From IMG/VR virus record IMGVR_UViG_3300047496_000183, positions 1-39,618 of that record: a stretch of 39,618 nucleotides of DNA, one strand, 5' to 3'. Position 1 is the first letter of the stretch. The number at the start of each line of letters is the position of its first letter. A program made the position numbers and the translations under genes. Positions 1 to 39,618 of the stretch are shown one piece after another. The DNA comes from a virus. The notes below the pieces were generated by a model, which saw only the letters and a program-made list of their open reading frames with translations, was not told where the DNA came from and ran no database searches.

Positions 1-127
1 GGGCATTCGAGAGGTTATAAAACCCGGCTCCAAATCCCCCCACCATTGTCAATGGTACTAGTAAATCTGTTCCGTTATCGCCTGAAATCGTCATTTGTAA
101 ATTCGTTGAATTATAGGAAAACATTGA
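1..127. repeat. Terminal direct repeat, left copy (circular contig join)
   Basis: These 127 bases are identical to 39492-39618. A duplication of exactly 127 bases at the two ends is what a de Bruijn assembler run with k=127 leaves on a circular sequence. It therefore most likely marks circular closure and not a biological terminal repeat. Joining base 39491 to base 1 restores an open reading frame across the boundary, which supports closure. Confidence 0.95.
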
Positions 128-463
128 TCCTGTCGCTCGAAAAGCAGTTCCGATCGAAGCAGAGGAAATACCTAAAGATTGTCCAGTTGCAACCCCTGAT
201 GATGAGGAAAGAGGAGTTGCGATTGATGTATTAATCGTGAAATTTGATGGAATAGGAAAGAGGTAAGCTCCAGAGCCTACGGTTCCAGCGGAAGATTGAG
301 AAAAGTTATACAAGATAGTAAGAAGTTTTCCATTCTGGAGATACCAGGCATTATTTTGCACGATAGCCCCTGTAGTTGGATTTGTAGTGCTGCCTCCTAT
401 TACTAAAGCATAAGAAGTCCAGACACTCGGATTAGGAGAATTAATGATATTTTGTTGTGGCAT
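1..463 (-). CDS. Small beta-rich tail/adhesin accessory protein, 5' part (continues at 39491)
   Basis: This gene spans the contig join. Reading from ATG at 463 down to base 1 and on from 39491 to the TAG at 39451 gives about 167 residues, starting MPQQNIINSPNPSVW and ending SAVVPIN. It is rich in Ser, Thr, Gly and Asn, with no membrane segment and no motif I recognise. That composition suits a secreted beta-structured virion protein. The start has a strong ribosome binding site (GAGGTG) about 6 bases upstream. The next gene downstream (39443) starts only 7 bases after the stop, so the two are probably co-translated. It is the last member of the minus-strand adhesin cluster before the join. 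Function is inferred from position and composition only. Confidence 0.75.
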   Translation of the reverse strand, partial: MPQQNIINSPNPSVWTSYALVIGGSTTNPTTGAIVQNNAWYLQNGKLLTILYNFSQSSAGTVGSGAYLFPIPSNFTINTSIATPLSSSSGVATGQSLGISSASIGTAFRATGSMFSYNSTNLQMTISGDNGTDLLVPLTMVGGFGAGFYNLSNA

Positions 464-486
464 ATACACCTCGTTATTTTTAATTT

Positions 487-718
487 CATATAACTGCTAA
501 TTTTCCTATTGTGGAGTAAGCGGTCCAAGCTGTATTTGCTGTTGTACATACCATAGTAATAGAGTCACCTTGACTTGTTGAAGCAACAGATCCACCCTTC
601 CAGCTGTAGACGCAGCATTGATTGCAGATTGTATAGTAGAATAATATGGCCCACCCCCTGTCTGTGATACGACATATTTTGTTATACCAAAGAAATTTGT
701 ATCACTGTTTTTAGCCAT
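487..718 (-). pseudogene. Wrecked adhesin cassette: N-terminal module fused out of frame to C-terminal module
   Basis: The reading frame from ATG 718 gives MAKNSDTNFFGITKYVVSQ and then TIQSAINAASTAG, which matches the N-terminal anchor of the intact adhesins at 754-2067 and 37124-38311. Around 596-602 the homology jumps to a different frame. There GGSVASTSQGDSITMVCTTA and ANTAWTAYSTIGKLAV, ending at TGA 487, match the last third of the shared C-terminal module. The whole central domain and the start of the C-terminal module are missing and the fusion is frameshifted. The original frame instead runs into an unrelated tail ending at 506. An AAGG ribosome binding site and the start codon survive. 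A deletion between short repeats is likely; an assembly chimera between similar cassettes is the alternative. Confidence 0.8.
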
Positions 719-753
719 AAAGATGCCTTATAGTAGTAGATTCCAGTAGGTCT

Positions 754-2067
754 TCAGACAATGCTAAAATTGCCTACTGAATCAATTACGCTCCAGTTTG
801 TATTCGCAACTGTACATACTAGAATTAAGCTCGCCCCATCTTCTGCCGAGGTGATACTTCCACCTGCTCCTGCTGTGGTTAATTTATTACCAAATCTAAT
901 TTGCTTTCCCGCTGTCTGTAATATTGAAAAAGTGGTAGCTGTATCATTGGCAACAAACGCTATTACATTTCCAACAGCTGCTGTTGCAGGCAAAGTAAAG
1001 CTACTTCCTGGTCCTGACAATACAATATATCCATTGCCGGCAGAAGCTGTAAAGCTAGTGTTAACAACCTGCCAAGTAAGCCCTAATCCGCCTGCACTTG
1101 ATGCAATCGTAATACTTCCACTTGCGTTCGTAATCGCAATCCCTGCACCTGCCGTTAATGTAGAGGCTACAGGAGTATTACCCGTACGTCCGATAACCAC
1201 TTGCCCATTGACCGTTGGATATACGTCAGGGTTTTGGGCATATAAGGTTTTCGTAATCTGTGGATCAATGCTCGTAGCACTTCCATAAGCTATAGAATCG
1301 CCGTAATTCAAGATCCCAAACGCTCCAGACGACTTGATATAAAATGTAGACGGATCTGCTGATGTGAAGGCGTCATATAAAGATTGCATGGTGGCGTTCG
1401 CTGTAAAACGAATGCATGCAAACACATCTCCATCATAGGTGTTGTAACTAGAGACGAGCTGAGCTGTGGCTGAAGTGAGTAATATACACGCCTCCACCCC
1501 ACCTTCATTGACAAAAGACGAAGCAGTCGCTTCCATTACACTATTAGCGCCAAGAGAGGCATTTATAGCCCCTGCAACGCATTTGCAGTTAGCGATCTGT
1601 AATAGTACGTTACCTGAGCCAGTAGGGGAACAGAAGAGAGATGAAGTGGGAGCGCCTGCCCCTAACACATCATTGATGATGCAGCTTTCGAAATTTAGTG
1701 TGCCTTGACCTGTACTGTTTGCAATTCTAAATACTGGATTGGTTCCAGAACCATCATTGCCAAATACAATATTTCTGCAAGATACGGCAAATGCAGTAGA
1801 AGGAAATGTATGAAATCCAAAGATTGTAGCGTTATAAGTTCCAACCCCTACTTCATTGACTCCAGTGCTATCACCTACTAAGCTTACGTTTGTAGGAAAG
1901 CTCAAGTTTTCGAAGTAGGTTCCTGGTTTTACATATACCACACCACCACCAGCAGTCGAAGCGGCATTCATCGCTGATTGAATCGTAGTGAAAGATCCTT
2001 GCGCAGCTGAAGAGGAAACGATGTATGGGGTTGTCCCGAACTTGTTTGTACTATTGTTTGTAGGCAT
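754..2067 (-). CDS. Beta-helix tail-spike/adhesin with shared C-terminal module
   Basis: The 437-residue protein has three visible parts. Residues 1-55 carry the N-terminal anchor (MPTNNSTNKFGTTPYIVSSS, then TTIQSAMNAASTAGGG and VYVKPGTYFENL), typical of pectate-lyase-like right-handed beta-helix proteins. Residues 55 to about 320 are Ser/Thr/Asn/Val-rich repeats consistent with beta-helix coils. The last 100 or so residues are the module shared with six other cassettes in this genome (ILQTAGKQIRFG, then GGSITSAEDG and CTVANTNWSVIDSVGNFSIV). Such proteins normally sit on the virion and bind or degrade surface glycans; no catalytic residues are identifiable. Its ATG directly follows the TAG stop of the methyltransferase gene, so the two are translationally coupled. 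Confidence 0.8.
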   Translation of the reverse strand: MPTNNSTNKFGTTPYIVSSSAAQGSFTTIQSAMNAASTAGGGVVYVKPGTYFENLSFPTNVSLVGDSTGVNEVGVGTYNATIFGFHTFPSTAFAVSCRNIVFGNDGSGTNPVFRIANSTGQGTLNFESCIINDVLGAGAPTSSLFCSPTGSGNVLLQIANCKCVAGAINASLGANSVMEATASSFVNEGGVEACILLTSATAQLVSSYNTYDGDVFACIRFTANATMQSLYDAFTSADPSTFYIKSSGAFGILNYGDSIAYGSATSIDPQITKTLYAQNPDVYPTVNGQVVIGRTGNTPVASTLTAGAGIAITNASGSITIASSAGGLGLTWQVVNTSFTASAGNGYIVLSGPGSSFTLPATAAVGNVIAFVANDTATTFSILQTAGKQIRFGNKLTTAGAGGSITSAEDGASLILVCTVANTNWSVIDSVGNFSIV

Positions 2068-3210
2068 CTAAGCTACTCCTAATTTCATTTGTGAAGCGGT
2101 CTGTGTTTCTTCATATAAAAAGCCCCCTCCTCCATTCCATTCGCTCATTGTAGTGATTCCGCCTAGATCTTCTCCTGCGATCACTTTTTTCAGGCGCGGA
2201 ATGATATGCGTCTCTGCATGCTTGCCCATCTCGATCATGATCCACTTGCGCTTCATCTTATGCGCTACCGCTCCTGTTGTTCCAGAGCCGGCAAAGCAAT
2301 CGAAGACTAGGTCGCCTGGGTCTGTGGCAAGATAGAGGATTCGCTGGATGAGCCGTTCGGGTTTGGGCGTAGCGAATACGTCTTTCGAATTAAAGGCGAT
2401 CACTTCACGTTTTGACTCTTGATTGTCTCCTACTTCGATTCGTGGCCAGATCGTTTTTGAGACGAGTCCGTCTTGAACTTCGGACAGAAAGCGTTTAATT
2501 CTGGGAGTATTTGTTTTATTTGGACCAAACCAAATGCGGTTGTCTTCGATTAATTCTTTTAATTTTTGTTTGGAAACTCGCCAACTTGTACCCGGAGGCG
2601 GCCAAATCTCTCGACCAGAAGGTGTAATGATGGGATAAATATCTTGTGGAGTTTCCCTTTTTACGGAAAGATCTCCAGATTGCCAAAGTCCCCTTGGATC
2701 ATTATCAGGGTTTGTATATCTTTCGTTCATTTCTATCGTGCGCGGGAGTAAATTGAGACCTCTTTTCATTTCTCTTCCCCAATGCTTTACGTCAATGCAT
2801 TTCGCGTATACGAGGACATGGTCATGGCTGTCGGACAACCATTTTGCATCATTCTGCGGGGAATATTTCTTTTCCCAAATGACGTTAGCTACAAAATTTT
2901 TCCTTCCAAAAATCTCATCACACAATACTTTCAAGTAATGGCACTCATTATCATCAATCGATATCCAAATCGTCCCATCTTTACGAAGCAAGCGATGAAG
3001 GATTTTGAGTCTTTCCTTCATCATATCGAGCCATACAGAAGACTTAACTGAATCTTGGTATTGCGCAAAGTTTTGGCCTGTGTTGTAGGGAGGATCTATA
3101 TAAATACATTTAATTTTTTCAAAATATGTAGATTCAATCTGCCTTAAAACAGACAGATTTTCTCCTTTGTATAAAATATTTTCAGAATTTGGTTCGCCGA
3201 ATGATACCAT
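2068..3210 (-). CDS. Adenine-specific DNA methyltransferase, beta class (type III Mod-like)
   Basis: The product transfers a methyl group from S-adenosylmethionine, most likely to adenine N6. In the 380-residue protein the order is motif X-like ILYKGENLSVL (12-22), catalytic IDPPYNTG (38-45), a variable target-recognition region, then SAM-binding CFAGSGTTG (305-313). DPPY before FxGxG is the beta-class order found in type III Mod subunits. No restriction subunit is nearby, so it is probably an orphan that protects phage DNA or alters gene expression. I chose ATG 3210 because it overlaps the upstream stop as TAATG and gives a family-like start. The frame stays open to 3273, but the extra residues look like read-through. 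It sits unusually among adhesin genes, coupled on both sides. Confidence 0.92.
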   Translation of the reverse strand: MVSFGEPNSENILYKGENLSVLRQIESTYFEKIKCIYIDPPYNTGQNFAQYQDSVKSSVWLDMMKERLKILHRLLRKDGTIWISIDDNECHYLKVLCDEIFGRKNFVANVIWEKKYSPQNDAKWLSDSHDHVLVYAKCIDVKHWGREMKRGLNLLPRTIEMNERYTNPDNDPRGLWQSGDLSVKRETPQDIYPIITPSGREIWPPPGTSWRVSKQKLKELIEDNRIWFGPNKTNTPRIKRFLSEVQDGLVSKTIWPRIEVGDNQESKREVIAFNSKDVFATPKPERLIQRILYLATDPGDLVFDCFAGSGTTGAVAHKMKRKWIMIEMGKHAETHIIPRLKKVIAGEDLGGITTMSEWNGGGGFLYEETQTASQMKLGVA

Positions 3211-5036
3211 TAAGTTACCGTTAGATTCCCCACCGCAGTGAGAACCACCCATTGAGTATTTGCAACTACGCATAATATGAGAACGCCGTCATATCTATTA
3301 GTAGAAGCGATACTACCTCCCGTCCCTGTAGTCGTGACCTGATTGCCAAAGTTGATACTCTGCCCAGCATTCTGAGCTAGAACCCAACCACCCGCACCAA
3401 CCCCCGCAATCTGCATCACTGTACCCACATTGCAAGATACAGGTAGGGTAAGTGTGGTAGAGGAAGCATTTTGTGTGTAGTAGGAGTTGTTAGCACTCAT
3501 GGTTTGCGCTGTTCCAGCTACTGCATTCCACGTTGTGACTGGAACTAAGGTAGAGGATGGAATTTGAGTAATCGCTAAAGAAACAGCATATAAAGTAACT
3601 CCGGACACACTTTGAGGAGAACTGATCCTAAAGTCGATTGTATCGCCCACTGCTAATTCTACAGTTGTAACTATAGGGGCTGATTCCAACCAAGGAACTG
3701 TACCGTTTTGACAACATCCTAAAGAGAGAACAGTAGTAGCATTTTTTACACATTGAAGAAAGAAATTTGCCCCTCCGACAAAACTAAATGCTACACTTCC
3801 AACAATCTGATATGTCCCCGCTTGAGTGATAGTCACTTGTTGGGCAGCGATAGTTAGACCAGAACCTTCATTTTGCGTAAGGGCGCTTAAATCAATCCGA
3901 GACGCTGAATTTGAAGGAGTTGTTCCGGCGTCTGATCCGAATGGAGTCTGGATCGCAGTTGTTCCTGGATTAAATCCAGATGTAGTTTGTCGATTCCAAG
4001 CACCTTTAGCTAGTGATAATGTAGGTAAATTTGTCGCAGATTGCGAAATATATTCTTTAACAATAACTATTCCAGCAGAACCAGCGCCGCCCGAAACCGC
4101 AGATTGAGATGCTCCCAATTGCGCACCTCCTCCACCTCCTCCATAACCTAAGCCAGAGCTTCCTGCACTAGGTGGATTTAAAACGACGCCACCGCTTCCT
4201 AAATAAGAATAACCGCCTTGACCTGCAAAAATTACTCCCACTGTAAAGCTTAATTCAGCAAAACCGCCAGGCCCTCCAGCAATTCTAAAACTACCACCAG
4301 TTCCACCAGTCCCACCTAAAGCTCCAGACACACTTGCGACGGTCGCAGCCGGAGTAGATGCACCTCCAATTCCTCCATTGGCTGTCAATAAAGATCCAAA
4401 AGAAGTAGCTCCTCCATTATTTCCTGTAGTGCCTGAGACCGCTGTCCCGCCAGCTCCAATTGTAATTGTTTGAGATGGACTGATAGTAGATATAGGAAAT
4501 AACCCAAAAGCATATTCACCACCACCACCGCCCGCACCTACAGAAAATGTAGATCCTGCGGTAGTTGCAGCGCCGCCTCCTGCTCCGCCACCGCCTACAA
4601 TCTCGACTTCTGCAAACACAGTGCCAATAGTAGGAGTGTAGGTTCCAGATGTAGTGAAAACTTTTTCTACTAAAGAAAGGGCATTCCCACTACTACTTGC
4701 GCTTGATGATCCGTAAGTATAATAATTCGATCCATCACAAAAAACCTGTACGCTTCCGTAGTTTGAAGAAATCGAGGTGTTGACCTGCCCATCGATCAAC
4801 CCAGAAGTAGGGGTAATGGTAATATTATTAGTAGAAGCACCGCCAGAGGTATCTTTAATAACAAATGCTTTGCCCACATTTCCTGTAGCAGAAGGAGCTG
4901 GAAGTGTAATTGTGCGTGCAACAGATGTGTTGGTCACTTCAATGATTACATCACTTGGCAATGCTGTGTAGTTAACAGCAGTTGTAGTGACCGGCTGATT
5001 TAAAAATCTATTGTTTACACTGTTATTACTTGGCAT
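3210..5036 (-). CDS. Large mosaic adhesin: glycine-rich, C1q-like and shared C-terminal modules
   Basis: At 608 residues this is the largest cassette in the cluster. Residues 1-125 form a beta-rich N-terminal region (MPSNNSVNNRFLNQPVTTTA, with TITLPAPSATGNVGKAFVIK). Residues 130-325 are a glycine-rich domain with runs of 5-6 glycines that ends GSAGIVIVKEY, a signature of phage receptor-binding glycine-rich domains. Residues 340-490 look like a C1q/TNF-type jelly roll (GTYQIVGSVAFSF, LAVGDTIDFRISS). The final 100 residues are the shared module (WVLAQNAGQSINFG, TTTGTGGSIAS, CVVANTQWVVLTAVGNLTVT). A trimeric, host-binding virion protein is inferred. The stop overlaps the methyltransferase start as TAATG. 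Confidence 0.8.
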   Translation of the reverse strand: MPSNNSVNNRFLNQPVTTTAVNYTALPSDVIIEVTNTSVARTITLPAPSATGNVGKAFVIKDTSGGASTNNITITPTSGLIDGQVNTSISSNYGSVQVFCDGSNYYTYGSSSASSSGNALSLVEKVFTTSGTYTPTIGTVFAEVEIVGGGGAGGGAATTAGSTFSVGAGGGGGEYAFGLFPISTISPSQTITIGAGGTAVSGTTGNNGGATSFGSLLTANGGIGGASTPAATVASVSGALGGTGGTGGSFRIAGGPGGFAELSFTVGVIFAGQGGYSYLGSGGVVLNPPSAGSSGLGYGGGGGGAQLGASQSAVSGGAGSAGIVIVKEYISQSATNLPTLSLAKGAWNRQTTSGFNPGTTAIQTPFGSDAGTTPSNSASRIDLSALTQNEGSGLTIAAQQVTITQAGTYQIVGSVAFSFVGGANFFLQCVKNATTVLSLGCCQNGTVPWLESAPIVTTVELAVGDTIDFRISSPQSVSGVTLYAVSLAITQIPSSTLVPVTTWNAVAGTAQTMSANNSYYTQNASSTTLTLPVSCNVGTVMQIAGVGAGGWVLAQNAGQSINFGNQVTTTGTGGSIASTNRYDGVLILCVVANTQWVVLTAVGNLTVT

Positions 5037-5045
5037 TAGTTATCC

Positions 5046-5699
5046 TTAAACGATTGTTATATTTCCTATACTGTTCAGCACTAACCATGTAGTATTTGCT
5101 GTGGTGCAAAGCATCCAGATTACATCTCCCACGGCTGTAGAAGCTAAACTGCCCCCAACACCGACAGTAGTGCTTGTAGATCCAAACTCAACACTTTGTC
5201 CCGCATTCTGTACGATACTCCAACCAGTAGACCCCTTAGCTGCGCCAATGGCTAGATATGTCCCCGCTGCTGCTGTAGTAGGAAGCGTAAGTGCTTGGTT
5301 GCCTGTAGTGACATAATACCCATTGGATGCCACACCTGTTTGCGCCCCAGAGATTCCTGTCCATGTAAGCGAAGTGACTGGACTACCCCACGCGAGCGCT
5401 GTCCCTGTAGAAGTAAGGACTTGCCCACTTGTACCCGCTGCTAGTGTGCTTGGGTAAGTTCCCGTACCAGAGCCGTATAATACTGTCCCAGCAGCAGTAT
5501 AAGCACTTGAGCCAAGTAAATTATCAGCTGTCCCACCTGCACTGGGCATAGAGTACACACTGTTACCAGCAAAAGTTTGAGTAAACGTTTGATTGCCTGT
5601 ACCATTCCAGCTCAAACTCCTTGCTGTAGTTCCACCAGATATTGTAACGCCTACGGTTTGATTTGTGATGTCTAGGTTGACACTTGAATTTCTTGCCAT
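5046..5699 (-). CDS. Short adhesin cassette with shared C-terminal module
   Basis: The 217-residue protein starts MARNSSVNLDITNQTVGVTI. Residues 1-115 are Gly/Thr/Ser-rich, with AGTSGQVLTSTGTALAW, a phrase common in trimeric phage fibres. The remaining residues are the shared module (YVTTGNQALTLPTTAAAG, GWSIVQNAGQSVEFG, GVGGSLASTAVGD, LNSIGNITIV). It lacks the beta-helix region of its larger neighbours and may form a minimal fibre or tip. AAAGGAA about 6 bases upstream serves as ribosome binding site. The gene lies 9 bases upstream of the large mosaic adhesin and is in the same operon. Confidence 0.75.
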   Translation of the reverse strand: MARNSSVNLDITNQTVGVTISGGTTARSLSWNGTGNQTFTQTFAGNSVYSMPSAGGTADNLLGSSAYTAAGTVLYGSGTGTYPSTLAAGTSGQVLTSTGTALAWGSPVTSLTWTGISGAQTGVASNGYYVTTGNQALTLPTTAAAGTYLAIGAAKGSTGWSIVQNAGQSVEFGSTSTTVGVGGSLASTAVGDVIWMLCTTANTTWLVLNSIGNITIV

Positions 5700-5723
5700 G
5701 ATTTCCTTTGATGTAAAACTGCT

Positions 5724-6959
5724 TTACACAGTTTTAATATTTCCGATTGTGTAGATGACAAGCCAAGCGGTATTCGCAATCACACACACTAATTTAACTG
5801 TATCCCCAGCAGCAGTTGAAGCTAAGTTTCCTCCGGTGCCTGTAGTCGTAGCACTACTTCCAAACTGAATGCGTTGACCTGCTGCCTGAGTAATGACCCA
5901 AGATGTTCCAGTATTGTAAAGTGAGACAACGATCTCAGTGCCAAATGCAGCCGTAGTAGGAAGTGCTAAACTAAGGGCACCTGAAGTGACCACATAAGAA
6001 TTATCAGCAACCAAGCTTTGATTCGCCGTAATCGCATTCCAGCTATTCGATCCAGCCGTTACATTGATTGAAGATAGATAATATGTTGTAAGAAGTGTTG
6101 GGTTTATAGCTGTTGCAGTGCCTTGTATAGTTGAGTTCCCAATTAGGATGTCACCTGCCGAAGCATTGGTTGTAGTGGCGTAGAATCCAGACGAAGCGTT
6201 AGATAAAAAGCTGTCATTGACAGTGACTAATATGCCTGCTGCTGTAAAGTTCACACATGATACACCGACCGCTGTTGCTGTATATGCAGAATAAGAACTA
6301 ATCAGCTCACCACTTGCAGCCGATATAATAAGCGCATGAGAAGAAGTGGAAGTGTATATATTTGTGATACCTGTGATCTGACATGTAGCACCAATCGAAA
6401 GACCTGCACCCGTTCCACCATAAAAACCAGTGTTTGTAAAAGTACCAGAGCAATTAGTAGTAGTAACGGCAGTAGTAGAAGCAAATATATTGCTATTGTC
6501 AAACTTTAAGTAAGAAGCTAAACTAGCGCCTACGAATGAAACGCCTGCACCCCCGCTGTTACTCAAAGAGCAATTCACAAACGCAAGGCTTGATGTCCCT
6601 CCAGATACAACTGAAATGGTTGTACCACTCGTCGCAGAAAAAGAAAGATTTTGGAAAGTGATGCTTCCCGTACCCGAGATGCTTTGATTCCCAGAGATTA
6701 CAACGGTGCTGATAGGTATGGGAGACCCAACCTCTACAGTATCACTAGATGCTCCAATGATGGTCATCGACACACCACCAGTATTAAATGTACCGTTTAA
6801 GGTATAAGTACCTGGCTGTACATAGATTGTACCTCCGCCGGCTGCAACTACTTGATCGAAACAATATTGTAGATCTGTTGAAGAAGATGCTGTTGGATCT
6901 GTCGATACGATGTATTGCGAAATTCCAAAATTATTAGTACTTGTTCTATTGAGTGCCAT
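5724..6959 (-). CDS. Beta-helix tail-spike/adhesin with shared C-terminal module
   Basis: This is a 411-residue protein. Its N-terminal anchor is MALNRTSTNNFGISQYIVST, followed by VAAGGGTIYVQPGTYTLNG, matching the anchors at 754-2067 and 37124-38311. Residues 55 to about 300 are repetitive and Ser/Thr/Gly-rich with the spacing expected of a right-handed beta-helix (for example GNQSISGTGSITFQNLSF). The shared module closes the protein (WVITQAAGQRIQFG, TTTGTGGNLASTAAGD, VIANTAWLVIYTIGNIKTV). It probably binds or trims a host surface sugar; no active site can be assigned. It starts one base after the upstream cassette ends, so expression depends on the operon promoter in front of 7635. Confidence 0.78.
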   Translation of the reverse strand: MALNRTSTNNFGISQYIVSTDPTASSSTDLQYCFDQVVAAGGGTIYVQPGTYTLNGTFNTGGVSMTIIGASSDTVEVGSPIPISTVVISGNQSISGTGSITFQNLSFSATSGTTISVVSGGTSSLAFVNCSLSNSGGAGVSFVGASLASYLKFDNSNIFASTTAVTTTNCSGTFTNTGFYGGTGAGLSIGATCQITGITNIYTSTSSHALIISAASGELISSYSAYTATAVGVSCVNFTAAGILVTVNDSFLSNASSGFYATTTNASAGDILIGNSTIQGTATAINPTLLTTYYLSSINVTAGSNSWNAITANQSLVADNSYVVTSGALSLALPTTAAFGTEIVVSLYNTGTSWVITQAAGQRIQFGSSATTTGTGGNLASTAAGDTVKLVCVIANTAWLVIYTIGNIKTV

Positions 6960-6960
6960 C

Positions 6961-7635
6961 TTATACCGGTGTTATTGTTCCTACGCTGTAATCTACAATC
7001 CATATAGTGTTAGCTGTTGTACACACAAGGTGTATACAATCTCCTATACCCGTAGAAGTTAATGATCCACCTGTACCTACAGTTGTAGCATTTGTTCCGG
7101 TGCGAACCTGTTGACCCGCTGTTTGAGCAATCCTCCAACCACCCGCTCCACTTGGTCGAATCACTTCAATCACGTCCCCCACAGCAGATGTTGCCGGCAA
7201 AGTCAATGTTTGCAGAGCCGCTGCTGTAACTATATATCCGTTATTCACGCTCATAGTTTGGGTAGTTGCGTTATTATTCCAAGTAAACGAAGTAGATCCT
7301 GTAGCAGATATTGTTAAAGTATTACCAGATCCCGCAACAGTAATAGATCCAGAGCCTACAACATTAACATTGCCAGAAGTAGGAGAGATGGCTCCTCCGG
7401 TATTCCCGGTAATTGTTGCTACACCTGATGTAGAAATAGAAGGAGATATTTGAGACCACACTCCAGCCCCAGATGTTACGTATAAAATTTTAGTAACTGA
7501 ATTTAGCCATGTAGTATCTGGATTTTTTATATCCGTCGATGTAGGGTTTCTTTTTGCAGTTACTAAAGGGGGATTTTGATAATAATCAATCCCAACATGA
7601 CCTAATGGATTTTCAGCCAGGGAAGCTATTGACAT
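6961..7635 (-). CDS. First adhesin of the operon, with distinct N-terminus and shared C-terminal module
   Basis: The 224-residue protein begins MSIASLAENPLGHVGIDYYQ. Its N-terminal 65 residues (NPTSTDIKNPDTTWLNSVTK, then GVWSQISP) resemble short virion-attachment segments that describe an expected datum and a trailing W in many phage fibres. A Ser/Thr/Gly linker follows (GSGSITVAGSGNTLTI), then the shared module (MSVNNGYIVTAAALQTLTLP, GWRIAQTAGQQVRTG, TVGTGGSLTSTGIGD, TANTIWIVDYSVGTITPV). It is the promoter-proximal gene of the cluster, directly downstream of the TTGACA-N17-TACTTGAAA promoter at 7672-7700. A role as baseplate-proximal adaptor is possible but only inferred from its first position and unique N-terminus. 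Confidence 0.75.
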   Translation of the reverse strand: MSIASLAENPLGHVGIDYYQNPPLVTAKRNPTSTDIKNPDTTWLNSVTKILYVTSGAGVWSQISPSISTSGVATITGNTGGAISPTSGNVNVVGSGSITVAGSGNTLTISATGSTSFTWNNNATTQTMSVNNGYIVTAAALQTLTLPATSAVGDVIEVIRPSGAGGWRIAQTAGQQVRTGTNATTVGTGGSLTSTGIGDCIHLVCTTANTIWIVDYSVGTITPV

Positions 7636-7671
7636 GGATTAAACCTGAAGTTGTATTTGTCCTATTCATTT

Positions 7672-7700
7672 CAAGTAGAACTTCTGTATTTACATGTCAA
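7672..7700 (-). promoter_or_regulatory. Promoter of the adhesin operon (TTGACA-N17-TACTTG)
   Basis: On the minus strand, TTGACA (7700-7695) is followed after exactly 17 bases by TACTTGAAA (the -10-like hexamer is 7677-7672). The ATG of the first adhesin is at 7635. The same layout, with the same -35, spacer length and TACTTGAAA, precedes the capsid operon at 19151-19179. TACTTG is far from the usual TATAAT, so a modified or phage-directed polymerase may recognise it. Confidence 0.7.
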
Positions 7701-7727
7701 ACTATAAGTTTATTTTTTTGTTTGAGG

Positions 7728-7780
7728 AGGAATAGCATTATTTTACCCCTAAAATTTAGACCATAAATAATGCTATTCCT
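7728..7780. repeat. 16-bp perfect inverted repeat between divergent genes
   Basis: AGGAATAGCATTATTT (7728-7743) and AAATAATGCTATTCCT (7765-7780) are perfect reverse complements around a 21-base spacer. The repeat lies between the adhesin operon (minus) and the DUF29 gene (plus). It is just upstream of the adhesin promoter and immediately next to a TATAAT box on the plus strand. That position suits a shared operator. A terminator is less likely because no T-run follows on either strand. Confidence 0.8.
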
Positions 7781-7781
7781 A

Positions 7782-7787
7782 TATAAT
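7782..7787 (+). promoter_or_regulatory. Candidate -10 box (TATAAT) for the DUF29 gene
   Basis: A perfect TATAAT lies 45 bases upstream of the ATG at 7833. No good -35 hexamer is visible at normal spacing, and the right arm of the inverted repeat occupies that position. The promoter may therefore need an activator or be controlled through the repeat. Confidence 0.4.
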
Positions 7788-7832
7788 GTACCCTAACAAA
7801 GAGGACTTTACGGAAATTAAGGAGTCTAAAAA

Positions 7833-8294
7833 ATGAGTACAGAACTATACAGACAAGATCTTTGTGAATGGTGTGATCTTCAAATAAATCTAATGAAAAC
7901 TAGGCAATTTGAAAATTTGGATATTGAAAATTTGATAGAGGAAATACAAGACTTGGGCGATTCGAGAGCTAGTGAATTAGAAAGCTGTTTATGTGTGTTG
8001 TTTATGCATCTTCTTAAATGGAAATACCAACAACATCTCAGGAGTAAATCTTGGATATCCACTATCCGTGAACATGCTAGACGAGTACAAAAAAGACTTA
8101 AAAAAACTCCTAGTCTTAAACATCGTCTTTTAGAATTAGCAGAAAGTGCTTATGAAGATGCTCGTTGGGATGCTCATAAAGAAACTGAAATAGAGGAGTC
8201 AATATTTCCTTTGATAAATCCATTTAACATTTCAGAAGTATTGACTACTGACTGGTTAGAAAAGTGGAAAACACATCAAGACAACCTCCTATAG
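7833..8294 (+). CDS. DUF29 family protein
   Basis: This 153-residue protein matches the DUF29 pattern along its whole length. It has YRQDLCEWCDLQINLMKTRQ, NLDIENLIEEIQDLG, RASELESCLCVLFMHLLKW, then SKSWISTIREHARRVQKRL and AYEDARWDA. DUF29 proteins are small helical proteins of unknown function, commonest in cyanobacteria and some other Gram-negative bacteria; a copy in a phage is unusual and suggests capture from a host. A good ribosome binding site (AAGGAG) precedes the ATG by 8 bases. It is a lone plus-strand gene in a minus-strand region, with its own upstream TATAAT and inverted repeat. Its last 19 bases overlap the convergent KTSC-domain gene. The biochemical role is unknown. Confidence 0.85.
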   Translation: MSTELYRQDLCEWCDLQINLMKTRQFENLDIENLIEEIQDLGDSRASELESCLCVLFMHLLKWKYQQHLRSKSWISTIREHARRVQKRLKKTPSLKHRLLELAESAYEDARWDAHKETEIEESIFPLINPFNISEVLTTDWLEKWKTHQDNLL

Positions 8295-8977
8295 TTAAAT
8301 CTATCTCTTATATATTGATGCATGGCAGCGCCCAAACTTGGCGACTTTCCGCGCCACCAAGCCCCCCATCTATTCTGTCCCGTAGTTTGAGCCTGTGCCG
8401 CTCCCTGTTGGAATAGCTTGAAGATCCTAGGGGGTACGTTGTCATACTCATATACTGATCCCGAATTAAAGCGAACCCGCATTCTTCCGCTTCTAGGATC
8501 ATACCTAAACCCATACACATTGCTGCTATTGAGATTAGCCTTAGCAATCCCATTCTCGGCTTCTCCCGCGGGAAGGGTGATCTGCTGTCTCAATCTTGCT
8601 ATGATTTGCTGTACTTGATCTGGACGAGCAGAGAGAGCGTTTAATTCGGGGTCAGGTATGTTAGTAAGATAAGATCTAAATGCCCCCTCGTCCCCCCCAG
8701 CTAAGATCCATAGAAGATCGGCCCCTTGAGGGATAGAAGTATTAGAAGGGGGTGCTGGTGGAGCAGTAGGCGGAGTGGGAGGGGCTTGTTGTTCAGCAGG
8801 TTGTTGGGATTGTGATTCTTCTAGGTCTATTTCTTGAAGTCTAGTCCCAATATACTCAGCAGTTTGTAAGAGCAATCCCTCTAGCTCTGGAACAAGCTCT
8901 TCACCTCTCTCAAGTATGCCTTCAATCGCCAAAATAATCTCGTCAACGATAGCCAATAATAGTTCTTTTTCACTCAC
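8276..8977 (-). CDS. Virion-region protein with C-terminal KTSC domain
   Basis: The 233-residue protein has three parts. Residues 1-55 form an acidic helical region (ELLLAIVDEIILAIEGILER). Residues 56-82 are a Pro/Gln-rich linker (QQAPPTPPTAPPAPPS). Residues 150-233 form a KTSC-type domain (NSSNVYGFRYDPRSGRMRVR, SGSVYEYDNVPPRIFKLFQQ, YIRDRFNYRRL). KTSC is a short beta-rich domain first noted at the end of some lysyl-tRNA synthetases and common in phage and bacterial hypothetical proteins, where it may bind nucleic acid. Its start overlaps the stop of the upstream gene by 4 bases (ATGA), so it belongs to the tail/ejection operon. A virion or DNA-ejection role is inferred from position only. 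Confidence 0.75.
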   Translation of the reverse strand: MSEKELLLAIVDEIILAIEGILERGEELVPELEGLLLQTAEYIGTRLQEIDLEESQSQQPAEQQAPPTPPTAPPAPPSNTSIPQGADLLWILAGGDEGAFRSYLTNIPDPELNALSARPDQVQQIIARLRQQITLPAGEAENGIAKANLNSSNVYGFRYDPRSGRMRVRFNSGSVYEYDNVPPRIFKLFQQGAAQAQTTGQNRWGAWWRGKSPSLGAAMHQYIRDRFNYRRLS

Positions 8978-9780
8978 TTGGATCGCATTTGAGTAAACAT
9001 TTTTAGAATTTCACCTAATCCCTGCTGGCTCGATGGCATTGACTGCTGTGCAGAAGAAGGAGCGTTTCTTTGTTGAGGTTGTTGTTGAGAGGACGGTCCA
9101 TACATATTTCTCACTATAGAAGGCCACGACATACCAGATTCTTTGGTAATTTCTTGGATCGGTTTTTTAAAGCTTGGAAATGACATGGTAGTAAATGCTG
9201 CATCTTCTGGAGACTTTCCCGCCAGTATCATTCTTTCTAGAGCTGTAGATAATTGAGGAAATACAGACTCAAGAAAAGATGCTATATCTGTGATAGGAAC
9301 TGTAGATTTCATGTTTTGCGCTACATCTTGTACCTTAGTAGAAGTCTTTCTAGATTGAATAGCATCTGCTGCCTTTCGCACTGAAGCGACGCGAGGATCT
9401 GTCTGCTCTGTTTTCTCGTGTTGTGCTTGCGGGGTTTTTTCTAAAGAACTTAATCCTGCTCCTAATCCAGTAGCAAGAGATACACCTGTTTGCAAAGTAT
9501 TAGGTATAGACTGAGATCTTTGCATTTCTTGAAGGTTGTATTCTTCATCAGGAGTGAGTGTTCTTTGCCGACTTTGTTCGCTTAACCTTTGTTCTTCCTT
9601 CTCTTCTCCCCCTAATGTGTTTCTCAAATAAGATATAACTTGATCTGTACCAAATCCAGCAGCAGCAGCATCCCCAAAGAATCTAGTAAACCGACTGTCC
9701 AGTTTTCCCAGAGCTTTTACAGCTAAAGCAGAAGGTATTGCATTCTTTAGAAAAGGTAGTATTTTGGACAAGACAGCCAT
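8974..9780 (-). CDS. Putative internal virion / DNA-ejection protein
   Basis: I do not recognise a family for this 268-residue protein. It begins with an amphipathic or hydrophobic stretch (MAVLSKILPFLKNAIPSAL), then has a charged Gln/Glu/Arg-rich helical region (residues 57-90) and a small Gly/Ala segment (TGVSLATGLGAGLSS). It ends in a Gln/Ser/Pro-rich tail (SSQQQPQQRNAPSSAQQSMP). Such low-complexity helical proteins downstream of podovirus tail-tube genes are often ejected with the DNA. The start codon overlaps the upstream stop as TAATG at 9780, and the stop overlaps the KTSC gene start. Confidence 0.6.
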   Translation of the reverse strand: MAVLSKILPFLKNAIPSALAVKALGKLDSRFTRFFGDAAAAGFGTDQVISYLRNTLGGEEKEEQRLSEQSRQRTLTPDEEYNLQEMQRSQSIPNTLQTGVSLATGLGAGLSSLEKTPQAQHEKTEQTDPRVASVRKAADAIQSRKTSTKVQDVAQNMKSTVPITDIASFLESVFPQLSTALERMILAGKSPEDAAFTTMSFPSFKKPIQEITKESGMSWPSIVRNMYGPSSQQQPQQRNAPSSAQQSMPSSQQGLGEILKMFTQMRSK

Positions 9781-10928
9781 TATCTCTTCCTCGATAGTCT
9801 CTTGTTAAAAAATTGCATTCCAAATAAATCCCCCAATATATCAGTAGCAGTAGGGGTAAATGATATCTCTTGATTTTGTCTGTCTGAAAGGACAACGCCC
9901 CTTTTCTCTACCAATTCTTGTATCTTATTCAATATATTTTCTGAGTCATAACCCTTTTTTCTTAATTCAAAGGCGATTGAACCAATACTATCTTGTGGAG
10001 TGAGTCTATCCAAAATTTGTCCTGCAATTTCTGAATCACTACTTTTTGTTTTTTTCACATATTGCTGTAGAAAATCTACTCCTTGGGGAGCTTTTCCGTA
10101 TCGAAGCGATTTTATATATTCTGATTCTGGTTCAGATAATCCATAGACCCAATTCTTAGCATTGTTTCTAGATAAACCCTGATTATTAGCCAATAGATTT
10201 ACGGCCATCTCGGGCATGCCAAGTTTTTTTAATTCATCAACAGATTTATTTAATGATCTATAAGAAGAGTCTGTATTTATCGCCTTATTTAAAAAACCAA
10301 CTTTCTTTCTAAGAGGAGAACTAATCTTGCTTAAATTATTTACTTTGTCTTCCCATTCTTTTAATACTGTTTGTTCATCCTGTCCAGATCTAACTCTATC
10401 TAGAACATTGTTTTCCATCTGTTGTAAATATTCACCAGGCAAAGACTGGTAGGTTTGGGCATCTTGATTAGTCTGTAAAACAGTGTTTATTCTGTTTCTT
10501 AATGATTGCACTGCTCCTTCTGCTGTACTATTTCTATCATTAGCAAGTGCATAAGCTGATTGTAAATCTGATGCAGCTCCAGACATTAAAAACTTCTTAG
10601 CCTCTCTGTCCCTCCAATTTCCTTCAGGAGCGTTGTTAGAGGAAGAGTCTCCTTGTGTGGGTTGTTTTAAGGAGTTTTGATTTCCTCCTAAAGCTCCAAT
10701 AAGTCGATCTCTTTCTAATAATCTAGTCACACTAGGTCCAATTACTTCAGGAGGTAAAAATTTAGAAGCCTTAGCTATTTTTTCATAATCTGGACCTAAT
10801 TCTTTTAAATTTTGAGATAATCTATACCTTTCTACCTCTTTAGGAAGCTGCTCGCTCAAACCTTGAGCCATTCCCTGACCCAACTGCGTCCCCATGTCCC
10901 CTAATTGAGGAATAACTTGTAAGCCCAT
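9780..10928 (-). CDS. Putative internal virion / DNA-ejection protein, helical
   Basis: The 382-residue product is mostly charged and helical. A Gly/Gln-rich start (MGLQVIPQLGDMGTQLGQGM) leads to long helices with no Cys and no recognisable enzyme motif. It sits in a row of three genes (11551 to 8974) between the tail proteins and the adhesin cluster, the place where podoviruses keep ejection or internal core proteins. The TAATG overlap with the following gene suggests production in a fixed ratio. The family is not recognised; the function is inferred from position and composition. Confidence 0.6.
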   Translation of the reverse strand: MGLQVIPQLGDMGTQLGQGMAQGLSEQLPKEVERYRLSQNLKELGPDYEKIAKASKFLPPEVIGPSVTRLLERDRLIGALGGNQNSLKQPTQGDSSSNNAPEGNWRDREAKKFLMSGAASDLQSAYALANDRNSTAEGAVQSLRNRINTVLQTNQDAQTYQSLPGEYLQQMENNVLDRVRSGQDEQTVLKEWEDKVNNLSKISSPLRKKVGFLNKAINTDSSYRSLNKSVDELKKLGMPEMAVNLLANNQGLSRNNAKNWVYGLSEPESEYIKSLRYGKAPQGVDFLQQYVKKTKSSDSEIAGQILDRLTPQDSIGSIAFELRKKGYDSENILNKIQELVEKRGVVLSDRQNQEISFTPTATDILGDLFGMQFFNKRLSRKR

Positions 10929-10930
10929 AT

Positions 10931-11551
10931 TTACATCCCTTGCTGTTGACCAGGTTGTGCTGGTCCAGCTTTGTTAGAATTTCCATTCCACCAATTTGAA
11001 AATGCATTCCCTATTCCTTGTCCTATGGATCCGCCAGCAGCTGTTCCCATAGGACCAAAGAATGATCCTCCTAAACTTCCTATCAACCCTCCTAACTGAG
11101 CACCACCAAATCCTGGTTGAGCGGGTCTAAGGACGTTATTGTAGTAATTGCCCATCCCCATTTGACCTATTCCCTGTAGCCCTTGAGCTGCGTTCTGTCT
11201 TAATGATGCTCGCAGAGATCCTAATCTTTCTGCCAACCCCGCTCCGGCATTTACAGCAGAGTTTCTAAATCCGCTACTAGATAACGCTCCCGATCCCATG
11301 CCAGCAAACTGTTCTGATAATCCTGGAATCGTTTCTTGTTGGAATTGCCTCATCTCTGGCGCAGCAAATGCTTGGAAGTCTTGAGAATCATCTCCCAGCA
11401 ACCCTCTATAGTAATCTGCGGAATCTCCAAAAGCACCCCCTGCACCTGCCCCTTGTGAAGCCCTCATCAGTTGATCGTACAATCCCTGTTGACCAGGCCC
11501 GAACATCGGAAATTGCTGGTATTGCTCGGGACTTCCTCCCCAAAATGGCAT
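10931..11551 (-). CDS. Gly/Gln-rich virion protein, candidate ejection protein
   Basis: The 206-residue protein starts MPFWGGSPEQYQQFPMFGPG and continues with GLYDQLMRASQG. This opening (MPFWG, a Pro/Gln stretch, then a QxxLxxL helix) is one I associate with small virion-associated proteins of podoviruses. The C-terminal third is glycine-rich and weakly hydrophobic (LIGSLGGSFFGPMGTAAGG), possibly membrane-interacting. A strong GGAGG ribosome binding site lies 8 bases before the ATG. It is followed after 2 bases by the next ejection candidate. Assignment rests on composition and neighbourhood. Confidence 0.6.
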   Translation of the reverse strand: MPFWGGSPEQYQQFPMFGPGQQGLYDQLMRASQGAGAGGAFGDSADYYRGLLGDDSQDFQAFAAPEMRQFQQETIPGLSEQFAGMGSGALSSSGFRNSAVNAGAGLAERLGSLRASLRQNAAQGLQGIGQMGMGNYYNNVLRPAQPGFGGAQLGGLIGSLGGSFFGPMGTAAGGSIGQGIGNAFSNWWNGNSNKAGPAQPGQQQGM

Positions 11552-11554
11552 AAC

Positions 11555-12040
11555 TTAACCCTCCAAGACGTAATAAATCTTTACATCTGTGTTTGTATAA
11601 TTGGAATAGTTCATCGCTGTAGTGATGTTAATATTCGTAGTATCTATGTTAATTTCAATTTCCTTATTGTCATCAGGAGACGCATAAGGGATTGTTAAAC
11701 TACTATTCCCTATAAAATCAGAAGTAGCATACAGACATACTAAACGAAAAGAGTTTGTGTAACTGATCCCGTGAGGAACTGATTTAGTTGTAGAATTTGG
11801 AAGGGATCCAAACTGTACCACCTTGAGAAAGACTGTCCTATATTCCCCGCTAGCTCCCGGGTAAAGGAGTTCTCCAGTAGGGTATTGCTCCTGTACGTAT
11901 CTTCCTATTTTCCGCACGTTGATCGCGTTGGAGATCTTATTGAAATGCTCAGTTAATAAAGGGCGTGCCTCTTCCCATTTCTCTGGAAAAGTATTCGATA
12001 GTGGAAGAAATGCCTCTAGATTGGTAGAATCTATGCTCAT
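11555..12040 (-). CDS. Phage tail-associated structural protein
   Basis: The 161-residue protein starts MSIDSTNLEAFLPLS if ATG 12040 is used. I prefer it because an upstream in-frame start at 12076 would overlap the divergent gene at 12062. The segment EEARPLLTEHFNKISNAINV, then RKIGRYVQEQYPTGELLYPG and FLKVVQFGSLPNSTTKSVPH, is a pattern seen in short-tailed-phage tail or fibre-linked proteins: a helix followed by a beta domain. The product probably forms part of the tail tip between the tail tube and ejection proteins. Its promoter region is squeezed into 22 bases shared with the plus-strand gene at 12062. Confidence 0.65.
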   Translation of the reverse strand: MSIDSTNLEAFLPLSNTFPEKWEEARPLLTEHFNKISNAINVRKIGRYVQEQYPTGELLYPGASGEYRTVFLKVVQFGSLPNSTTKSVPHGISYTNSFRLVCLYATSDFIGNSSLTIPYASPDDNKEIEINIDTTNINITTAMNYSNYTNTDVKIYYVLEG

Positions 12041-12061
12041 AACATGGAAAATTGAGGGTTT

Positions 12062-12331
12062 ATGGAGTGGGTACAATTTATTATTTTTTTCCTAGGTGTG
12101 TTCGGTTTGTTCATTTGGAACAGAACTGAAGCTAGGACTGATAATCGGCATTTAGAGGCTAGATTAGACAGCCATCGAAATCTAATAGAATCCATTAAAG
12201 AAGACGGAATTAAATGGAGGGAAGAGATGATTGCCTTGAGAAAGGAAGCTATGCAGGAAAGCAAAGACTTCCATAATCGTCTATATTCATTAGAACTGAT
12301 GTATAGAAGAAATGATGTACAGAAGCATTGA
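12062..12331 (+). CDS. Membrane-anchored coiled-coil protein, copy 1 of a tandem pair
   Basis: The 89-residue protein has one N-terminal membrane segment (WVQFIIFFLGVFGLFIW, residues 3-19). A charged helix follows that looks coiled-coil (HLEARLDSHRNLIESIKEDG). The basic residues just after the membrane segment (NRTEARTDNRH) favour the C-terminus staying in the cytoplasm under the positive-inside rule. A neighbouring gene at 12338-12634 is clearly a duplicate. GAGG lies 5 bases before the ATG. The pair forms a plus-strand island inside the minus-strand tail operon. Functions such as superinfection exclusion, a holin-like role or a spanin-like role are possible; none is demonstrated. Confidence 0.75.
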   Translation: MEWVQFIIFFLGVFGLFIWNRTEARTDNRHLEARLDSHRNLIESIKEDGIKWREEMIALRKEAMQESKDFHNRLYSLELMYRRNDVQKH

Positions 12332-12337
12332 GGTTTT

Positions 12338-12634
12338 ATGGAATGGACGCAGCTAGTATTGTTTTTTATAGGAGTTTTTGGACTGTTCATTTGGAATCGA
12401 TCAGAAAACAGAACTGATATTAGGCACATGGATTCTAAACTAGAAGCACAAAGAAATTTAATCAATGCTATATACCAAGAAGGTAAAGAATGGCATGCAA
12501 GAATGGAAAAAAACGATATTGAGTATCGAGCGATCATGGCTAAGCAAGAGGCTGAATATCGAGCGATAATGGCCAAACAAGACTTAGAATTTAAAGAACA
12601 TTTAAAATATTTACATTCAGAAAGATTAAAATAG
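12338..12634 (+). CDS. Membrane-anchored coiled-coil protein, copy 2 of a tandem pair
   Basis: The 98-residue protein is a paralogue of the gene just upstream: MEWTQLVLFFIGVFGLFIWN against MEWVQFIIFFLGVFGLFIWN, then RNLINAIYQEGKEWHARM. It has the same single N-terminal membrane segment followed by a coiled coil. The C-terminal half contains an internal duplication in which EYRAIMAKQ occurs twice, 11 residues apart. This duplication is absent from copy 1. The two genes are 6 bases apart, and each has GAGG 5 bases before its ATG. The function is unknown. Confidence 0.75.
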   Translation: MEWTQLVLFFIGVFGLFIWNRSENRTDIRHMDSKLEAQRNLINAIYQEGKEWHARMEKNDIEYRAIMAKQEAEYRAIMAKQDLEFKEHLKYLHSERLK

Positions 12635-12635
12635 A

Positions 12636-13244
12636 TCATTGAATCCTAATAAATTGTAAATCCCAATATACATTCGAAAGTGTTAATCCAAAAAAGTTTT
12701 GTAAAATTAGTATATTTCCTGAACTGGTAAGTCTTAAACCATTAGATGCTGCTGTTTGAAGTGCAAATCTATTCGTAGCAGTACTGCTATAGTATCCCCA
12801 ATACAAGGAAATTAGATTCAGTGTCTGCGAATCAAATGCAGTAAACAGAAATGAGGAAATTGAGATTCCAGTAAAGTCCAAAACATTAGTAGTTCCAGAT
12901 GCTGTTAAAGTAATAGGAGTGGCAGAAGATTTTAAGTTAGTAATAGGAGTGGGAACAGAATCATTGGACCCGCGCGAATACTGCAACACTCCTATATTCG
13001 CTGTTTGTTGAAATGCATACAGTATAGGATTCGTTGTAGTAATAGGCGGAAGTCCAGTAGTAGGATTCTCAACATAAGCCGGTGTAGTCACTTTGTTGTG
13101 AAATCCATTGTTAGCTGTCATATCAGAAAATTTATAATGATCTACTCCAAAAGATGTGTCTAATTGCTGATTGTTTGTAAGCAATATAGATTGACTATCA
13201 TCTTGAAAATCTAGGGGTTGGGGGATGTTTGGATTGAATGCCAT
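12636..13244 (-). CDS. Virion-region beta-rich protein, unknown family
   Basis: The 202-residue protein begins MAFNPNIPQPLDFQDDSQSI and then LLTNNQQLDTSFGVDHYKFS. This polar segment resembles the leading part of podovirus fibre or tail proteins that list a datum before a beta domain. The C-terminal 110 residues are Thr/Ser/Leu-rich and probably beta-structured (ITLTASGTTNVLDFTGISIS). GGAG sits just before the ATG. It follows the tail-tube gp12-like gene by 2 bases and is in the same operon. A tail or fibre-linked structural role is likely but not proven. Confidence 0.6.
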   Translation of the reverse strand: MAFNPNIPQPLDFQDDSQSILLTNNQQLDTSFGVDHYKFSDMTANNGFHNKVTTPAYVENPTTGLPPITTTNPILYAFQQTANIGVLQYSRGSNDSVPTPITNLKSSATPITLTASGTTNVLDFTGISISSFLFTAFDSQTLNLISLYWGYYSSTATNRFALQTAASNGLRLTSSGNILILQNFFGLTLSNVYWDLQFIRIQ

Positions 13245-13246
13245 TT

Positions 13247-15472
13247 TTAAACTCCATAGCTAATGTTTTTTCCAGCTCTTCTAATCCATAAAATCAACAT
13301 ATCTAATTGGAAATAGCTTTGTTGCTCAACTCCAATCATTTGAGAATTAGAAAGAGTTAATTCTAATGTGATAAAATTTCCAGTAACTGGACAATATAAT
13401 CTTTGAATAGACTTTTGACCCTTTATCCCCCCCTCTTGTGAAGTAGGGACAATGCTTTCAAAAAATGGATCGGATTGACTAGTCACGATATTGTTGTTCT
13501 CAGGCTCTACATTGATTGGAGTAGTATCGTTATAGTCTAGATACACGTTCAGAGTCACAGCACCAGCAGAAGTATTCTCCATGAGAAAGTCAACTTGATT
13601 GAGTTGGATATTTTTTCCTTCATCAAGGAAGTTGAATTTCTTACTCACAATATTAAAATTATCTCTCAGATAAATAACGCCCCCTCCGATATAAGATTGC
13701 GAAATATCTAACTGAGGATCTGAAAACTGCTCTGTAGAAGGATTGTATTTGAATAAGGAGAACTGATTTGCATCGATTGCAATGATGCTAAAGACCTGAT
13801 CGTTTAATGTGCTGTATCCTGTTCCTGTAGGAATTGACCCTATGGAGATAACTTGCCCTGTTTGTAGATTGTGATTTATAGATTGTATTACTGTAGAAGT
13901 AGTTACATTTCCAGTTATTGCATTAATACTCAAACTTTTATCATTTGCTTGTTGAGCATCTAAATAGGAGATAAAACCTTGCTGATTTCCCCCAATAATT
14001 TCTGGAGTAAGATTTTGTTGCGCAACCCAAGTAATATGTTGACTTGCCCATGTAAAATGAGAATCTGCCCAAGTACGCTTTATGGGGACTTGAAAAGTTC
14101 CTAAGGATGTAAAAGAATCTGTAAATATAGCCCACGAATCATTTTCGTAGTTGTAGAGTAATCTTCTATTAGGATATACAACAGGGACACCTGCTACGGA
14201 TGGATAAGGATATGTCCAATAGGCAACTCTTTGTATAAAATCTCTTATTCCTTGAATTCTTATTGGACCGGAATTTGTGTTTCCGAATTGAAAGGTCAGA
14301 TCGGGTATTTTTATGTTAATCAATGCGCTTTTATAACTGTCGCAGGTCACAAACCCTTTGTTTCCCGTTCCCACAATGGAAGTATCAAACTGCACGCAGC
14401 TAAATGTAGAGCGAATTCCTAGCTCAGAGTTGCTTTTCTCTATTTGAAACGGTTGAATGGATAGCCCTGTATAGCGCAGTTGCCAAGTAGAGTTTTCACA
14501 GGATACAATTAGATAGTCTCGGACAAACCCAATAGTGGTAATCGCCTCTGATGTGGGGATATCTAAAAATCCCCCTTGTCCTATAATGTCATCTCGCCAA
14601 GAATTTGTAAGAAGTGGGCTTCCTATAGCTGACCATCTTATTCTTTGATAATAAGGAAGAGTTCCCTCTACAGTGTTAAATACAACTAATCTCCCTCTAA
14701 AAGGAGCAAAGCACAAACAAGTGCTAAGCAGATTACCCCCAGAATCAAGTTGCGGTGTAAAATCAGTCCAAGTAGCTCCATCTGTATACCTAATAGGATC
14801 TTTGTTATTTGTTACCCAAAATAATTTGCTATTTGATGCCGAAACCCAATAGTTTGTACTCCAGAAAAAATTTGCATCATTTCCTGTCCATGTTGTCCCA
14901 GGAATCCATTCAGTCCAGGACACTCCATATATGTAGGCATATTTTGTGTCGAAAGCAATCGTTTGTTGTTGCGAAGTGCTGACTAATTCTCTTTGTCTCA
15001 ATCCCATTGAAGGAAGCGAAGGGAAGTAGGTAAATGCGGCTGTAATTGCCGTTGACGCGAGAATAGGAGATGTTTGAATGGATATGGCTAGCGTGGAGTA
15101 GTTGATTGTCCCTGTTCCTCCTCCTAAGAGGATAAGTTCTCCATTCTCATTAGCATCTGTATAGGTCTGCGATCCTATAGTGATCGACACACTTCCAGGG
15201 GAAATCTCTGCATTTGTTTCTAGTGAGAGAATGGTTCTAATATTTCCAGTAAATGACCCATCTGCAGCTGTCGTTCCTAAACTTTGAGCCGTAAGTTCTC
15301 TCCCCAACCTCCCTAGAAGCTTTGTCCCTTGCTTGCGCTTCACCTTTTCTCGAAATACAAACGCATTGACTAGAGTAGGGAAGGCATCGTTAGGCAAGAG
15401 AAACTCTTCTCTTTCTTGAATTAACCCTGCAGAAAACCCAGCGATCTTAAGAGGAGTGTGTAATGAGCGCAT
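13247..15472 (-). CDS. Tail tubular protein, gp12-like (large tail-tube/nozzle protein)
   Basis: The 741-residue protein has the size and layout of T7-type tail tubular protein B. The N-terminus (EREEFLLPNDAFPTLVNAFV, then REKVKRKQGTKLLG) is the typical opening of this family. The middle is a Trp-rich beta-propeller-like region (TTWTGNDANFFWSTNYWVSA). An insert at about residues 520-580 (QSINHNLQTGQVISIGSIPT) resembles the FCCH domain found in many tail proteins. It builds the distal tail tube through which DNA leaves. I chose ATG 15472, giving MRSLHTPLKIAG, because it overlaps the upstream stop as TAATG; the frame is open to 15505. It is expressed with the gp11-like gene just upstream. Confidence 0.82.
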   Translation of the reverse strand: MRSLHTPLKIAGFSAGLIQEREEFLLPNDAFPTLVNAFVFREKVKRKQGTKLLGRLGRELTAQSLGTTAADGSFTGNIRTILSLETNAEISPGSVSITIGSQTYTDANENGELILLGGGTGTINYSTLAISIQTSPILASTAITAAFTYFPSLPSMGLRQRELVSTSQQQTIAFDTKYAYIYGVSWTEWIPGTTWTGNDANFFWSTNYWVSASNSKLFWVTNNKDPIRYTDGATWTDFTPQLDSGGNLLSTCLCFAPFRGRLVVFNTVEGTLPYYQRIRWSAIGSPLLTNSWRDDIIGQGGFLDIPTSEAITTIGFVRDYLIVSCENSTWQLRYTGLSIQPFQIEKSNSELGIRSTFSCVQFDTSIVGTGNKGFVTCDSYKSALINIKIPDLTFQFGNTNSGPIRIQGIRDFIQRVAYWTYPYPSVAGVPVVYPNRRLLYNYENDSWAIFTDSFTSLGTFQVPIKRTWADSHFTWASQHITWVAQQNLTPEIIGGNQQGFISYLDAQQANDKSLSINAITGNVTTSTVIQSINHNLQTGQVISIGSIPTGTGYSTLNDQVFSIIAIDANQFSLFKYNPSTEQFSDPQLDISQSYIGGGVIYLRDNFNIVSKKFNFLDEGKNIQLNQVDFLMENTSAGAVTLNVYLDYNDTTPINVEPENNNIVTSQSDPFFESIVPTSQEGGIKGQKSIQRLYCPVTGNFITLELTLSNSQMIGVEQQSYFQLDMLILWIRRAGKNISYGV

Positions 15473-16524
15473 TAGAACCCACCTTGAAGCCATCCCGCTC
15501 CCCACCCAGGCTGTTGGTTGGTTCCGCTAAATACAGTAACGTTTCTTTGCCCTATTTCCTCCACTCCTTGCCGCTCTAGAACCATCGCCTCTTGTCTGTA
15601 AAACCCTTCGAGGCAATTCTCTAAACCGTCGGCATCTTGTCTATCTCTTAAGATCTCACATGCAGCCCCATAAGCTATGTACTGCCACCATTGAGTTATG
15701 ATCGGAACATCTGTTTCCTCCATAAACTCTACGGGAGTTAAGTACGTCTCTAGTTCCATTTTGTGAGTGAGCATAGGAACAGGTCGTATTGTTAATTCGT
15801 TATTCCAATACAGGATAGAATAGGGCTTTCCTGGTTGGTATTGGCATACCCATAGGGTAAATACTGAACCTGCCGCTGGAATCAAATTGCCAAGAGCAAA
15901 ATTGATCGTAAAAGTGCCGCTGATGTAATTAACAGTCCCTATATTAACCAATAGATTTTGCCCAGGATTTTCGGTATTGATATTCTTCATTCCAGGAACT
16001 GAGGAGGTTTGAACTGGTACAGATACCACAGGATTCATAGTAACTAGCTGAAGGTTACCATTCCCATCGTCTGCAACAGATATTGCCTCTCCTGTTGTAC
16101 TTACACATCCTAAAGTTACTTCATTGCTTAAAAACGGACCCTGTATAGTAAAGTTAAAAGAAGTAGTTGTTCCATCTCCACTCGTAGGGGTGTATTTAGT
16201 GGGCCATCTGGGCCAAATGTTGTAAAACTGATCTCTAGACTTGTATAAATTGCCCCGTATCCCATCTACATAAACCGGATCTCTGACGCCTTGATTAAAG
16301 TTGATGTCTAAAGGGTAGCGATCGATGTAAGGGCGCGTGTAGAACTTGTACACACTCCTCATCTGATCTAGCTTAATGGTGTAAGGTAAATCTTGATTTG
16401 CAAATGTTTGGATGTATTGATTGATGACTGTATCGGGAAGCGAAGACTGGCTTGAAGACGATGTAAGCCTTCTCACCTTGGTCCGGATCATATTTACAGT
16501 GCTGTTTGTAGCTGCTATAGACAT
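15472..16524 (-). CDS. Tail tubular protein, gp11-like adaptor
   Basis: The 350-residue protein carries N- and C-terminal helical parts found in T7 gp11-like adaptors. The N-terminus has NMIRTKVRRLTSSSSQSSLP and DTVINQYIQTFANQD; the C-terminus has EETDVPIITQWWQYIAYGAA and CEILRDRQDADGLENCLEGF. The middle is a large beta insertion (residues 105-245), which makes it longer than T7 gp11. It likely forms the first ring between the portal and the gp12-like tail tube. AGGTG lies 6 bases before the ATG. Its TAA stop overlaps the next start. Confidence 0.75.
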   Translation of the reverse strand: MSIAATNSTVNMIRTKVRRLTSSSSQSSLPDTVINQYIQTFANQDLPYTIKLDQMRSVYKFYTRPYIDRYPLDINFNQGVRDPVYVDGIRGNLYKSRDQFYNIWPRWPTKYTPTSGDGTTTSFNFTIQGPFLSNEVTLGCVSTTGEAISVADDGNGNLQLVTMNPVVSVPVQTSSVPGMKNINTENPGQNLLVNIGTVNYISGTFTINFALGNLIPAAGSVFTLWVCQYQPGKPYSILYWNNELTIRPVPMLTHKMELETYLTPVEFMEETDVPIITQWWQYIAYGAACEILRDRQDADGLENCLEGFYRQEAMVLERQGVEEIGQRNVTVFSGTNQQPGWGAGWLQGGF

Positions 16525-16576
16525 TTACACCTGCTTAAATAGGGAGAAGAAAGGTTGTCCTCCCTTCTCCTGGGCA

Positions 16577-16996
16577 TTAAAAGTCGTTAGCTACAAATCG
16601 ATGTATCTTTTCAGGTTTACCATCTTTTACAGCTAAAGTATTTGTGTTTGGATCGATGATATCTGATCGTCTTGCCAATCCTTCTCCTGCATTGACTTGA
16701 TCTACTAGTCCTTTCCAAACTTCATACACATGATCATGGTGAAATTCCCAAGTCTCTATAGGATAACCTGCTCCATGCGTGTAAGGGATAGCGAGAAGCT
16801 CGTTTTCTCCCCTACTATTTAGGTATCGGGCTTTCACCAGTTTCTTTCTATCTTCAATCTCTTTTTCCACTTTTGCCTTGTTAGCAACAGTCATATTAGT
16901 GAAGGCTTGGTCTGCTTTAACTGAGTTTGCAAATGAATTAATAAGACCGTGCTTTCTTCCACCTGGAAATACTCTTTCTAATTTAGGTGCAGTCAT
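16577..16996 (-). CDS. Conserved-looking small protein of the head-tail region
   Basis: The 139-residue protein (MTAPKLERVFPGGRKHGLIN) is basic and mixed helical. It contains KVEKEIEDRKKLVKARYLNS and GYPIETWEFHHDHVYEVWKG. I cannot name a family. Its position between the gp11-like adaptor and the capsid-associated protein suits a head-completion or tail-assembly factor. AAGGAA lies 3 bases before the ATG. The stop lies 53 bases upstream of the adaptor gene start, leaving a short gap with no clear hairpin. Confidence 0.6.
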   Translation of the reverse strand: MTAPKLERVFPGGRKHGLINSFANSVKADQAFTNMTVANKAKVEKEIEDRKKLVKARYLNSRGENELLAIPYTHGAGYPIETWEFHHDHVYEVWKGLVDQVNAGEGLARRSDIIDPNTNTLAVKDGKPEKIHRFVANDF

Positions 16997-17013
16997 AAGT
17001 TCCTTATATTATT

Positions 17014-18054
17014 TTAGTTATACAATGCTGCGTCGCCTTTCCAAATCTGATACAGAATCACATCGCCCGCTGATCCTGCTGGAGATAGAGTCCCGCCAGA
17101 TAGGAACATGTAGGGAGTTGATATCGGTGAATGGAATGGAGAGATCGTCACTTCATACCCAGTCTGCGCCCCTGTGAGGATGTTTTTCTGCGCACTTTGA
17201 CCTGCACTCGAAAGGGTAGGATAAGAACCACCCGTTGCAATCAGAGCAGAAGACGGGAACGCAAAGGCTGTAAATGCCGATGTATTGACGTTAACAGTGA
17301 TATTGTAAGCACCAATTGAACCAGACGCAGACACTCCGTTAATTGCGGTGATGACAGCTGTTTGCTGATTCAATTCTTCCATTCCAAATGCATCGGGAAT
17401 ACTAAAGTGGATCTTTTGACCTACTACGTAGTAAGGAGCAGGATCTATAGAGGTAGAGATGACTGCCTGTGCTCCTTGTGAAATCCCCGTTATGTAGAGG
17501 AATTCTGGTTCTACCGCTGCATAGGTAGAGAGAAACCTAGTGTTTCCTCCTGTTCCTGCTGACGCAAATCCGTTTGCTATAGTAGCTGGCAATCCAAGTA
17601 ACGTATACCCAGTGCCTGATACAGAAGAGATCTGGAATGGAATTCCAGCTGTTTGCAACATGCCCGTTGTATTGTAAATATTTACAATGTCGTTATTTGT
17701 GTAAGTGTTTACTTGAGACACAACCGCTGGGTTTGCATTGGTAATCGCTGTGATCGCGTTAGCAGCTGGACCAGTGGAGTAAGGGTATGTTTTCACATAC
17801 AAAAATCCGCCAGTTGTAATCAGGCTATAGTTCAGAGCATTTGTACTATTGGTTTTGCTCGTCATATAGGCGCTGTAATCTGCCATCCCTGGATTGGAAA
17901 ACCACTCGAACATCACTCCACGACCTGTAGTCTGAGTTGTGGCAAGTTGAGTGAGATTTTTAACCACGAAATAGTCAGCCGAACTCTGTACTGGAATCCT
18001 TTGTGAAGCTCCTGTAGAGGTAAAGGTCCCTTGAGTTAATATTGTAAAAGCCAT
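17014..18054 (-). CDS. Capsid-associated structural protein (decoration/FCCH-like domains)
   Basis: The 346-residue protein starts MAFTILTQGTFTSTGASQRI and then has VVKNLTQLATTQTTGRGVMF. It contains two or more beta segments of the kind seen in FCCH-type domains (QKIHFSIPDAFGMEELNQQT, AVITAINGVSASGSIGAYNI). It ends VILYQIWKGDAALYN. Lying directly after the major capsid gene, it is a plausible head decoration or cement protein, as in other N4 gp56-type phages where this neighbour is abundant in the virion. GAGGG precedes the ATG by 5 bases. The role is inferred from context. Confidence 0.65.
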   Translation of the reverse strand: MAFTILTQGTFTSTGASQRIPVQSSADYFVVKNLTQLATTQTTGRGVMFEWFSNPGMADYSAYMTSKTNSTNALNYSLITTGGFLYVKTYPYSTGPAANAITAITNANPAVVSQVNTYTNNDIVNIYNTTGMLQTAGIPFQISSVSGTGYTLLGLPATIANGFASAGTGGNTRFLSTYAAVEPEFLYITGISQGAQAVISTSIDPAPYYVVGQKIHFSIPDAFGMEELNQQTAVITAINGVSASGSIGAYNITVNVNTSAFTAFAFPSSALIATGGSYPTLSSAGQSAQKNILTGAQTGYEVTISPFHSPISTPYMFLSGGTLSPAGSAGDVILYQIWKGDAALYN

Positions 18055-18063
18055 TGTTCCCTC

Positions 18064-19032
18064 TTAAGAAGTTGTAACGTTTAATCCGGAGATCCAGTTT
18101 TGATTCGTAATCGCCCGAGCAAGCGCAAACTTGGCGTACATCTGAGCGTTTTGAGCCACACTAGAAACCACCCAATCGGGTCTCATCCCTACGCGAGCTG
18201 TGTAGGTGTTCTGTTCGACCTTGGTAAACGCTTCTAGGCCATACATAGGAATCCGGTAGATTGGATTGCCTAGTGTAGAAACCGTTGGAGCTATAATCCC
18301 TTTAGAAGATACAAAGCACCTAAAACGGGAAATGGAGCAGTATTCCTCAGGTCTTAACCCCTCTTGTTGTGGGTAAGCATTCTTGAGGATCACTCCTTGT
18401 ACGTTCTGTAGATCTGTAGTGACATTGGTGTGAGCGAGAGCTATGAATGCATCTCGGGTCGGTGATGTCGCAAACTTATCCATCGCGTCCACACTTTCCA
18501 GCATGGTTCGCGCGTCGTTTCCTAAAAGGATGCGCTCGATGTTGTTGCAATCCGCACGGGATATATTAGTTGGAGAATCTCCGTTATTTCCTCCATAAGC
18601 ATTAAGGTACGATGGGCTAGAAGCCAGAAGATCTCTCATTAGTAGATCTTCCTTTTCCCGAAGCCACTGACCTAAGAGCGCAATAAACTTCGTCATGACT
18701 TTGTCATTTTCGAAGAGTGTGACCTGCTCGTTTACGACCACAGTCTTGGCGTAAAGTTCGGTAGTTGCGTCTACGTCTGTACGGACAGGAATTTCAGGAG
18801 CCGGATCTATACCCGATCCATCTAGTTGACCACCATCTGTGTTGAGTCTTTCATAGCGACTCATACGAGTCGTTTTTCCCAGGTGAGCCTGAGCAGTATG
18901 TAAATCCGCTCCAAATGAATGGATCAGGTTAAACATTGGGGTTGACAATAGATCCTCACTCCACTGCAAAGGAAGCTCGGGGGACATATTGAAAATATTG
19001 GTGATGCCTGTAGAGGCAGTAACAGTTGACAT
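18064..19032 (-). CDS. Major capsid protein (N4 gp56 / P22 coat type)
   Basis: The 322-residue protein has the pattern of the N4 gp56-like branch of HK97-fold coats. It begins MSTVTASTGITNIFNMSPEL, followed by FGADLHTAQAHLGKTTRMSR. The segment TELYAKTVVVNEQVTLFEND is followed by a helix carrying LLGQWLREKEDLLMRDLLAS. Later come DAFIALAHTNVTTDLQNVQG and a C-terminal region with YGLEAFTKVEQNTYTARVGM. The order scaffold, capsid, decoration, adaptor, tail tube matches a podovirus head module. The gene has its own TTGACA-N17-TACTTGAAA promoter and a 5' leader of about 110 bases, fitting high expression. Confidence 0.82.
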   Translation of the reverse strand: MSTVTASTGITNIFNMSPELPLQWSEDLLSTPMFNLIHSFGADLHTAQAHLGKTTRMSRYERLNTDGGQLDGSGIDPAPEIPVRTDVDATTELYAKTVVVNEQVTLFENDKVMTKFIALLGQWLREKEDLLMRDLLASSPSYLNAYGGNNGDSPTNISRADCNNIERILLGNDARTMLESVDAMDKFATSPTRDAFIALAHTNVTTDLQNVQGVILKNAYPQQEGLRPEEYCSISRFRCFVSSKGIIAPTVSTLGNPIYRIPMYGLEAFTKVEQNTYTARVGMRPDWVVSSVAQNAQMYAKFALARAITNQNWISGLNVTTS

Positions 19033-19086
19033 GGGCGTTCTCTCAGTTCTGTATTTATCTGGTTGCGAAGCAGATAACGCGAACGG

Positions 19087-19109
19087 AGAGCGATCCCGTG
19101 TAACGCTCT
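19087..19109 (-). promoter_or_regulatory. Hairpin in the capsid mRNA leader
   Basis: AGAGCG (19087-19092) and CGCTCT (19104-19109) can form a 6-bp stem with an 11-base loop in the untranslated leader between the promoter (19151-19179) and the capsid ATG (19032). Leader hairpins often stabilise abundant late mRNAs; that role is inferred here. Confidence 0.4.
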
Positions 19110-19150
19110 AGGGAATTAGAAAAACAAAGTGTTTCGTTCTTCTATTTTTT

Positions 19151-19179
19151 CAAGTAAGGTATACTGTTTGAATTGTCAA
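19151..19179 (-). promoter_or_regulatory. Promoter of the capsid operon (TTGACA-N17-TACTTG)
   Basis: On the minus strand TTGACA (19179-19174) is followed after 17 bases by TACTTGAAA (the -10-like hexamer is 19156-19151). This is the same architecture as the adhesin promoter at 7672-7700. The plus-strand gene for the sigma-like protein starts at 19200. A plus-strand TTGTCA (19173-19178) overlaps this -35 element, so the two transcription units may be controlled together. Confidence 0.7.
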
Positions 19180-19199
19180 ATATTTTTTATATTTAAAAT

Positions 19200-19820
19200 A
19201 TGCATATTAAGAGAAAAAGAGAACCTGGATTAGTCACAGCAAAGTTTGAAAATTCCGATATTGACCTGAATGAATGTAATGAATTTATTAAAAACTGGAT
19301 GTGGTACGCATTAATTGTGTGTTCTGCCGTAGCTAAAATAAGAAAAATAACAGATAGGAATCTTTGTTTAAGTGCAGCAATGGAGGCTTGTTATGTGGCT
19401 TATTGCTGTCCTAATAGATTGATATTCCGTGATATAAAGTGTTTAATTCAATCTGAGTGTAAAAGATGTATTTACCACAGCATGATTCGTTTTGGACATA
19501 CTCCTGATAGGAAGAGGGTTTATTTCCCATCTCAGTGGGTAAGTCTTGAATATTTTCAGCTTTATTATAATAAACCTCATTTTGAACATTTAGACATGGG
19601 TTACTTACTAGACTCTCCAGTATTTACAGAATCAGAAAAGATTTTTATAAAATTATTTTTGAAAGGACATGACCCGATAGAAATATCAAAAATTACTGGA
19701 TATGGTAGTCGATGGGTTCATCAATGCTTTCAAAAGCTGAGAGGAAGATTTAAGGATTGCAAAGAGGTAGAATTTTTTCCAAAAGAAAAATGGGGAGCAA
19801 TCGGGCCTCGTAAAAAATAG
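19200..19820 (+). CDS. Sigma-factor-like transcription regulator (regions 2 and 4 suggested)
   Basis: In this 206-residue protein, residues 142-183 (FTESEKIFIKLFLKGHDPIE, then ISKITGYGSRWVHQCFQKLR) have the spacing of a sigma-70 region 4 helix-turn-helix. Residues 45-95 (DRNLCLSAAMEACYVAYCCP, then LIFRDIKCLIQSECKRCIY) can be aligned with the core-binding helices of region 2. The match is by eye and diverged. The gene is divergent from the capsid operon with an overlapping -35 region. No ribosome binding site precedes the ATG, and TAAAAT ends one base before it, so the mRNA may be leaderless. A late-gene sigma or another HTH regulator is possible. Confidence 0.55.
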   Translation: MHIKRKREPGLVTAKFENSDIDLNECNEFIKNWMWYALIVCSAVAKIRKITDRNLCLSAAMEACYVAYCCPNRLIFRDIKCLIQSECKRCIYHSMIRFGHTPDRKRVYFPSQWVSLEYFQLYYNKPHFEHLDMGYLLDSPVFTESEKIFIKLFLKGHDPIEISKITGYGSRWVHQCFQKLRGRFKDCKEVEFFPKEKWGAIGPRKK

Positions 19821-19826
19821 TTCATA

Positions 19827-20588
19827 CTATCCCTGCATCACCTTTCTCATTCTAGCCCAGTTATCCTTCTTCCTCTGATCAGACAGTATTGACGGAGCAC
19901 TATCGCCTGTCTCTGTGAGCCCTGGGATAGAGATAGAACGCGGTTTCTTGTCGTTTTGCTCCATTCTCCTCTCATCTTTCTTGCTCATAGGATTAGGAAT
20001 CGTCTTTTTGACAAATTTGTAGATTGCCAACCACTTATTCATATCGTTCTTAGCCGATTGAAACGCCTTGGACATCTCTGGCTCATGGAAATCGACGTAA
20101 TCTAGGTTCTCTTGGGTACACACTTCGTTGAAATCGGGGTGAACAGACAAGATTCTATCCCTAATAGAAGCCTGTTCGCGCGCTTCGGCTTCATCTCTCT
20201 CTATCTTTCTAACTCTTTCCAGCTCCGCGCGCACTAGATCCTGAACCCTCTTTTCTTGGAGTTCTTTTTCGTTTATATCAAGATCATCTGGGTTGTTTTG
20301 TTTCTTTAACAACGCTTCCATAGCAGCTTCCATAGCCTTGATCTGGGTTTCTTGCGCATGCCGCTCCCTTTCCCGAGAAAGTTTCTCTTGTTCCATTTCC
20401 TTCTCTCTATCGGCCATTCTCTTGCGCTCAGCTTCTCTTTCTTTGCGAAACCTACGAAAATTTACGGCTGACGGAGACTCATCAACACCTTCTTGAGGAT
20501 TTTGTTGATTGGAAACTTCTTCTTTGGTATCTATTTGCGGAGTAACATTTAAATTTTGTTCTTGTAAGGTAGGATCTGTATTAACCAT
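19827..20588 (-). CDS. Scaffolding protein
   Basis: The 253-residue protein is highly charged and almost entirely helical. A long Glu/Arg/Lys coiled coil spans about residues 45-140 (RRFRKEREAERKRMADREKE and following), and the basic tail ends DNWARMRKVMQG. It has a Gln/Asn-rich acidic start (MVNTDPTLQEQNLNVTPQ). This composition, and its place between portal and major capsid genes, is typical of capsid scaffolds that are removed during maturation. ATG 20588 is chosen because AGGA lies about 6 bases upstream; the frame is open to 20633, which would run into the divergent gene at 20620. Confidence 0.8.
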   Translation of the reverse strand: MVNTDPTLQEQNLNVTPQIDTKEEVSNQQNPQEGVDESPSAVNFRRFRKEREAERKRMADREKEMEQEKLSRERERHAQETQIKAMEAAMEALLKKQNNPDDLDINEKELQEKRVQDLVRAELERVRKIERDEAEAREQASIRDRILSVHPDFNEVCTQENLDYVDFHEPEMSKAFQSAKNDMNKWLAIYKFVKKTIPNPMSKKDERRMEQNDKKPRSISIPGLTETGDSAPSILSDQRKKDNWARMRKVMQG

Positions 20589-20619
20589 CTGATTTCCTAA
20601 TTTATTTTTTTTTAAAGGT

Positions 20620-20907
20620 ATGGAAGACAACACGCAAGCCGAAGCTCAAGACACTCATCGCATTAACAAAAAATCTATACAAGCAGATCTGGAACACTAT
20701 GCGAAGACAATGAAATACATGGGTGCAGATATTCCGATTCAATGTTTGTGCCTTCCTAAAGATCTCGAGTCTTTCCTCCTTAAAAGGAATTTTTTTAGAG
20801 TCTACGACTTACTGGACGACCGTTTTAAAAGCGTCAAAGGGCTTGGAAAGAAACGGGCAATCATTCTGGCTTCTAAACTTTATGATGTTTTCTCTATAGA
20901 GACTTGA
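20620..20907 (+). CDS. RNA polymerase alpha-CTD-like helix-hairpin-helix protein
   Basis: In this 95-residue protein, residues 41-92 (IQCLCLPKDLESFLLKRNFF, then RVYDLLDDRFKSVKGLGKKR, AIILASKLYDVF) follow the layout of the RNA polymerase alpha C-terminal domain. That layout is an LxLxxxxxxxLxxxxFxxxxDLL core ending in a helix-hairpin-helix with GLGKK. The N-terminus is polar. Such a protein could bind DNA or core polymerase partners. It is a plus-strand island between scaffold and portal. AAAGG sits close to the ATG. Its last 99 bases, encoding the GLGKK motif, are also the 3' end of the convergent gene at 20809-21378. A generic HhH DNA-binding protein is the alternative. Confidence 0.6.
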   Translation: MEDNTQAEAQDTHRINKKSIQADLEHYAKTMKYMGADIPIQCLCLPKDLESFLLKRNFFRVYDLLDDRFKSVKGLGKKRAIILASKLYDVFSIET

Positions 20908-21378
20908 CTTCTTGGATTCTTCGCGCGATAGATCGGTGATCTTCCACTGATCGCGAATCTTTTGGTGAAAATCTCTATTGTAAAAAGCATCACACCAATA
21001 CTTTGTCATCTTCCATACATCATCAACTAAGTCAGTGCTCGATATCACAGCCATTACAGCAGGACTTGGTAGCGACCATATCCTCTTCATCGAATCCAAT
21101 TTCTTTTCATACATACAAACCAATTGATTGGGACGAGGATCGGGCAAGAAGATATCTGCATAGAACTTTCTCCTTTGCAACCCCTTGATCAAGACATCTG
21201 TGCAAATCAACATAACAATAAAGAAATGAGGTTCCCCAATCTTACTAATGTGTGAATGGGCGCACTGTGTAAGATTTTCATACACCCCCTCCAAATCAGC
21301 CATAGCGATATCAAGAGGATCGTGAAAGCTAGTATCTTGACTCGCTTTAAAGCACTTTTCTCCTGCCGTGATCTTCAA
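20809..21378 (-). CDS. Hypothetical protein between portal and scaffold
   Basis: I recognise no family for this 189-residue protein. It is helical with several Cys and Trp residues (PHFFIVMLICTDVLIKGLQR, VDDVWKMTKYWCDAFYNRDF). The TTG start at 21378 is supported by AGGGAAG about 4 bases upstream and by an ATTGA overlap with the stop of the small gene upstream; ATG 21303 is the alternative. The last 33 residues are encoded antisense to the alpha-CTD-like gene and may be a recent extension. The position suggests a head-assembly role. Confidence 0.6.
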   Translation of the reverse strand: MKITAGEKCFKASQDTSFHDPLDIAMADLEGVYENLTQCAHSHISKIGEPHFFIVMLICTDVLIKGLQRRKFYADIFLPDPRPNQLVCMYEKKLDSMKRIWSLPSPAVMAVISSTDLVDDVWKMTKYWCDAFYNRDFHQKIRDQWKITDLSREESKKSSLYRENIIKFRSQNDCPFLSKPFDAFKTVVQ

Positions 21379-21539
21379 TGGTCTTCCCTGTTGATCGGTC
21401 TAAATGTCTTCGGACGATCTGCCGATTTTTTAGGGGAAAATGGATCTTTTACAATAAATCCCCCTTGACCAGGAGGTGGGTTGTAAGGCATTTCCCAATG
21501 TTCTTTAGTATTTGATTTATTTACAGATTCTTTTTTCAT
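21375..21539 (-). CDS. Small Pro-rich protein of the portal-scaffold interval
   Basis: This 54-residue gene encodes MKKESVNKSNTKEHWEMPYN, then PPPGQGGFIVKDPFSPKKSA, ending in RPINREDH. It lies in the 165 bases between two other tightly packed genes. Its TGA overlaps the downstream TTG start (ATTGA), and its own start is 4 bases after the stop of the upstream small gene. The tight coupling supports it as real. It has no membrane segment and no known motif. Confidence 0.6.
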   Translation of the reverse strand: MKKESVNKSNTKEHWEMPYNPPPGQGGFIVKDPFSPKKSADRPKTFRPINREDH

Positions 21540-21543
21540 TGAA

Positions 21544-21726
21544 TCAATACTTCATTTTATGTTTCTTAACATAATTAACCAAATCTCTATTAGATTTAGA
21601 TAGTTCTTCTGGGTTGCCCATCTCAGTAGGAGTATATTTCATTTTACATCCCTCTAGATCGCCTTGATTCTTCTCCCAGTGGTCTTTGGGTAATTGATTT
21701 CCACCACTTTTACGTTCACGTGCCAT
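21544..21726 (-). CDS. Small charged protein next to the portal
   Basis: The 60-residue protein is Lys/Glu-rich (MARERKSGGNQLPKDHWEKN, then QGDLEGCKMKYTPTEMGNPE). It ends VNYVKKHKMKY. It overlaps the portal 3' end by 11 bases and is followed by another small gene, so it is part of the head operon. The sequence has the look of a conserved short phage protein, but I cannot assign a role. Confidence 0.65.
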   Translation of the reverse strand: MARERKSGGNQLPKDHWEKNQGDLEGCKMKYTPTEMGNPEELSKSNRDLVNYVKKHKMKY

Positions 21727-23680
21727 AGCTTTGACTCCCTTGACTTTTTAACTTTTGAGTATCCATTTCTTGATTGTTTGTCAATTTAATCTGCTGCGCC
21801 AAATTAAATGATTTAGTTAGCGTCTCAATATCTAAATCTTCTAATTCGATCATCATCTTAACCAAATCTAGATCCGCCTGAGTTTTACTATGCTCTGCTT
21901 TAGACTCGATCTCTTGAATGCGCGCCGTTTTCTCAGCGGCAGAAGCCATATCGCTCTTAGACTTGGCATAAGCCGCCATGATCTTGGAACTTTGCTCTTG
22001 CTGTTGCTGTTGCATTTGGGCTTGTTGCATTTGCTGCTGTTGCTGTTGCTGCTGTTGCATAGATTGCAAGATCTCTTTCTTATTCGTGATAAAGGAAGCT
22101 TTTAAAATTTGCTCATCTAACCCCTCAATTCCAATCTCCTTGAAATGCAACAGCTGCTGCAATTCCATTTGTCTTTGAGAAGTGGTGTAATTTCCTTCCT
22201 CTACGGCTAACTGATATTTAATAGCTTCAATAGAAAAGAAACGGGGATCTGGTTCTCTACCCAAGATATTTCTTATCTTGCCTTTAGAAAAATTCTTACG
22301 GATTGACTCTCTCTCAATTTCTCCAAAGATGCGCTGCGAGTAATCTGCCTTATCTAAAACTGGTCTTAGAGTAATTAGTCCTGCTCCTTGTCTAAGCATA
22401 GCCAAAATCCCCGACTTATCATCAGTAGCTGCCCCCAGAAGCTCTTCGTTCACTCCAGAAATTTTGGTAATATCTTCAGCTAGGGAACGAGACAGCTCTA
22501 ACACAGACGGAGGTATCCCCTGAGGATCTAGTCGTTGAATTTCTTGGGGAAGATGACCTTTTTTGAGAGGAATTAAGCATCCGTTTTGGGTTTGTCTAAA
22601 TGCTTTGGGATCTACAACCACATCAATCGGGTAGATCCACGCGTTTTGTACTTGAGACTGCAATAGATCCATCTCGATGGTCTTGCGCATGTTGTACAAC
22701 CACTGAGGATCTCTCAGTCCTCTTATAACTCCCTGTATCCTTCCACAGTAAGATTGCAGATCAGGTTCGTGGTAACAGAGCAGCGGAACAAAAGGATAGC
22801 GGTCTATTGAAAGGAGGTTTGGGCCGTCGTAGAAAATCCTACCCCCAACAGCTATAACGAGCTTCACTGTAGGAATGTATGTTTTCTTAACCTTGAGCCA
22901 AGGCTGTTGCTGCAAGATCTGGCGCATTTGATCGTCAGCATCCTCATCCCCCTCATCTTCCCACTCGACCATTTCCCCAGACTTGGGGTCGATGATCATG
23001 GTAGCTTCCCTAGAATCTCTGTAATGGAACTCGTCTATAGATAAGAGTCGATTGACATCGGAATTGAGTAACTCGGCCTGCATGGGGAATCTTCCATCTT
23101 TCCCTATTTGAGCCTTAAGTCCATCTATCTCCTTCTCCCTCCCTCTAACGATATTCTTCGCCACCCTTCCACTGACCCACCTCCTCCTCCATAGCCCCGA
23201 GCAGTCAGATAAGTCTTGCTTTCTAAAATAGGGATCCATCAAAAAGTTTGGAAAATCAACCCTCTCTATTCCCAGATCGCCCGAGATAGCGTCATAGGTA
23301 TGGTCGATATACAAGTGAAGCAAGTTGATCCCAACATCCAATCCTCCCTCGAAAGCTTGACTAAAGTACTCCTGGAATCCATTCCTATCCTGTACCCACC
23401 TTAAGCACTCGTTGTAGTCGTCTGCTAATTGATCTCCGTCGTGTAAGGGAATGTTGATGGTGGACTTGCGATTCGATCTTTGATATCCGGCAATCATGTT
23501 GATATGACGTCGAATCAGATTGAGGTAGAAGCGGCGTGAGTTGTAAAATCCGTCGTTGTTTCCATTGCTAAACATGGACCAAAGAGATTGTTCTCCAGCC
23601 TTAAACCTTTTATCTATAAAAGCTTGTTGCCAAAAGACAGCCGCTTGCGGGTAGCAAGAATTGTAGAACTGATCCATCAT
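21716..23680 (-). CDS. Portal protein (P22/N4-like)
   Basis: From ATG 23680 the protein has 654 residues. It shows family features near the N-terminus (FWQQAFIDKRFKAGEQSLWS, LIRRHINMIAGYQRSNRKST), in the core (GGLDVGINLLHLYIDHT, FPNFLMDPYFRKQDLSDCSG) and later (RQGAGLITLRPVLDKADYSQ). A Gln-rich coiled coil sits at about residues 535-560 near the C-terminus. It forms the ring at the capsid vertex for DNA entry and tail attachment. The frame stays open upstream to the TAA just before 23785, encoding plausible residues (SSYASGNYVDPTDTGAKNRQ). No ATG, GTG or TTG occurs there; an ATC at 23761 follows AAGAGAG by 6 bases. The true start is therefore uncertain. Confidence 0.88.
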   Translation of the reverse strand: MMDQFYNSCYPQAAVFWQQAFIDKRFKAGEQSLWSMFSNGNNDGFYNSRRFYLNLIRRHINMIAGYQRSNRKSTINIPLHDGDQLADDYNECLRWVQDRNGFQEYFSQAFEGGLDVGINLLHLYIDHTYDAISGDLGIERVDFPNFLMDPYFRKQDLSDCSGLWRRRWVSGRVAKNIVRGREKEIDGLKAQIGKDGRFPMQAELLNSDVNRLLSIDEFHYRDSREATMIIDPKSGEMVEWEDEGDEDADDQMRQILQQQPWLKVKKTYIPTVKLVIAVGGRIFYDGPNLLSIDRYPFVPLLCYHEPDLQSYCGRIQGVIRGLRDPQWLYNMRKTIEMDLLQSQVQNAWIYPIDVVVDPKAFRQTQNGCLIPLKKGHLPQEIQRLDPQGIPPSVLELSRSLAEDITKISGVNEELLGAATDDKSGILAMLRQGAGLITLRPVLDKADYSQRIFGEIERESIRKNFSKGKIRNILGREPDPRFFSIEAIKYQLAVEEGNYTTSQRQMELQQLLHFKEIGIEGLDEQILKASFITNKKEILQSMQQQQQQQQQMQQAQMQQQQQEQSSKIMAAYAKSKSDMASAAEKTARIQEIESKAEHSKTQADLDLVKMMIELEDLDIETLTKSFNLAQQIKLTNNQEMDTQKLKSQGSQSYGT

Positions 23681-23775
23681 CTGTTGACGGTTCTTAGCTC
23701 CAGTATCTGTAGGATCTACGTAATTTCCCGATGCGTAAGATGATACTTGATAGGATCCGATGGGAGTCTCTCTTG

Positions 23776-23807
23776 TTGTCTTATTAGCTTAAGTACTAAT
23801 AAAACAA
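23776..23807. promoter_or_regulatory. Hairpin just upstream of the portal gene
   Basis: TTGTCTTATTAG (23776-23787) and CTAATAAAACAA (23796-23807) pair over 12 positions with one mismatch around an 8-base loop. No T-run follows, so it is not a standard terminator. It lies in the 142-base gap between the 23823-24104 gene and the first portal ATG and could be an mRNA processing or translation-control site. Confidence 0.5.
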
Positions 23808-23822
23808 TTTGAGAGCAATAGA

Positions 23823-24104
23823 TTAACAAGGGTAAGCGATAGAAGAGGCAACAATAGCGATTTCTAAATCGAAACCTTGAATCATAGATTGAGTAATAGC
23901 TTCTATTCGATAGAGGCAGTTTTCACGTAAATCTTTTCGGTCGATGCACTCAACCCCTGCCATGATGCTTCTAAAGAGAGACTGAATCACACAGGTTTTA
24001 ATATCATCGTCGAGCTGTTCAAACTTCATCCCATTATTAAATATGCATTCTTTAATGATAAAGTTATCTAGAGGAAAGGAGTTCAGCCAATTATCAATAT
24101 TCAT
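23823..24104 (-). CDS. Hypothetical protein coupled to the helicase
   Basis: The 93-residue acidic, helical protein begins MNIDNWLNSFPLDNFIIKEC and ends VASSIAYPC. No family is recognised. ATG 24104 is chosen because it overlaps the helicase stop as ATGA; the frame also opens at 24113. The overlap implies co-translation with the helicase and perhaps a partner role, but nothing in the sequence shows one. Confidence 0.6.
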   Translation of the reverse strand: MNIDNWLNSFPLDNFIIKECIFNNGMKFEQLDDDIKTCVIQSLFRSIMAGVECIDRKDLRENCLYRIEAITQSMIQGFDLEIAIVASSIAYPC

Positions 24105-25690
24105 ACTGTCCACTGGTCCCCCTTTTTTGTGTTTTTTGCCATTTCAAATGCTGCATTGATTAAAGAAGATGCAGCACCTCGTGTTAAACTTGAAAAATCC
24201 ATATTTTTCAATTCAGGTATCCATTTAAATTTTTTTAATAGCAAGAATTGTTTATTGGAAATTGGTTCTTTTTTCCATTTGGCATTTTCACTCATAATAT
24301 TTTTATATATAGACTTAGCAGCTCCATGAAGTGCATTTGGTTCTAAATTCTTGTCAAATAAATCTATAGTAATAGTATTCCCGTGTTTATCAATCTTGAA
24401 CATCCTCCCCTTGTTCGCTCCTGGATTCTCTGAAGTAAGATTTATGACAGAAAATCCCGTTTCTTTGACTTCTCCTTCAGGGGGAGGATTGGAAGCAGAT
24501 CTTTCTTTTTCTGCATCTTCTTTATTTTCTGTTTGTTTTTCTTGATCTTGCGCAATCCCTTCTCGCAGCTCATCATCAGTTAGCATGCTAATGGCATTGC
24601 AAACATCTTTGTATCTTTGACTATTAGAGGTAAAATCTATGATTAGACAATTTTCTTTACCGACAAATGTTCGTGTTCCTCTGCCGATCATTTGCATATA
24701 TAGCCCTGGAGACTTGGTAGGTCTACACATCATAATGCAATCTAAATCGGGCTGGTCAAATCCTTCAGTCAATACCATACAATTTGAAATAACGGAGATT
24801 TTTCCAGAATCGAAATCTTTGAGTATTTGCCTTCTCTCTTCTTCTTTTATTTTACCGTGTATAGCTTTTGCATTTATGCCTCGCGATTGCATTTCGTTCG
24901 CTATTTGTGTGCAATGTTTAATATCTAAACAGAATACAATTGTCTTCTTTCTGTTGATTCCATGCGCCTCAAAACTATCCACCATCGCTCTTCTTACTGG
25001 ACCATACTTAAACCAATATTCAATAGATATTTCCTCTTGGTTTTTTTCCATTTCAATTATATGTTTAGACTTTTCAAAAGTTTGAAAGTCTAGTCGAACC
25101 GCTTCTGCCTTTAATGGACAAAGAAACCCACTTCGAACCATCTCTCCCATTGTTCTACTAAAAGAAATATCTCCAAAAATACTTTTTAATCCTTTTTCGT
25201 CAGATCTACGAGGAGTAGCGGTCACTCCAACTAATAATTTATTAGGAGTAATATTTTTTTCTGAAAACCCTAGAGTATCCATTAGCAATTTGTAACTATC
25301 AGATGCGGCATGGTGAGACTCATCAATCACCATTACCTCAAAATTTTGATCTACTAATTGCGCTAACCGATGCTGCATTCGAACAGTTTGGATAGATGCC
25401 ACAACAATTTGATGTTGCAATTCATTTCGATAAGACTTGACAACTCCAATATCAACATCGGACCATACTCTTTGTATCTTATCGACTGCTTGCTGAATAA
25501 GTTCATCTGTATGAGCCAAAATAAGAGTTCGTTTATTAATCTTTTTAGCTAAAAGAGCAAATAGGATTGTCTTGCCAGTTCCTGTTGGCATAACGATACA
25601 TTGCCTACACACACCAGATTGCCATTGATTGTAAACCGTATCAATACACTCTGTTTGGTATGGTCTCGGAAAAATAGTATTTTCAATCAT
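24101..25690 (-). CDS. Superfamily 2 DEAD/DEAH-type helicase
   Basis: This 529-residue ATP-dependent helicase shows the ordered SF2 motifs. They are RPYQ (9-12), Walker A MPTGTGKT (34-41), Walker B VIDESHH (121-127), motif III GVTATP (155-160), then in the second RecA lobe TIVFCLDIKHC and motif VI QMIGRGTR (about 330-340). The arrangement resembles RAD25/type III restriction-like helicases often carried by phages for replication or recombination. The C-terminal 150 residues are charged and carry no nuclease motif I can see. It is the first gene of a two-gene operon, with a TACTTGAAA element upstream at 25766-25771. Confidence 0.9.
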   Translation of the reverse strand: MIENTIFPRPYQTECIDTVYNQWQSGVCRQCIVMPTGTGKTILFALLAKKINKRTLILAHTDELIQQAVDKIQRVWSDVDIGVVKSYRNELQHQIVVASIQTVRMQHRLAQLVDQNFEVMVIDESHHAASDSYKLLMDTLGFSEKNITPNKLLVGVTATPRRSDEKGLKSIFGDISFSRTMGEMVRSGFLCPLKAEAVRLDFQTFEKSKHIIEMEKNQEEISIEYWFKYGPVRRAMVDSFEAHGINRKKTIVFCLDIKHCTQIANEMQSRGINAKAIHGKIKEEERRQILKDFDSGKISVISNCMVLTEGFDQPDLDCIMMCRPTKSPGLYMQMIGRGTRTFVGKENCLIIDFTSNSQRYKDVCNAISMLTDDELREGIAQDQEKQTENKEDAEKERSASNPPPEGEVKETGFSVINLTSENPGANKGRMFKIDKHGNTITIDLFDKNLEPNALHGAAKSIYKNIMSENAKWKKEPISNKQFLLLKKFKWIPELKNMDFSSLTRGAASSLINAAFEMAKNTKKGDQWTV

Positions 25691-25762
25691 TTACACCACA
25701 GAATGGATATTATCAGACGTTGAAGAACGTAAGTGTTTGATAAATGTCCTAATTTTGTTCAT

Positions 25763-25771
25763 TTTCAAGTA
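25763..25771 (-). promoter_or_regulatory. TACTTGAAA element upstream of the helicase operon
   Basis: The minus strand reads TACTTGAAAATGAAC here, 73 bases upstream of the helicase ATG. The capsid and adhesin promoters carry the same TACTTGAAA. The -35 position at 17-bp spacing (25794-25789) reads TGGTAT, a poor match to TTGACA. If active, this may be a weaker or activator-dependent member of the class. The rest of the 25691-25903 gap shows no gene. Confidence 0.45.
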
Positions 25772-25903
25772 AAATATTTCCTTTAGGCATACCATATATT
25801 GATTTCACCTTTTTCTTAAACTGTATTTCATGCAAAAAATTGTTTTCTAAAATTTGATTAACAAGCATGATCAGCAAAGTTGTACTTATGAGGAAGTTTC
25901 TCA

Positions 25904-26137
25904 ATGCTGAAAAAGAGAAGTATTAAATATTTTTTTAGTAATTTTATTCCTGAAGAAGAACTTGAATTATTTGCTCGGTGGGCATTTGGGTTTGACTTTC
26001 TTGATTTTGTAGAAGTCATAGAGTTCCGAGATAGTTGGAACTTGCTTCATGGTGAAACACTTAAATTAGAGCCTGATGGATTAATACATGAAGATGCTTT
26101 AAAAATGCGAGATTTGTGGGAACAGAGGAATAAATGA
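25904..26137 (+). CDS. Small acidic hypothetical protein
   Basis: The 77-residue protein (MLKKRSIKYFFSNFIPEEEL, ELFARWAFGFDFLDF and a tail ending MRDLWEQRNK) is acidic and probably helical. AGGAAG about 7 bases before the ATG supports the start. It is divergent from the helicase gene, and its stop overlaps the next gene's start as ATGA, so the two plus-strand genes form a small operon. The family is not recognised. Confidence 0.6.
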   Translation: MLKKRSIKYFFSNFIPEEELELFARWAFGFDFLDFVEVIEFRDSWNLLHGETLKLEPDGLIHEDALKMRDLWEQRNK

Positions 26138-26361
26138 TCCTACAACTATCCCCATCTATTCCGCTAATTACCCCTAAGGGACAAGCGGTTGCGCATTTCT
26201 TAATCGATGAAGGGTTGGAAAGTGATCTCTATTGGGTCTGCGCCCAGCAAGACACAGGCGAGTGCTGGACATGGAGCAATAGAGATATACGGTTTTGCAC
26301 AAACATCACTGTTGGAAGAACTGTTTCTATTTTAGAAGATGGGAAAAAAGATCGTCTATGA
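26134..26361 (+). CDS. Short conserved-type phage protein (TPKGxAxAHFLIDxG ... GECWTW)
   Basis: The 75-residue protein carries PLITPKGQAVAHFLIDEGLE, then WVCAQQDTGECWTWSNRDIR and NITVGR. I have the impression of having met this pattern as a stand-alone short protein in many phage genomes, next to head genes, with no known function. The ATG overlaps the previous stop (ATGA). The last 35 bases overlap the convergent gene at 26327-26527. The role is unknown. Confidence 0.7.
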   Translation: MILQLSPSIPLITPKGQAVAHFLIDEGLESDLYWVCAQQDTGECWTWSNRDIRFCTNITVGRTVSILEDGKKDRL

Positions 26362-26527
26362 ACTTCTGAGCATCTTCTCTTGTGGCAAATCCCTCTTGAA
26401 TAATTTTATAGTCTGATACGAAGTTCGCACGCACATCGAAACTTTTTTCATGCTGATTGTGCTGTATAAAAATATACGAACATCTATCTAAGTTAAGCAG
26501 CCTTCCTCTAAATTCTTTAATCCACAT
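26327..26527 (-). CDS. Small hypothetical protein downstream of terminase
   Basis: The 66-residue protein (MWIKEFRGRLLNLDRCSYIF and later EGFATREDAQKFIDDLFSHL) looks like a small alpha/beta domain; the AxREDAxxFIDDL phrase is typical of short phage proteins of unknown role. GGAGGT lies about 6 bases upstream of the ATG, a strong site. It follows the large terminase gene on the same strand and converges on the gene ending at 26361. Confidence 0.65.
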   Translation of the reverse strand: MWIKEFRGRLLNLDRCSYIFIQHNQHEKSFDVRANFVSDYKIIQEGFATREDAQKFIDDLFSHLLK

Positions 26528-26538
26528 ATTTTTACCTC

Positions 26539-27810
26539 CTACCCAAATGGTCCTGATCCATACAAGTTTATCTTATCATCCCCATAAACATACTCTCTAA
26601 TCTGCTCTATCGTCATATTCTCCCCCGTCCTGTCGATCTCCCCCGTTGGAAACTCAGAGTAGATTGCATAGCGCAAAGCATCGGCTAAGTGGTCGTTCTT
26701 CTTGAGAGGTTTATCTTCCCCTCGATTGGCAGCCTTCTCGTCCCACGAGTAAGTCTGTAAGCACTCAATCAGCTCAGTATGCCCTTTCTGGATCACAATG
26801 TTTTTTCTCGCAATGAATTTGCTCACCACCTTGATCCCTTCAAGAACATCGTTATTTGCGTCTAGGACGGGCAAGTTTCTGTTTCTTAACTCTAACTTCA
26901 AGTCTGCTGCCGATGGGTCAACGTACACCGAACGAACGTTTTTGTATTTAAGCATTTGGTAGATGTTATCCGCCAACTCGTCTGTGGTTAGCGATTTCCC
27001 TTTCTTGATCGAATCGTAGTGGTAGATGTCTTCCGTGCGGATCTGAGGCCACTTATGCGGGTTGACAGAGCATACAATGGCCGCTGTAGGGTTGCTGCAA
27101 CCGTAATCAATCCCGCAAATATAATAGATAGGATTGTCAAACGGGTGCTCATACAAATTATCTTGATCAAATCCATCATATATCAATCCATGAGCGACTG
27201 CCCACTCTCCAAGGATGTAGCGTTTGTACCACATCCCTGTGTATTCTTTCTTCAAGTTTTCTTTATATACAGGGTCTAGGACCGGATTGTCATCAAGATT
27301 GAAGTTCCACACCACCATGTCGAGATCTGCGCATCTATCGATAAACTCCTTCTTGAACCAATGATACGGCCCATCGGGATTGCATGTTCCGGCAAGGCGT
27401 GCGCCTGCTATGGATAATCTCCCAATAAGCATCTTCCAGAATGGGGCAGGGATAGCGGTTATCTCATCTACGTACGCAAAGGCAAGCGTCGACCCTTGTA
27501 TGGCTCGCACAGCCGACTCATCGTGTGCTCCCACGAAATATATGTTCCTGCCATAGAGTTTCGTCTCCATTGATTTACTAGCGGGTGGTGGAAGGCCAAG
27601 GAAGTTGTATAACTCGGATAGGACGTTGCGCTGGATTGTGGAGCGATTCACACCTACGATCATGCAATCGCCCTTCACTCCATTCTTGATGAAGTCGGCG
27701 AGAACTAGGGTGCTGGCGTGGGTCTTTCCCGAACGGACAGATCCAACAAGTATGTTGAATCGGTGTGTGCACTCTGTGATAACTTCAATTTGCTTGGTAG
27801 ATAGAGGCAT
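26539..27810 (-). CDS. terL: Large terminase subunit (PBSX-type)
   Basis: The 423-residue protein has the packaging ATPase and nuclease in order. These are Walker A GSVRSGKT (23-30), Walker B LAFAYVDE (109-116), coupling-region GTCNPDGP (141-148), then nuclease residues in GIDYGCSNPTA (Asp 235), SVYVDPSA (about 293-300) and DHLADALRYA (about 383-392). The length fits the PBSX/Terminase_3 group. It drives ATP-powered DNA packaging through the portal. Its start overlaps the upstream Lys-rich gene by 26 bases and has only a weak ribosome binding site, so coupling is likely. Confidence 0.93.
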   Translation of the reverse strand: MPLSTKQIEVITECTHRFNILVGSVRSGKTHASTLVLADFIKNGVKGDCMIVGVNRSTIQRNVLSELYNFLGLPPPASKSMETKLYGRNIYFVGAHDESAVRAIQGSTLAFAYVDEITAIPAPFWKMLIGRLSIAGARLAGTCNPDGPYHWFKKEFIDRCADLDMVVWNFNLDDNPVLDPVYKENLKKEYTGMWYKRYILGEWAVAHGLIYDGFDQDNLYEHPFDNPIYYICGIDYGCSNPTAAIVCSVNPHKWPQIRTEDIYHYDSIKKGKSLTTDELADNIYQMLKYKNVRSVYVDPSAADLKLELRNRNLPVLDANNDVLEGIKVVSKFIARKNIVIQKGHTELIECLQTYSWDEKAANRGEDKPLKKNDHLADALRYAIYSEFPTGEIDRTGENMTIEQIREYVYGDDKINLYGSGPFG

Positions 27811-28135
27811 CTTGAATCGCTTTCAGTTTCTTTTGAAGATATCTCTCTCTCTCGTATTCATTTCTCTTCTCTTTGTTTTTTTCCCTCCATTTTTTGTAAC
27901 CTTGTTTATATCTTATATTGTATAATCTTACTCTTTCTTTATTTTTTTTACGCCATTCCTTATTAACTATATCACACTTTTCTTTGTTTTTTAGGTAATA
28001 TTCGTGTTTCTTATCTTTGTTTTTTAAGTAATATCGTCTTGCACGCTCTTTTATCTTATCTTTGTTTTTTAAGTAATATTGCCTTGTACTCTCTTTTTGT
28101 AAGTCTTTTTTTGTAACGATAAGTAGAGTTATCAT
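27785..28135 (-). CDS. Lys/Tyr-rich repeat protein upstream of terminase
   Basis: The 116-residue, strongly basic protein contains YYLKNKDK repeats (YYLKNKDKIKERARR, YYLKNKDKKHE, YYLKNKEK), followed by diverged versions (WRKKNKERVR, WREKNKEKRN). Such repeats occur in phage proteins linked to small DNA-binding or HNH domains, but no HNH or Cys-pair motif is present here. It could bind DNA non-specifically near packaging. It overlaps the terminase start and begins 2 bases after the upstream stop (TAGTAATG). Function is not established. Confidence 0.6.
   Translation of the reverse strand: MITLLIVTKKDLQKESTRQYYLKNKDKIKERARRYYLKNKDKKHEYYLKNKEKCDIVNKEWRKKNKERVRLYNIRYKQGYKKWREKNKEKRNEYERERYLQKKLKAIQDASIYQAN
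27981..28080. repeat. Three imperfect 20-22 base direct repeats
   Basis: Plus-strand copies of TCTTTGTTTTTTAAGTAATA start at 27981 (one base different), 28014 and 28059. They encode the YYLKNKDK repeats on the other strand. The spacings of 33 and 45 bases are whole codons, so copy number could change without breaking the frame. Confidence 0.8.
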
Positions 28136-28137
28136 TA

Positions 28138-28410
28138 CTATTCTCTTTTTCTCATCTTCATCATATCTTCGAGGAATGTGAGTCGTTCTTCTTCAGATTC
28201 AAACTCAATATCTCCGAGGTGTTGCATAAATTCCATTATGACTGCTTTGCATCTTTTTCTAATTGCGGGTGAAGTACAGGACATAACTCCTACAAATATA
28301 TCTATTGACGCCGCTTCGGAGGACCCAGGAAAGATCTCGCACGCGTCTTCTAGGAACATAGCAAAATTGGCGCATCTTTGTTGGAAGGATTTAGTTTCGG
28401 TATCATTCAT
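28138..28410 (-). CDS. Hypothetical helical protein of the terminase region
   Basis: The 90-residue protein (MNDTETKSFQQRCANFAMFL, then DIFVGVMSCTSPAIRKRCKA and EEERLTFLEDMMKMRKRE) is helical and Cys-containing with no recognised family. GAGGAA lies about 7 bases before the ATG. Its start overlaps the upstream gene by 8 bases. It sits between the small and large terminase candidates and may be a packaging accessory; that is only positional. Confidence 0.6.
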   Translation of the reverse strand: MNDTETKSFQQRCANFAMFLEDACEIFPGSSEAASIDIFVGVMSCTSPAIRKRCKAVIMEFMQHLGDIEFESEEERLTFLEDMMKMRKRE

Positions 28411-28717
28411 GTGTTATTTCCTCAGGAGGAAAGTATCCTTTTAATTTATCTATAATAATTTGCTTTAGGTCTGTATTGTACAAGAAGTGGTATTGTCCCC
28501 CTACGCTAGACATGAGATAATACAAATCATCTATTTTCTCCAAACGCACATTCCTTAGAAAACATCCAACATCTAATAACTCAAGAGTAAAGTTAATTCC
28601 CGTACTCCTTATCTCCAGATCTATGATTCTAATTCTCATCAATAGACTATTGCAAAATGTGCTGAGTGTTTGTCGACTCGCGTAATTGTATATGCGAGAT
28701 TCATGATTGTTTCCCAT
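28403..28717 (-). CDS. Hypothetical protein of the terminase region
   Basis: The 104-residue protein (MGNNHESRIYNYASRQTLST, then LEKIDDLYYLMSSVGGQYHF) has no recognisable motif. The start overlaps the candidate small terminase by 17 bases, and only a weak AAAGG precedes it, so the exact start is uncertain (ATG 28639 is another option). It is likely co-translated with its neighbours. Confidence 0.5.
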   Translation of the reverse strand: MGNNHESRIYNYASRQTLSTFCNSLLMRIRIIDLEIRSTGINFTLELLDVGCFLRNVRLEKIDDLYYLMSSVGGQYHFLYNTDLKQIIIDKLKGYFPPEEITHE

Positions 28718-29240
28718 CCTTTTTCAACACATCTAATTCTTTCTGCAACTCTCTAACTTGTTTGATCAGGTCTAAATTCAAGCTAAGCATCTGATCATTC
28801 GGAGGTGTAGACTTAGATAACTCCATCTTTGCTTTGTAGTCAATAGCATGTTCAATCTCTTCTTGTTTGACCTTTCTCTCGTGATCTCTCAGATCTTTAA
28901 AGTAAGAAGAAAGAAATCGACTTCCGTATGCGGTAGGTAGATCCTGGCTTTCTAAGATATTGCATCCCACCCATTCTAACGCCCTCTCGTAATAGTCTGT
29001 TAATGCTGGGCGCTGAATTAGAGATGACCATTTATTTTTAGGTATGCCTTTTATTTTATTATACCACATCGATAAATGAACAATTGATTCATCATGTGCT
29101 TGTAAGAAATGAATTAATTCTTCACCTAAATTTTTTAAAGCTTGATCTGAATACTGAACTGGGGGCCTTCCTAACTTTTTTACTGGTTTGACCACAATCT
29201 TTTTAGGTTGAGTGGTTTTTTTTACATATTTTCTTGGCAT
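28701..29240 (-). CDS. Candidate small terminase subunit
   Basis: The 179-residue protein begins with a basic region containing an AT-hook-like LGRPP (MPRKYVKKTTQPKKIVVKPV, then KKLGRPPVQYSDQALK). The helical core follows (MWYNKIKGIPKNKWSSLIQR, YYERALEWVGCNILESQDL), then a coiled-coil end (LNLDLIKQVRELQKELDVLK). DNA-binding N-terminus, helical core and oligomerising C-terminal helix is the usual small-terminase layout. It lies four genes upstream of TerL on the same strand. The small subunit recognises packaging sites. Family membership is inferred, not shown by a diagnostic motif. Confidence 0.65.
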   Translation of the reverse strand: MPRKYVKKTTQPKKIVVKPVKKLGRPPVQYSDQALKNLGEELIHFLQAHDESIVHLSMWYNKIKGIPKNKWSSLIQRPALTDYYERALEWVGCNILESQDLPTAYGSRFLSSYFKDLRDHERKVKQEEIEHAIDYKAKMELSKSTPPNDQMLSLNLDLIKQVRELQKELDVLKKDGKQS

Positions 29241-29279
29241 ATACTCTCAACTATCCAATGAAGTTTGATCATTTTTCCC

Positions 29280-29504
29280 TTATCCTTTAATTAACTTTAT
29301 ATTGCACATGGAAAGTAATGTAGCAAGAATATCTGCGATCATGTTTTTAATTTCCTTGGGCTTTTTATATTCAAGAAGCGGCTCTCCTTTAAATGTATAA
29401 GCACTTATTCCGCACCTTCTTCTCGCTTGTTTCTCTATTCTTCCGTGCACATCCGGATCTGTGGAGTAAAATTTTGGATCATTAACCGAAGGTGGCTTAA
29501 TCAT
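29280..29504 (-). CDS. Small basic hypothetical protein after the replication initiator
   Basis: The 74-residue protein starts MIKPPSVNDPKFYSTDPDVH and contains EKQARRRCGISAYTFKGEPL. ATG 29504 is chosen because GGAG lies 6 bases upstream; ATG 29510 and GTG 29516 are in frame but poorly placed. It overlaps the 3' end of the initiator gene by 8 bases. The family is not recognised. Confidence 0.6.
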   Translation of the reverse strand: MIKPPSVNDPKFYSTDPDVHGRIEKQARRRCGISAYTFKGEPLLEYKKPKEIKNMIADILATLLSMCNIKLIKG

Positions 29505-30717
29505 ATGCATCTCCACTTTTCTTTATCTCCGAGTCAAACTGGTCGAAATAATTCTTTGTTTTTTGTTTCCAAACTTCTGGGTCTAAATTATAAGCAAACG
29601 TAAATGAGTGAGGTCCCACAACCACCTCAAAATATTTTTTACAGCAAAATGCCTGAAGTTTTGTTCCATATGGATCTGTAAAGTACATATTATCATACCT
29701 TTGTGCTTGCATCCTATGCTTCTCAGAACACGGATCTGATCCCCTTGCTTTCAGGATGCAGGCTATTGCGTAATTCTTTTTGTGAAACACCCTATATCCT
29801 TGAGTTTCAAGATGGTAGATTGTTTTATAAGCCTCTTCCCACTCTTTCTCGGTGAAACTATTGATTTGCTCGTTAGAAATTTTAGGTTTGACAGGTTTTT
29901 CCATTTCAAGCTTTCTTATCTGCTCGATGGAGTAGGTATTAAGTTCTCTTTTGGAGTATTTTCTAAGCTGCTCAGGAGTGAATTCAGGGTAAAACCTAGA
30001 ACAGAGCGCTTCTCGATCTAGTTTTTCTTTACGCGGTTTCTCAGAACGTATTTTTTCAACAGCAGAATCTTTTTTTAGGCAAACAGAAAAATCATCATCA
30101 GGGGGTTCACAAGTTTCATAAGAAGGAGTAAGAGGAAGATAATAGTCTTTTTCTTCTTCCTCTTTATATAAGGATGCGCTGGTAAAAAACGGTAATTTTT
30201 GACCGAAATTTCGGTAATTAGTGGCCGGAGAATTTTCGACTTTTTTTAAGTTTTCCGAGTCTAAAACTCGGAGATATCTTTTCCCTTTAACTCTTGTTTT
30301 TTCAACTAATCCTAGGTTTATTAGCTCTGAAATCAGACGTCGAGTTTGTCTTTCTTTGATATTGAGCTTATTTCCAAGGTATTCGTTGCAGGCGAAGCAA
30401 TACCCTTCTTTTAGAGAAAGTCTAACAATCTCTGGATATAGGCGTTTGGCTGTTTTAGATAAAACTTTGGAGTTCTGAATGATCTCAGGAGTTCTATAGA
30501 CCCACTCTTGGGATTTTTTGTATTGTTTGCGTGGTGTGTAATCTGCGCTAGAATAAGAAATTTGTAAGTTCATTTTGATATCCTGTTGTGTTAAATAGGC
30601 ATTCTTCGTAATATATTCCACGTCAAACGATCGTTTGGGTCGGAGGCTATCAGAAATCAGCTCCCTCATGGCCTCTAAGTTGCCCCTGGTTTCTATCTCT
30701 TCGTCTTCACCGGCCAA
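29497..30717 (-). CDS. Replication-initiation-like protein with winged helix-turn-helix
   Basis: The 406-residue protein has a winged-helix region at about residues 85-150 (VLSKTAKRLYPEIVRLSLKE, YCFACNEYLGNKLNIKERQT, RRLISELINLGLVEKTRVKG). This is like the HTH_36-type domain of phage and plasmid replication initiators. A long charged linker follows, then a C-terminal region with CSEKHRMQAQRYDNMYFTD. It lies directly downstream of exonuclease, RecT and a small gene, the usual place of an initiator. The start is uncertain: TTG 30717 (MAGEDEEIETRG), or ATG 30669 (MRELISDSLRPK) with GAGG very close. It probably recruits host replication proteins, since no phage polymerase is visible. Confidence 0.7.
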   Translation of the reverse strand: MAGEDEEIETRGNLEAMRELISDSLRPKRSFDVEYITKNAYLTQQDIKMNLQISYSSADYTPRKQYKKSQEWVYRTPEIIQNSKVLSKTAKRLYPEIVRLSLKEGYCFACNEYLGNKLNIKERQTRRLISELINLGLVEKTRVKGKRYLRVLDSENLKKVENSPATNYRNFGQKLPFFTSASLYKEEEEKDYYLPLTPSYETCEPPDDDFSVCLKKDSAVEKIRSEKPRKEKLDREALCSRFYPEFTPEQLRKYSKRELNTYSIEQIRKLEMEKPVKPKISNEQINSFTEKEWEEAYKTIYHLETQGYRVFHKKNYAIACILKARGSDPCSEKHRMQAQRYDNMYFTDPYGTKLQAFCCKKYFEVVVGPHSFTFAYNLDPEVWKQKTKNYFDQFDSEIKKSGDAYD

Positions 30718-30796
30718 GAATAGATAAACAGGCTGAGTACTTGTTCTTATTGCCGTCTAATTTCGCGAAACGTCCTTTAAGCAAGTACGAAAGAAC
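30718..30796. other. Leader region of the replication initiator with inverted repeats
   Basis: GTACTTG (30737-30743) pairs with CAAGTAC (30782-30788), and the palindrome TTTCGCGAAA lies inside that loop. Followed by the plus-strand terminator at 30797-30825, this could be a structured plus-strand RNA complementary to the initiator mRNA leader. As an alternative, a minus-strand frame (GPDFTLGVLSYLLKGRFAKL and on to CLSILGR, stop overlapping TTG 30717) reads through the same bases. It could be a short gene with a TTG start, but it has no good ribosome binding site. Confidence 0.4.
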
Positions 30797-30825
30797 GCCC
30801 AGAGTAAAATCTGGGCCCTTTTTTT
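30797..30825 (+). terminator. Rho-independent terminator, plus orientation
   Basis: GCCCAGA (30797-30803), a 6-base loop GTAAAA, TCTGGGC (30810-30816), CC and seven T residues form a textbook intrinsic terminator on the plus strand. No annotated plus-strand gene ends here; it lies opposite the minus-strand replication operon. It would end an antisense transcript. On the minus strand only GTTCTTT follows the stem, which is much weaker. Confidence 0.85.
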
Positions 30826-31133
30826 CATTGATAAGAGTCCAAATAGGCCATCGCCTTTTCAATTAATTTATCCGAAAAGTACTTCTCCCCGTTTTCACAC
30901 GGTTCGAAGTAGCGAGCAAATCGTCTCTTACCATCTTTCCCCTCATATTCCCTGCTTGGATAGGACACATAAACAGATTTCTGAGGGTTCTGTATGAGTA
31001 AAAACTCCTTCACCACTATTCTTAGCGTGGGAATCCCATCCATATGGGCCCCAGAAATAGTGAAGCGAAGGTCAAACTTCCCTAACAACCCATTCTTATT
31101 GATTGGTTGAAAATTAATGATTTCGAAGTCCAT
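30825..31133 (-). CDS. Small recombination-operon protein, unknown family
   Basis: The 102-residue protein is beta-rich at the start (MDFEIINFQPINKNGLLGKF, DLRFTISGAHMDGIPTLRIV). It contains YVSYPSREYEGKDGKRRFAR, a phrase like that in SpoVG-type or phage DNA-binding proteins. It ends in a helix (KLIEKAMAYLDSYQ). ATG 31133 overlaps the exonuclease stop as TAATG, which decides the start over 31148. Placed after RecT and exonuclease, it may assist single-strand DNA handling; that is inference. Confidence 0.6.
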   Translation of the reverse strand: MDFEIINFQPINKNGLLGKFDLRFTISGAHMDGIPTLRIVVKEFLLIQNPQKSVYVSYPSREYEGKDGKRRFARYFEPCENGEKYFSDKLIEKAMAYLDSYQ

Positions 31134-31987
31134 TAAGTCACTCTCCAATGCTCGGTTGATGACTTCCTAAACGGATTGAGATCTACCCCTTTCAACATGG
31201 GTATTTTTGAATAATCTACATTGCCCCTACGGAAAACTTTGACTACCCTCACTCCTCCGCCCTCGGAATTTCTTCCATTGCATTGCATTATAAGCTCTTT
31301 CTTCGCTTCTTCCTCTTCTTCCAGAGCCTTTTTCAGGGTTGCCGAAGCTCTATGCCAGCGATCTTTCGCATGGTTCCAAGAACTATCGTACCTAGCCTCT
31401 ATGTCTTTATCACATAGTGGGGGAGCGATAAATTCAAGGATATTTTGCTCATAGAATTTTTTAACTTTATCAGATATTTCTTCCTGGATTTTCGGACAAG
31501 GCAAGACCTCTAGCCTTACCTGTTCCTTCCCATTCGAAGCGATAAGATCGTCGGAATACTCGCTGTCATTAGCAAGTAACAGCTGGTATTGGATCTGTAC
31601 CCAGTACCCTTCTGGAATACCTCCATCCGCAATCAGGTCATAATATTCTTTTTTACAACACTTTATCTCAACTATTTTTTTTCTTTTCTCATCTATCCCA
31701 TCTAAACTAGCGATCATATACGGGTGCTGATCGCTCTGGATAACCGCTGGACGCACAATTCCAAAAGAAGAGCTGTACCAATCTCTAACAATTGGTTCCA
31801 GATCTATTCCTCTCTGCATGGCAGAATTTACCTTTACAGTTTTTCCAAAAACCTTCTGCTCCCACTTTTGATATGGAGTGCAGTAGGGATCTATTCCCAT
31901 AATAGCGGGGACATCGCTAGCCCCGATCTTATCTTTTCTAAAGTTTAACCATTCCTGGCTTCCTTGCTCAAGATTTATGAATCTCAC
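31133..31987 (-). CDS. YqaJ-type recombination exonuclease
   Basis: This 284-residue protein of the lambda-exonuclease/YqaJ fold degrades one strand of duplex ends to feed the annealing protein. Visible elements are QGSQEW (8-13), KIGASDVPAIMG (20-31), GIDLE (60-64), then catalytic Asp 96 in ASLDGID and Glu 107/Lys 109 in VEIKC. QIQYQLLLAN follows. The GTG start at 31987 overlaps the RecT stop (GTGA) and has AGGAGG 6 bases upstream. The C-terminal 100 residues add a charged helical segment. It is an operon partner of RecT. Confidence 0.9.
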   Translation of the reverse strand: MRFINLEQGSQEWLNFRKDKIGASDVPAIMGIDPYCTPYQKWEQKVFGKTVKVNSAMQRGIDLEPIVRDWYSSSFGIVRPAVIQSDQHPYMIASLDGIDEKRKKIVEIKCCKKEYYDLIADGGIPEGYWVQIQYQLLLANDSEYSDDLIASNGKEQVRLEVLPCPKIQEEISDKVKKFYEQNILEFIAPPLCDKDIEARYDSSWNHAKDRWHRASATLKKALEEEEEAKKELIMQCNGRNSEGGGVRVVKVFRRGNVDYSKIPMLKGVDLNPFRKSSTEHWRVT

Positions 31988-32769
31988 GCAGTCCTCCTTT
32001 TCTCCAGAGTGCTGATGATGGTGTCAAAATCTATTGCATAAATTTCTTGCAAGATACTAATCTCTTTCTCGTATTTTTTGGAATAACCTTTTAAAATTCG
32101 TTCTAGAAGAGCAGTGTCATCTCCGACCATCCCCATGATCACATTGACTTGCTCTTCGGAAAGGGTTTCTTCAATCTTATTTTCAACAGCTAAACATTCG
32201 GTAACCATTTTATTTTCTACCTGAATGTTCTTTTCTTTATCTATAGAAATAATTTGAGGTTTTTTTCTATCTTCTGTAGGAATTTCACCTTCTACATAAG
32301 CCGTGCTAATAGTGTCAGCAAAGAGACGCCGAGCAAGGCGAGAGAGGCAGCTTTTATATAACATATCGCTGGTATATTTACCCCAAGGGCTCGACTTATT
32401 GAAAATCTGCGCCTTTTCTGCATCTTGTATTTTATATTCACAAACGTATGTCTCTCCATTGTCCTTTCTAGTCCCTTTAAGTCTACAAACTTCATCTGTC
32501 TGCTCTAAAATTGAAATCGTATGCCCAGCTTTTAGTATCATAGAATTCATTAATCTGGCAGATATTTCCATCTTTCCTTGGATATTATGAATCCCTCCAT
32601 ACAGTGCAGTCATCGGATTTATTCCTAACTCCCGGGCATATAACATCAAGCAAAGCATCCCTTCAGCGTTCCCTAGTTTTTGTAGGTGGTTTGATTTTGC
32701 AGCAGCGTTAGCGATTGTCATATAAAGGTTTAACTCATCTTGAGTTGGTACTAATTGCAAATGATTCAT
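31984..32769 (-). CDS. RecT-family single-strand annealing protein
   Basis: The 261-residue protein contains the RecT core: LCLMLYARELGINPMTALYG, NIQGKMEISARLMNSMILKA, then FNKSSPWGKYTSDMLYKSCL and SRLARRLFADTISTAYVEGE. RecT anneals complementary single strands and works with the exonuclease encoded next to it. The C-terminal 80 residues are acidic and variable, as usual. GAGGAA precedes the ATG by about 4 bases. It is the first gene of the minus-strand replication operon, divergent from the XRE regulator. Confidence 0.92.
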   Translation of the reverse strand: MNHLQLVPTQDELNLYMTIANAAAKSNHLQKLGNAEGMLCLMLYARELGINPMTALYGGIHNIQGKMEISARLMNSMILKAGHTISILEQTDEVCRLKGTRKDNGETYVCEYKIQDAEKAQIFNKSSPWGKYTSDMLYKSCLSRLARRLFADTISTAYVEGEIPTEDRKKPQIISIDKEKNIQVENKMVTECLAVENKIEETLSEEQVNVIMGMVGDDTALLERILKGYSKKYEKEISILQEIYAIDFDTIISTLEKRRTA

Positions 32770-32950
32770 GCATTCCTCTTGTTTGGTTCTTTAAATTTAA
32801 TTACCACTTTGCTATCTTTTTGGTTCACAATTTTTTTAAACTTAGTCATGATCAAGATCAGATTTTGGAAAAATGTAAAGTATAATACATGTTGCATATT
32901 TAACGCAACTTTTAACATAATATCACTGTAAAAACTAGGGAAATAAGCAC
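32770..32950. promoter_or_regulatory. Divergent control region between RecT and the XRE regulator
   Basis: This 181-base AT-rich gap separates the two major divergent transcription units. A perfect TATAAT (32881-32886) faces the XRE gene. Just after it lies the inverted repeat GTTGC-N9-GCAAC (32891-32909), a likely operator for the XRE protein because it would cover the transcription start. No confident -35 or minus-strand promoter for RecT can be picked by eye. An early promoter region or an origin are both possible. Confidence 0.55.
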
Positions 32951-33187
32951 ATGAGAAATCCAGTACTCGAATACATGCGAAAAAAAGGAATCACCATCAA
33001 TAAACTCAGTATAGTTTCTAGAGTTACTAGACCAACCCTTTATGACCTGATAAAGGGTAACAGAAGAGCAAACTGGGGAACTCTTTTGAAGCTTTCCAAT
33101 GCTACCAATGGAGAACTTGCTGCTACTGATATTGAAAACTGGATGAACCAAAACGATCAGCTAAAGACATCAAGAAGCATCCACTAG
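32951..33187 (+). CDS. XRE/Cro-type helix-turn-helix regulator
   Basis: The 78-residue protein has a Cro/CI-type fold. LEYMRKKGITINKLSIVSRV and TRPTLYDLIKGNRRANWGTL give the helix-turn-helix, followed by LKLSNATNGELAATDIENWM. The ATNGEL phrase is typical of phage Cro-like proteins that sense copy of their own operator. AGGGA lies about 9 bases upstream of the ATG. As the first gene right of the divergent control region it probably regulates both directions. No CI-type repressor with a cleavable C-terminus is present. Confidence 0.85.
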   Translation: MRNPVLEYMRKKGITINKLSIVSRVTRPTLYDLIKGNRRANWGTLLKLSNATNGELAATDIENWMNQNDQLKTSRSIH

Positions 33188-33210
33188 AGTTATATTTAAA
33201 AAAGAAAAAA

Positions 33211-33528
33211 ATGAGCATTAATCAATTTTATCTTCAAGGGGGTCCCTCTCCAAAAGCAATAAAAAGGATTTTTTTAAATGGTGTAAGAAGCACTTCTTCT
33301 TTCCATAAAATTTTGCAAGCAACCAATGGAGAAATCAGTTTTGAAATTCTATGGAATTGGCAACAAAAGTTGATCAACAAGCAACGAAAAGAAAGATCAA
33401 AAACTCCACAAGGAAAAGCGCTGGATAGAATAGATGCTATTGAATTAAAAATTCATGATCTTGAATGTGAAAAAAAAGAATTATACGAAAGTTTGGAAGA
33501 TTTAGAAGAAATAAATAGACACAAATAA
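33211..33528 (+). CDS. Degenerate XRE-like regulator with coiled-coil tail
   Basis: In this 105-residue protein, residues 27-50 (STSSFHKILQATNGEISFEI, LWNWQQ) match the second half of the neighbouring XRE protein (LLKLSNATNGELAATDIENW), so the two are likely related. The first part has changed. Residues 52-105 are a charged coiled coil (DAIELKIHDLECEKKELYES). Only a poor A-rich ribosome binding site is visible. It could form mixed oligomers with the first regulator; that is inference. Confidence 0.6.
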   Translation: MSINQFYLQGGPSPKAIKRIFLNGVRSTSSFHKILQATNGEISFEILWNWQQKLINKQRKERSKTPQGKALDRIDAIELKIHDLECEKKELYESLEDLEEINRHK

Positions 33529-33542
33529 ATATTTTACTTTAT

Positions 33543-33592
33543 CTCCAAGATATGGTTTCTATTATTATAGAAGATAATCCCGTATCTTGGAG
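33543..33592. repeat. 10-bp inverted repeat covering the RusA start
   Basis: CTCCAAGATA (33543-33552) and TATCTTGGAG (33583-33592) are perfect reverse complements 30 bases apart. The left arm covers the normal ribosome-binding position and the first base of the RusA ATG. The right arm contains GGAG. In mRNA this could hide the RusA start. Confidence 0.6.
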
Positions 33593-33944
33593 GTCTCATG
33601 CAGGGTTTGGAAGGCGTTCATACAACCCTAGATATCAAGAAATCAAGCGATTTAAGCAATCCATCTCCACACAATACACAGCAGAACCTCTTTCAGGAAA
33701 AATTAAGTCACATTGCTCTTTCTATTTTGCAATGCCCAATTCCTGGTCTAAAAAAAAGCGCGCCATCATCCTCTCAGGTGACCGTTATCACGACACACGC
33801 CCAGATGCTACGAACTGCTGGAAGTTGTTCGAGGATTGCCTCAAAGGCATTGTATTCCCCGATGATTGTAAAGTCGTGCGATTTACTGCGGAAAAGTTTT
33901 GGGACGAATATTCAAGAATTATTTGCCATATTGAATCTTTTTAG
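33552..33944 (+). CDS. RusA-type Holliday junction resolvase
   Basis: The 130-residue protein matches RusA in size and motif order. An N-terminal strand has EDNPVSWRSHAGFGRRSYNP, then HCSFYFAMPNSWSKKKR, the acidic core RPDATNCWKLFEDCLKGIVF (Asp 85, Asp 95), and PDDCKV (Asp 104/105). RusA cuts four-way DNA junctions during phage recombination and before packaging. In E. coli RusA the core reads PDxDN; here it is PDATN, a variant I believe occurs in other phages. No classical ribosome binding site precedes the ATG, which sits in the inverted repeat above. Confidence 0.88.
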   Translation: MVSIIIEDNPVSWRSHAGFGRRSYNPRYQEIKRFKQSISTQYTAEPLSGKIKSHCSFYFAMPNSWSKKKRAIILSGDRYHDTRPDATNCWKLFEDCLKGIVFPDDCKVVRFTAEKFWDEYSRIICHIESF

Positions 33945-33980
33945 AAAAAAGTCAAAATCCCATTAAAAAAAAGGAAATAA

Positions 33981-34409
33981 ATGGATTCATTTCCCCGTTT
34001 CTTTCACGGTCCTTATACGATTGTTCCGTATCAACACTATGAAGAAAAGCTATTTTGGAATGTTTTAATTCAGAAGAAAAACTTAATAAAAACTGACGAA
34101 ACAGTTCTAAGCGATTCTTTATATGTAAATATAATTGCAGATACTGTAATTATAGCTGTAAAAAAAGCAATTCAGTGGTTTGAATATTACAAATTAGATC
34201 AAGAAAAAATAAGTAAACTATTACCTATTATTGCAAAGAAAAAATTAGAAATAAAAGTAGAGGAAATACAAGACATGGACAAGTTGATTAAGAAAGACAA
34301 GAAAAAAATGGGCAAGATGATGGACACTTTGGTCAAAAAAGACAAACCCAGAGACAAAAAAATGCATGAAATGGAAGGAATGAAACATAAGAAATGTGGG
34401 AAAAAATAG
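33981..34409 (+). CDS. Hypothetical protein with Lys/Met-rich tail
   Basis: The 142-residue protein has an N-terminal folded part (MDSFPRFFHGPYTIVPYQHY, then VNIIADTVIIAVKKAIQWFE). The tail is highly basic (KKDKKKMGKMMDTLVKKDKP) and ends KHKKCGKK. AAAGGAAA precedes the ATG. The basic tail could bind nucleic acid or membrane surfaces. The family is not recognised. It is followed directly by the next gene (stop and start adjacent). Confidence 0.6.
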   Translation: MDSFPRFFHGPYTIVPYQHYEEKLFWNVLIQKKNLIKTDETVLSDSLYVNIIADTVIIAVKKAIQWFEYYKLDQEKISKLLPIIAKKKLEIKVEEIQDMDKLIKKDKKKMGKMMDTLVKKDKPRDKKMHEMEGMKHKKCGKK

Positions 34410-34748
34410 ATGTCAGCTACTGTACAATTATCCTCCACCAAAGCGTTTTATCTTCCGATGTTATCTATTAATTTTGGAAGTATATTAGCGGCTTACGGGG
34501 CATCTTTTCTTTTTCCTGGAAATTGTTCAATATATAAAGTTTTTAACTCTACTAATTCAGAGATTTTTCTTTCTACTGATGGATTAGTAGATATGGATTC
34601 ATTTATATCTGGTCAGGGAAATGTATATGACTTAGATACAAATGCTTTGTTTTTTGCACCTAATACTCCAATTTATCTTAGATACTCTACTTCTGCTCCT
34701 ACATCTGGAGCAGTTAGATTTGTTTTTCTTTCTACTATAAATAAATAA
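34410..34748 (+). CDS. Small beta-rich protein, possible minor virion component
   Basis: The 112-residue protein (MSATVQLSSTKAFYLPMLSI and NALFFAPNTPIYLRYSTSAP) is hydrophobic-polar alternating and probably beta-structured. It resembles the small structural proteins found beside phage fibres. It begins immediately after the previous stop and lies two genes upstream of the C1q-like adhesin on the same strand. I know of no defined family. Confidence 0.55.
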   Translation: MSATVQLSSTKAFYLPMLSINFGSILAAYGASFLFPGNCSIYKVFNSTNSEIFLSTDGLVDMDSFISGQGNVYDLDTNALFFAPNTPIYLRYSTSAPTSGAVRFVFLSTINK

Positions 34749-34770
34749 AAAACTTTAATTTGGATTAGGA

Positions 34771-35049
34771 TTGTCACAAAAAATAAATTATAATTTTCCT
34801 CCAAAAGTAAAATTTGATATTTCAAAAAAATTTAAAGTTTCAAAGATGGACAATTGGTCCTTATCCATGAGAATAGGATGTATTACTGAAAGAATATTGA
34901 ATCAAGAAGATTTGTTTAAAAGGGGAAAATCTGATCGACTTAACCTTTTAATATTTGTTGGAGAAAGAAGAAGATTATTAAATATTTTAAAATCATGTAA
35001 TTATGAAAAATATATATCAATAATAAAAAAATTAGGATTAAGTACATAA
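34771..35049 (+). CDS. Small basic hypothetical protein (TTG start)
   Basis: The 92-residue, Lys-rich and helical protein (KINYNFPPKVKFDISKKFKV, later LIFVGERRRLLNILKSCNYE) has no recognised family. The only reasonable full-length start is TTG at 34771 with AGGA just upstream; ATG 34843 would give a shorter form. It ends one base before the C1q-like gene, suggesting co-translation with that gene. Confidence 0.5.
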   Translation: MSQKINYNFPPKVKFDISKKFKVSKMDNWSLSMRIGCITERILNQEDLFKRGKSDRLNLLIFVGERRRLLNILKSCNYEKYISIIKKLGLST

Positions 35050-35050
35050 T

Positions 35051-35632
35051 ATGTCTCAAGTAAACACATCTAGTACATCATCTTCATCCCTTCCGATTAC
35101 TATTAACGCTGGATCTGGAATTTCGGTAACTGGAAGTCCTGTAAGTCCAGGAGGAAGCGTTACAATATCTGCTACAGGATCTACTTCAACGGCAGCTTAT
35201 TTTGAATCACATCTATCTAACAACATAACATATACCGTTGGTGCAATTTTAGTTGCCTGTGATGTAATTGATAGCAATACAATGTCTTTTTACGATGCTA
35301 CAACTTTTACTGCTACTGCACCTGTATCGGGATTTTATGTATTTTCTGCTAATATTGCATTTAGTCTGATACCTAGTCCAGAAACAGCTATTGAGCTTAG
35401 AAATATAACATCAGGAATCAACCGTAGAACCAATGTTTTTTATCCTGTATCAACAGGAGGAACAGGAGTAAATTATGCTACAAGTTGTTGTTGGATGCTG
35501 TCTTTAAATGCAGGTGATCAAATACAAGTTTATTATTTAAATCCAGGATTCTCTCCTACTGCTCAAGTAATTGCTGAAGGAGCCGGTGGAAGTACTTATT
35601 TTACTTCATTTTCTGGATCACTATTAGCATAA
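35051..35632 (+). CDS. C1q-like trimeric adhesin
   Basis: The 193-residue protein starts with a Ser/Thr-rich shaft (GSGISVTGSPVSPGGSVTIS). Residues 55-190 look like a C1q/TNF jelly roll (TYTVGAILVACDVIDSNTMS, FTATAPVSGFYVFSANIAF, WMLSLNAGDQIQVYYLNPGF, YFTSFSGSLLA). Phage proteins of this kind trimerise and bind host surfaces. It is the only adhesin-like gene on the plus strand and lacks the C-terminal module shared by the minus-strand cassettes. The C1q-like region inside the 3210-5036 protein is its closest relative in this genome. Confidence 0.75.
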   Translation: MSQVNTSSTSSSSLPITINAGSGISVTGSPVSPGGSVTISATGSTSTAAYFESHLSNNITYTVGAILVACDVIDSNTMSFYDATTFTATAPVSGFYVFSANIAFSLIPSPETAIELRNITSGINRRTNVFYPVSTGGTGVNYATSCCWMLSLNAGDQIQVYYLNPGFSPTAQVIAEGAGGSTYFTSFSGSLLA

Positions 35633-35725
35633 ACTTCCTAAAAGTACACTTTTCTATTTAAAATAATTTACCAAATCTTTACATTGCTTCCATTCATATA
35701 AAAAAATTTAATTGAAAGGAGCAAT

Positions 35726-35950
35726 ATGTCTATCAATCCTATTGGAATTTGCAACCAAAATATTGCATTTTCTTCAGTGACCACAACAATTCCCGCGTTG
35801 GTTTTATTAGCAACAACAATATTTTCTATGATTCCAACAACCCGAGCTGGGCCGGTATACGATACCTGTATGGCTCATTGCAACACGCTTCCCCCCTCGC
35901 CTTTAAAATTAGCTTGTATAGGTGGGTGTCTAGTGTTTATGGGACACTGA
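35726..35950 (+). CDS. Small secreted or membrane protein with twin CX3C motif
   Basis: The 74-residue protein has a hydrophobic stretch (TIPALVLLATTIFSMIPTTR, residues 21-40) that looks like a signal peptide ending near TRAG. A short mature part follows with two CX3C pairs (CMAHC and CIGGC) 14 residues apart. Twin CX3C is the disulfide pattern of small hairpin proteins. GAAAGGAG about 6 bases before the ATG is a strong site. It may act in the periplasm or cell envelope, perhaps in lysis or exclusion, but no family is recognised. Confidence 0.65.
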   Translation: MSINPIGICNQNIAFSSVTTTIPALVLLATTIFSMIPTTRAGPVYDTCMAHCNTLPPSPLKLACIGGCLVFMGH

Positions 35951-36222
35951 TGATTGATGAACCAGAATGCATAGGATCTGTAAAAATACAGATTAAAGGA
36001 GATATTTCATTTCACTACTATAAAGATAGTAGTATGAAAATACAAGCTAAGGACTTGGAAATGAAATATAAGTTTTTCCCAAATGAAAAATGGGAAAAGA
36101 AATATAAAGAGGAGTGGGACTCTTCGGTTCCTCCCTGTACACCTTCTATTGAAACTATGCTAACAGATGTTGTTAGCCAAATTTTTGAATCTATTTCTAC
36201 TGATGGATCTGACTATAATTAA
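35950..36222 (+). CDS. Hypothetical acidic protein coupled to the twin-CX3C gene
   Basis: The 90-residue protein starts MIDEPECIGSVKIQIKGDIS at ATG 35950, which overlaps the previous stop as TGATG. The same frame is open upstream to 35749, but that part lies under the twin-CX3C gene. It contains FFPNEKWEKKYKEEWDSSVP. FFPxEKW also occurs near the end of the sigma-like protein (19200-19820), probably by chance. The family is unknown. Confidence 0.6.
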   Translation: MIDEPECIGSVKIQIKGDISFHYYKDSSMKIQAKDLEMKYKFFPNEKWEKKYKEEWDSSVPPCTPSIETMLTDVVSQIFESISTDGSDYN

Positions 36223-36265
36223 ATTACTTATTTAGTTATAATATTTTTCCTTAAAAGGAGTTTTT

Positions 36266-36463
36266 ATGTCTAATACTCAATTATTTTTTACTGATACTCC
36301 AAATATAGATGATCGTATTCATTTTTTAAAAATAAAGATTGATAATCTTAGATGTGGGTTATTTAAACGATATGAGGAAGCTAAAAAAACGGTTGATTTT
36401 TTGGAACAAGAGCTAGAAGCTTGTATAGACGAAATGAGAACTTTAAAATTGGATAATAATTAA
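36266..36463 (+). CDS. Small coiled-coil protein
   Basis: The 65-residue protein has a C-terminal coiled coil (EEAKKTVDFLEQELEACIDE) after a polar start (MSNTQLFFTDTPNIDDRIHF). AAAAGGAG about 7 bases before the ATG is a strong ribosome binding site, and TATAAT (36236-36241) could be a -10 box. The stop overlaps the next tiny gene as TAATG. The function is unknown. Confidence 0.6.
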   Translation: MSNTQLFFTDTPNIDDRIHFLKIKIDNLRCGLFKRYEEAKKTVDFLEQELEACIDEMRTLKLDNN

Positions 36464-36543
36464 TGGACTGGGCGCTACTTTGGACTGCTGTTGGTGTGAT
36501 TACAGCGAATTTTTTAGGAATGTGGGCGATCTTGACCCCATAG
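36463..36543 (+). CDS. Tiny single-pass membrane peptide (26 residues)
   Basis: The frame MDWALLWTAVGVITANFLGM, ending WAILTP, is hydrophobic over nearly its full length and would cross the membrane once. Its ATG overlaps the stop of the gene before it (TAATG), so translation by coupling is likely. Very small membrane peptides near phage ends may act as holin-like or regulatory peptides. The M-acidic-W opening resembles those at 12062 and 12338 (MEW). Confidence 0.5.
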   Translation: MDWALLWTAVGVITANFLGMWAILTP

Positions 36544-36556
36544 CTAAAGCTAGGGG
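36536..36556 (+). promoter_or_regulatory. Hairpin before the Nudix gene
   Basis: CCCC-A-TAGCT-AA-AGCTA-GGGG (36536-36556) forms a 9-bp stem with one bulged base and a 2-base loop, closed tightly by G-C pairs. No T-run follows, so termination is doubtful. It covers the stop of the tiny membrane peptide and lies upstream of the Nudix start. It may limit read-through translation. Confidence 0.4.
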
Positions 36557-36613
36557 ATTGCGTCGCGTCATTTGTTCAAATACTTCTACCCTACTTGGAG
36601 ATACAGAAAAAGA

Positions 36614-37060
36614 ATGATCAAGATTTATCAACATCGCCCTAAAGTATTTAGGTCAAAAATACAAATCAGTACAGGTTTAATCCAGTGGAATGAAAAGTTT
36701 CTTTTTCTTAAGAAAAAAGATGAGCTCTGGACTACTCCTGGAGGAAAGGCAAAAAAAGATGAACGTCTCCTTCATACTCTCGCAAGAGAATTGAGAGAAG
36801 AACTTGGGAGGGATTCACTTTTTGAATCAGGTACTTTTATATTTAAAAAAGAATTTTACCTTGGACCTTCTCTTTACGTGTTGAGAGAAGATATCATGTA
36901 TAGATTACATATCTATTTCTTTTTCACTTTAGAAAGCATAAAAATACAGTTGAACCCAGAAGAGCATACTGATTATGCGTGGAAGACTCCGAAAGAAATA
37001 GAAGTAATGGATTGCGTTCCTGGGATGATCGAAGCGTTTAAATATATTGGGATTTTGTAA
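36614..37060 (+). CDS. Nudix hydrolase
   Basis: The 148-residue protein (from ATG 36614) carries the Nudix box GKAKKDERLLHTLARELREE-LG at residues 44-65, following GX5EX7REUXEEXG. TTGLIQW-like strand ISTGLIQWNEKFLFLKKKD precedes it. Nudix enzymes cleave nucleoside diphosphates linked to other groups; phage ones may clear toxic nucleotides or act on RNA caps or NAD derivatives. The substrate cannot be read here. GGAG lies 13 bases before the ATG, which is long. TTG 36572 (MFKYFYPTWRYRK) is the alternative start. It is the last plus-strand gene before the convergent adhesin. Confidence 0.85.
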   Translation: MIKIYQHRPKVFRSKIQISTGLIQWNEKFLFLKKKDELWTTPGGKAKKDERLLHTLARELREELGRDSLFESGTFIFKKEFYLGPSLYVLREDIMYRLHIYFFFTLESIKIQLNPEEHTDYAWKTPKEIEVMDCVPGMIEAFKYIGIL

Positions 37061-37091
37061 GAAAAATAGGGTAAGATTTCTTTCATATATG

Positions 37092-37115
37092 ACTCCCTAC
37101 ATCCACTCCCTACAT
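37092..37115. repeat. Short tandem repeat ACTCCCTACAT
   Basis: ACTCCCTACAT occurs at 37092-37102 and again at 37105-37115 in the 63-base gap between the convergent Nudix and adhesin genes. No terminator hairpin is visible in this gap. Confidence 0.6.
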
Positions 37116-37123
37116 GTTTCTCG

Positions 37124-38311
37124 CTAAACCAGAGTCGGATTGCCTTGAGATGCCATCACCTGCCATCGAGTGTTAGCAACTACACACCGTAAACTCACAG
37201 CGTCACCTGTTGCTTGGCTTGCCAAACTCCCACCAGTACCTGTAGTAGTAGATTGATTGCCAAATACGATACTTTGCCCTGCTGCTTGCGTGATTGCCCA
37301 GGAAGCACCTCCAGATAGCATCAGTTCGATTTTGTCTCCAACTGAACTAGATGTAGGCAGAGGCAAAGATAATGCTCCTGAGGTCACGTAATAGGCATTG
37401 TTTGTAAATAAGCTTTGACTTGTAGTAATCGCTTGCCCAGTTAGGTCTTTTGGTTGCAAAGGAAGCGGAATTTTGAAGATTGTAGAAGCAATCCCTTGCG
37501 CTGTTCCTACGATCTTTACATTCCCATAAGTGATAGCGCCAGTCCCTATTGCCCAGTTGCCCGATGCTGCTGAGCAAGTGAATGTAACATCAGTAAACCC
37601 GACACTTGTCGCTGCTCCAATGAAGTTGACTACTTCTAGAGCTGAGCCTCCTATATCATACGCTACACTTAACACTGTTGTCGAACTACGAAGTACGTAA
37701 AGATAAGATGCAGTAGATTGAATATTACTCCAGTATGAATAACATGTCGTAGCACCAGTTAAATCATAGGCAGCCCCTGCCCCACCCGCAACAATTGTAT
37801 ATCCTGTGCTGAGAGTCATCACCCCATTAGAGCTAACACCAATTCCAGAAGATTGCACTTGAGATTGCGCTAAAAGAACGGTGAAGTTTCCAGTCCCTGT
37901 ACTTACTGCACTTACTGCAATTCCTGAGGCGTTCGTATTCGCTATCGTACACCCTGTGATATTGATAATTTTAGATACAGATGTGTTAGAGCTGATCGCT
38001 AGTGTTGTTCCTGACCCAGCGGTTAGTGTGAGGTTAGTGAGTCCAAGATTGCCTGTATAGTTTGTGATCGTCGCATTGCCTGATATAATTACAGCGGAAG
38101 ATCCTACCGAAGAATTCCCAATGAGATTAACGCCTCCAGGAATGACCAAGTTCTCTACGTATGTACCTGGGTTGATCCATACAGTGCCTCCCGTTGCCGT
38201 TGCAGCAGTGATCGCTTGCGCTATAGTGGTATAAGATCCATTGGCAGCAGAAGCATCTACTACGTACTTATCTATCCCTGGGAAGTTGATAGAATTAATC
38301 TGGCGGGTCAT
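37124..38311 (-). CDS. Beta-helix tail-spike/adhesin with shared C-terminal module
   Basis: The 395-residue protein has the anchor MTRQINSINFPGIDKYVVDA, followed by YTTIAQAITAATATGGTVWI and NPGTYVENLVIPGG, as in 754-2067. A repetitive beta-helix middle follows (GNATITNYTGNLGLTNLTLT). The shared module closes it (WAITQAAGQSIVFG, TTTGTGGSLASQATGD, VVANTRWQVMASQGNPTLV). It probably contacts host surface glycans. It lies apart from the main cluster only because of where the circle was opened and because of the plus-strand island. Its start overlaps the upstream small gene as ATGA. Confidence 0.78.
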   Translation of the reverse strand: MTRQINSINFPGIDKYVVDASAANGSYTTIAQAITAATATGGTVWINPGTYVENLVIPGGVNLIGNSSVGSSAVIISGNATITNYTGNLGLTNLTLTAGSGTTLAISSNTSVSKIINITGCTIANTNASGIAVSAVSTGTGNFTVLLAQSQVQSSGIGVSSNGVMTLSTGYTIVAGGAGAAYDLTGATTCYSYWSNIQSTASYLYVLRSSTTVLSVAYDIGGSALEVVNFIGAATSVGFTDVTFTCSAASGNWAIGTGAITYGNVKIVGTAQGIASTIFKIPLPLQPKDLTGQAITTSQSLFTNNAYYVTSGALSLPLPTSSSVGDKIELMLSGGASWAITQAAGQSIVFGNQSTTTGTGGSLASQATGDAVSLRCVVANTRWQVMASQGNPTLV

Positions 38312-38502
38312 TTATTTTCCTTTATATCTAGTCTTTTCATGAGTTCATCAACTAATTTTATTATCTCCATTGGAGTCAATCTTATTGGTTTCTGGTGAAC
38401 TATTCTCATATTTAAAACATCTCCATTTCCAAATTCTTGAGCTAAAAAACCAGTCCATATAGTCATGATCTCGTCATTGTCGAATTTAGTCCAATCTCTC
38501 AT
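38308..38502 (-). CDS. Small hypothetical protein coupled to the adhesin
   Basis: The 64-residue protein (MRDWTKFDNDEIMTIWTGFL, later RLTPMEIIKLVDELMKRLDI) is acidic and helical with no recognised family. Its TGA stop overlaps the adhesin start (ATGA). The ATG has an AAGGAA site 9 bases upstream. A chaperone or assembly role for the adhesin is conceivable, as small genes paired with fibres often do this; that is inference. Confidence 0.6.
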   Translation of the reverse strand: MRDWTKFDNDEIMTIWTGFLAQEFGNGDVLNMRIVHQKPIRLTPMEIIKLVDELMKRLDIKENK

Positions 38503-38577
38503 AAATTTTTTCCTTATTTAGTTATCAATAGAATTGCTTTGTCTAGTCATGCTATGCTCGTGAGAAAATTGTTAACT

Positions 38578-38594
38578 GTCCGGAAATTCCGGAC
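38578..38594. promoter_or_regulatory. Perfect GC-rich palindrome GTCCGGAAATTCCGGAC
   Basis: Seven-base arms flank a 3-base centre, in the gap between the small gene at 38308-38502 and the tiny membrane gene at 38609. It lies just before the latter's GGGGAG site. It could be an operator or an RNA hairpin in the leader. No T-run follows. Confidence 0.6.
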
Positions 38595-38608
38595 TGTTGG
38601 GGAGATTT

Positions 38609-38728
38609 ATGGAATCTTGGAAAGCTGTATCTATGATTTTACTAGGTTTAATTGCATATTCCTTAATTCTATACTTCATGCTTGCTGTATCACCTGACAT
38701 TACTCCAGCTCCATTGAAATTACTATAA
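38609..38728 (+). CDS. Tiny single-pass membrane protein (39 residues)
   Basis: The frame MESWKAVSMILLGLIAYSLI, then LYFMLAVSPDITPAPLKLL, has one clear membrane segment (residues 7-27) and a short polar tail. GGGGAG lies 4-5 bases before the ATG, a strong site that supports translation. It is a lone plus-strand gene among minus-strand adhesins, with a palindrome in its leader. It is a candidate holin or exclusion peptide; neither is shown. Confidence 0.6.
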   Translation: MESWKAVSMILLGLIAYSLILYFMLAVSPDITPAPLKLL

Positions 38729-38733
38729 GTAAT

Positions 38734-38943
38734 TCAGCTCTGATAACCTGTAGTTATATATGAAGATCCATTATTTATAGATAATTGAATTATAGTAAAT
38801 AAAGTACCAGATACAGTATAAGTATATTCATATACAATCATAACTCCTGTAATACTAGAAGGAATATTAGTAACATTAATTGCAGCTGTATTACTTGCTA
38901 TGAATTTTAGCTTCCATTCATTAGTTATGTTCTATAGAGGCAT
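38734..38943 (-). pseudogene. Truncated duplicate of the 38943-39443 protein
   Basis: Reading from ATG 38943 gives MPL, a TAG stop, then NITNEWKLKFIASNTAAINV, TNIPSSITGVMIVYEYTYTV and QLSINNGSSYITTGYQS before a second stop at 38734. The intact neighbour reads MAIQNISNEWKVSIVAANTS and later SSNNGTSYIASGYES. The homology spans about the first 70 residues. A Gln codon is replaced by TAG at position 4, and the second half is lost. Its ATG overlaps the neighbour's stop (TAATG). It is a broken tandem duplicate. Confidence 0.8.
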
Positions 38944-39443
38944 TAGTTCAATCCGTAAGCTTTAAATGTTCCAGTAATATTTCCTGCACTTCCAGAATTG
39001 AATATTTGAAACGCATTGGCATTCGTAGCAGTCGTAATCGACCCTGCAAAAGAGCATCCATAATTGTCCACTCTCGAACAGGTTCCAGATGCTCCTGGAG
39101 ACCCGCTAGCTGTATTTAAACCAATAATATACATATATCCCTGGACGACTTGATTCGTTAGAGCTGTTGGTATCAGTGCAATGCCAGTAGAATAGGTAAG
39201 GCTTGACGCCGATGTTCCATAGTAATAAACAGCGCTTTCATATCCTGAGGCTATGTAAGATGTTCCGTTATTCGAAGAAAACTGAATGACCGGATTATAA
39301 TTTGATGTACTTGAGAATGTGTTAGAAAAGATCAATAAAATATTATTGATCGCAGAAGGGATATTTATGAATTGAACAGCCGTCGAGGTATTGGCTGCTA
39401 CAATCGAAACCTTCCACTCATTACTTATGTTTTGTATCGCCAT
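38943..39443 (-). CDS. Beta-rich adhesin-accessory protein
   Basis: The 166-residue protein starts MAIQNISNEWKVSIVAANTS and then TAVQFINIPSAINNILLIFS. It is Ser/Thr/Asn/Tyr-rich and probably all-beta, with TNQVVQGYMYIIGLN and a C-terminal AGNITGTFKAYGLN. It looks like a small virion surface protein of the fibre cluster. ATG 39443 is chosen since it follows the upstream stop by 7 bases; the frame is open to 39524, but that region encodes the end of the join-spanning gene. A broken duplicate lies directly downstream. Confidence 0.65.
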   Translation of the reverse strand: MAIQNISNEWKVSIVAANTSTAVQFINIPSAINNILLIFSNTFSSTSNYNPVIQFSSNNGTSYIASGYESAVYYYGTSASSLTYSTGIALIPTALTNQVVQGYMYIIGLNTASGSPGASGTCSRVDNYGCSFAGSITTATNANAFQIFNSGSAGNITGTFKAYGLN

Positions 39444-39450
39444 ATTATAC

Positions 39451-39618
39451 CTAATTAATGGGAACCACTGCGGAAAAAGAGAATCCAAGTTGGGCATTCG
39501 AGAGGTTATAAAACCCGGCTCCAAATCCCCCCACCATTGTCAATGGTACTAGTAAATCTGTTCCGTTATCGCCTGAAATCGTCATTTGTAAATTCGTTGA
39601 ATTATAGGAAAACATTGA
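39451..39618 (-). CDS. Join-spanning tail/adhesin accessory protein, 3' part
   Basis: This is the end of the gene that starts at 463 and crosses the circular join. Bases 39618-39492 repeat the part already seen at 127-1, and 39491-39451 add the last residues (AQLGFSFSAVVPIN with TAG stop). A different frame over this region would give an upstream extension of the 38943-39443 gene, but the join-spanning frame explains the bases better. Confidence 0.75.
   Translation of the reverse strand, partial: SMFSYNSTNLQMTISGDNGTDLLVPLTMVGGFGAGFYNLSNAQLGFSFSAVVPIN
39492..39618. repeat. Terminal direct repeat, right copy (circular contig join)
   Basis: Identical to 1-127. The unique genome therefore ends at 39491 and continues at base 1. 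Confidence 0.95.

Follow-up and report, generated by a model that had tools for sequence, protein, structure and literature searches.

The timing of phage structural genes is generally ascribed to transcription. Control through the mRNA leader itself is known from T4 gene 32, where a single pseudoknot is bound by the gene's own product and governs the translation of an abundant phage protein. Switches that sequester the Shine-Dalgarno (SD) sequence, among them riboswitch platforms, ribosomal-protein leaders and RNA thermometers, gate the ribosome-binding site through mutually exclusive helices. Leader RNAs can also act on the polymerase, and the put RNA of HK022, around 70 nt in length and with two stem-loops, binds the zinc-binding domain of the RNAP beta' subunit and suppresses termination, its putL form lying just past the PL promoter (PMC9378689).

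The locus considered here lies in a virus record (IMG/VR record IMGVR_UViG_3300047496_000183), the 39,618 bases of which, analysed as a whole, are called the window. An identical 127-bp direct repeat at its ends (1-127 and 39492-39618) is consistent with a complete genome, circular or circularly permuted. The gene set is that of a tailed phage, with a terminase, a portal of the PHROG 156 family, a major head protein and tail-fibre-like genes, together with RecE/RecT, a replication initiator and a helicase; no tRNA was found in the window. Two operons are at issue, and their first genes are as follows.

18064..19032, minus strand: gene for the major capsid protein (MCP), first in the structural operon, matching the PHROG major head protein at E 1e-10.
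6961..7635, minus strand: first gene of the adhesin/tail-fibre operon, with the N-terminal motif NPLG..G....QNPP...A.R.PT..DI.

A first scan of viral contigs gave 15 relatives of the MCP, at 70-79% identity over the best segment, and a second gave 244, of which the best 80 were retained, with identities of up to 81%. The MCP has no match by tblastn among 50,697 reference phage records, and so no annotated host is at hand; two MCP matches in a genome collection were left unused for host assignment, both being MAG contigs of unrelated phyla. The relative L014 has its MCP gene split at about 10415-10700 by an intron-like insert with stop codons, the MCP frame resuming downstream. The N-terminal motif of the 6961-7635 product is common to the genes that follow second copies of the leader element in relatives, and the gene has a weak match, under the Pfam cut-off, to the adhesin family DUF2807. 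A perfect 26-bp inverted repeat has one arm within this gene (7289-7314) and the other 27.8 kb away (35162-35187) within the ORF 35051-35632, which has a weak C1q-like match; a shared adhesin segment or a recombination site are both possible. Elsewhere in the window a divergent early region at 32850-32950 carries the palindrome GTTGCGTTAAATATGCAAC and sigma70-like promoters on both strands, and sits beside a Cro/CI-type HTH gene (32951-33187), an arrangement as in a temperate switch.

The reading we favour, and consider likely from the comparison of sequences, is that the two operons are served by sigma70-type promoters, and that in the clade of relatives the RNAs so made open with a cis-acting pseudoknot element that switches capsid and adhesin translation. 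Computation across the relatives shows, at this comparative level, where the promoter sits, that hairpins follow it, that their loops covary with their linkers, that the SD region is complementary to the second repeat and that the arrangement recurs at both operons.

Some 70 of the uncultured relatives have an MCP leader in which hairpins with UCGYN loops follow one another in tandem, two or three to a leader. The repeated unit consists of a linker, NRY-N-G(A/U), followed after a few bases by a hairpin with the 7-base loop YUCGYNA, the NRY of the linker being complementary, in reverse, to the GYN of the loop. When all units from 72 MCP and nine adhesin leaders were taken and the linker was picked blind to the loop sequence, three Watson-Crick linker-loop pairs were found in 117 of 155 units (20,000 loop shuffles averaged 33 and never exceeded 52), with the covarying pair types G-C, A-U, U-A, C-G; G-C, A-U; and C-G, U-A; about a quarter of the detected units lack at least one of these pairs. 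In 60 of 73 cases the loop is matched by the linker upstream of it, as against 15 of 73 for the linker that comes next, and so the pairing is local and of the H-type. The covariation between UCGYN loops and linkers thus indicates a putative array of tandem pseudoknots, each of 3-bp H-type. This architecture shares with the T4 gene 32 leader a pseudoknot in a phage mRNA leader, and differs in its two or three tandem units and in the SD-antisense copy described below.

The hairpins themselves are also conserved as pairs. RNAalifold run on a MAFFT alignment gave a weak consensus, and the structure was therefore set by hand from the units and then tested on the alignment. With a model of 21 pairs on 23 aligned sequences, 18 of the 21 pairs have changed on both sides, and the covariation score of 0.564 compares with 0.219 when shuffled (reached in 0 of 500) and with 0.079 or less when the partners are slid by one to three columns. 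Mapped on the MCP tree, both sides of the unit 2 pair have changed some 11-12 times and both sides of the unit 3 pair 10 times, with about 11 and 10 of the changes coordinated. These numbers of independent changes are approximate, since good support is confined to a few of the branches concerned (2-3 pairs per test). A covariance model built from the clade's leader element (R1) matches either MCP leaders or second sites, and those second sites that were inspected lie before the adhesin operon. Scans with the hairpin-pair pattern outside the MCP context returned mostly chance matches in coding sequence, with an MCP directly downstream at six loci.

No family of Rfam release 15 (4,227 families) reaches its gathering threshold in the window, and in nine relatives searched at E<=1 no Rfam match falls at the leader, a sub-threshold Termite-leu match in L195 lying outside it. 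The literature searched on phage capsid-leader RNAs, in which the 2017 survey of 224 motifs was covered by way of its Rfam models, yielded nothing equivalent, and on these two grounds the leader element is taken as previously undescribed. A separate Rfam match, to int-alpA RNA, occurs in L181 at 174-237 (42.8 bits, E 1.4e-5), outside the leader, and may be a clue to the host or to a temperate lifestyle.

The ribosome-binding region provides the second line of evidence. In each leader the 32 nt that precede the MCP ATG complement that leader's own unit 2, with a mean duplex energy of -11.5 kcal/mol, compared with -8.9 +/- 0.26 kcal/mol when leaders are exchanged (z = -9.9 for the real pairing). 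The segment from -62 to -36, which overlaps unit 3 and a side of unit 2, also scores (z -8.6); unit 1 and upstream control segments give no significant complementarity to the ribosome-binding region in MCP leaders. With folding energies computed pseudoknot-free, the predicted energy needed to open the SD region averages 11.8 kcal/mol, as against 5.35 at 261 other SD-bearing gene starts of the same genomes (p 1e-25), and it falls to 5.4 with unit 2 masked and stays at 11.9 with unit 1 masked. By the pairing and the masking together, unit 2 can form either its own pseudoknot or a helix that sequesters the SD, and each of these structures excludes the other. The SD thus pairs with an upstream segment that also joins an alternative conserved fold, and from these predicted folds the leader has what appears to be the architecture of a translational switch. 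The exclusive helices that gate a ribosome-binding site are shared with the SD-sequestering switches already known; what differs here is that the SD region is the antisense of the middle repeat, within a tandem pseudoknot array, on a phage capsid mRNA. Five variant MCP leaders (L189, L202, L206, L208 and L209) carry a AAAGAGCCTACGCCTCTTTAACGTAAG-like middle unit, which can pair with an SD region of the form CTTAC...AAAGAGG over up to about 15 bases.

A two-unit version of the element lies directly ahead of the first adhesin/tail-fibre gene in nine of 18 relatives (G003, G010, G011, G013, G014, G015, G016, G019 and G023), these copies having been found by inspection of the second sites of the covariance model and from their position after a KTSC-domain gene. 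The complementarity of the SD region to unit 2 is replicated independently on the nine adhesin leaders (fraction 0.0003), and again unit 1 and upstream segments are not significant against the SD region in these nine. Each copy is preceded by the same promoter motif as the MCP leaders, 110-141 nt before the start, with a mean score of 13.7 against 0.7 in shuffles. The relatives thus link capsid and adhesin operons by promoter and RNA element, and these are the same two operons that are linked by the promoter motif in the window.

The main rival to a translational role is one in transcription, in which the hairpins would bind RNA polymerase or an antiterminator in a put- or nut-like manner for the benefit of long late operons. 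The element begins near the predicted transcript start of two long operons, as tandem hairpins with conserved loops behind sigma70-type promoters, and short tandem stem-loops in a phage leader directly past a promoter are what HK022 put also presents (PMC9378689). However put belongs to early operons, where it acts on RNA polymerase, and the parts of that source drawn on here (PMC9378689) describe for it no conserved pairing between a loop and a linker upstream, whereas the present elements sit on capsid and adhesin operons and have loop-linker pseudoknots and a conserved SD-pairing helix. The match between SD region and unit 2, which holds within each leader, would be left unexplained, and we regard this role as unlikely. 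Somewhat less probable again is that the promoter alone matters and that the leader is a stabilising or RNase III-processed 5' end of the mRNA, with the SD helix as the processing site. The units do begin at the predicted 5' end of the transcript, and the duplex of unit 2 with the SD can reach 15-25 bp in some leaders, but stability alone would need neither a conserved loop sequence nor linker-loop covariation, and the duplex covers the SD specifically. A translational switch, which accounts for the tracking of unit 2 by the SD region, remains the preferred reading of the clade's leaders.

In the window itself the element is degenerate. The features of its MCP leader, in transcript order, are as follows.

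19033..19144, minus strand: predicted MCP 5' leader RNA, its start placed from the promoter, about 7 nt past the -10.
19117..19144, minus strand: hairpin of 12 bp with which the transcript is predicted to begin, from the minimum-energy structure.
19083..19107, minus strand: degenerate pseudoknot unit, linker AGC plus hairpin ACGGG[AUCGCUC]UCCGU, read from the sequence as the equivalent of the relatives' units.
19081..19090, minus strand: anti-SD segment CUCUCCGUUC, on the 3' side of the first TCGC hairpin.
19055..19077, minus strand: degenerate last unit, hairpin UUAUCUG[CUUCGCAAC]CAGAUAA with a UUCGCAA loop, its linker-loop pairing not clear.
19040..19049, minus strand: ribosome-binding region GAACUGAGAG, sequestered by the anti-SD segment in the predicted fold.

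The AGC linker of the unit at 19107-19083 is complementary to GCU of its loop. In the minimum-energy fold 19090-19081 pairs with 19049-19040 at nine of ten bases, and opening of the SD is predicted to cost 13.9 kcal/mol. The R1 model does not detect the window's leader, giving with filters off a 5.0-bit local match to the last unit only, and so the evidence for the element here consists of its homologous position, its two UCGC loops and the SD helix. From these the window's capsid leader is read as a degenerate member of the family, in which the promoter, two UCGC-loop hairpins and a predicted SD-sequestering helix are kept. Before the adhesin operon the window has a leader of about 35 nt without units, and only the promoter is kept. 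Statements on the element are accordingly strongest for the clade and weaker for the window phage.

The promoters were what a sequence-only reading of the window had singled out, in the form of a TTGACA hexamer followed after 17 bases by a common sequence, TACTTGAAA, before the capsid and adhesin operons, with a third copy of the latter before the helicase.

19174..19179, minus strand: site A, -35 hexamer TTGACA of the MCP promoter, exact motif, ranked 3rd of 79,166 positions by the family motif.
19151..19156, minus strand: site A, -10 hexamer TACTTG, then AAA (TACTTGAAA to 19148), aligning with the relatives' TAnnnT-GAA.
7695..7700, minus strand: site B, -35 hexamer TTGACA of the adhesin-operon promoter, ranked 4th of 79,166, its score tied with that of site A.
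7672..7677, minus strand: site B, -10 hexamer TACTTG (TACTTGAAA to 7669), from the exact motif and the family-motif score.
25763..25771, minus strand: site C, the third TACTTGAAA, without a -35.

The exact TTGACA-N17-TACTTGAAA pair occurs exactly twice in the window, both times on the minus strand (19179-19148 and 7700-7669); the end points 19151 and 7672 given earlier are the ends of the TACTTG hexamer, the full TACTTGAAA being TACTTG plus AAA. All three sites do lie in divergent intergenic gaps, as proposed, bounded by the genes at 19032(-)/19200(+), 7635(-)/7833(+) and 25690(-)/25904(+). TAGGACA shortly downstream of TACTTGAAA is common to sites B and C (7654-7677 and 25740-25771). Beside site B, between the divergent genes, a 14-bp inverted repeat GGAATAGCATTATT...AATAATGCTATTCC (7729-7742 and 7766-7779) adjoins a TATAAT ahead of the plus-strand gene 7833-8294 and is operator- or attenuator-like.

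An EM motif search in 72 MCP upstream regions gave the family motif TTG(a)(a/c)(a)-N17-TAnnn(T)-GA, with 16.4 bits of information where shuffled controls reached 8.4-8.8; most of its sites lie 141-157 nt upstream of the MCP ATG. The search of relatives' capsid genes that had been suggested as a check does find an equivalent promoter at the same distance from the ATG, the -10 of site A and the relatives' TAnnnT-GAA lying equally at about -120. Scored on the two hexamers of this motif, sites A and B come third and fourth among the window's 79,166 positions, and since the window's best full-width site in the EM run was another one, the family model owes little to site A. Because of these ranks under a motif learned from relatives, A and B are probably real promoters, and site B would be the promoter of gene 6961-7635. 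The idea of a common capsid and adhesin promoter has stood to this extent, with the same promoter type before the MCP in relatives and before the adhesin operon in nine of 18. The bare promoter pattern gave at least 118 matches in viral contigs.

At both sites a TTGACA -35 and a TAnnnT-like -10 stand 17 bp apart, within the 16-18 bp of sigma70-type promoters, and by motif A and B are sigma70-family promoters with a weak -10 that is degenerate clade-wide. They share with the bacterial sigma70 promoter the TTGACA -35, the 17-bp spacer and, in the clade, a TAnnnT -10; they differ in that the clade's -10 is weakly conserved and in that TACTTG in the window keeps only T1 and A2 of TATAAT, T6 being lost.

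That TACTTGAAA might instead define a phage-specific late promoter class, read by a phage factor and including the helicase site, was the sequence-only reading's own suggestion. Two exact copies at identical spacing speak for it, as does the count of the 9-mer in the window, four against 0.71 expected (four being attained in one of 300 shuffles). However, in the relatives positions 3-5 of the -10 vary freely, position 6 is mostly T and only TA...T is conserved, and a conserved -10 class based on TACTTGAAA is rejected for that reason. The third copy is present upstream of the helicase as claimed but has TGGTAT in place of TTGACA 17 bases upstream and no promoter score, and site C is probably not a promoter of the A/B kind; a fourth copy (2937-2929) falls within a methyltransferase-like gene. 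The helicase was sought in 24 relatives with no match. Such a class is improbable, more so than either of the RNA-based alternatives above. That A and B are chance matches and no promoters at all is very improbable, for no TTGACA-N17-TACTTGAAA arose in 100 dinucleotide shuffles of the window, the post hoc event of two TTGACA sites with a common 9-mer at a spacing of 15-19 arose in one of 300 (the real window counts six, the A/B pair and five from the duplicated terminal repeat), the two sets of shuffles together ruling out a chance origin of the motif, and both sites are top-ranked by the relatives' motif ahead of operons that have such promoters in relatives.

If capsid and adhesin translation are switched in cis as we propose, RNA for the capsid operon would start from site A and that for the adhesin/tail-fibre operon from site B. 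In the clade the RNA would open with two or three tandem units of linker and hairpin, followed by a ribosome-binding region antisense to unit 2. Folding of unit 2 would leave the SD free and translation on, while a unit 2 that has opened and paired with the SD would turn translation off, and this latter form is the more stable of the two in pseudoknot-free folding. We take the pseudoknot array as the ON form, since transcription reaches it first and it leaves the SD free. The ON state may be set kinetically, the units being the first to leave the RNA polymerase, or may be held by a bound protein or ligand, and the outcome would be a timed and coordinated synthesis of capsid and adhesin. The wider view, in which widespread uncultured phages use a structured-RNA class as a joint switch for the translation of capsid and tail-fibre operons, the signal sensed being a protein, a metabolite or transcriptional timing, is one to which we give about an even chance.

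With a loop-linker rule and an antisense ribosome-binding site to work on, the model is open to direct test, and the element could tag this phage group by sequence and serve as a small genetic part. Should the leader work in the inferred way, a large group of uncultured phages would have its most abundant protein, and its host-recognition proteins too, made from mRNAs with a built-in RNA switch.

Follow-up and report, generated by a model that had tools for sequence, protein, structure and literature searches.

A phage genome analysed here encodes a 95-residue helix-hairpin-helix (HhH) protein, P0002, which very probably has the fold of the C-terminal domain of the RNA polymerase α subunit (α-CTD). 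Its gene belongs to the core set of a large clade of uncultured tailed phages, in which it lies antisense inside the head module. Judging from sequence profiles and a predicted model, this α-CTD-like protein probably modulates the host polymerase without the sigma partner that had been proposed for it. An earlier note on the same DNA had envisaged a takeover set redirecting the host polymerase, made of a sigma-like protein, an α-CTD-like protein and a dedicated promoter class. The α-CTD-like member of this set stands; the sigma partner was not supported, and the promoter pair is real in the window only.

The window, i.e., the whole stretch of DNA analysed, is a 39.6-kb virus contig recorded as an uncultured tailed phage. 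Portal, capsid, terminase, helicase, RecE/RecT, and methyltransferase genes lie on its minus strand. Other uncultured IMG/VR contigs were the nearest relatives among those found, their capsid proteins being mostly 70–80% identical; cultured phages are far from this phage, and the capsid protein, used as a query for the host, gave no match in GTDB genome contigs. As the earlier note had stated, no RNA polymerase gene is visible among the window ORFs scanned with Pfam (a separate PF00940 search had silent controls), and both of the plus-strand ORFs that it named, 19,200..19,820 (P0001) and 20,620..20,907 (P0002), are present. An inverted repeat, GTTGCATATTTAACGCAAC, at about 32,890–32,910, flanked by the RecT gene on the minus strand and the early genes on the plus strand, is a possible operator.

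Fold and distribution of P0002

The window sequence of P0002 alone gave no meaningful match and no match to an α-CTD profile; its only viral match, L002, was rejected as a chance match of the N-terminal region. A profile of 67 distinct homologues was the basis of the comparison with PDB sequences. It gave 15 hits, the best 13 of which were all RNA polymerase α subunits, aligned in register (best E 0.0022), and RuvA, UvrC, NusA, and Rad51 gave no hit at E ≤ 10. Among the individual members, the commonest Pfam family was RNA_pol_A_CTD (PF03118; best E 1.8e-4), the window member being without a match; HHH_5 and IMS_HHH also matched weakly.

An AlphaFold model built from the alignment of the 67 members was of moderate quality (pLDDT 71, pTM 0.44), an earlier one from 11 sequences having been poor (pLDDT 61). 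The best compact match found by Foldseek was the Synechococcus α-CTD 9dvt, with a probability of 0.99, a TMt of 0.79, and 1.5 Å over 58 columns (E 0.37). The list consists mostly of α-CTDs, including those of H. pylori, B. subtilis, and Streptomyces, and RAD51-type N-terminal domains also appear in it. HhH domains are found in many DNA-repair and recombination proteins. It should be mentioned that the Foldseek E-values are weak (0.35 at best in PDB) because the domain is small. In BFVD, the matches were two uncharacterised phage proteins (36–39% identity) and several proteins annotated as RNA polymerase α C-terminal. The resemblance to α-CTD that had been noticed by eye at 20,620..20,907 was thus borne out by both profile and fold.

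The residues of the α subunit were mapped onto the 67 members via HMMER alignments. The position of R265 is Arg in only two of them and is mostly V, K, A, S, E, T, or P; that of N268 is Asn in 20, and that of K298 is Lys or Arg in 19. Gly is invariant at the positions of both N294 and G296, Arg occupies the S299 position in 54 members, and Cys occupies the E261 position in 65. This means that, of the 265 determinant (R265, N268, G296, K298, and S299), G296 alone is invariant in the family, and P0002 should therefore not read UP elements in the way α-CTD does. The α N-terminal domain, which serves core polymerase assembly, is also missing from the family, whose whole ORFs are 81–138 residues long. 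The canonical GxGxxR of the HhH hairpin is kept, and by its sequence this hairpin seems typical of non-specific HhH contacts.

These features bear on another reading, in which P0002 is an HhH nucleic-acid-binding protein for replication, recombination, or packaging, unrelated to polymerase. The retained GxGxxR together with the mostly lost 265 determinant, the weak HHH_5 and IMS_HHH matches, and the place of the gene in the head module are all consistent with such a role. However, in the profile search no other HhH protein ranks as high as the α-CTDs, which also top the fold search, and the annotated BFVD neighbours are α C-terminal proteins, so that we consider this role rather unlikely. A polymerase-directed role is preferred, and we infer from the residues above that P0002 looks more like a protein-docking mimic than like a DNA reader.

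The gene is situated antisense to the late genes, between two minus-strand head genes. One is the probable scaffold gene (19,827..20,633), whose role is assigned from its position just upstream of the capsid gene; its start is likely near 20,590, and it is divergent from the P0002 gene. The other is a conserved head-region gene, here called g208 (20,809..21,378), the 3' end of which overlaps the 3' end of the P0002 gene by 99 bases. Capsid similarity fetched 15 loci, 12 of which span the stretch from the scaffold-position gene to g208; all 12 hold there an antisense homologue of P0002, 37–43% identical. A second scan seeded with these homologues gave 80 loci, and every contig that extends far enough shows this arrangement. 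A homologue is present in all 19 near-complete relatives. In the region outside the g208 overlap, differences at the three codon positions of the P0002 gene number 2278/1231/4257, which shows coding selection in the P0002 frame.

Late promoters and the proposed sigma factor

Late operons had been said to use a shared promoter with an unusual -10, TACTTG. In the window this is correct for two sites, both on the minus strand. The promoter TTGACA-N17-TACTTGAAA lies at 19,148..19,179 (read 19,179→19,148), upstream of the major capsid protein gene (18,064..19,032, minus strand), the first gene after this promoter and its leader. A second exact copy lies at 7,669..7,700 (read 7,700→7,669), upstream of a late, tail-side gene (6,961–7,635). 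These are the two exact sites in the window, against 0.01 expected in shuffles. When the motif was loosened to three mismatches without the AAA, 60 sites were found versus 45.8 ± 6.9 by chance, i.e., slightly above it; therefore, only the two exact sites are secure. A DUF29 protein (7,833–8,294, plus strand; E 6.6e-44), the gene of which was not found in the near-complete relatives, adjoins the second promoter.

The -10 is not conserved in the relatives. When two blocks were modelled on the upstream regions of the capsid gene (61 sequences), the result was the same with or without a supplied -10: TTGnnA, a spacing of 17 in 70%, and then TGA-TA[ATG][TCA]TTGA (likelihood 100.8 vs 39.0 in shuffles). 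Read from these sequences, the capsid promoter of the clade has a loose -10, TAnnTTGA with a variable middle, and is compatible with host sigma70. TACTTG is absent from the capsid promoter site of L003–L017 and was found in the window genome only. In genome G016, the capsid promoter and the promoter of a 409-residue ORF have a common -10 region of their own, TTTTGATAGCGT. Such agreement within a genome could come from duplication, concerted change, or a co-evolving factor. The clade promoter matrix, when run across whole genomes, lacked the specificity needed to delimit a late regulon. Bacteroidota-type promoters have TAnnTTTG; a -10 of this type was considered and dropped, as the spacing of the T residues differs and many genes have Shine-Dalgarno-like sites.

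In the model of the earlier note, P0001 would be a sigma factor, which would now have to be a very divergent one, reading TTGACA-N17-TACTTG with the α-CTD-like protein as its partner. Both late promoters indeed have TACTTG, which relatives were not seen to carry at that position. P0001 is private to the window genome, like TACTTG, a pairing that rests on n=1. In addition, one relative (G023) carries a sigma region 3/4-like fragment. The sequence of P0001, its distribution, and the promoter itself, however, argue against this model, and we regard it as very improbable.

P0001 (19,200..19,820, plus strand) is a 206-residue orphan protein. It is probably a real gene, because an open frame of 206 codons is long in A+T-rich DNA; its G+C content is 33%, versus 43–47% in the flanking scaffold-position and capsid genes. 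No meaningful match was found in Pfam, NCBIfam, PHROG, or PDB sequences. As for sigma profiles, neither PF04542 (region 2) nor PF04545 and PF08281 (region 4) matched at E ≤ 10, and NCBIfam gave none; the same search let an HNH endonuclease-like protein reach TIGR02937 at 0.0028 via its HTH. Sigma70_r4, r2, and r4_2 found nothing in the window genome, with controls positive in 14, 11, and 14 of 14 genomes, respectively. Searches for P0001 homologues in IMG/VR (two peptide sets), INPHARED, PLSDB, and the related contigs gave none. The sigma region 2/4-like features ascribed to 19,200–19,820 were consequently not confirmed, there being no sigma profile match and no relative in the collections searched.

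Co-occurrence in relatives held for one partner only. The α-CTD-like gene is kept in all 19 near-complete relatives, P0001 in none of them, and TACTTG is lacking in relatives as well; a relative keeping the exact promoter without either gene was not seen. The interval between the scaffold-position and capsid genes, where P0001 lies, is empty or nearly so in L005, L008, and L010; in L004, L006, and L009 it holds HNH homing-endonuclease-like genes, and in the remaining relatives other small genes. P0001 is therefore cargo in a variable slot, and this position and its low G+C content both speak against the sigma model. The -35 TTGACA and the 17-bp spacing are those of an ordinary sigma70 promoter. 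On these sequence comparisons, P0001 is considered to be an unrelated accessory gene, not a co-conserved partner of the α-CTD-like protein.

Sigma region 4 matches in the relatives G022, G025, and G011 were rejected, their sequences being HNH endonuclease-like; the remaining ones are short HTH proteins or a PTS-like protein, except for the sigma-looking fragment in G023. This is an ORF of 187 residues (L098:1425–1988, minus strand; RpoD_Cterm E 5e-11), seen in one relative only. In L012, an int-alpA RNA (RF02996, above the gathering score) lies at 1550–1610 on the plus strand, between the scaffold-position and capsid genes.

Pseudoknots in the capsid leaders

The stretch between the promoter and the capsid start is here called the leader, and 64 upstream sequences were examined. 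Hairpins of at least three pairs with the loop NTCGYNA occur in 48 of the 64, at one to three each, compared with 0.03 per shuffled sequence; their stems vary in sequence. Most of them are preceded by the element XXC[ACT]G[AT], the first three bases of which pair with loop bases 4–6, in the combinations GGC-GCC, GAC-GTC, AGC-GCU, and TGC-GCA. With the anchor for this element picked regardless of whether its first two positions pair, both were found paired in 75 of 91 units versus 33.6 expected (maximum of 46 in 10,000 permutations). Among distinct units with a loop-final A, pairing is seen in 65 of 75 versus 29.6 expected (maximum 42). On a 53-unit set, seven pairs were 96% paired versus 26–40% when slid; this set was hand-thinned, with a few non-pairing rows dropped and the stem pairs selected, so that 75/91 and 65/75 are the fair numbers.

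Strict units are located almost only in capsid leaders. Looser ones, read by eye, stand ahead of the second late operon in G002, G003, G010, G011, and G016, and other loops are present in the leaders of several relatives, e.g., L045, L052, L054, L060, L065, L075, and L093. In the window, two units on the minus strand were assigned by hand after the clade pattern; the strict automatic scan did not find them. Unit A (19,084..19,108) is GAGC + CGGG(AUCGCUC)UCCG, with GAGC complementary to the loop GCUC. Unit B (19,055..19,080) is GCG + UUAUCUG[CUUCGCAAC]CAGAUAA, with GCG complementary to the loop CGC. The covariation strongly suggests that the capsid-mRNA leaders of most relatives carry an array of co-varying pseudoknots, previously undescribed. 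No Rfam family matches them; as an RNA element of the capsid mRNA, the array is clear and open to testing. The first XXC element lies near the expected transcription start in many genomes, and 5'-end protection, antitermination, or binding of a phage protein is therefore conceivable.

S15 binds a pseudoknot in its own mRNA. A 92-residue protein of the window (34,771–35,049, plus strand) matches ribosomal protein S15 (PF00312, E 1.1e-11, above the cut-off). As a binder of the leader pseudoknots it was set aside, since none of the 19 near-complete relatives has an S15 gene. Viruses encoding uS15 have already been reported (PMC6375957).

The capsid gene itself is split in L011, L012, L013, L014, L016, L024, L038, L041, L045, and others; the inserts range from tens of bases to about 1.1 kb, and their points of insertion differ. 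The insert of L038 gave a group I intron-like match (E 9.5e-5, below the gathering score).

Proposed mechanism and comparison with known systems

The explanation put forward here, tentatively and with a chance somewhat below even, is that P0002 is a stand-alone protein of α-CTD fold acting on host transcription and that the late promoters are read by the host housekeeping holoenzyme. P0002 would dock where the host α-CTD docks, i.e., on sigma region 4, NusA, or an activator; with nucleic acid it would make no more than non-specific HhH contacts. The late genes would probably be transcribed by the host polymerase from sigma70-type promoters, and P0001, an unrelated accessory neighbour, would play no part. 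As an outcome, the host polymerase might serve the phage late genes, or α-CTD-dependent host promoters might be disabled, or both. The universal presence of P0002 in a large clade, its odd antisense position, and the loss in most members of the DNA-reading residue point to a protein-docking mimic. The domain that it would mimic, α-CTD, is a regulatory hub of bacterial transcription.

A narrower form of this explanation, based on displacement of α-CTD, would make P0002 a host-shutoff inhibitor acting on sigma region 4, NusA, or activators and mainly repressing host genes. Mimicry of the fold without its DNA-binding determinant suits a decoy, and phage attack on the α subunit is already known, Rac of phiKMV-like phages leading to its cleavage (PMC7552054). 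Against this form, as against the broader explanation, no promoter of its own was found upstream of the P0002 gene, EM having given only the codon periodicity of the antisense scaffold-position gene; host shutoff as the main function seems unlikely. The action of P0002 might be linked to the leader RNA, although this is speculation: P0002 and the tandem-pseudoknot leaders could form one late-expression system, in which the leader is synthesised as soon as the promoter has been escaped and is read by host polymerase carrying the mimic, with processive (antiterminated) or stabilised late transcripts as the result. Such a system would require neither a phage polymerase nor a phage sigma factor; we hold it to be improbable.

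The late system of T4 comprises the sigma factor gp55, gp33, and gp45 (PMC2988020). Redirection of the host polymerase to late genes, the idea of the earlier note, would be common to both phages. However, the window phage gave no match to a gp55-like sigma profile, and its late promoter lacks a T4 late box, its -35 being of the ordinary kind.

Phages are known to make leader RNAs with effects on transcription or on the decay of mRNA: HK022 put, lambda nut, and the T4 gene 32 pseudoknot. The leaders of the present clade resemble them as structured RNAs at the start of a phage operon. They differ in occurring as tandem copies, in the pairing of the NTCGYNA loop with the upstream XXC, and in matching no Rfam family.

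Phage proteins annotated as 'RNA polymerase, alpha subunit, C-terminal' (BFVD A0A6J5MNY7, A0A6J5L490, and A0A6J5M7I6), as well as the likewise annotated A0A5Q2WLP1 of Mycobacterium phage Mithril, have the same fold as P0002 in the aligned part. They are longer (128–149 residues), with 12–24% identity and weak E-values. Although such proteins have been annotated, no study of a stand-alone phage α-CTD-like protein was found in the searchable literature. Compared with the α-CTD of RNA polymerase (PF03118; PDB 1doq, 9dvt, 2max, and 3gfk), P0002 has the same fold and helix order, and its L-x-L...L...G-x-G core is in register. In contrast, P0002 stands alone without an α N-terminal domain and is three residues shorter before the GxG hairpin. 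Its family has lost R265 in all but 2 of 67 members, carries a near-invariant Cys at the E261 position, and has a long N-terminal helix in which one Tyr is invariant.
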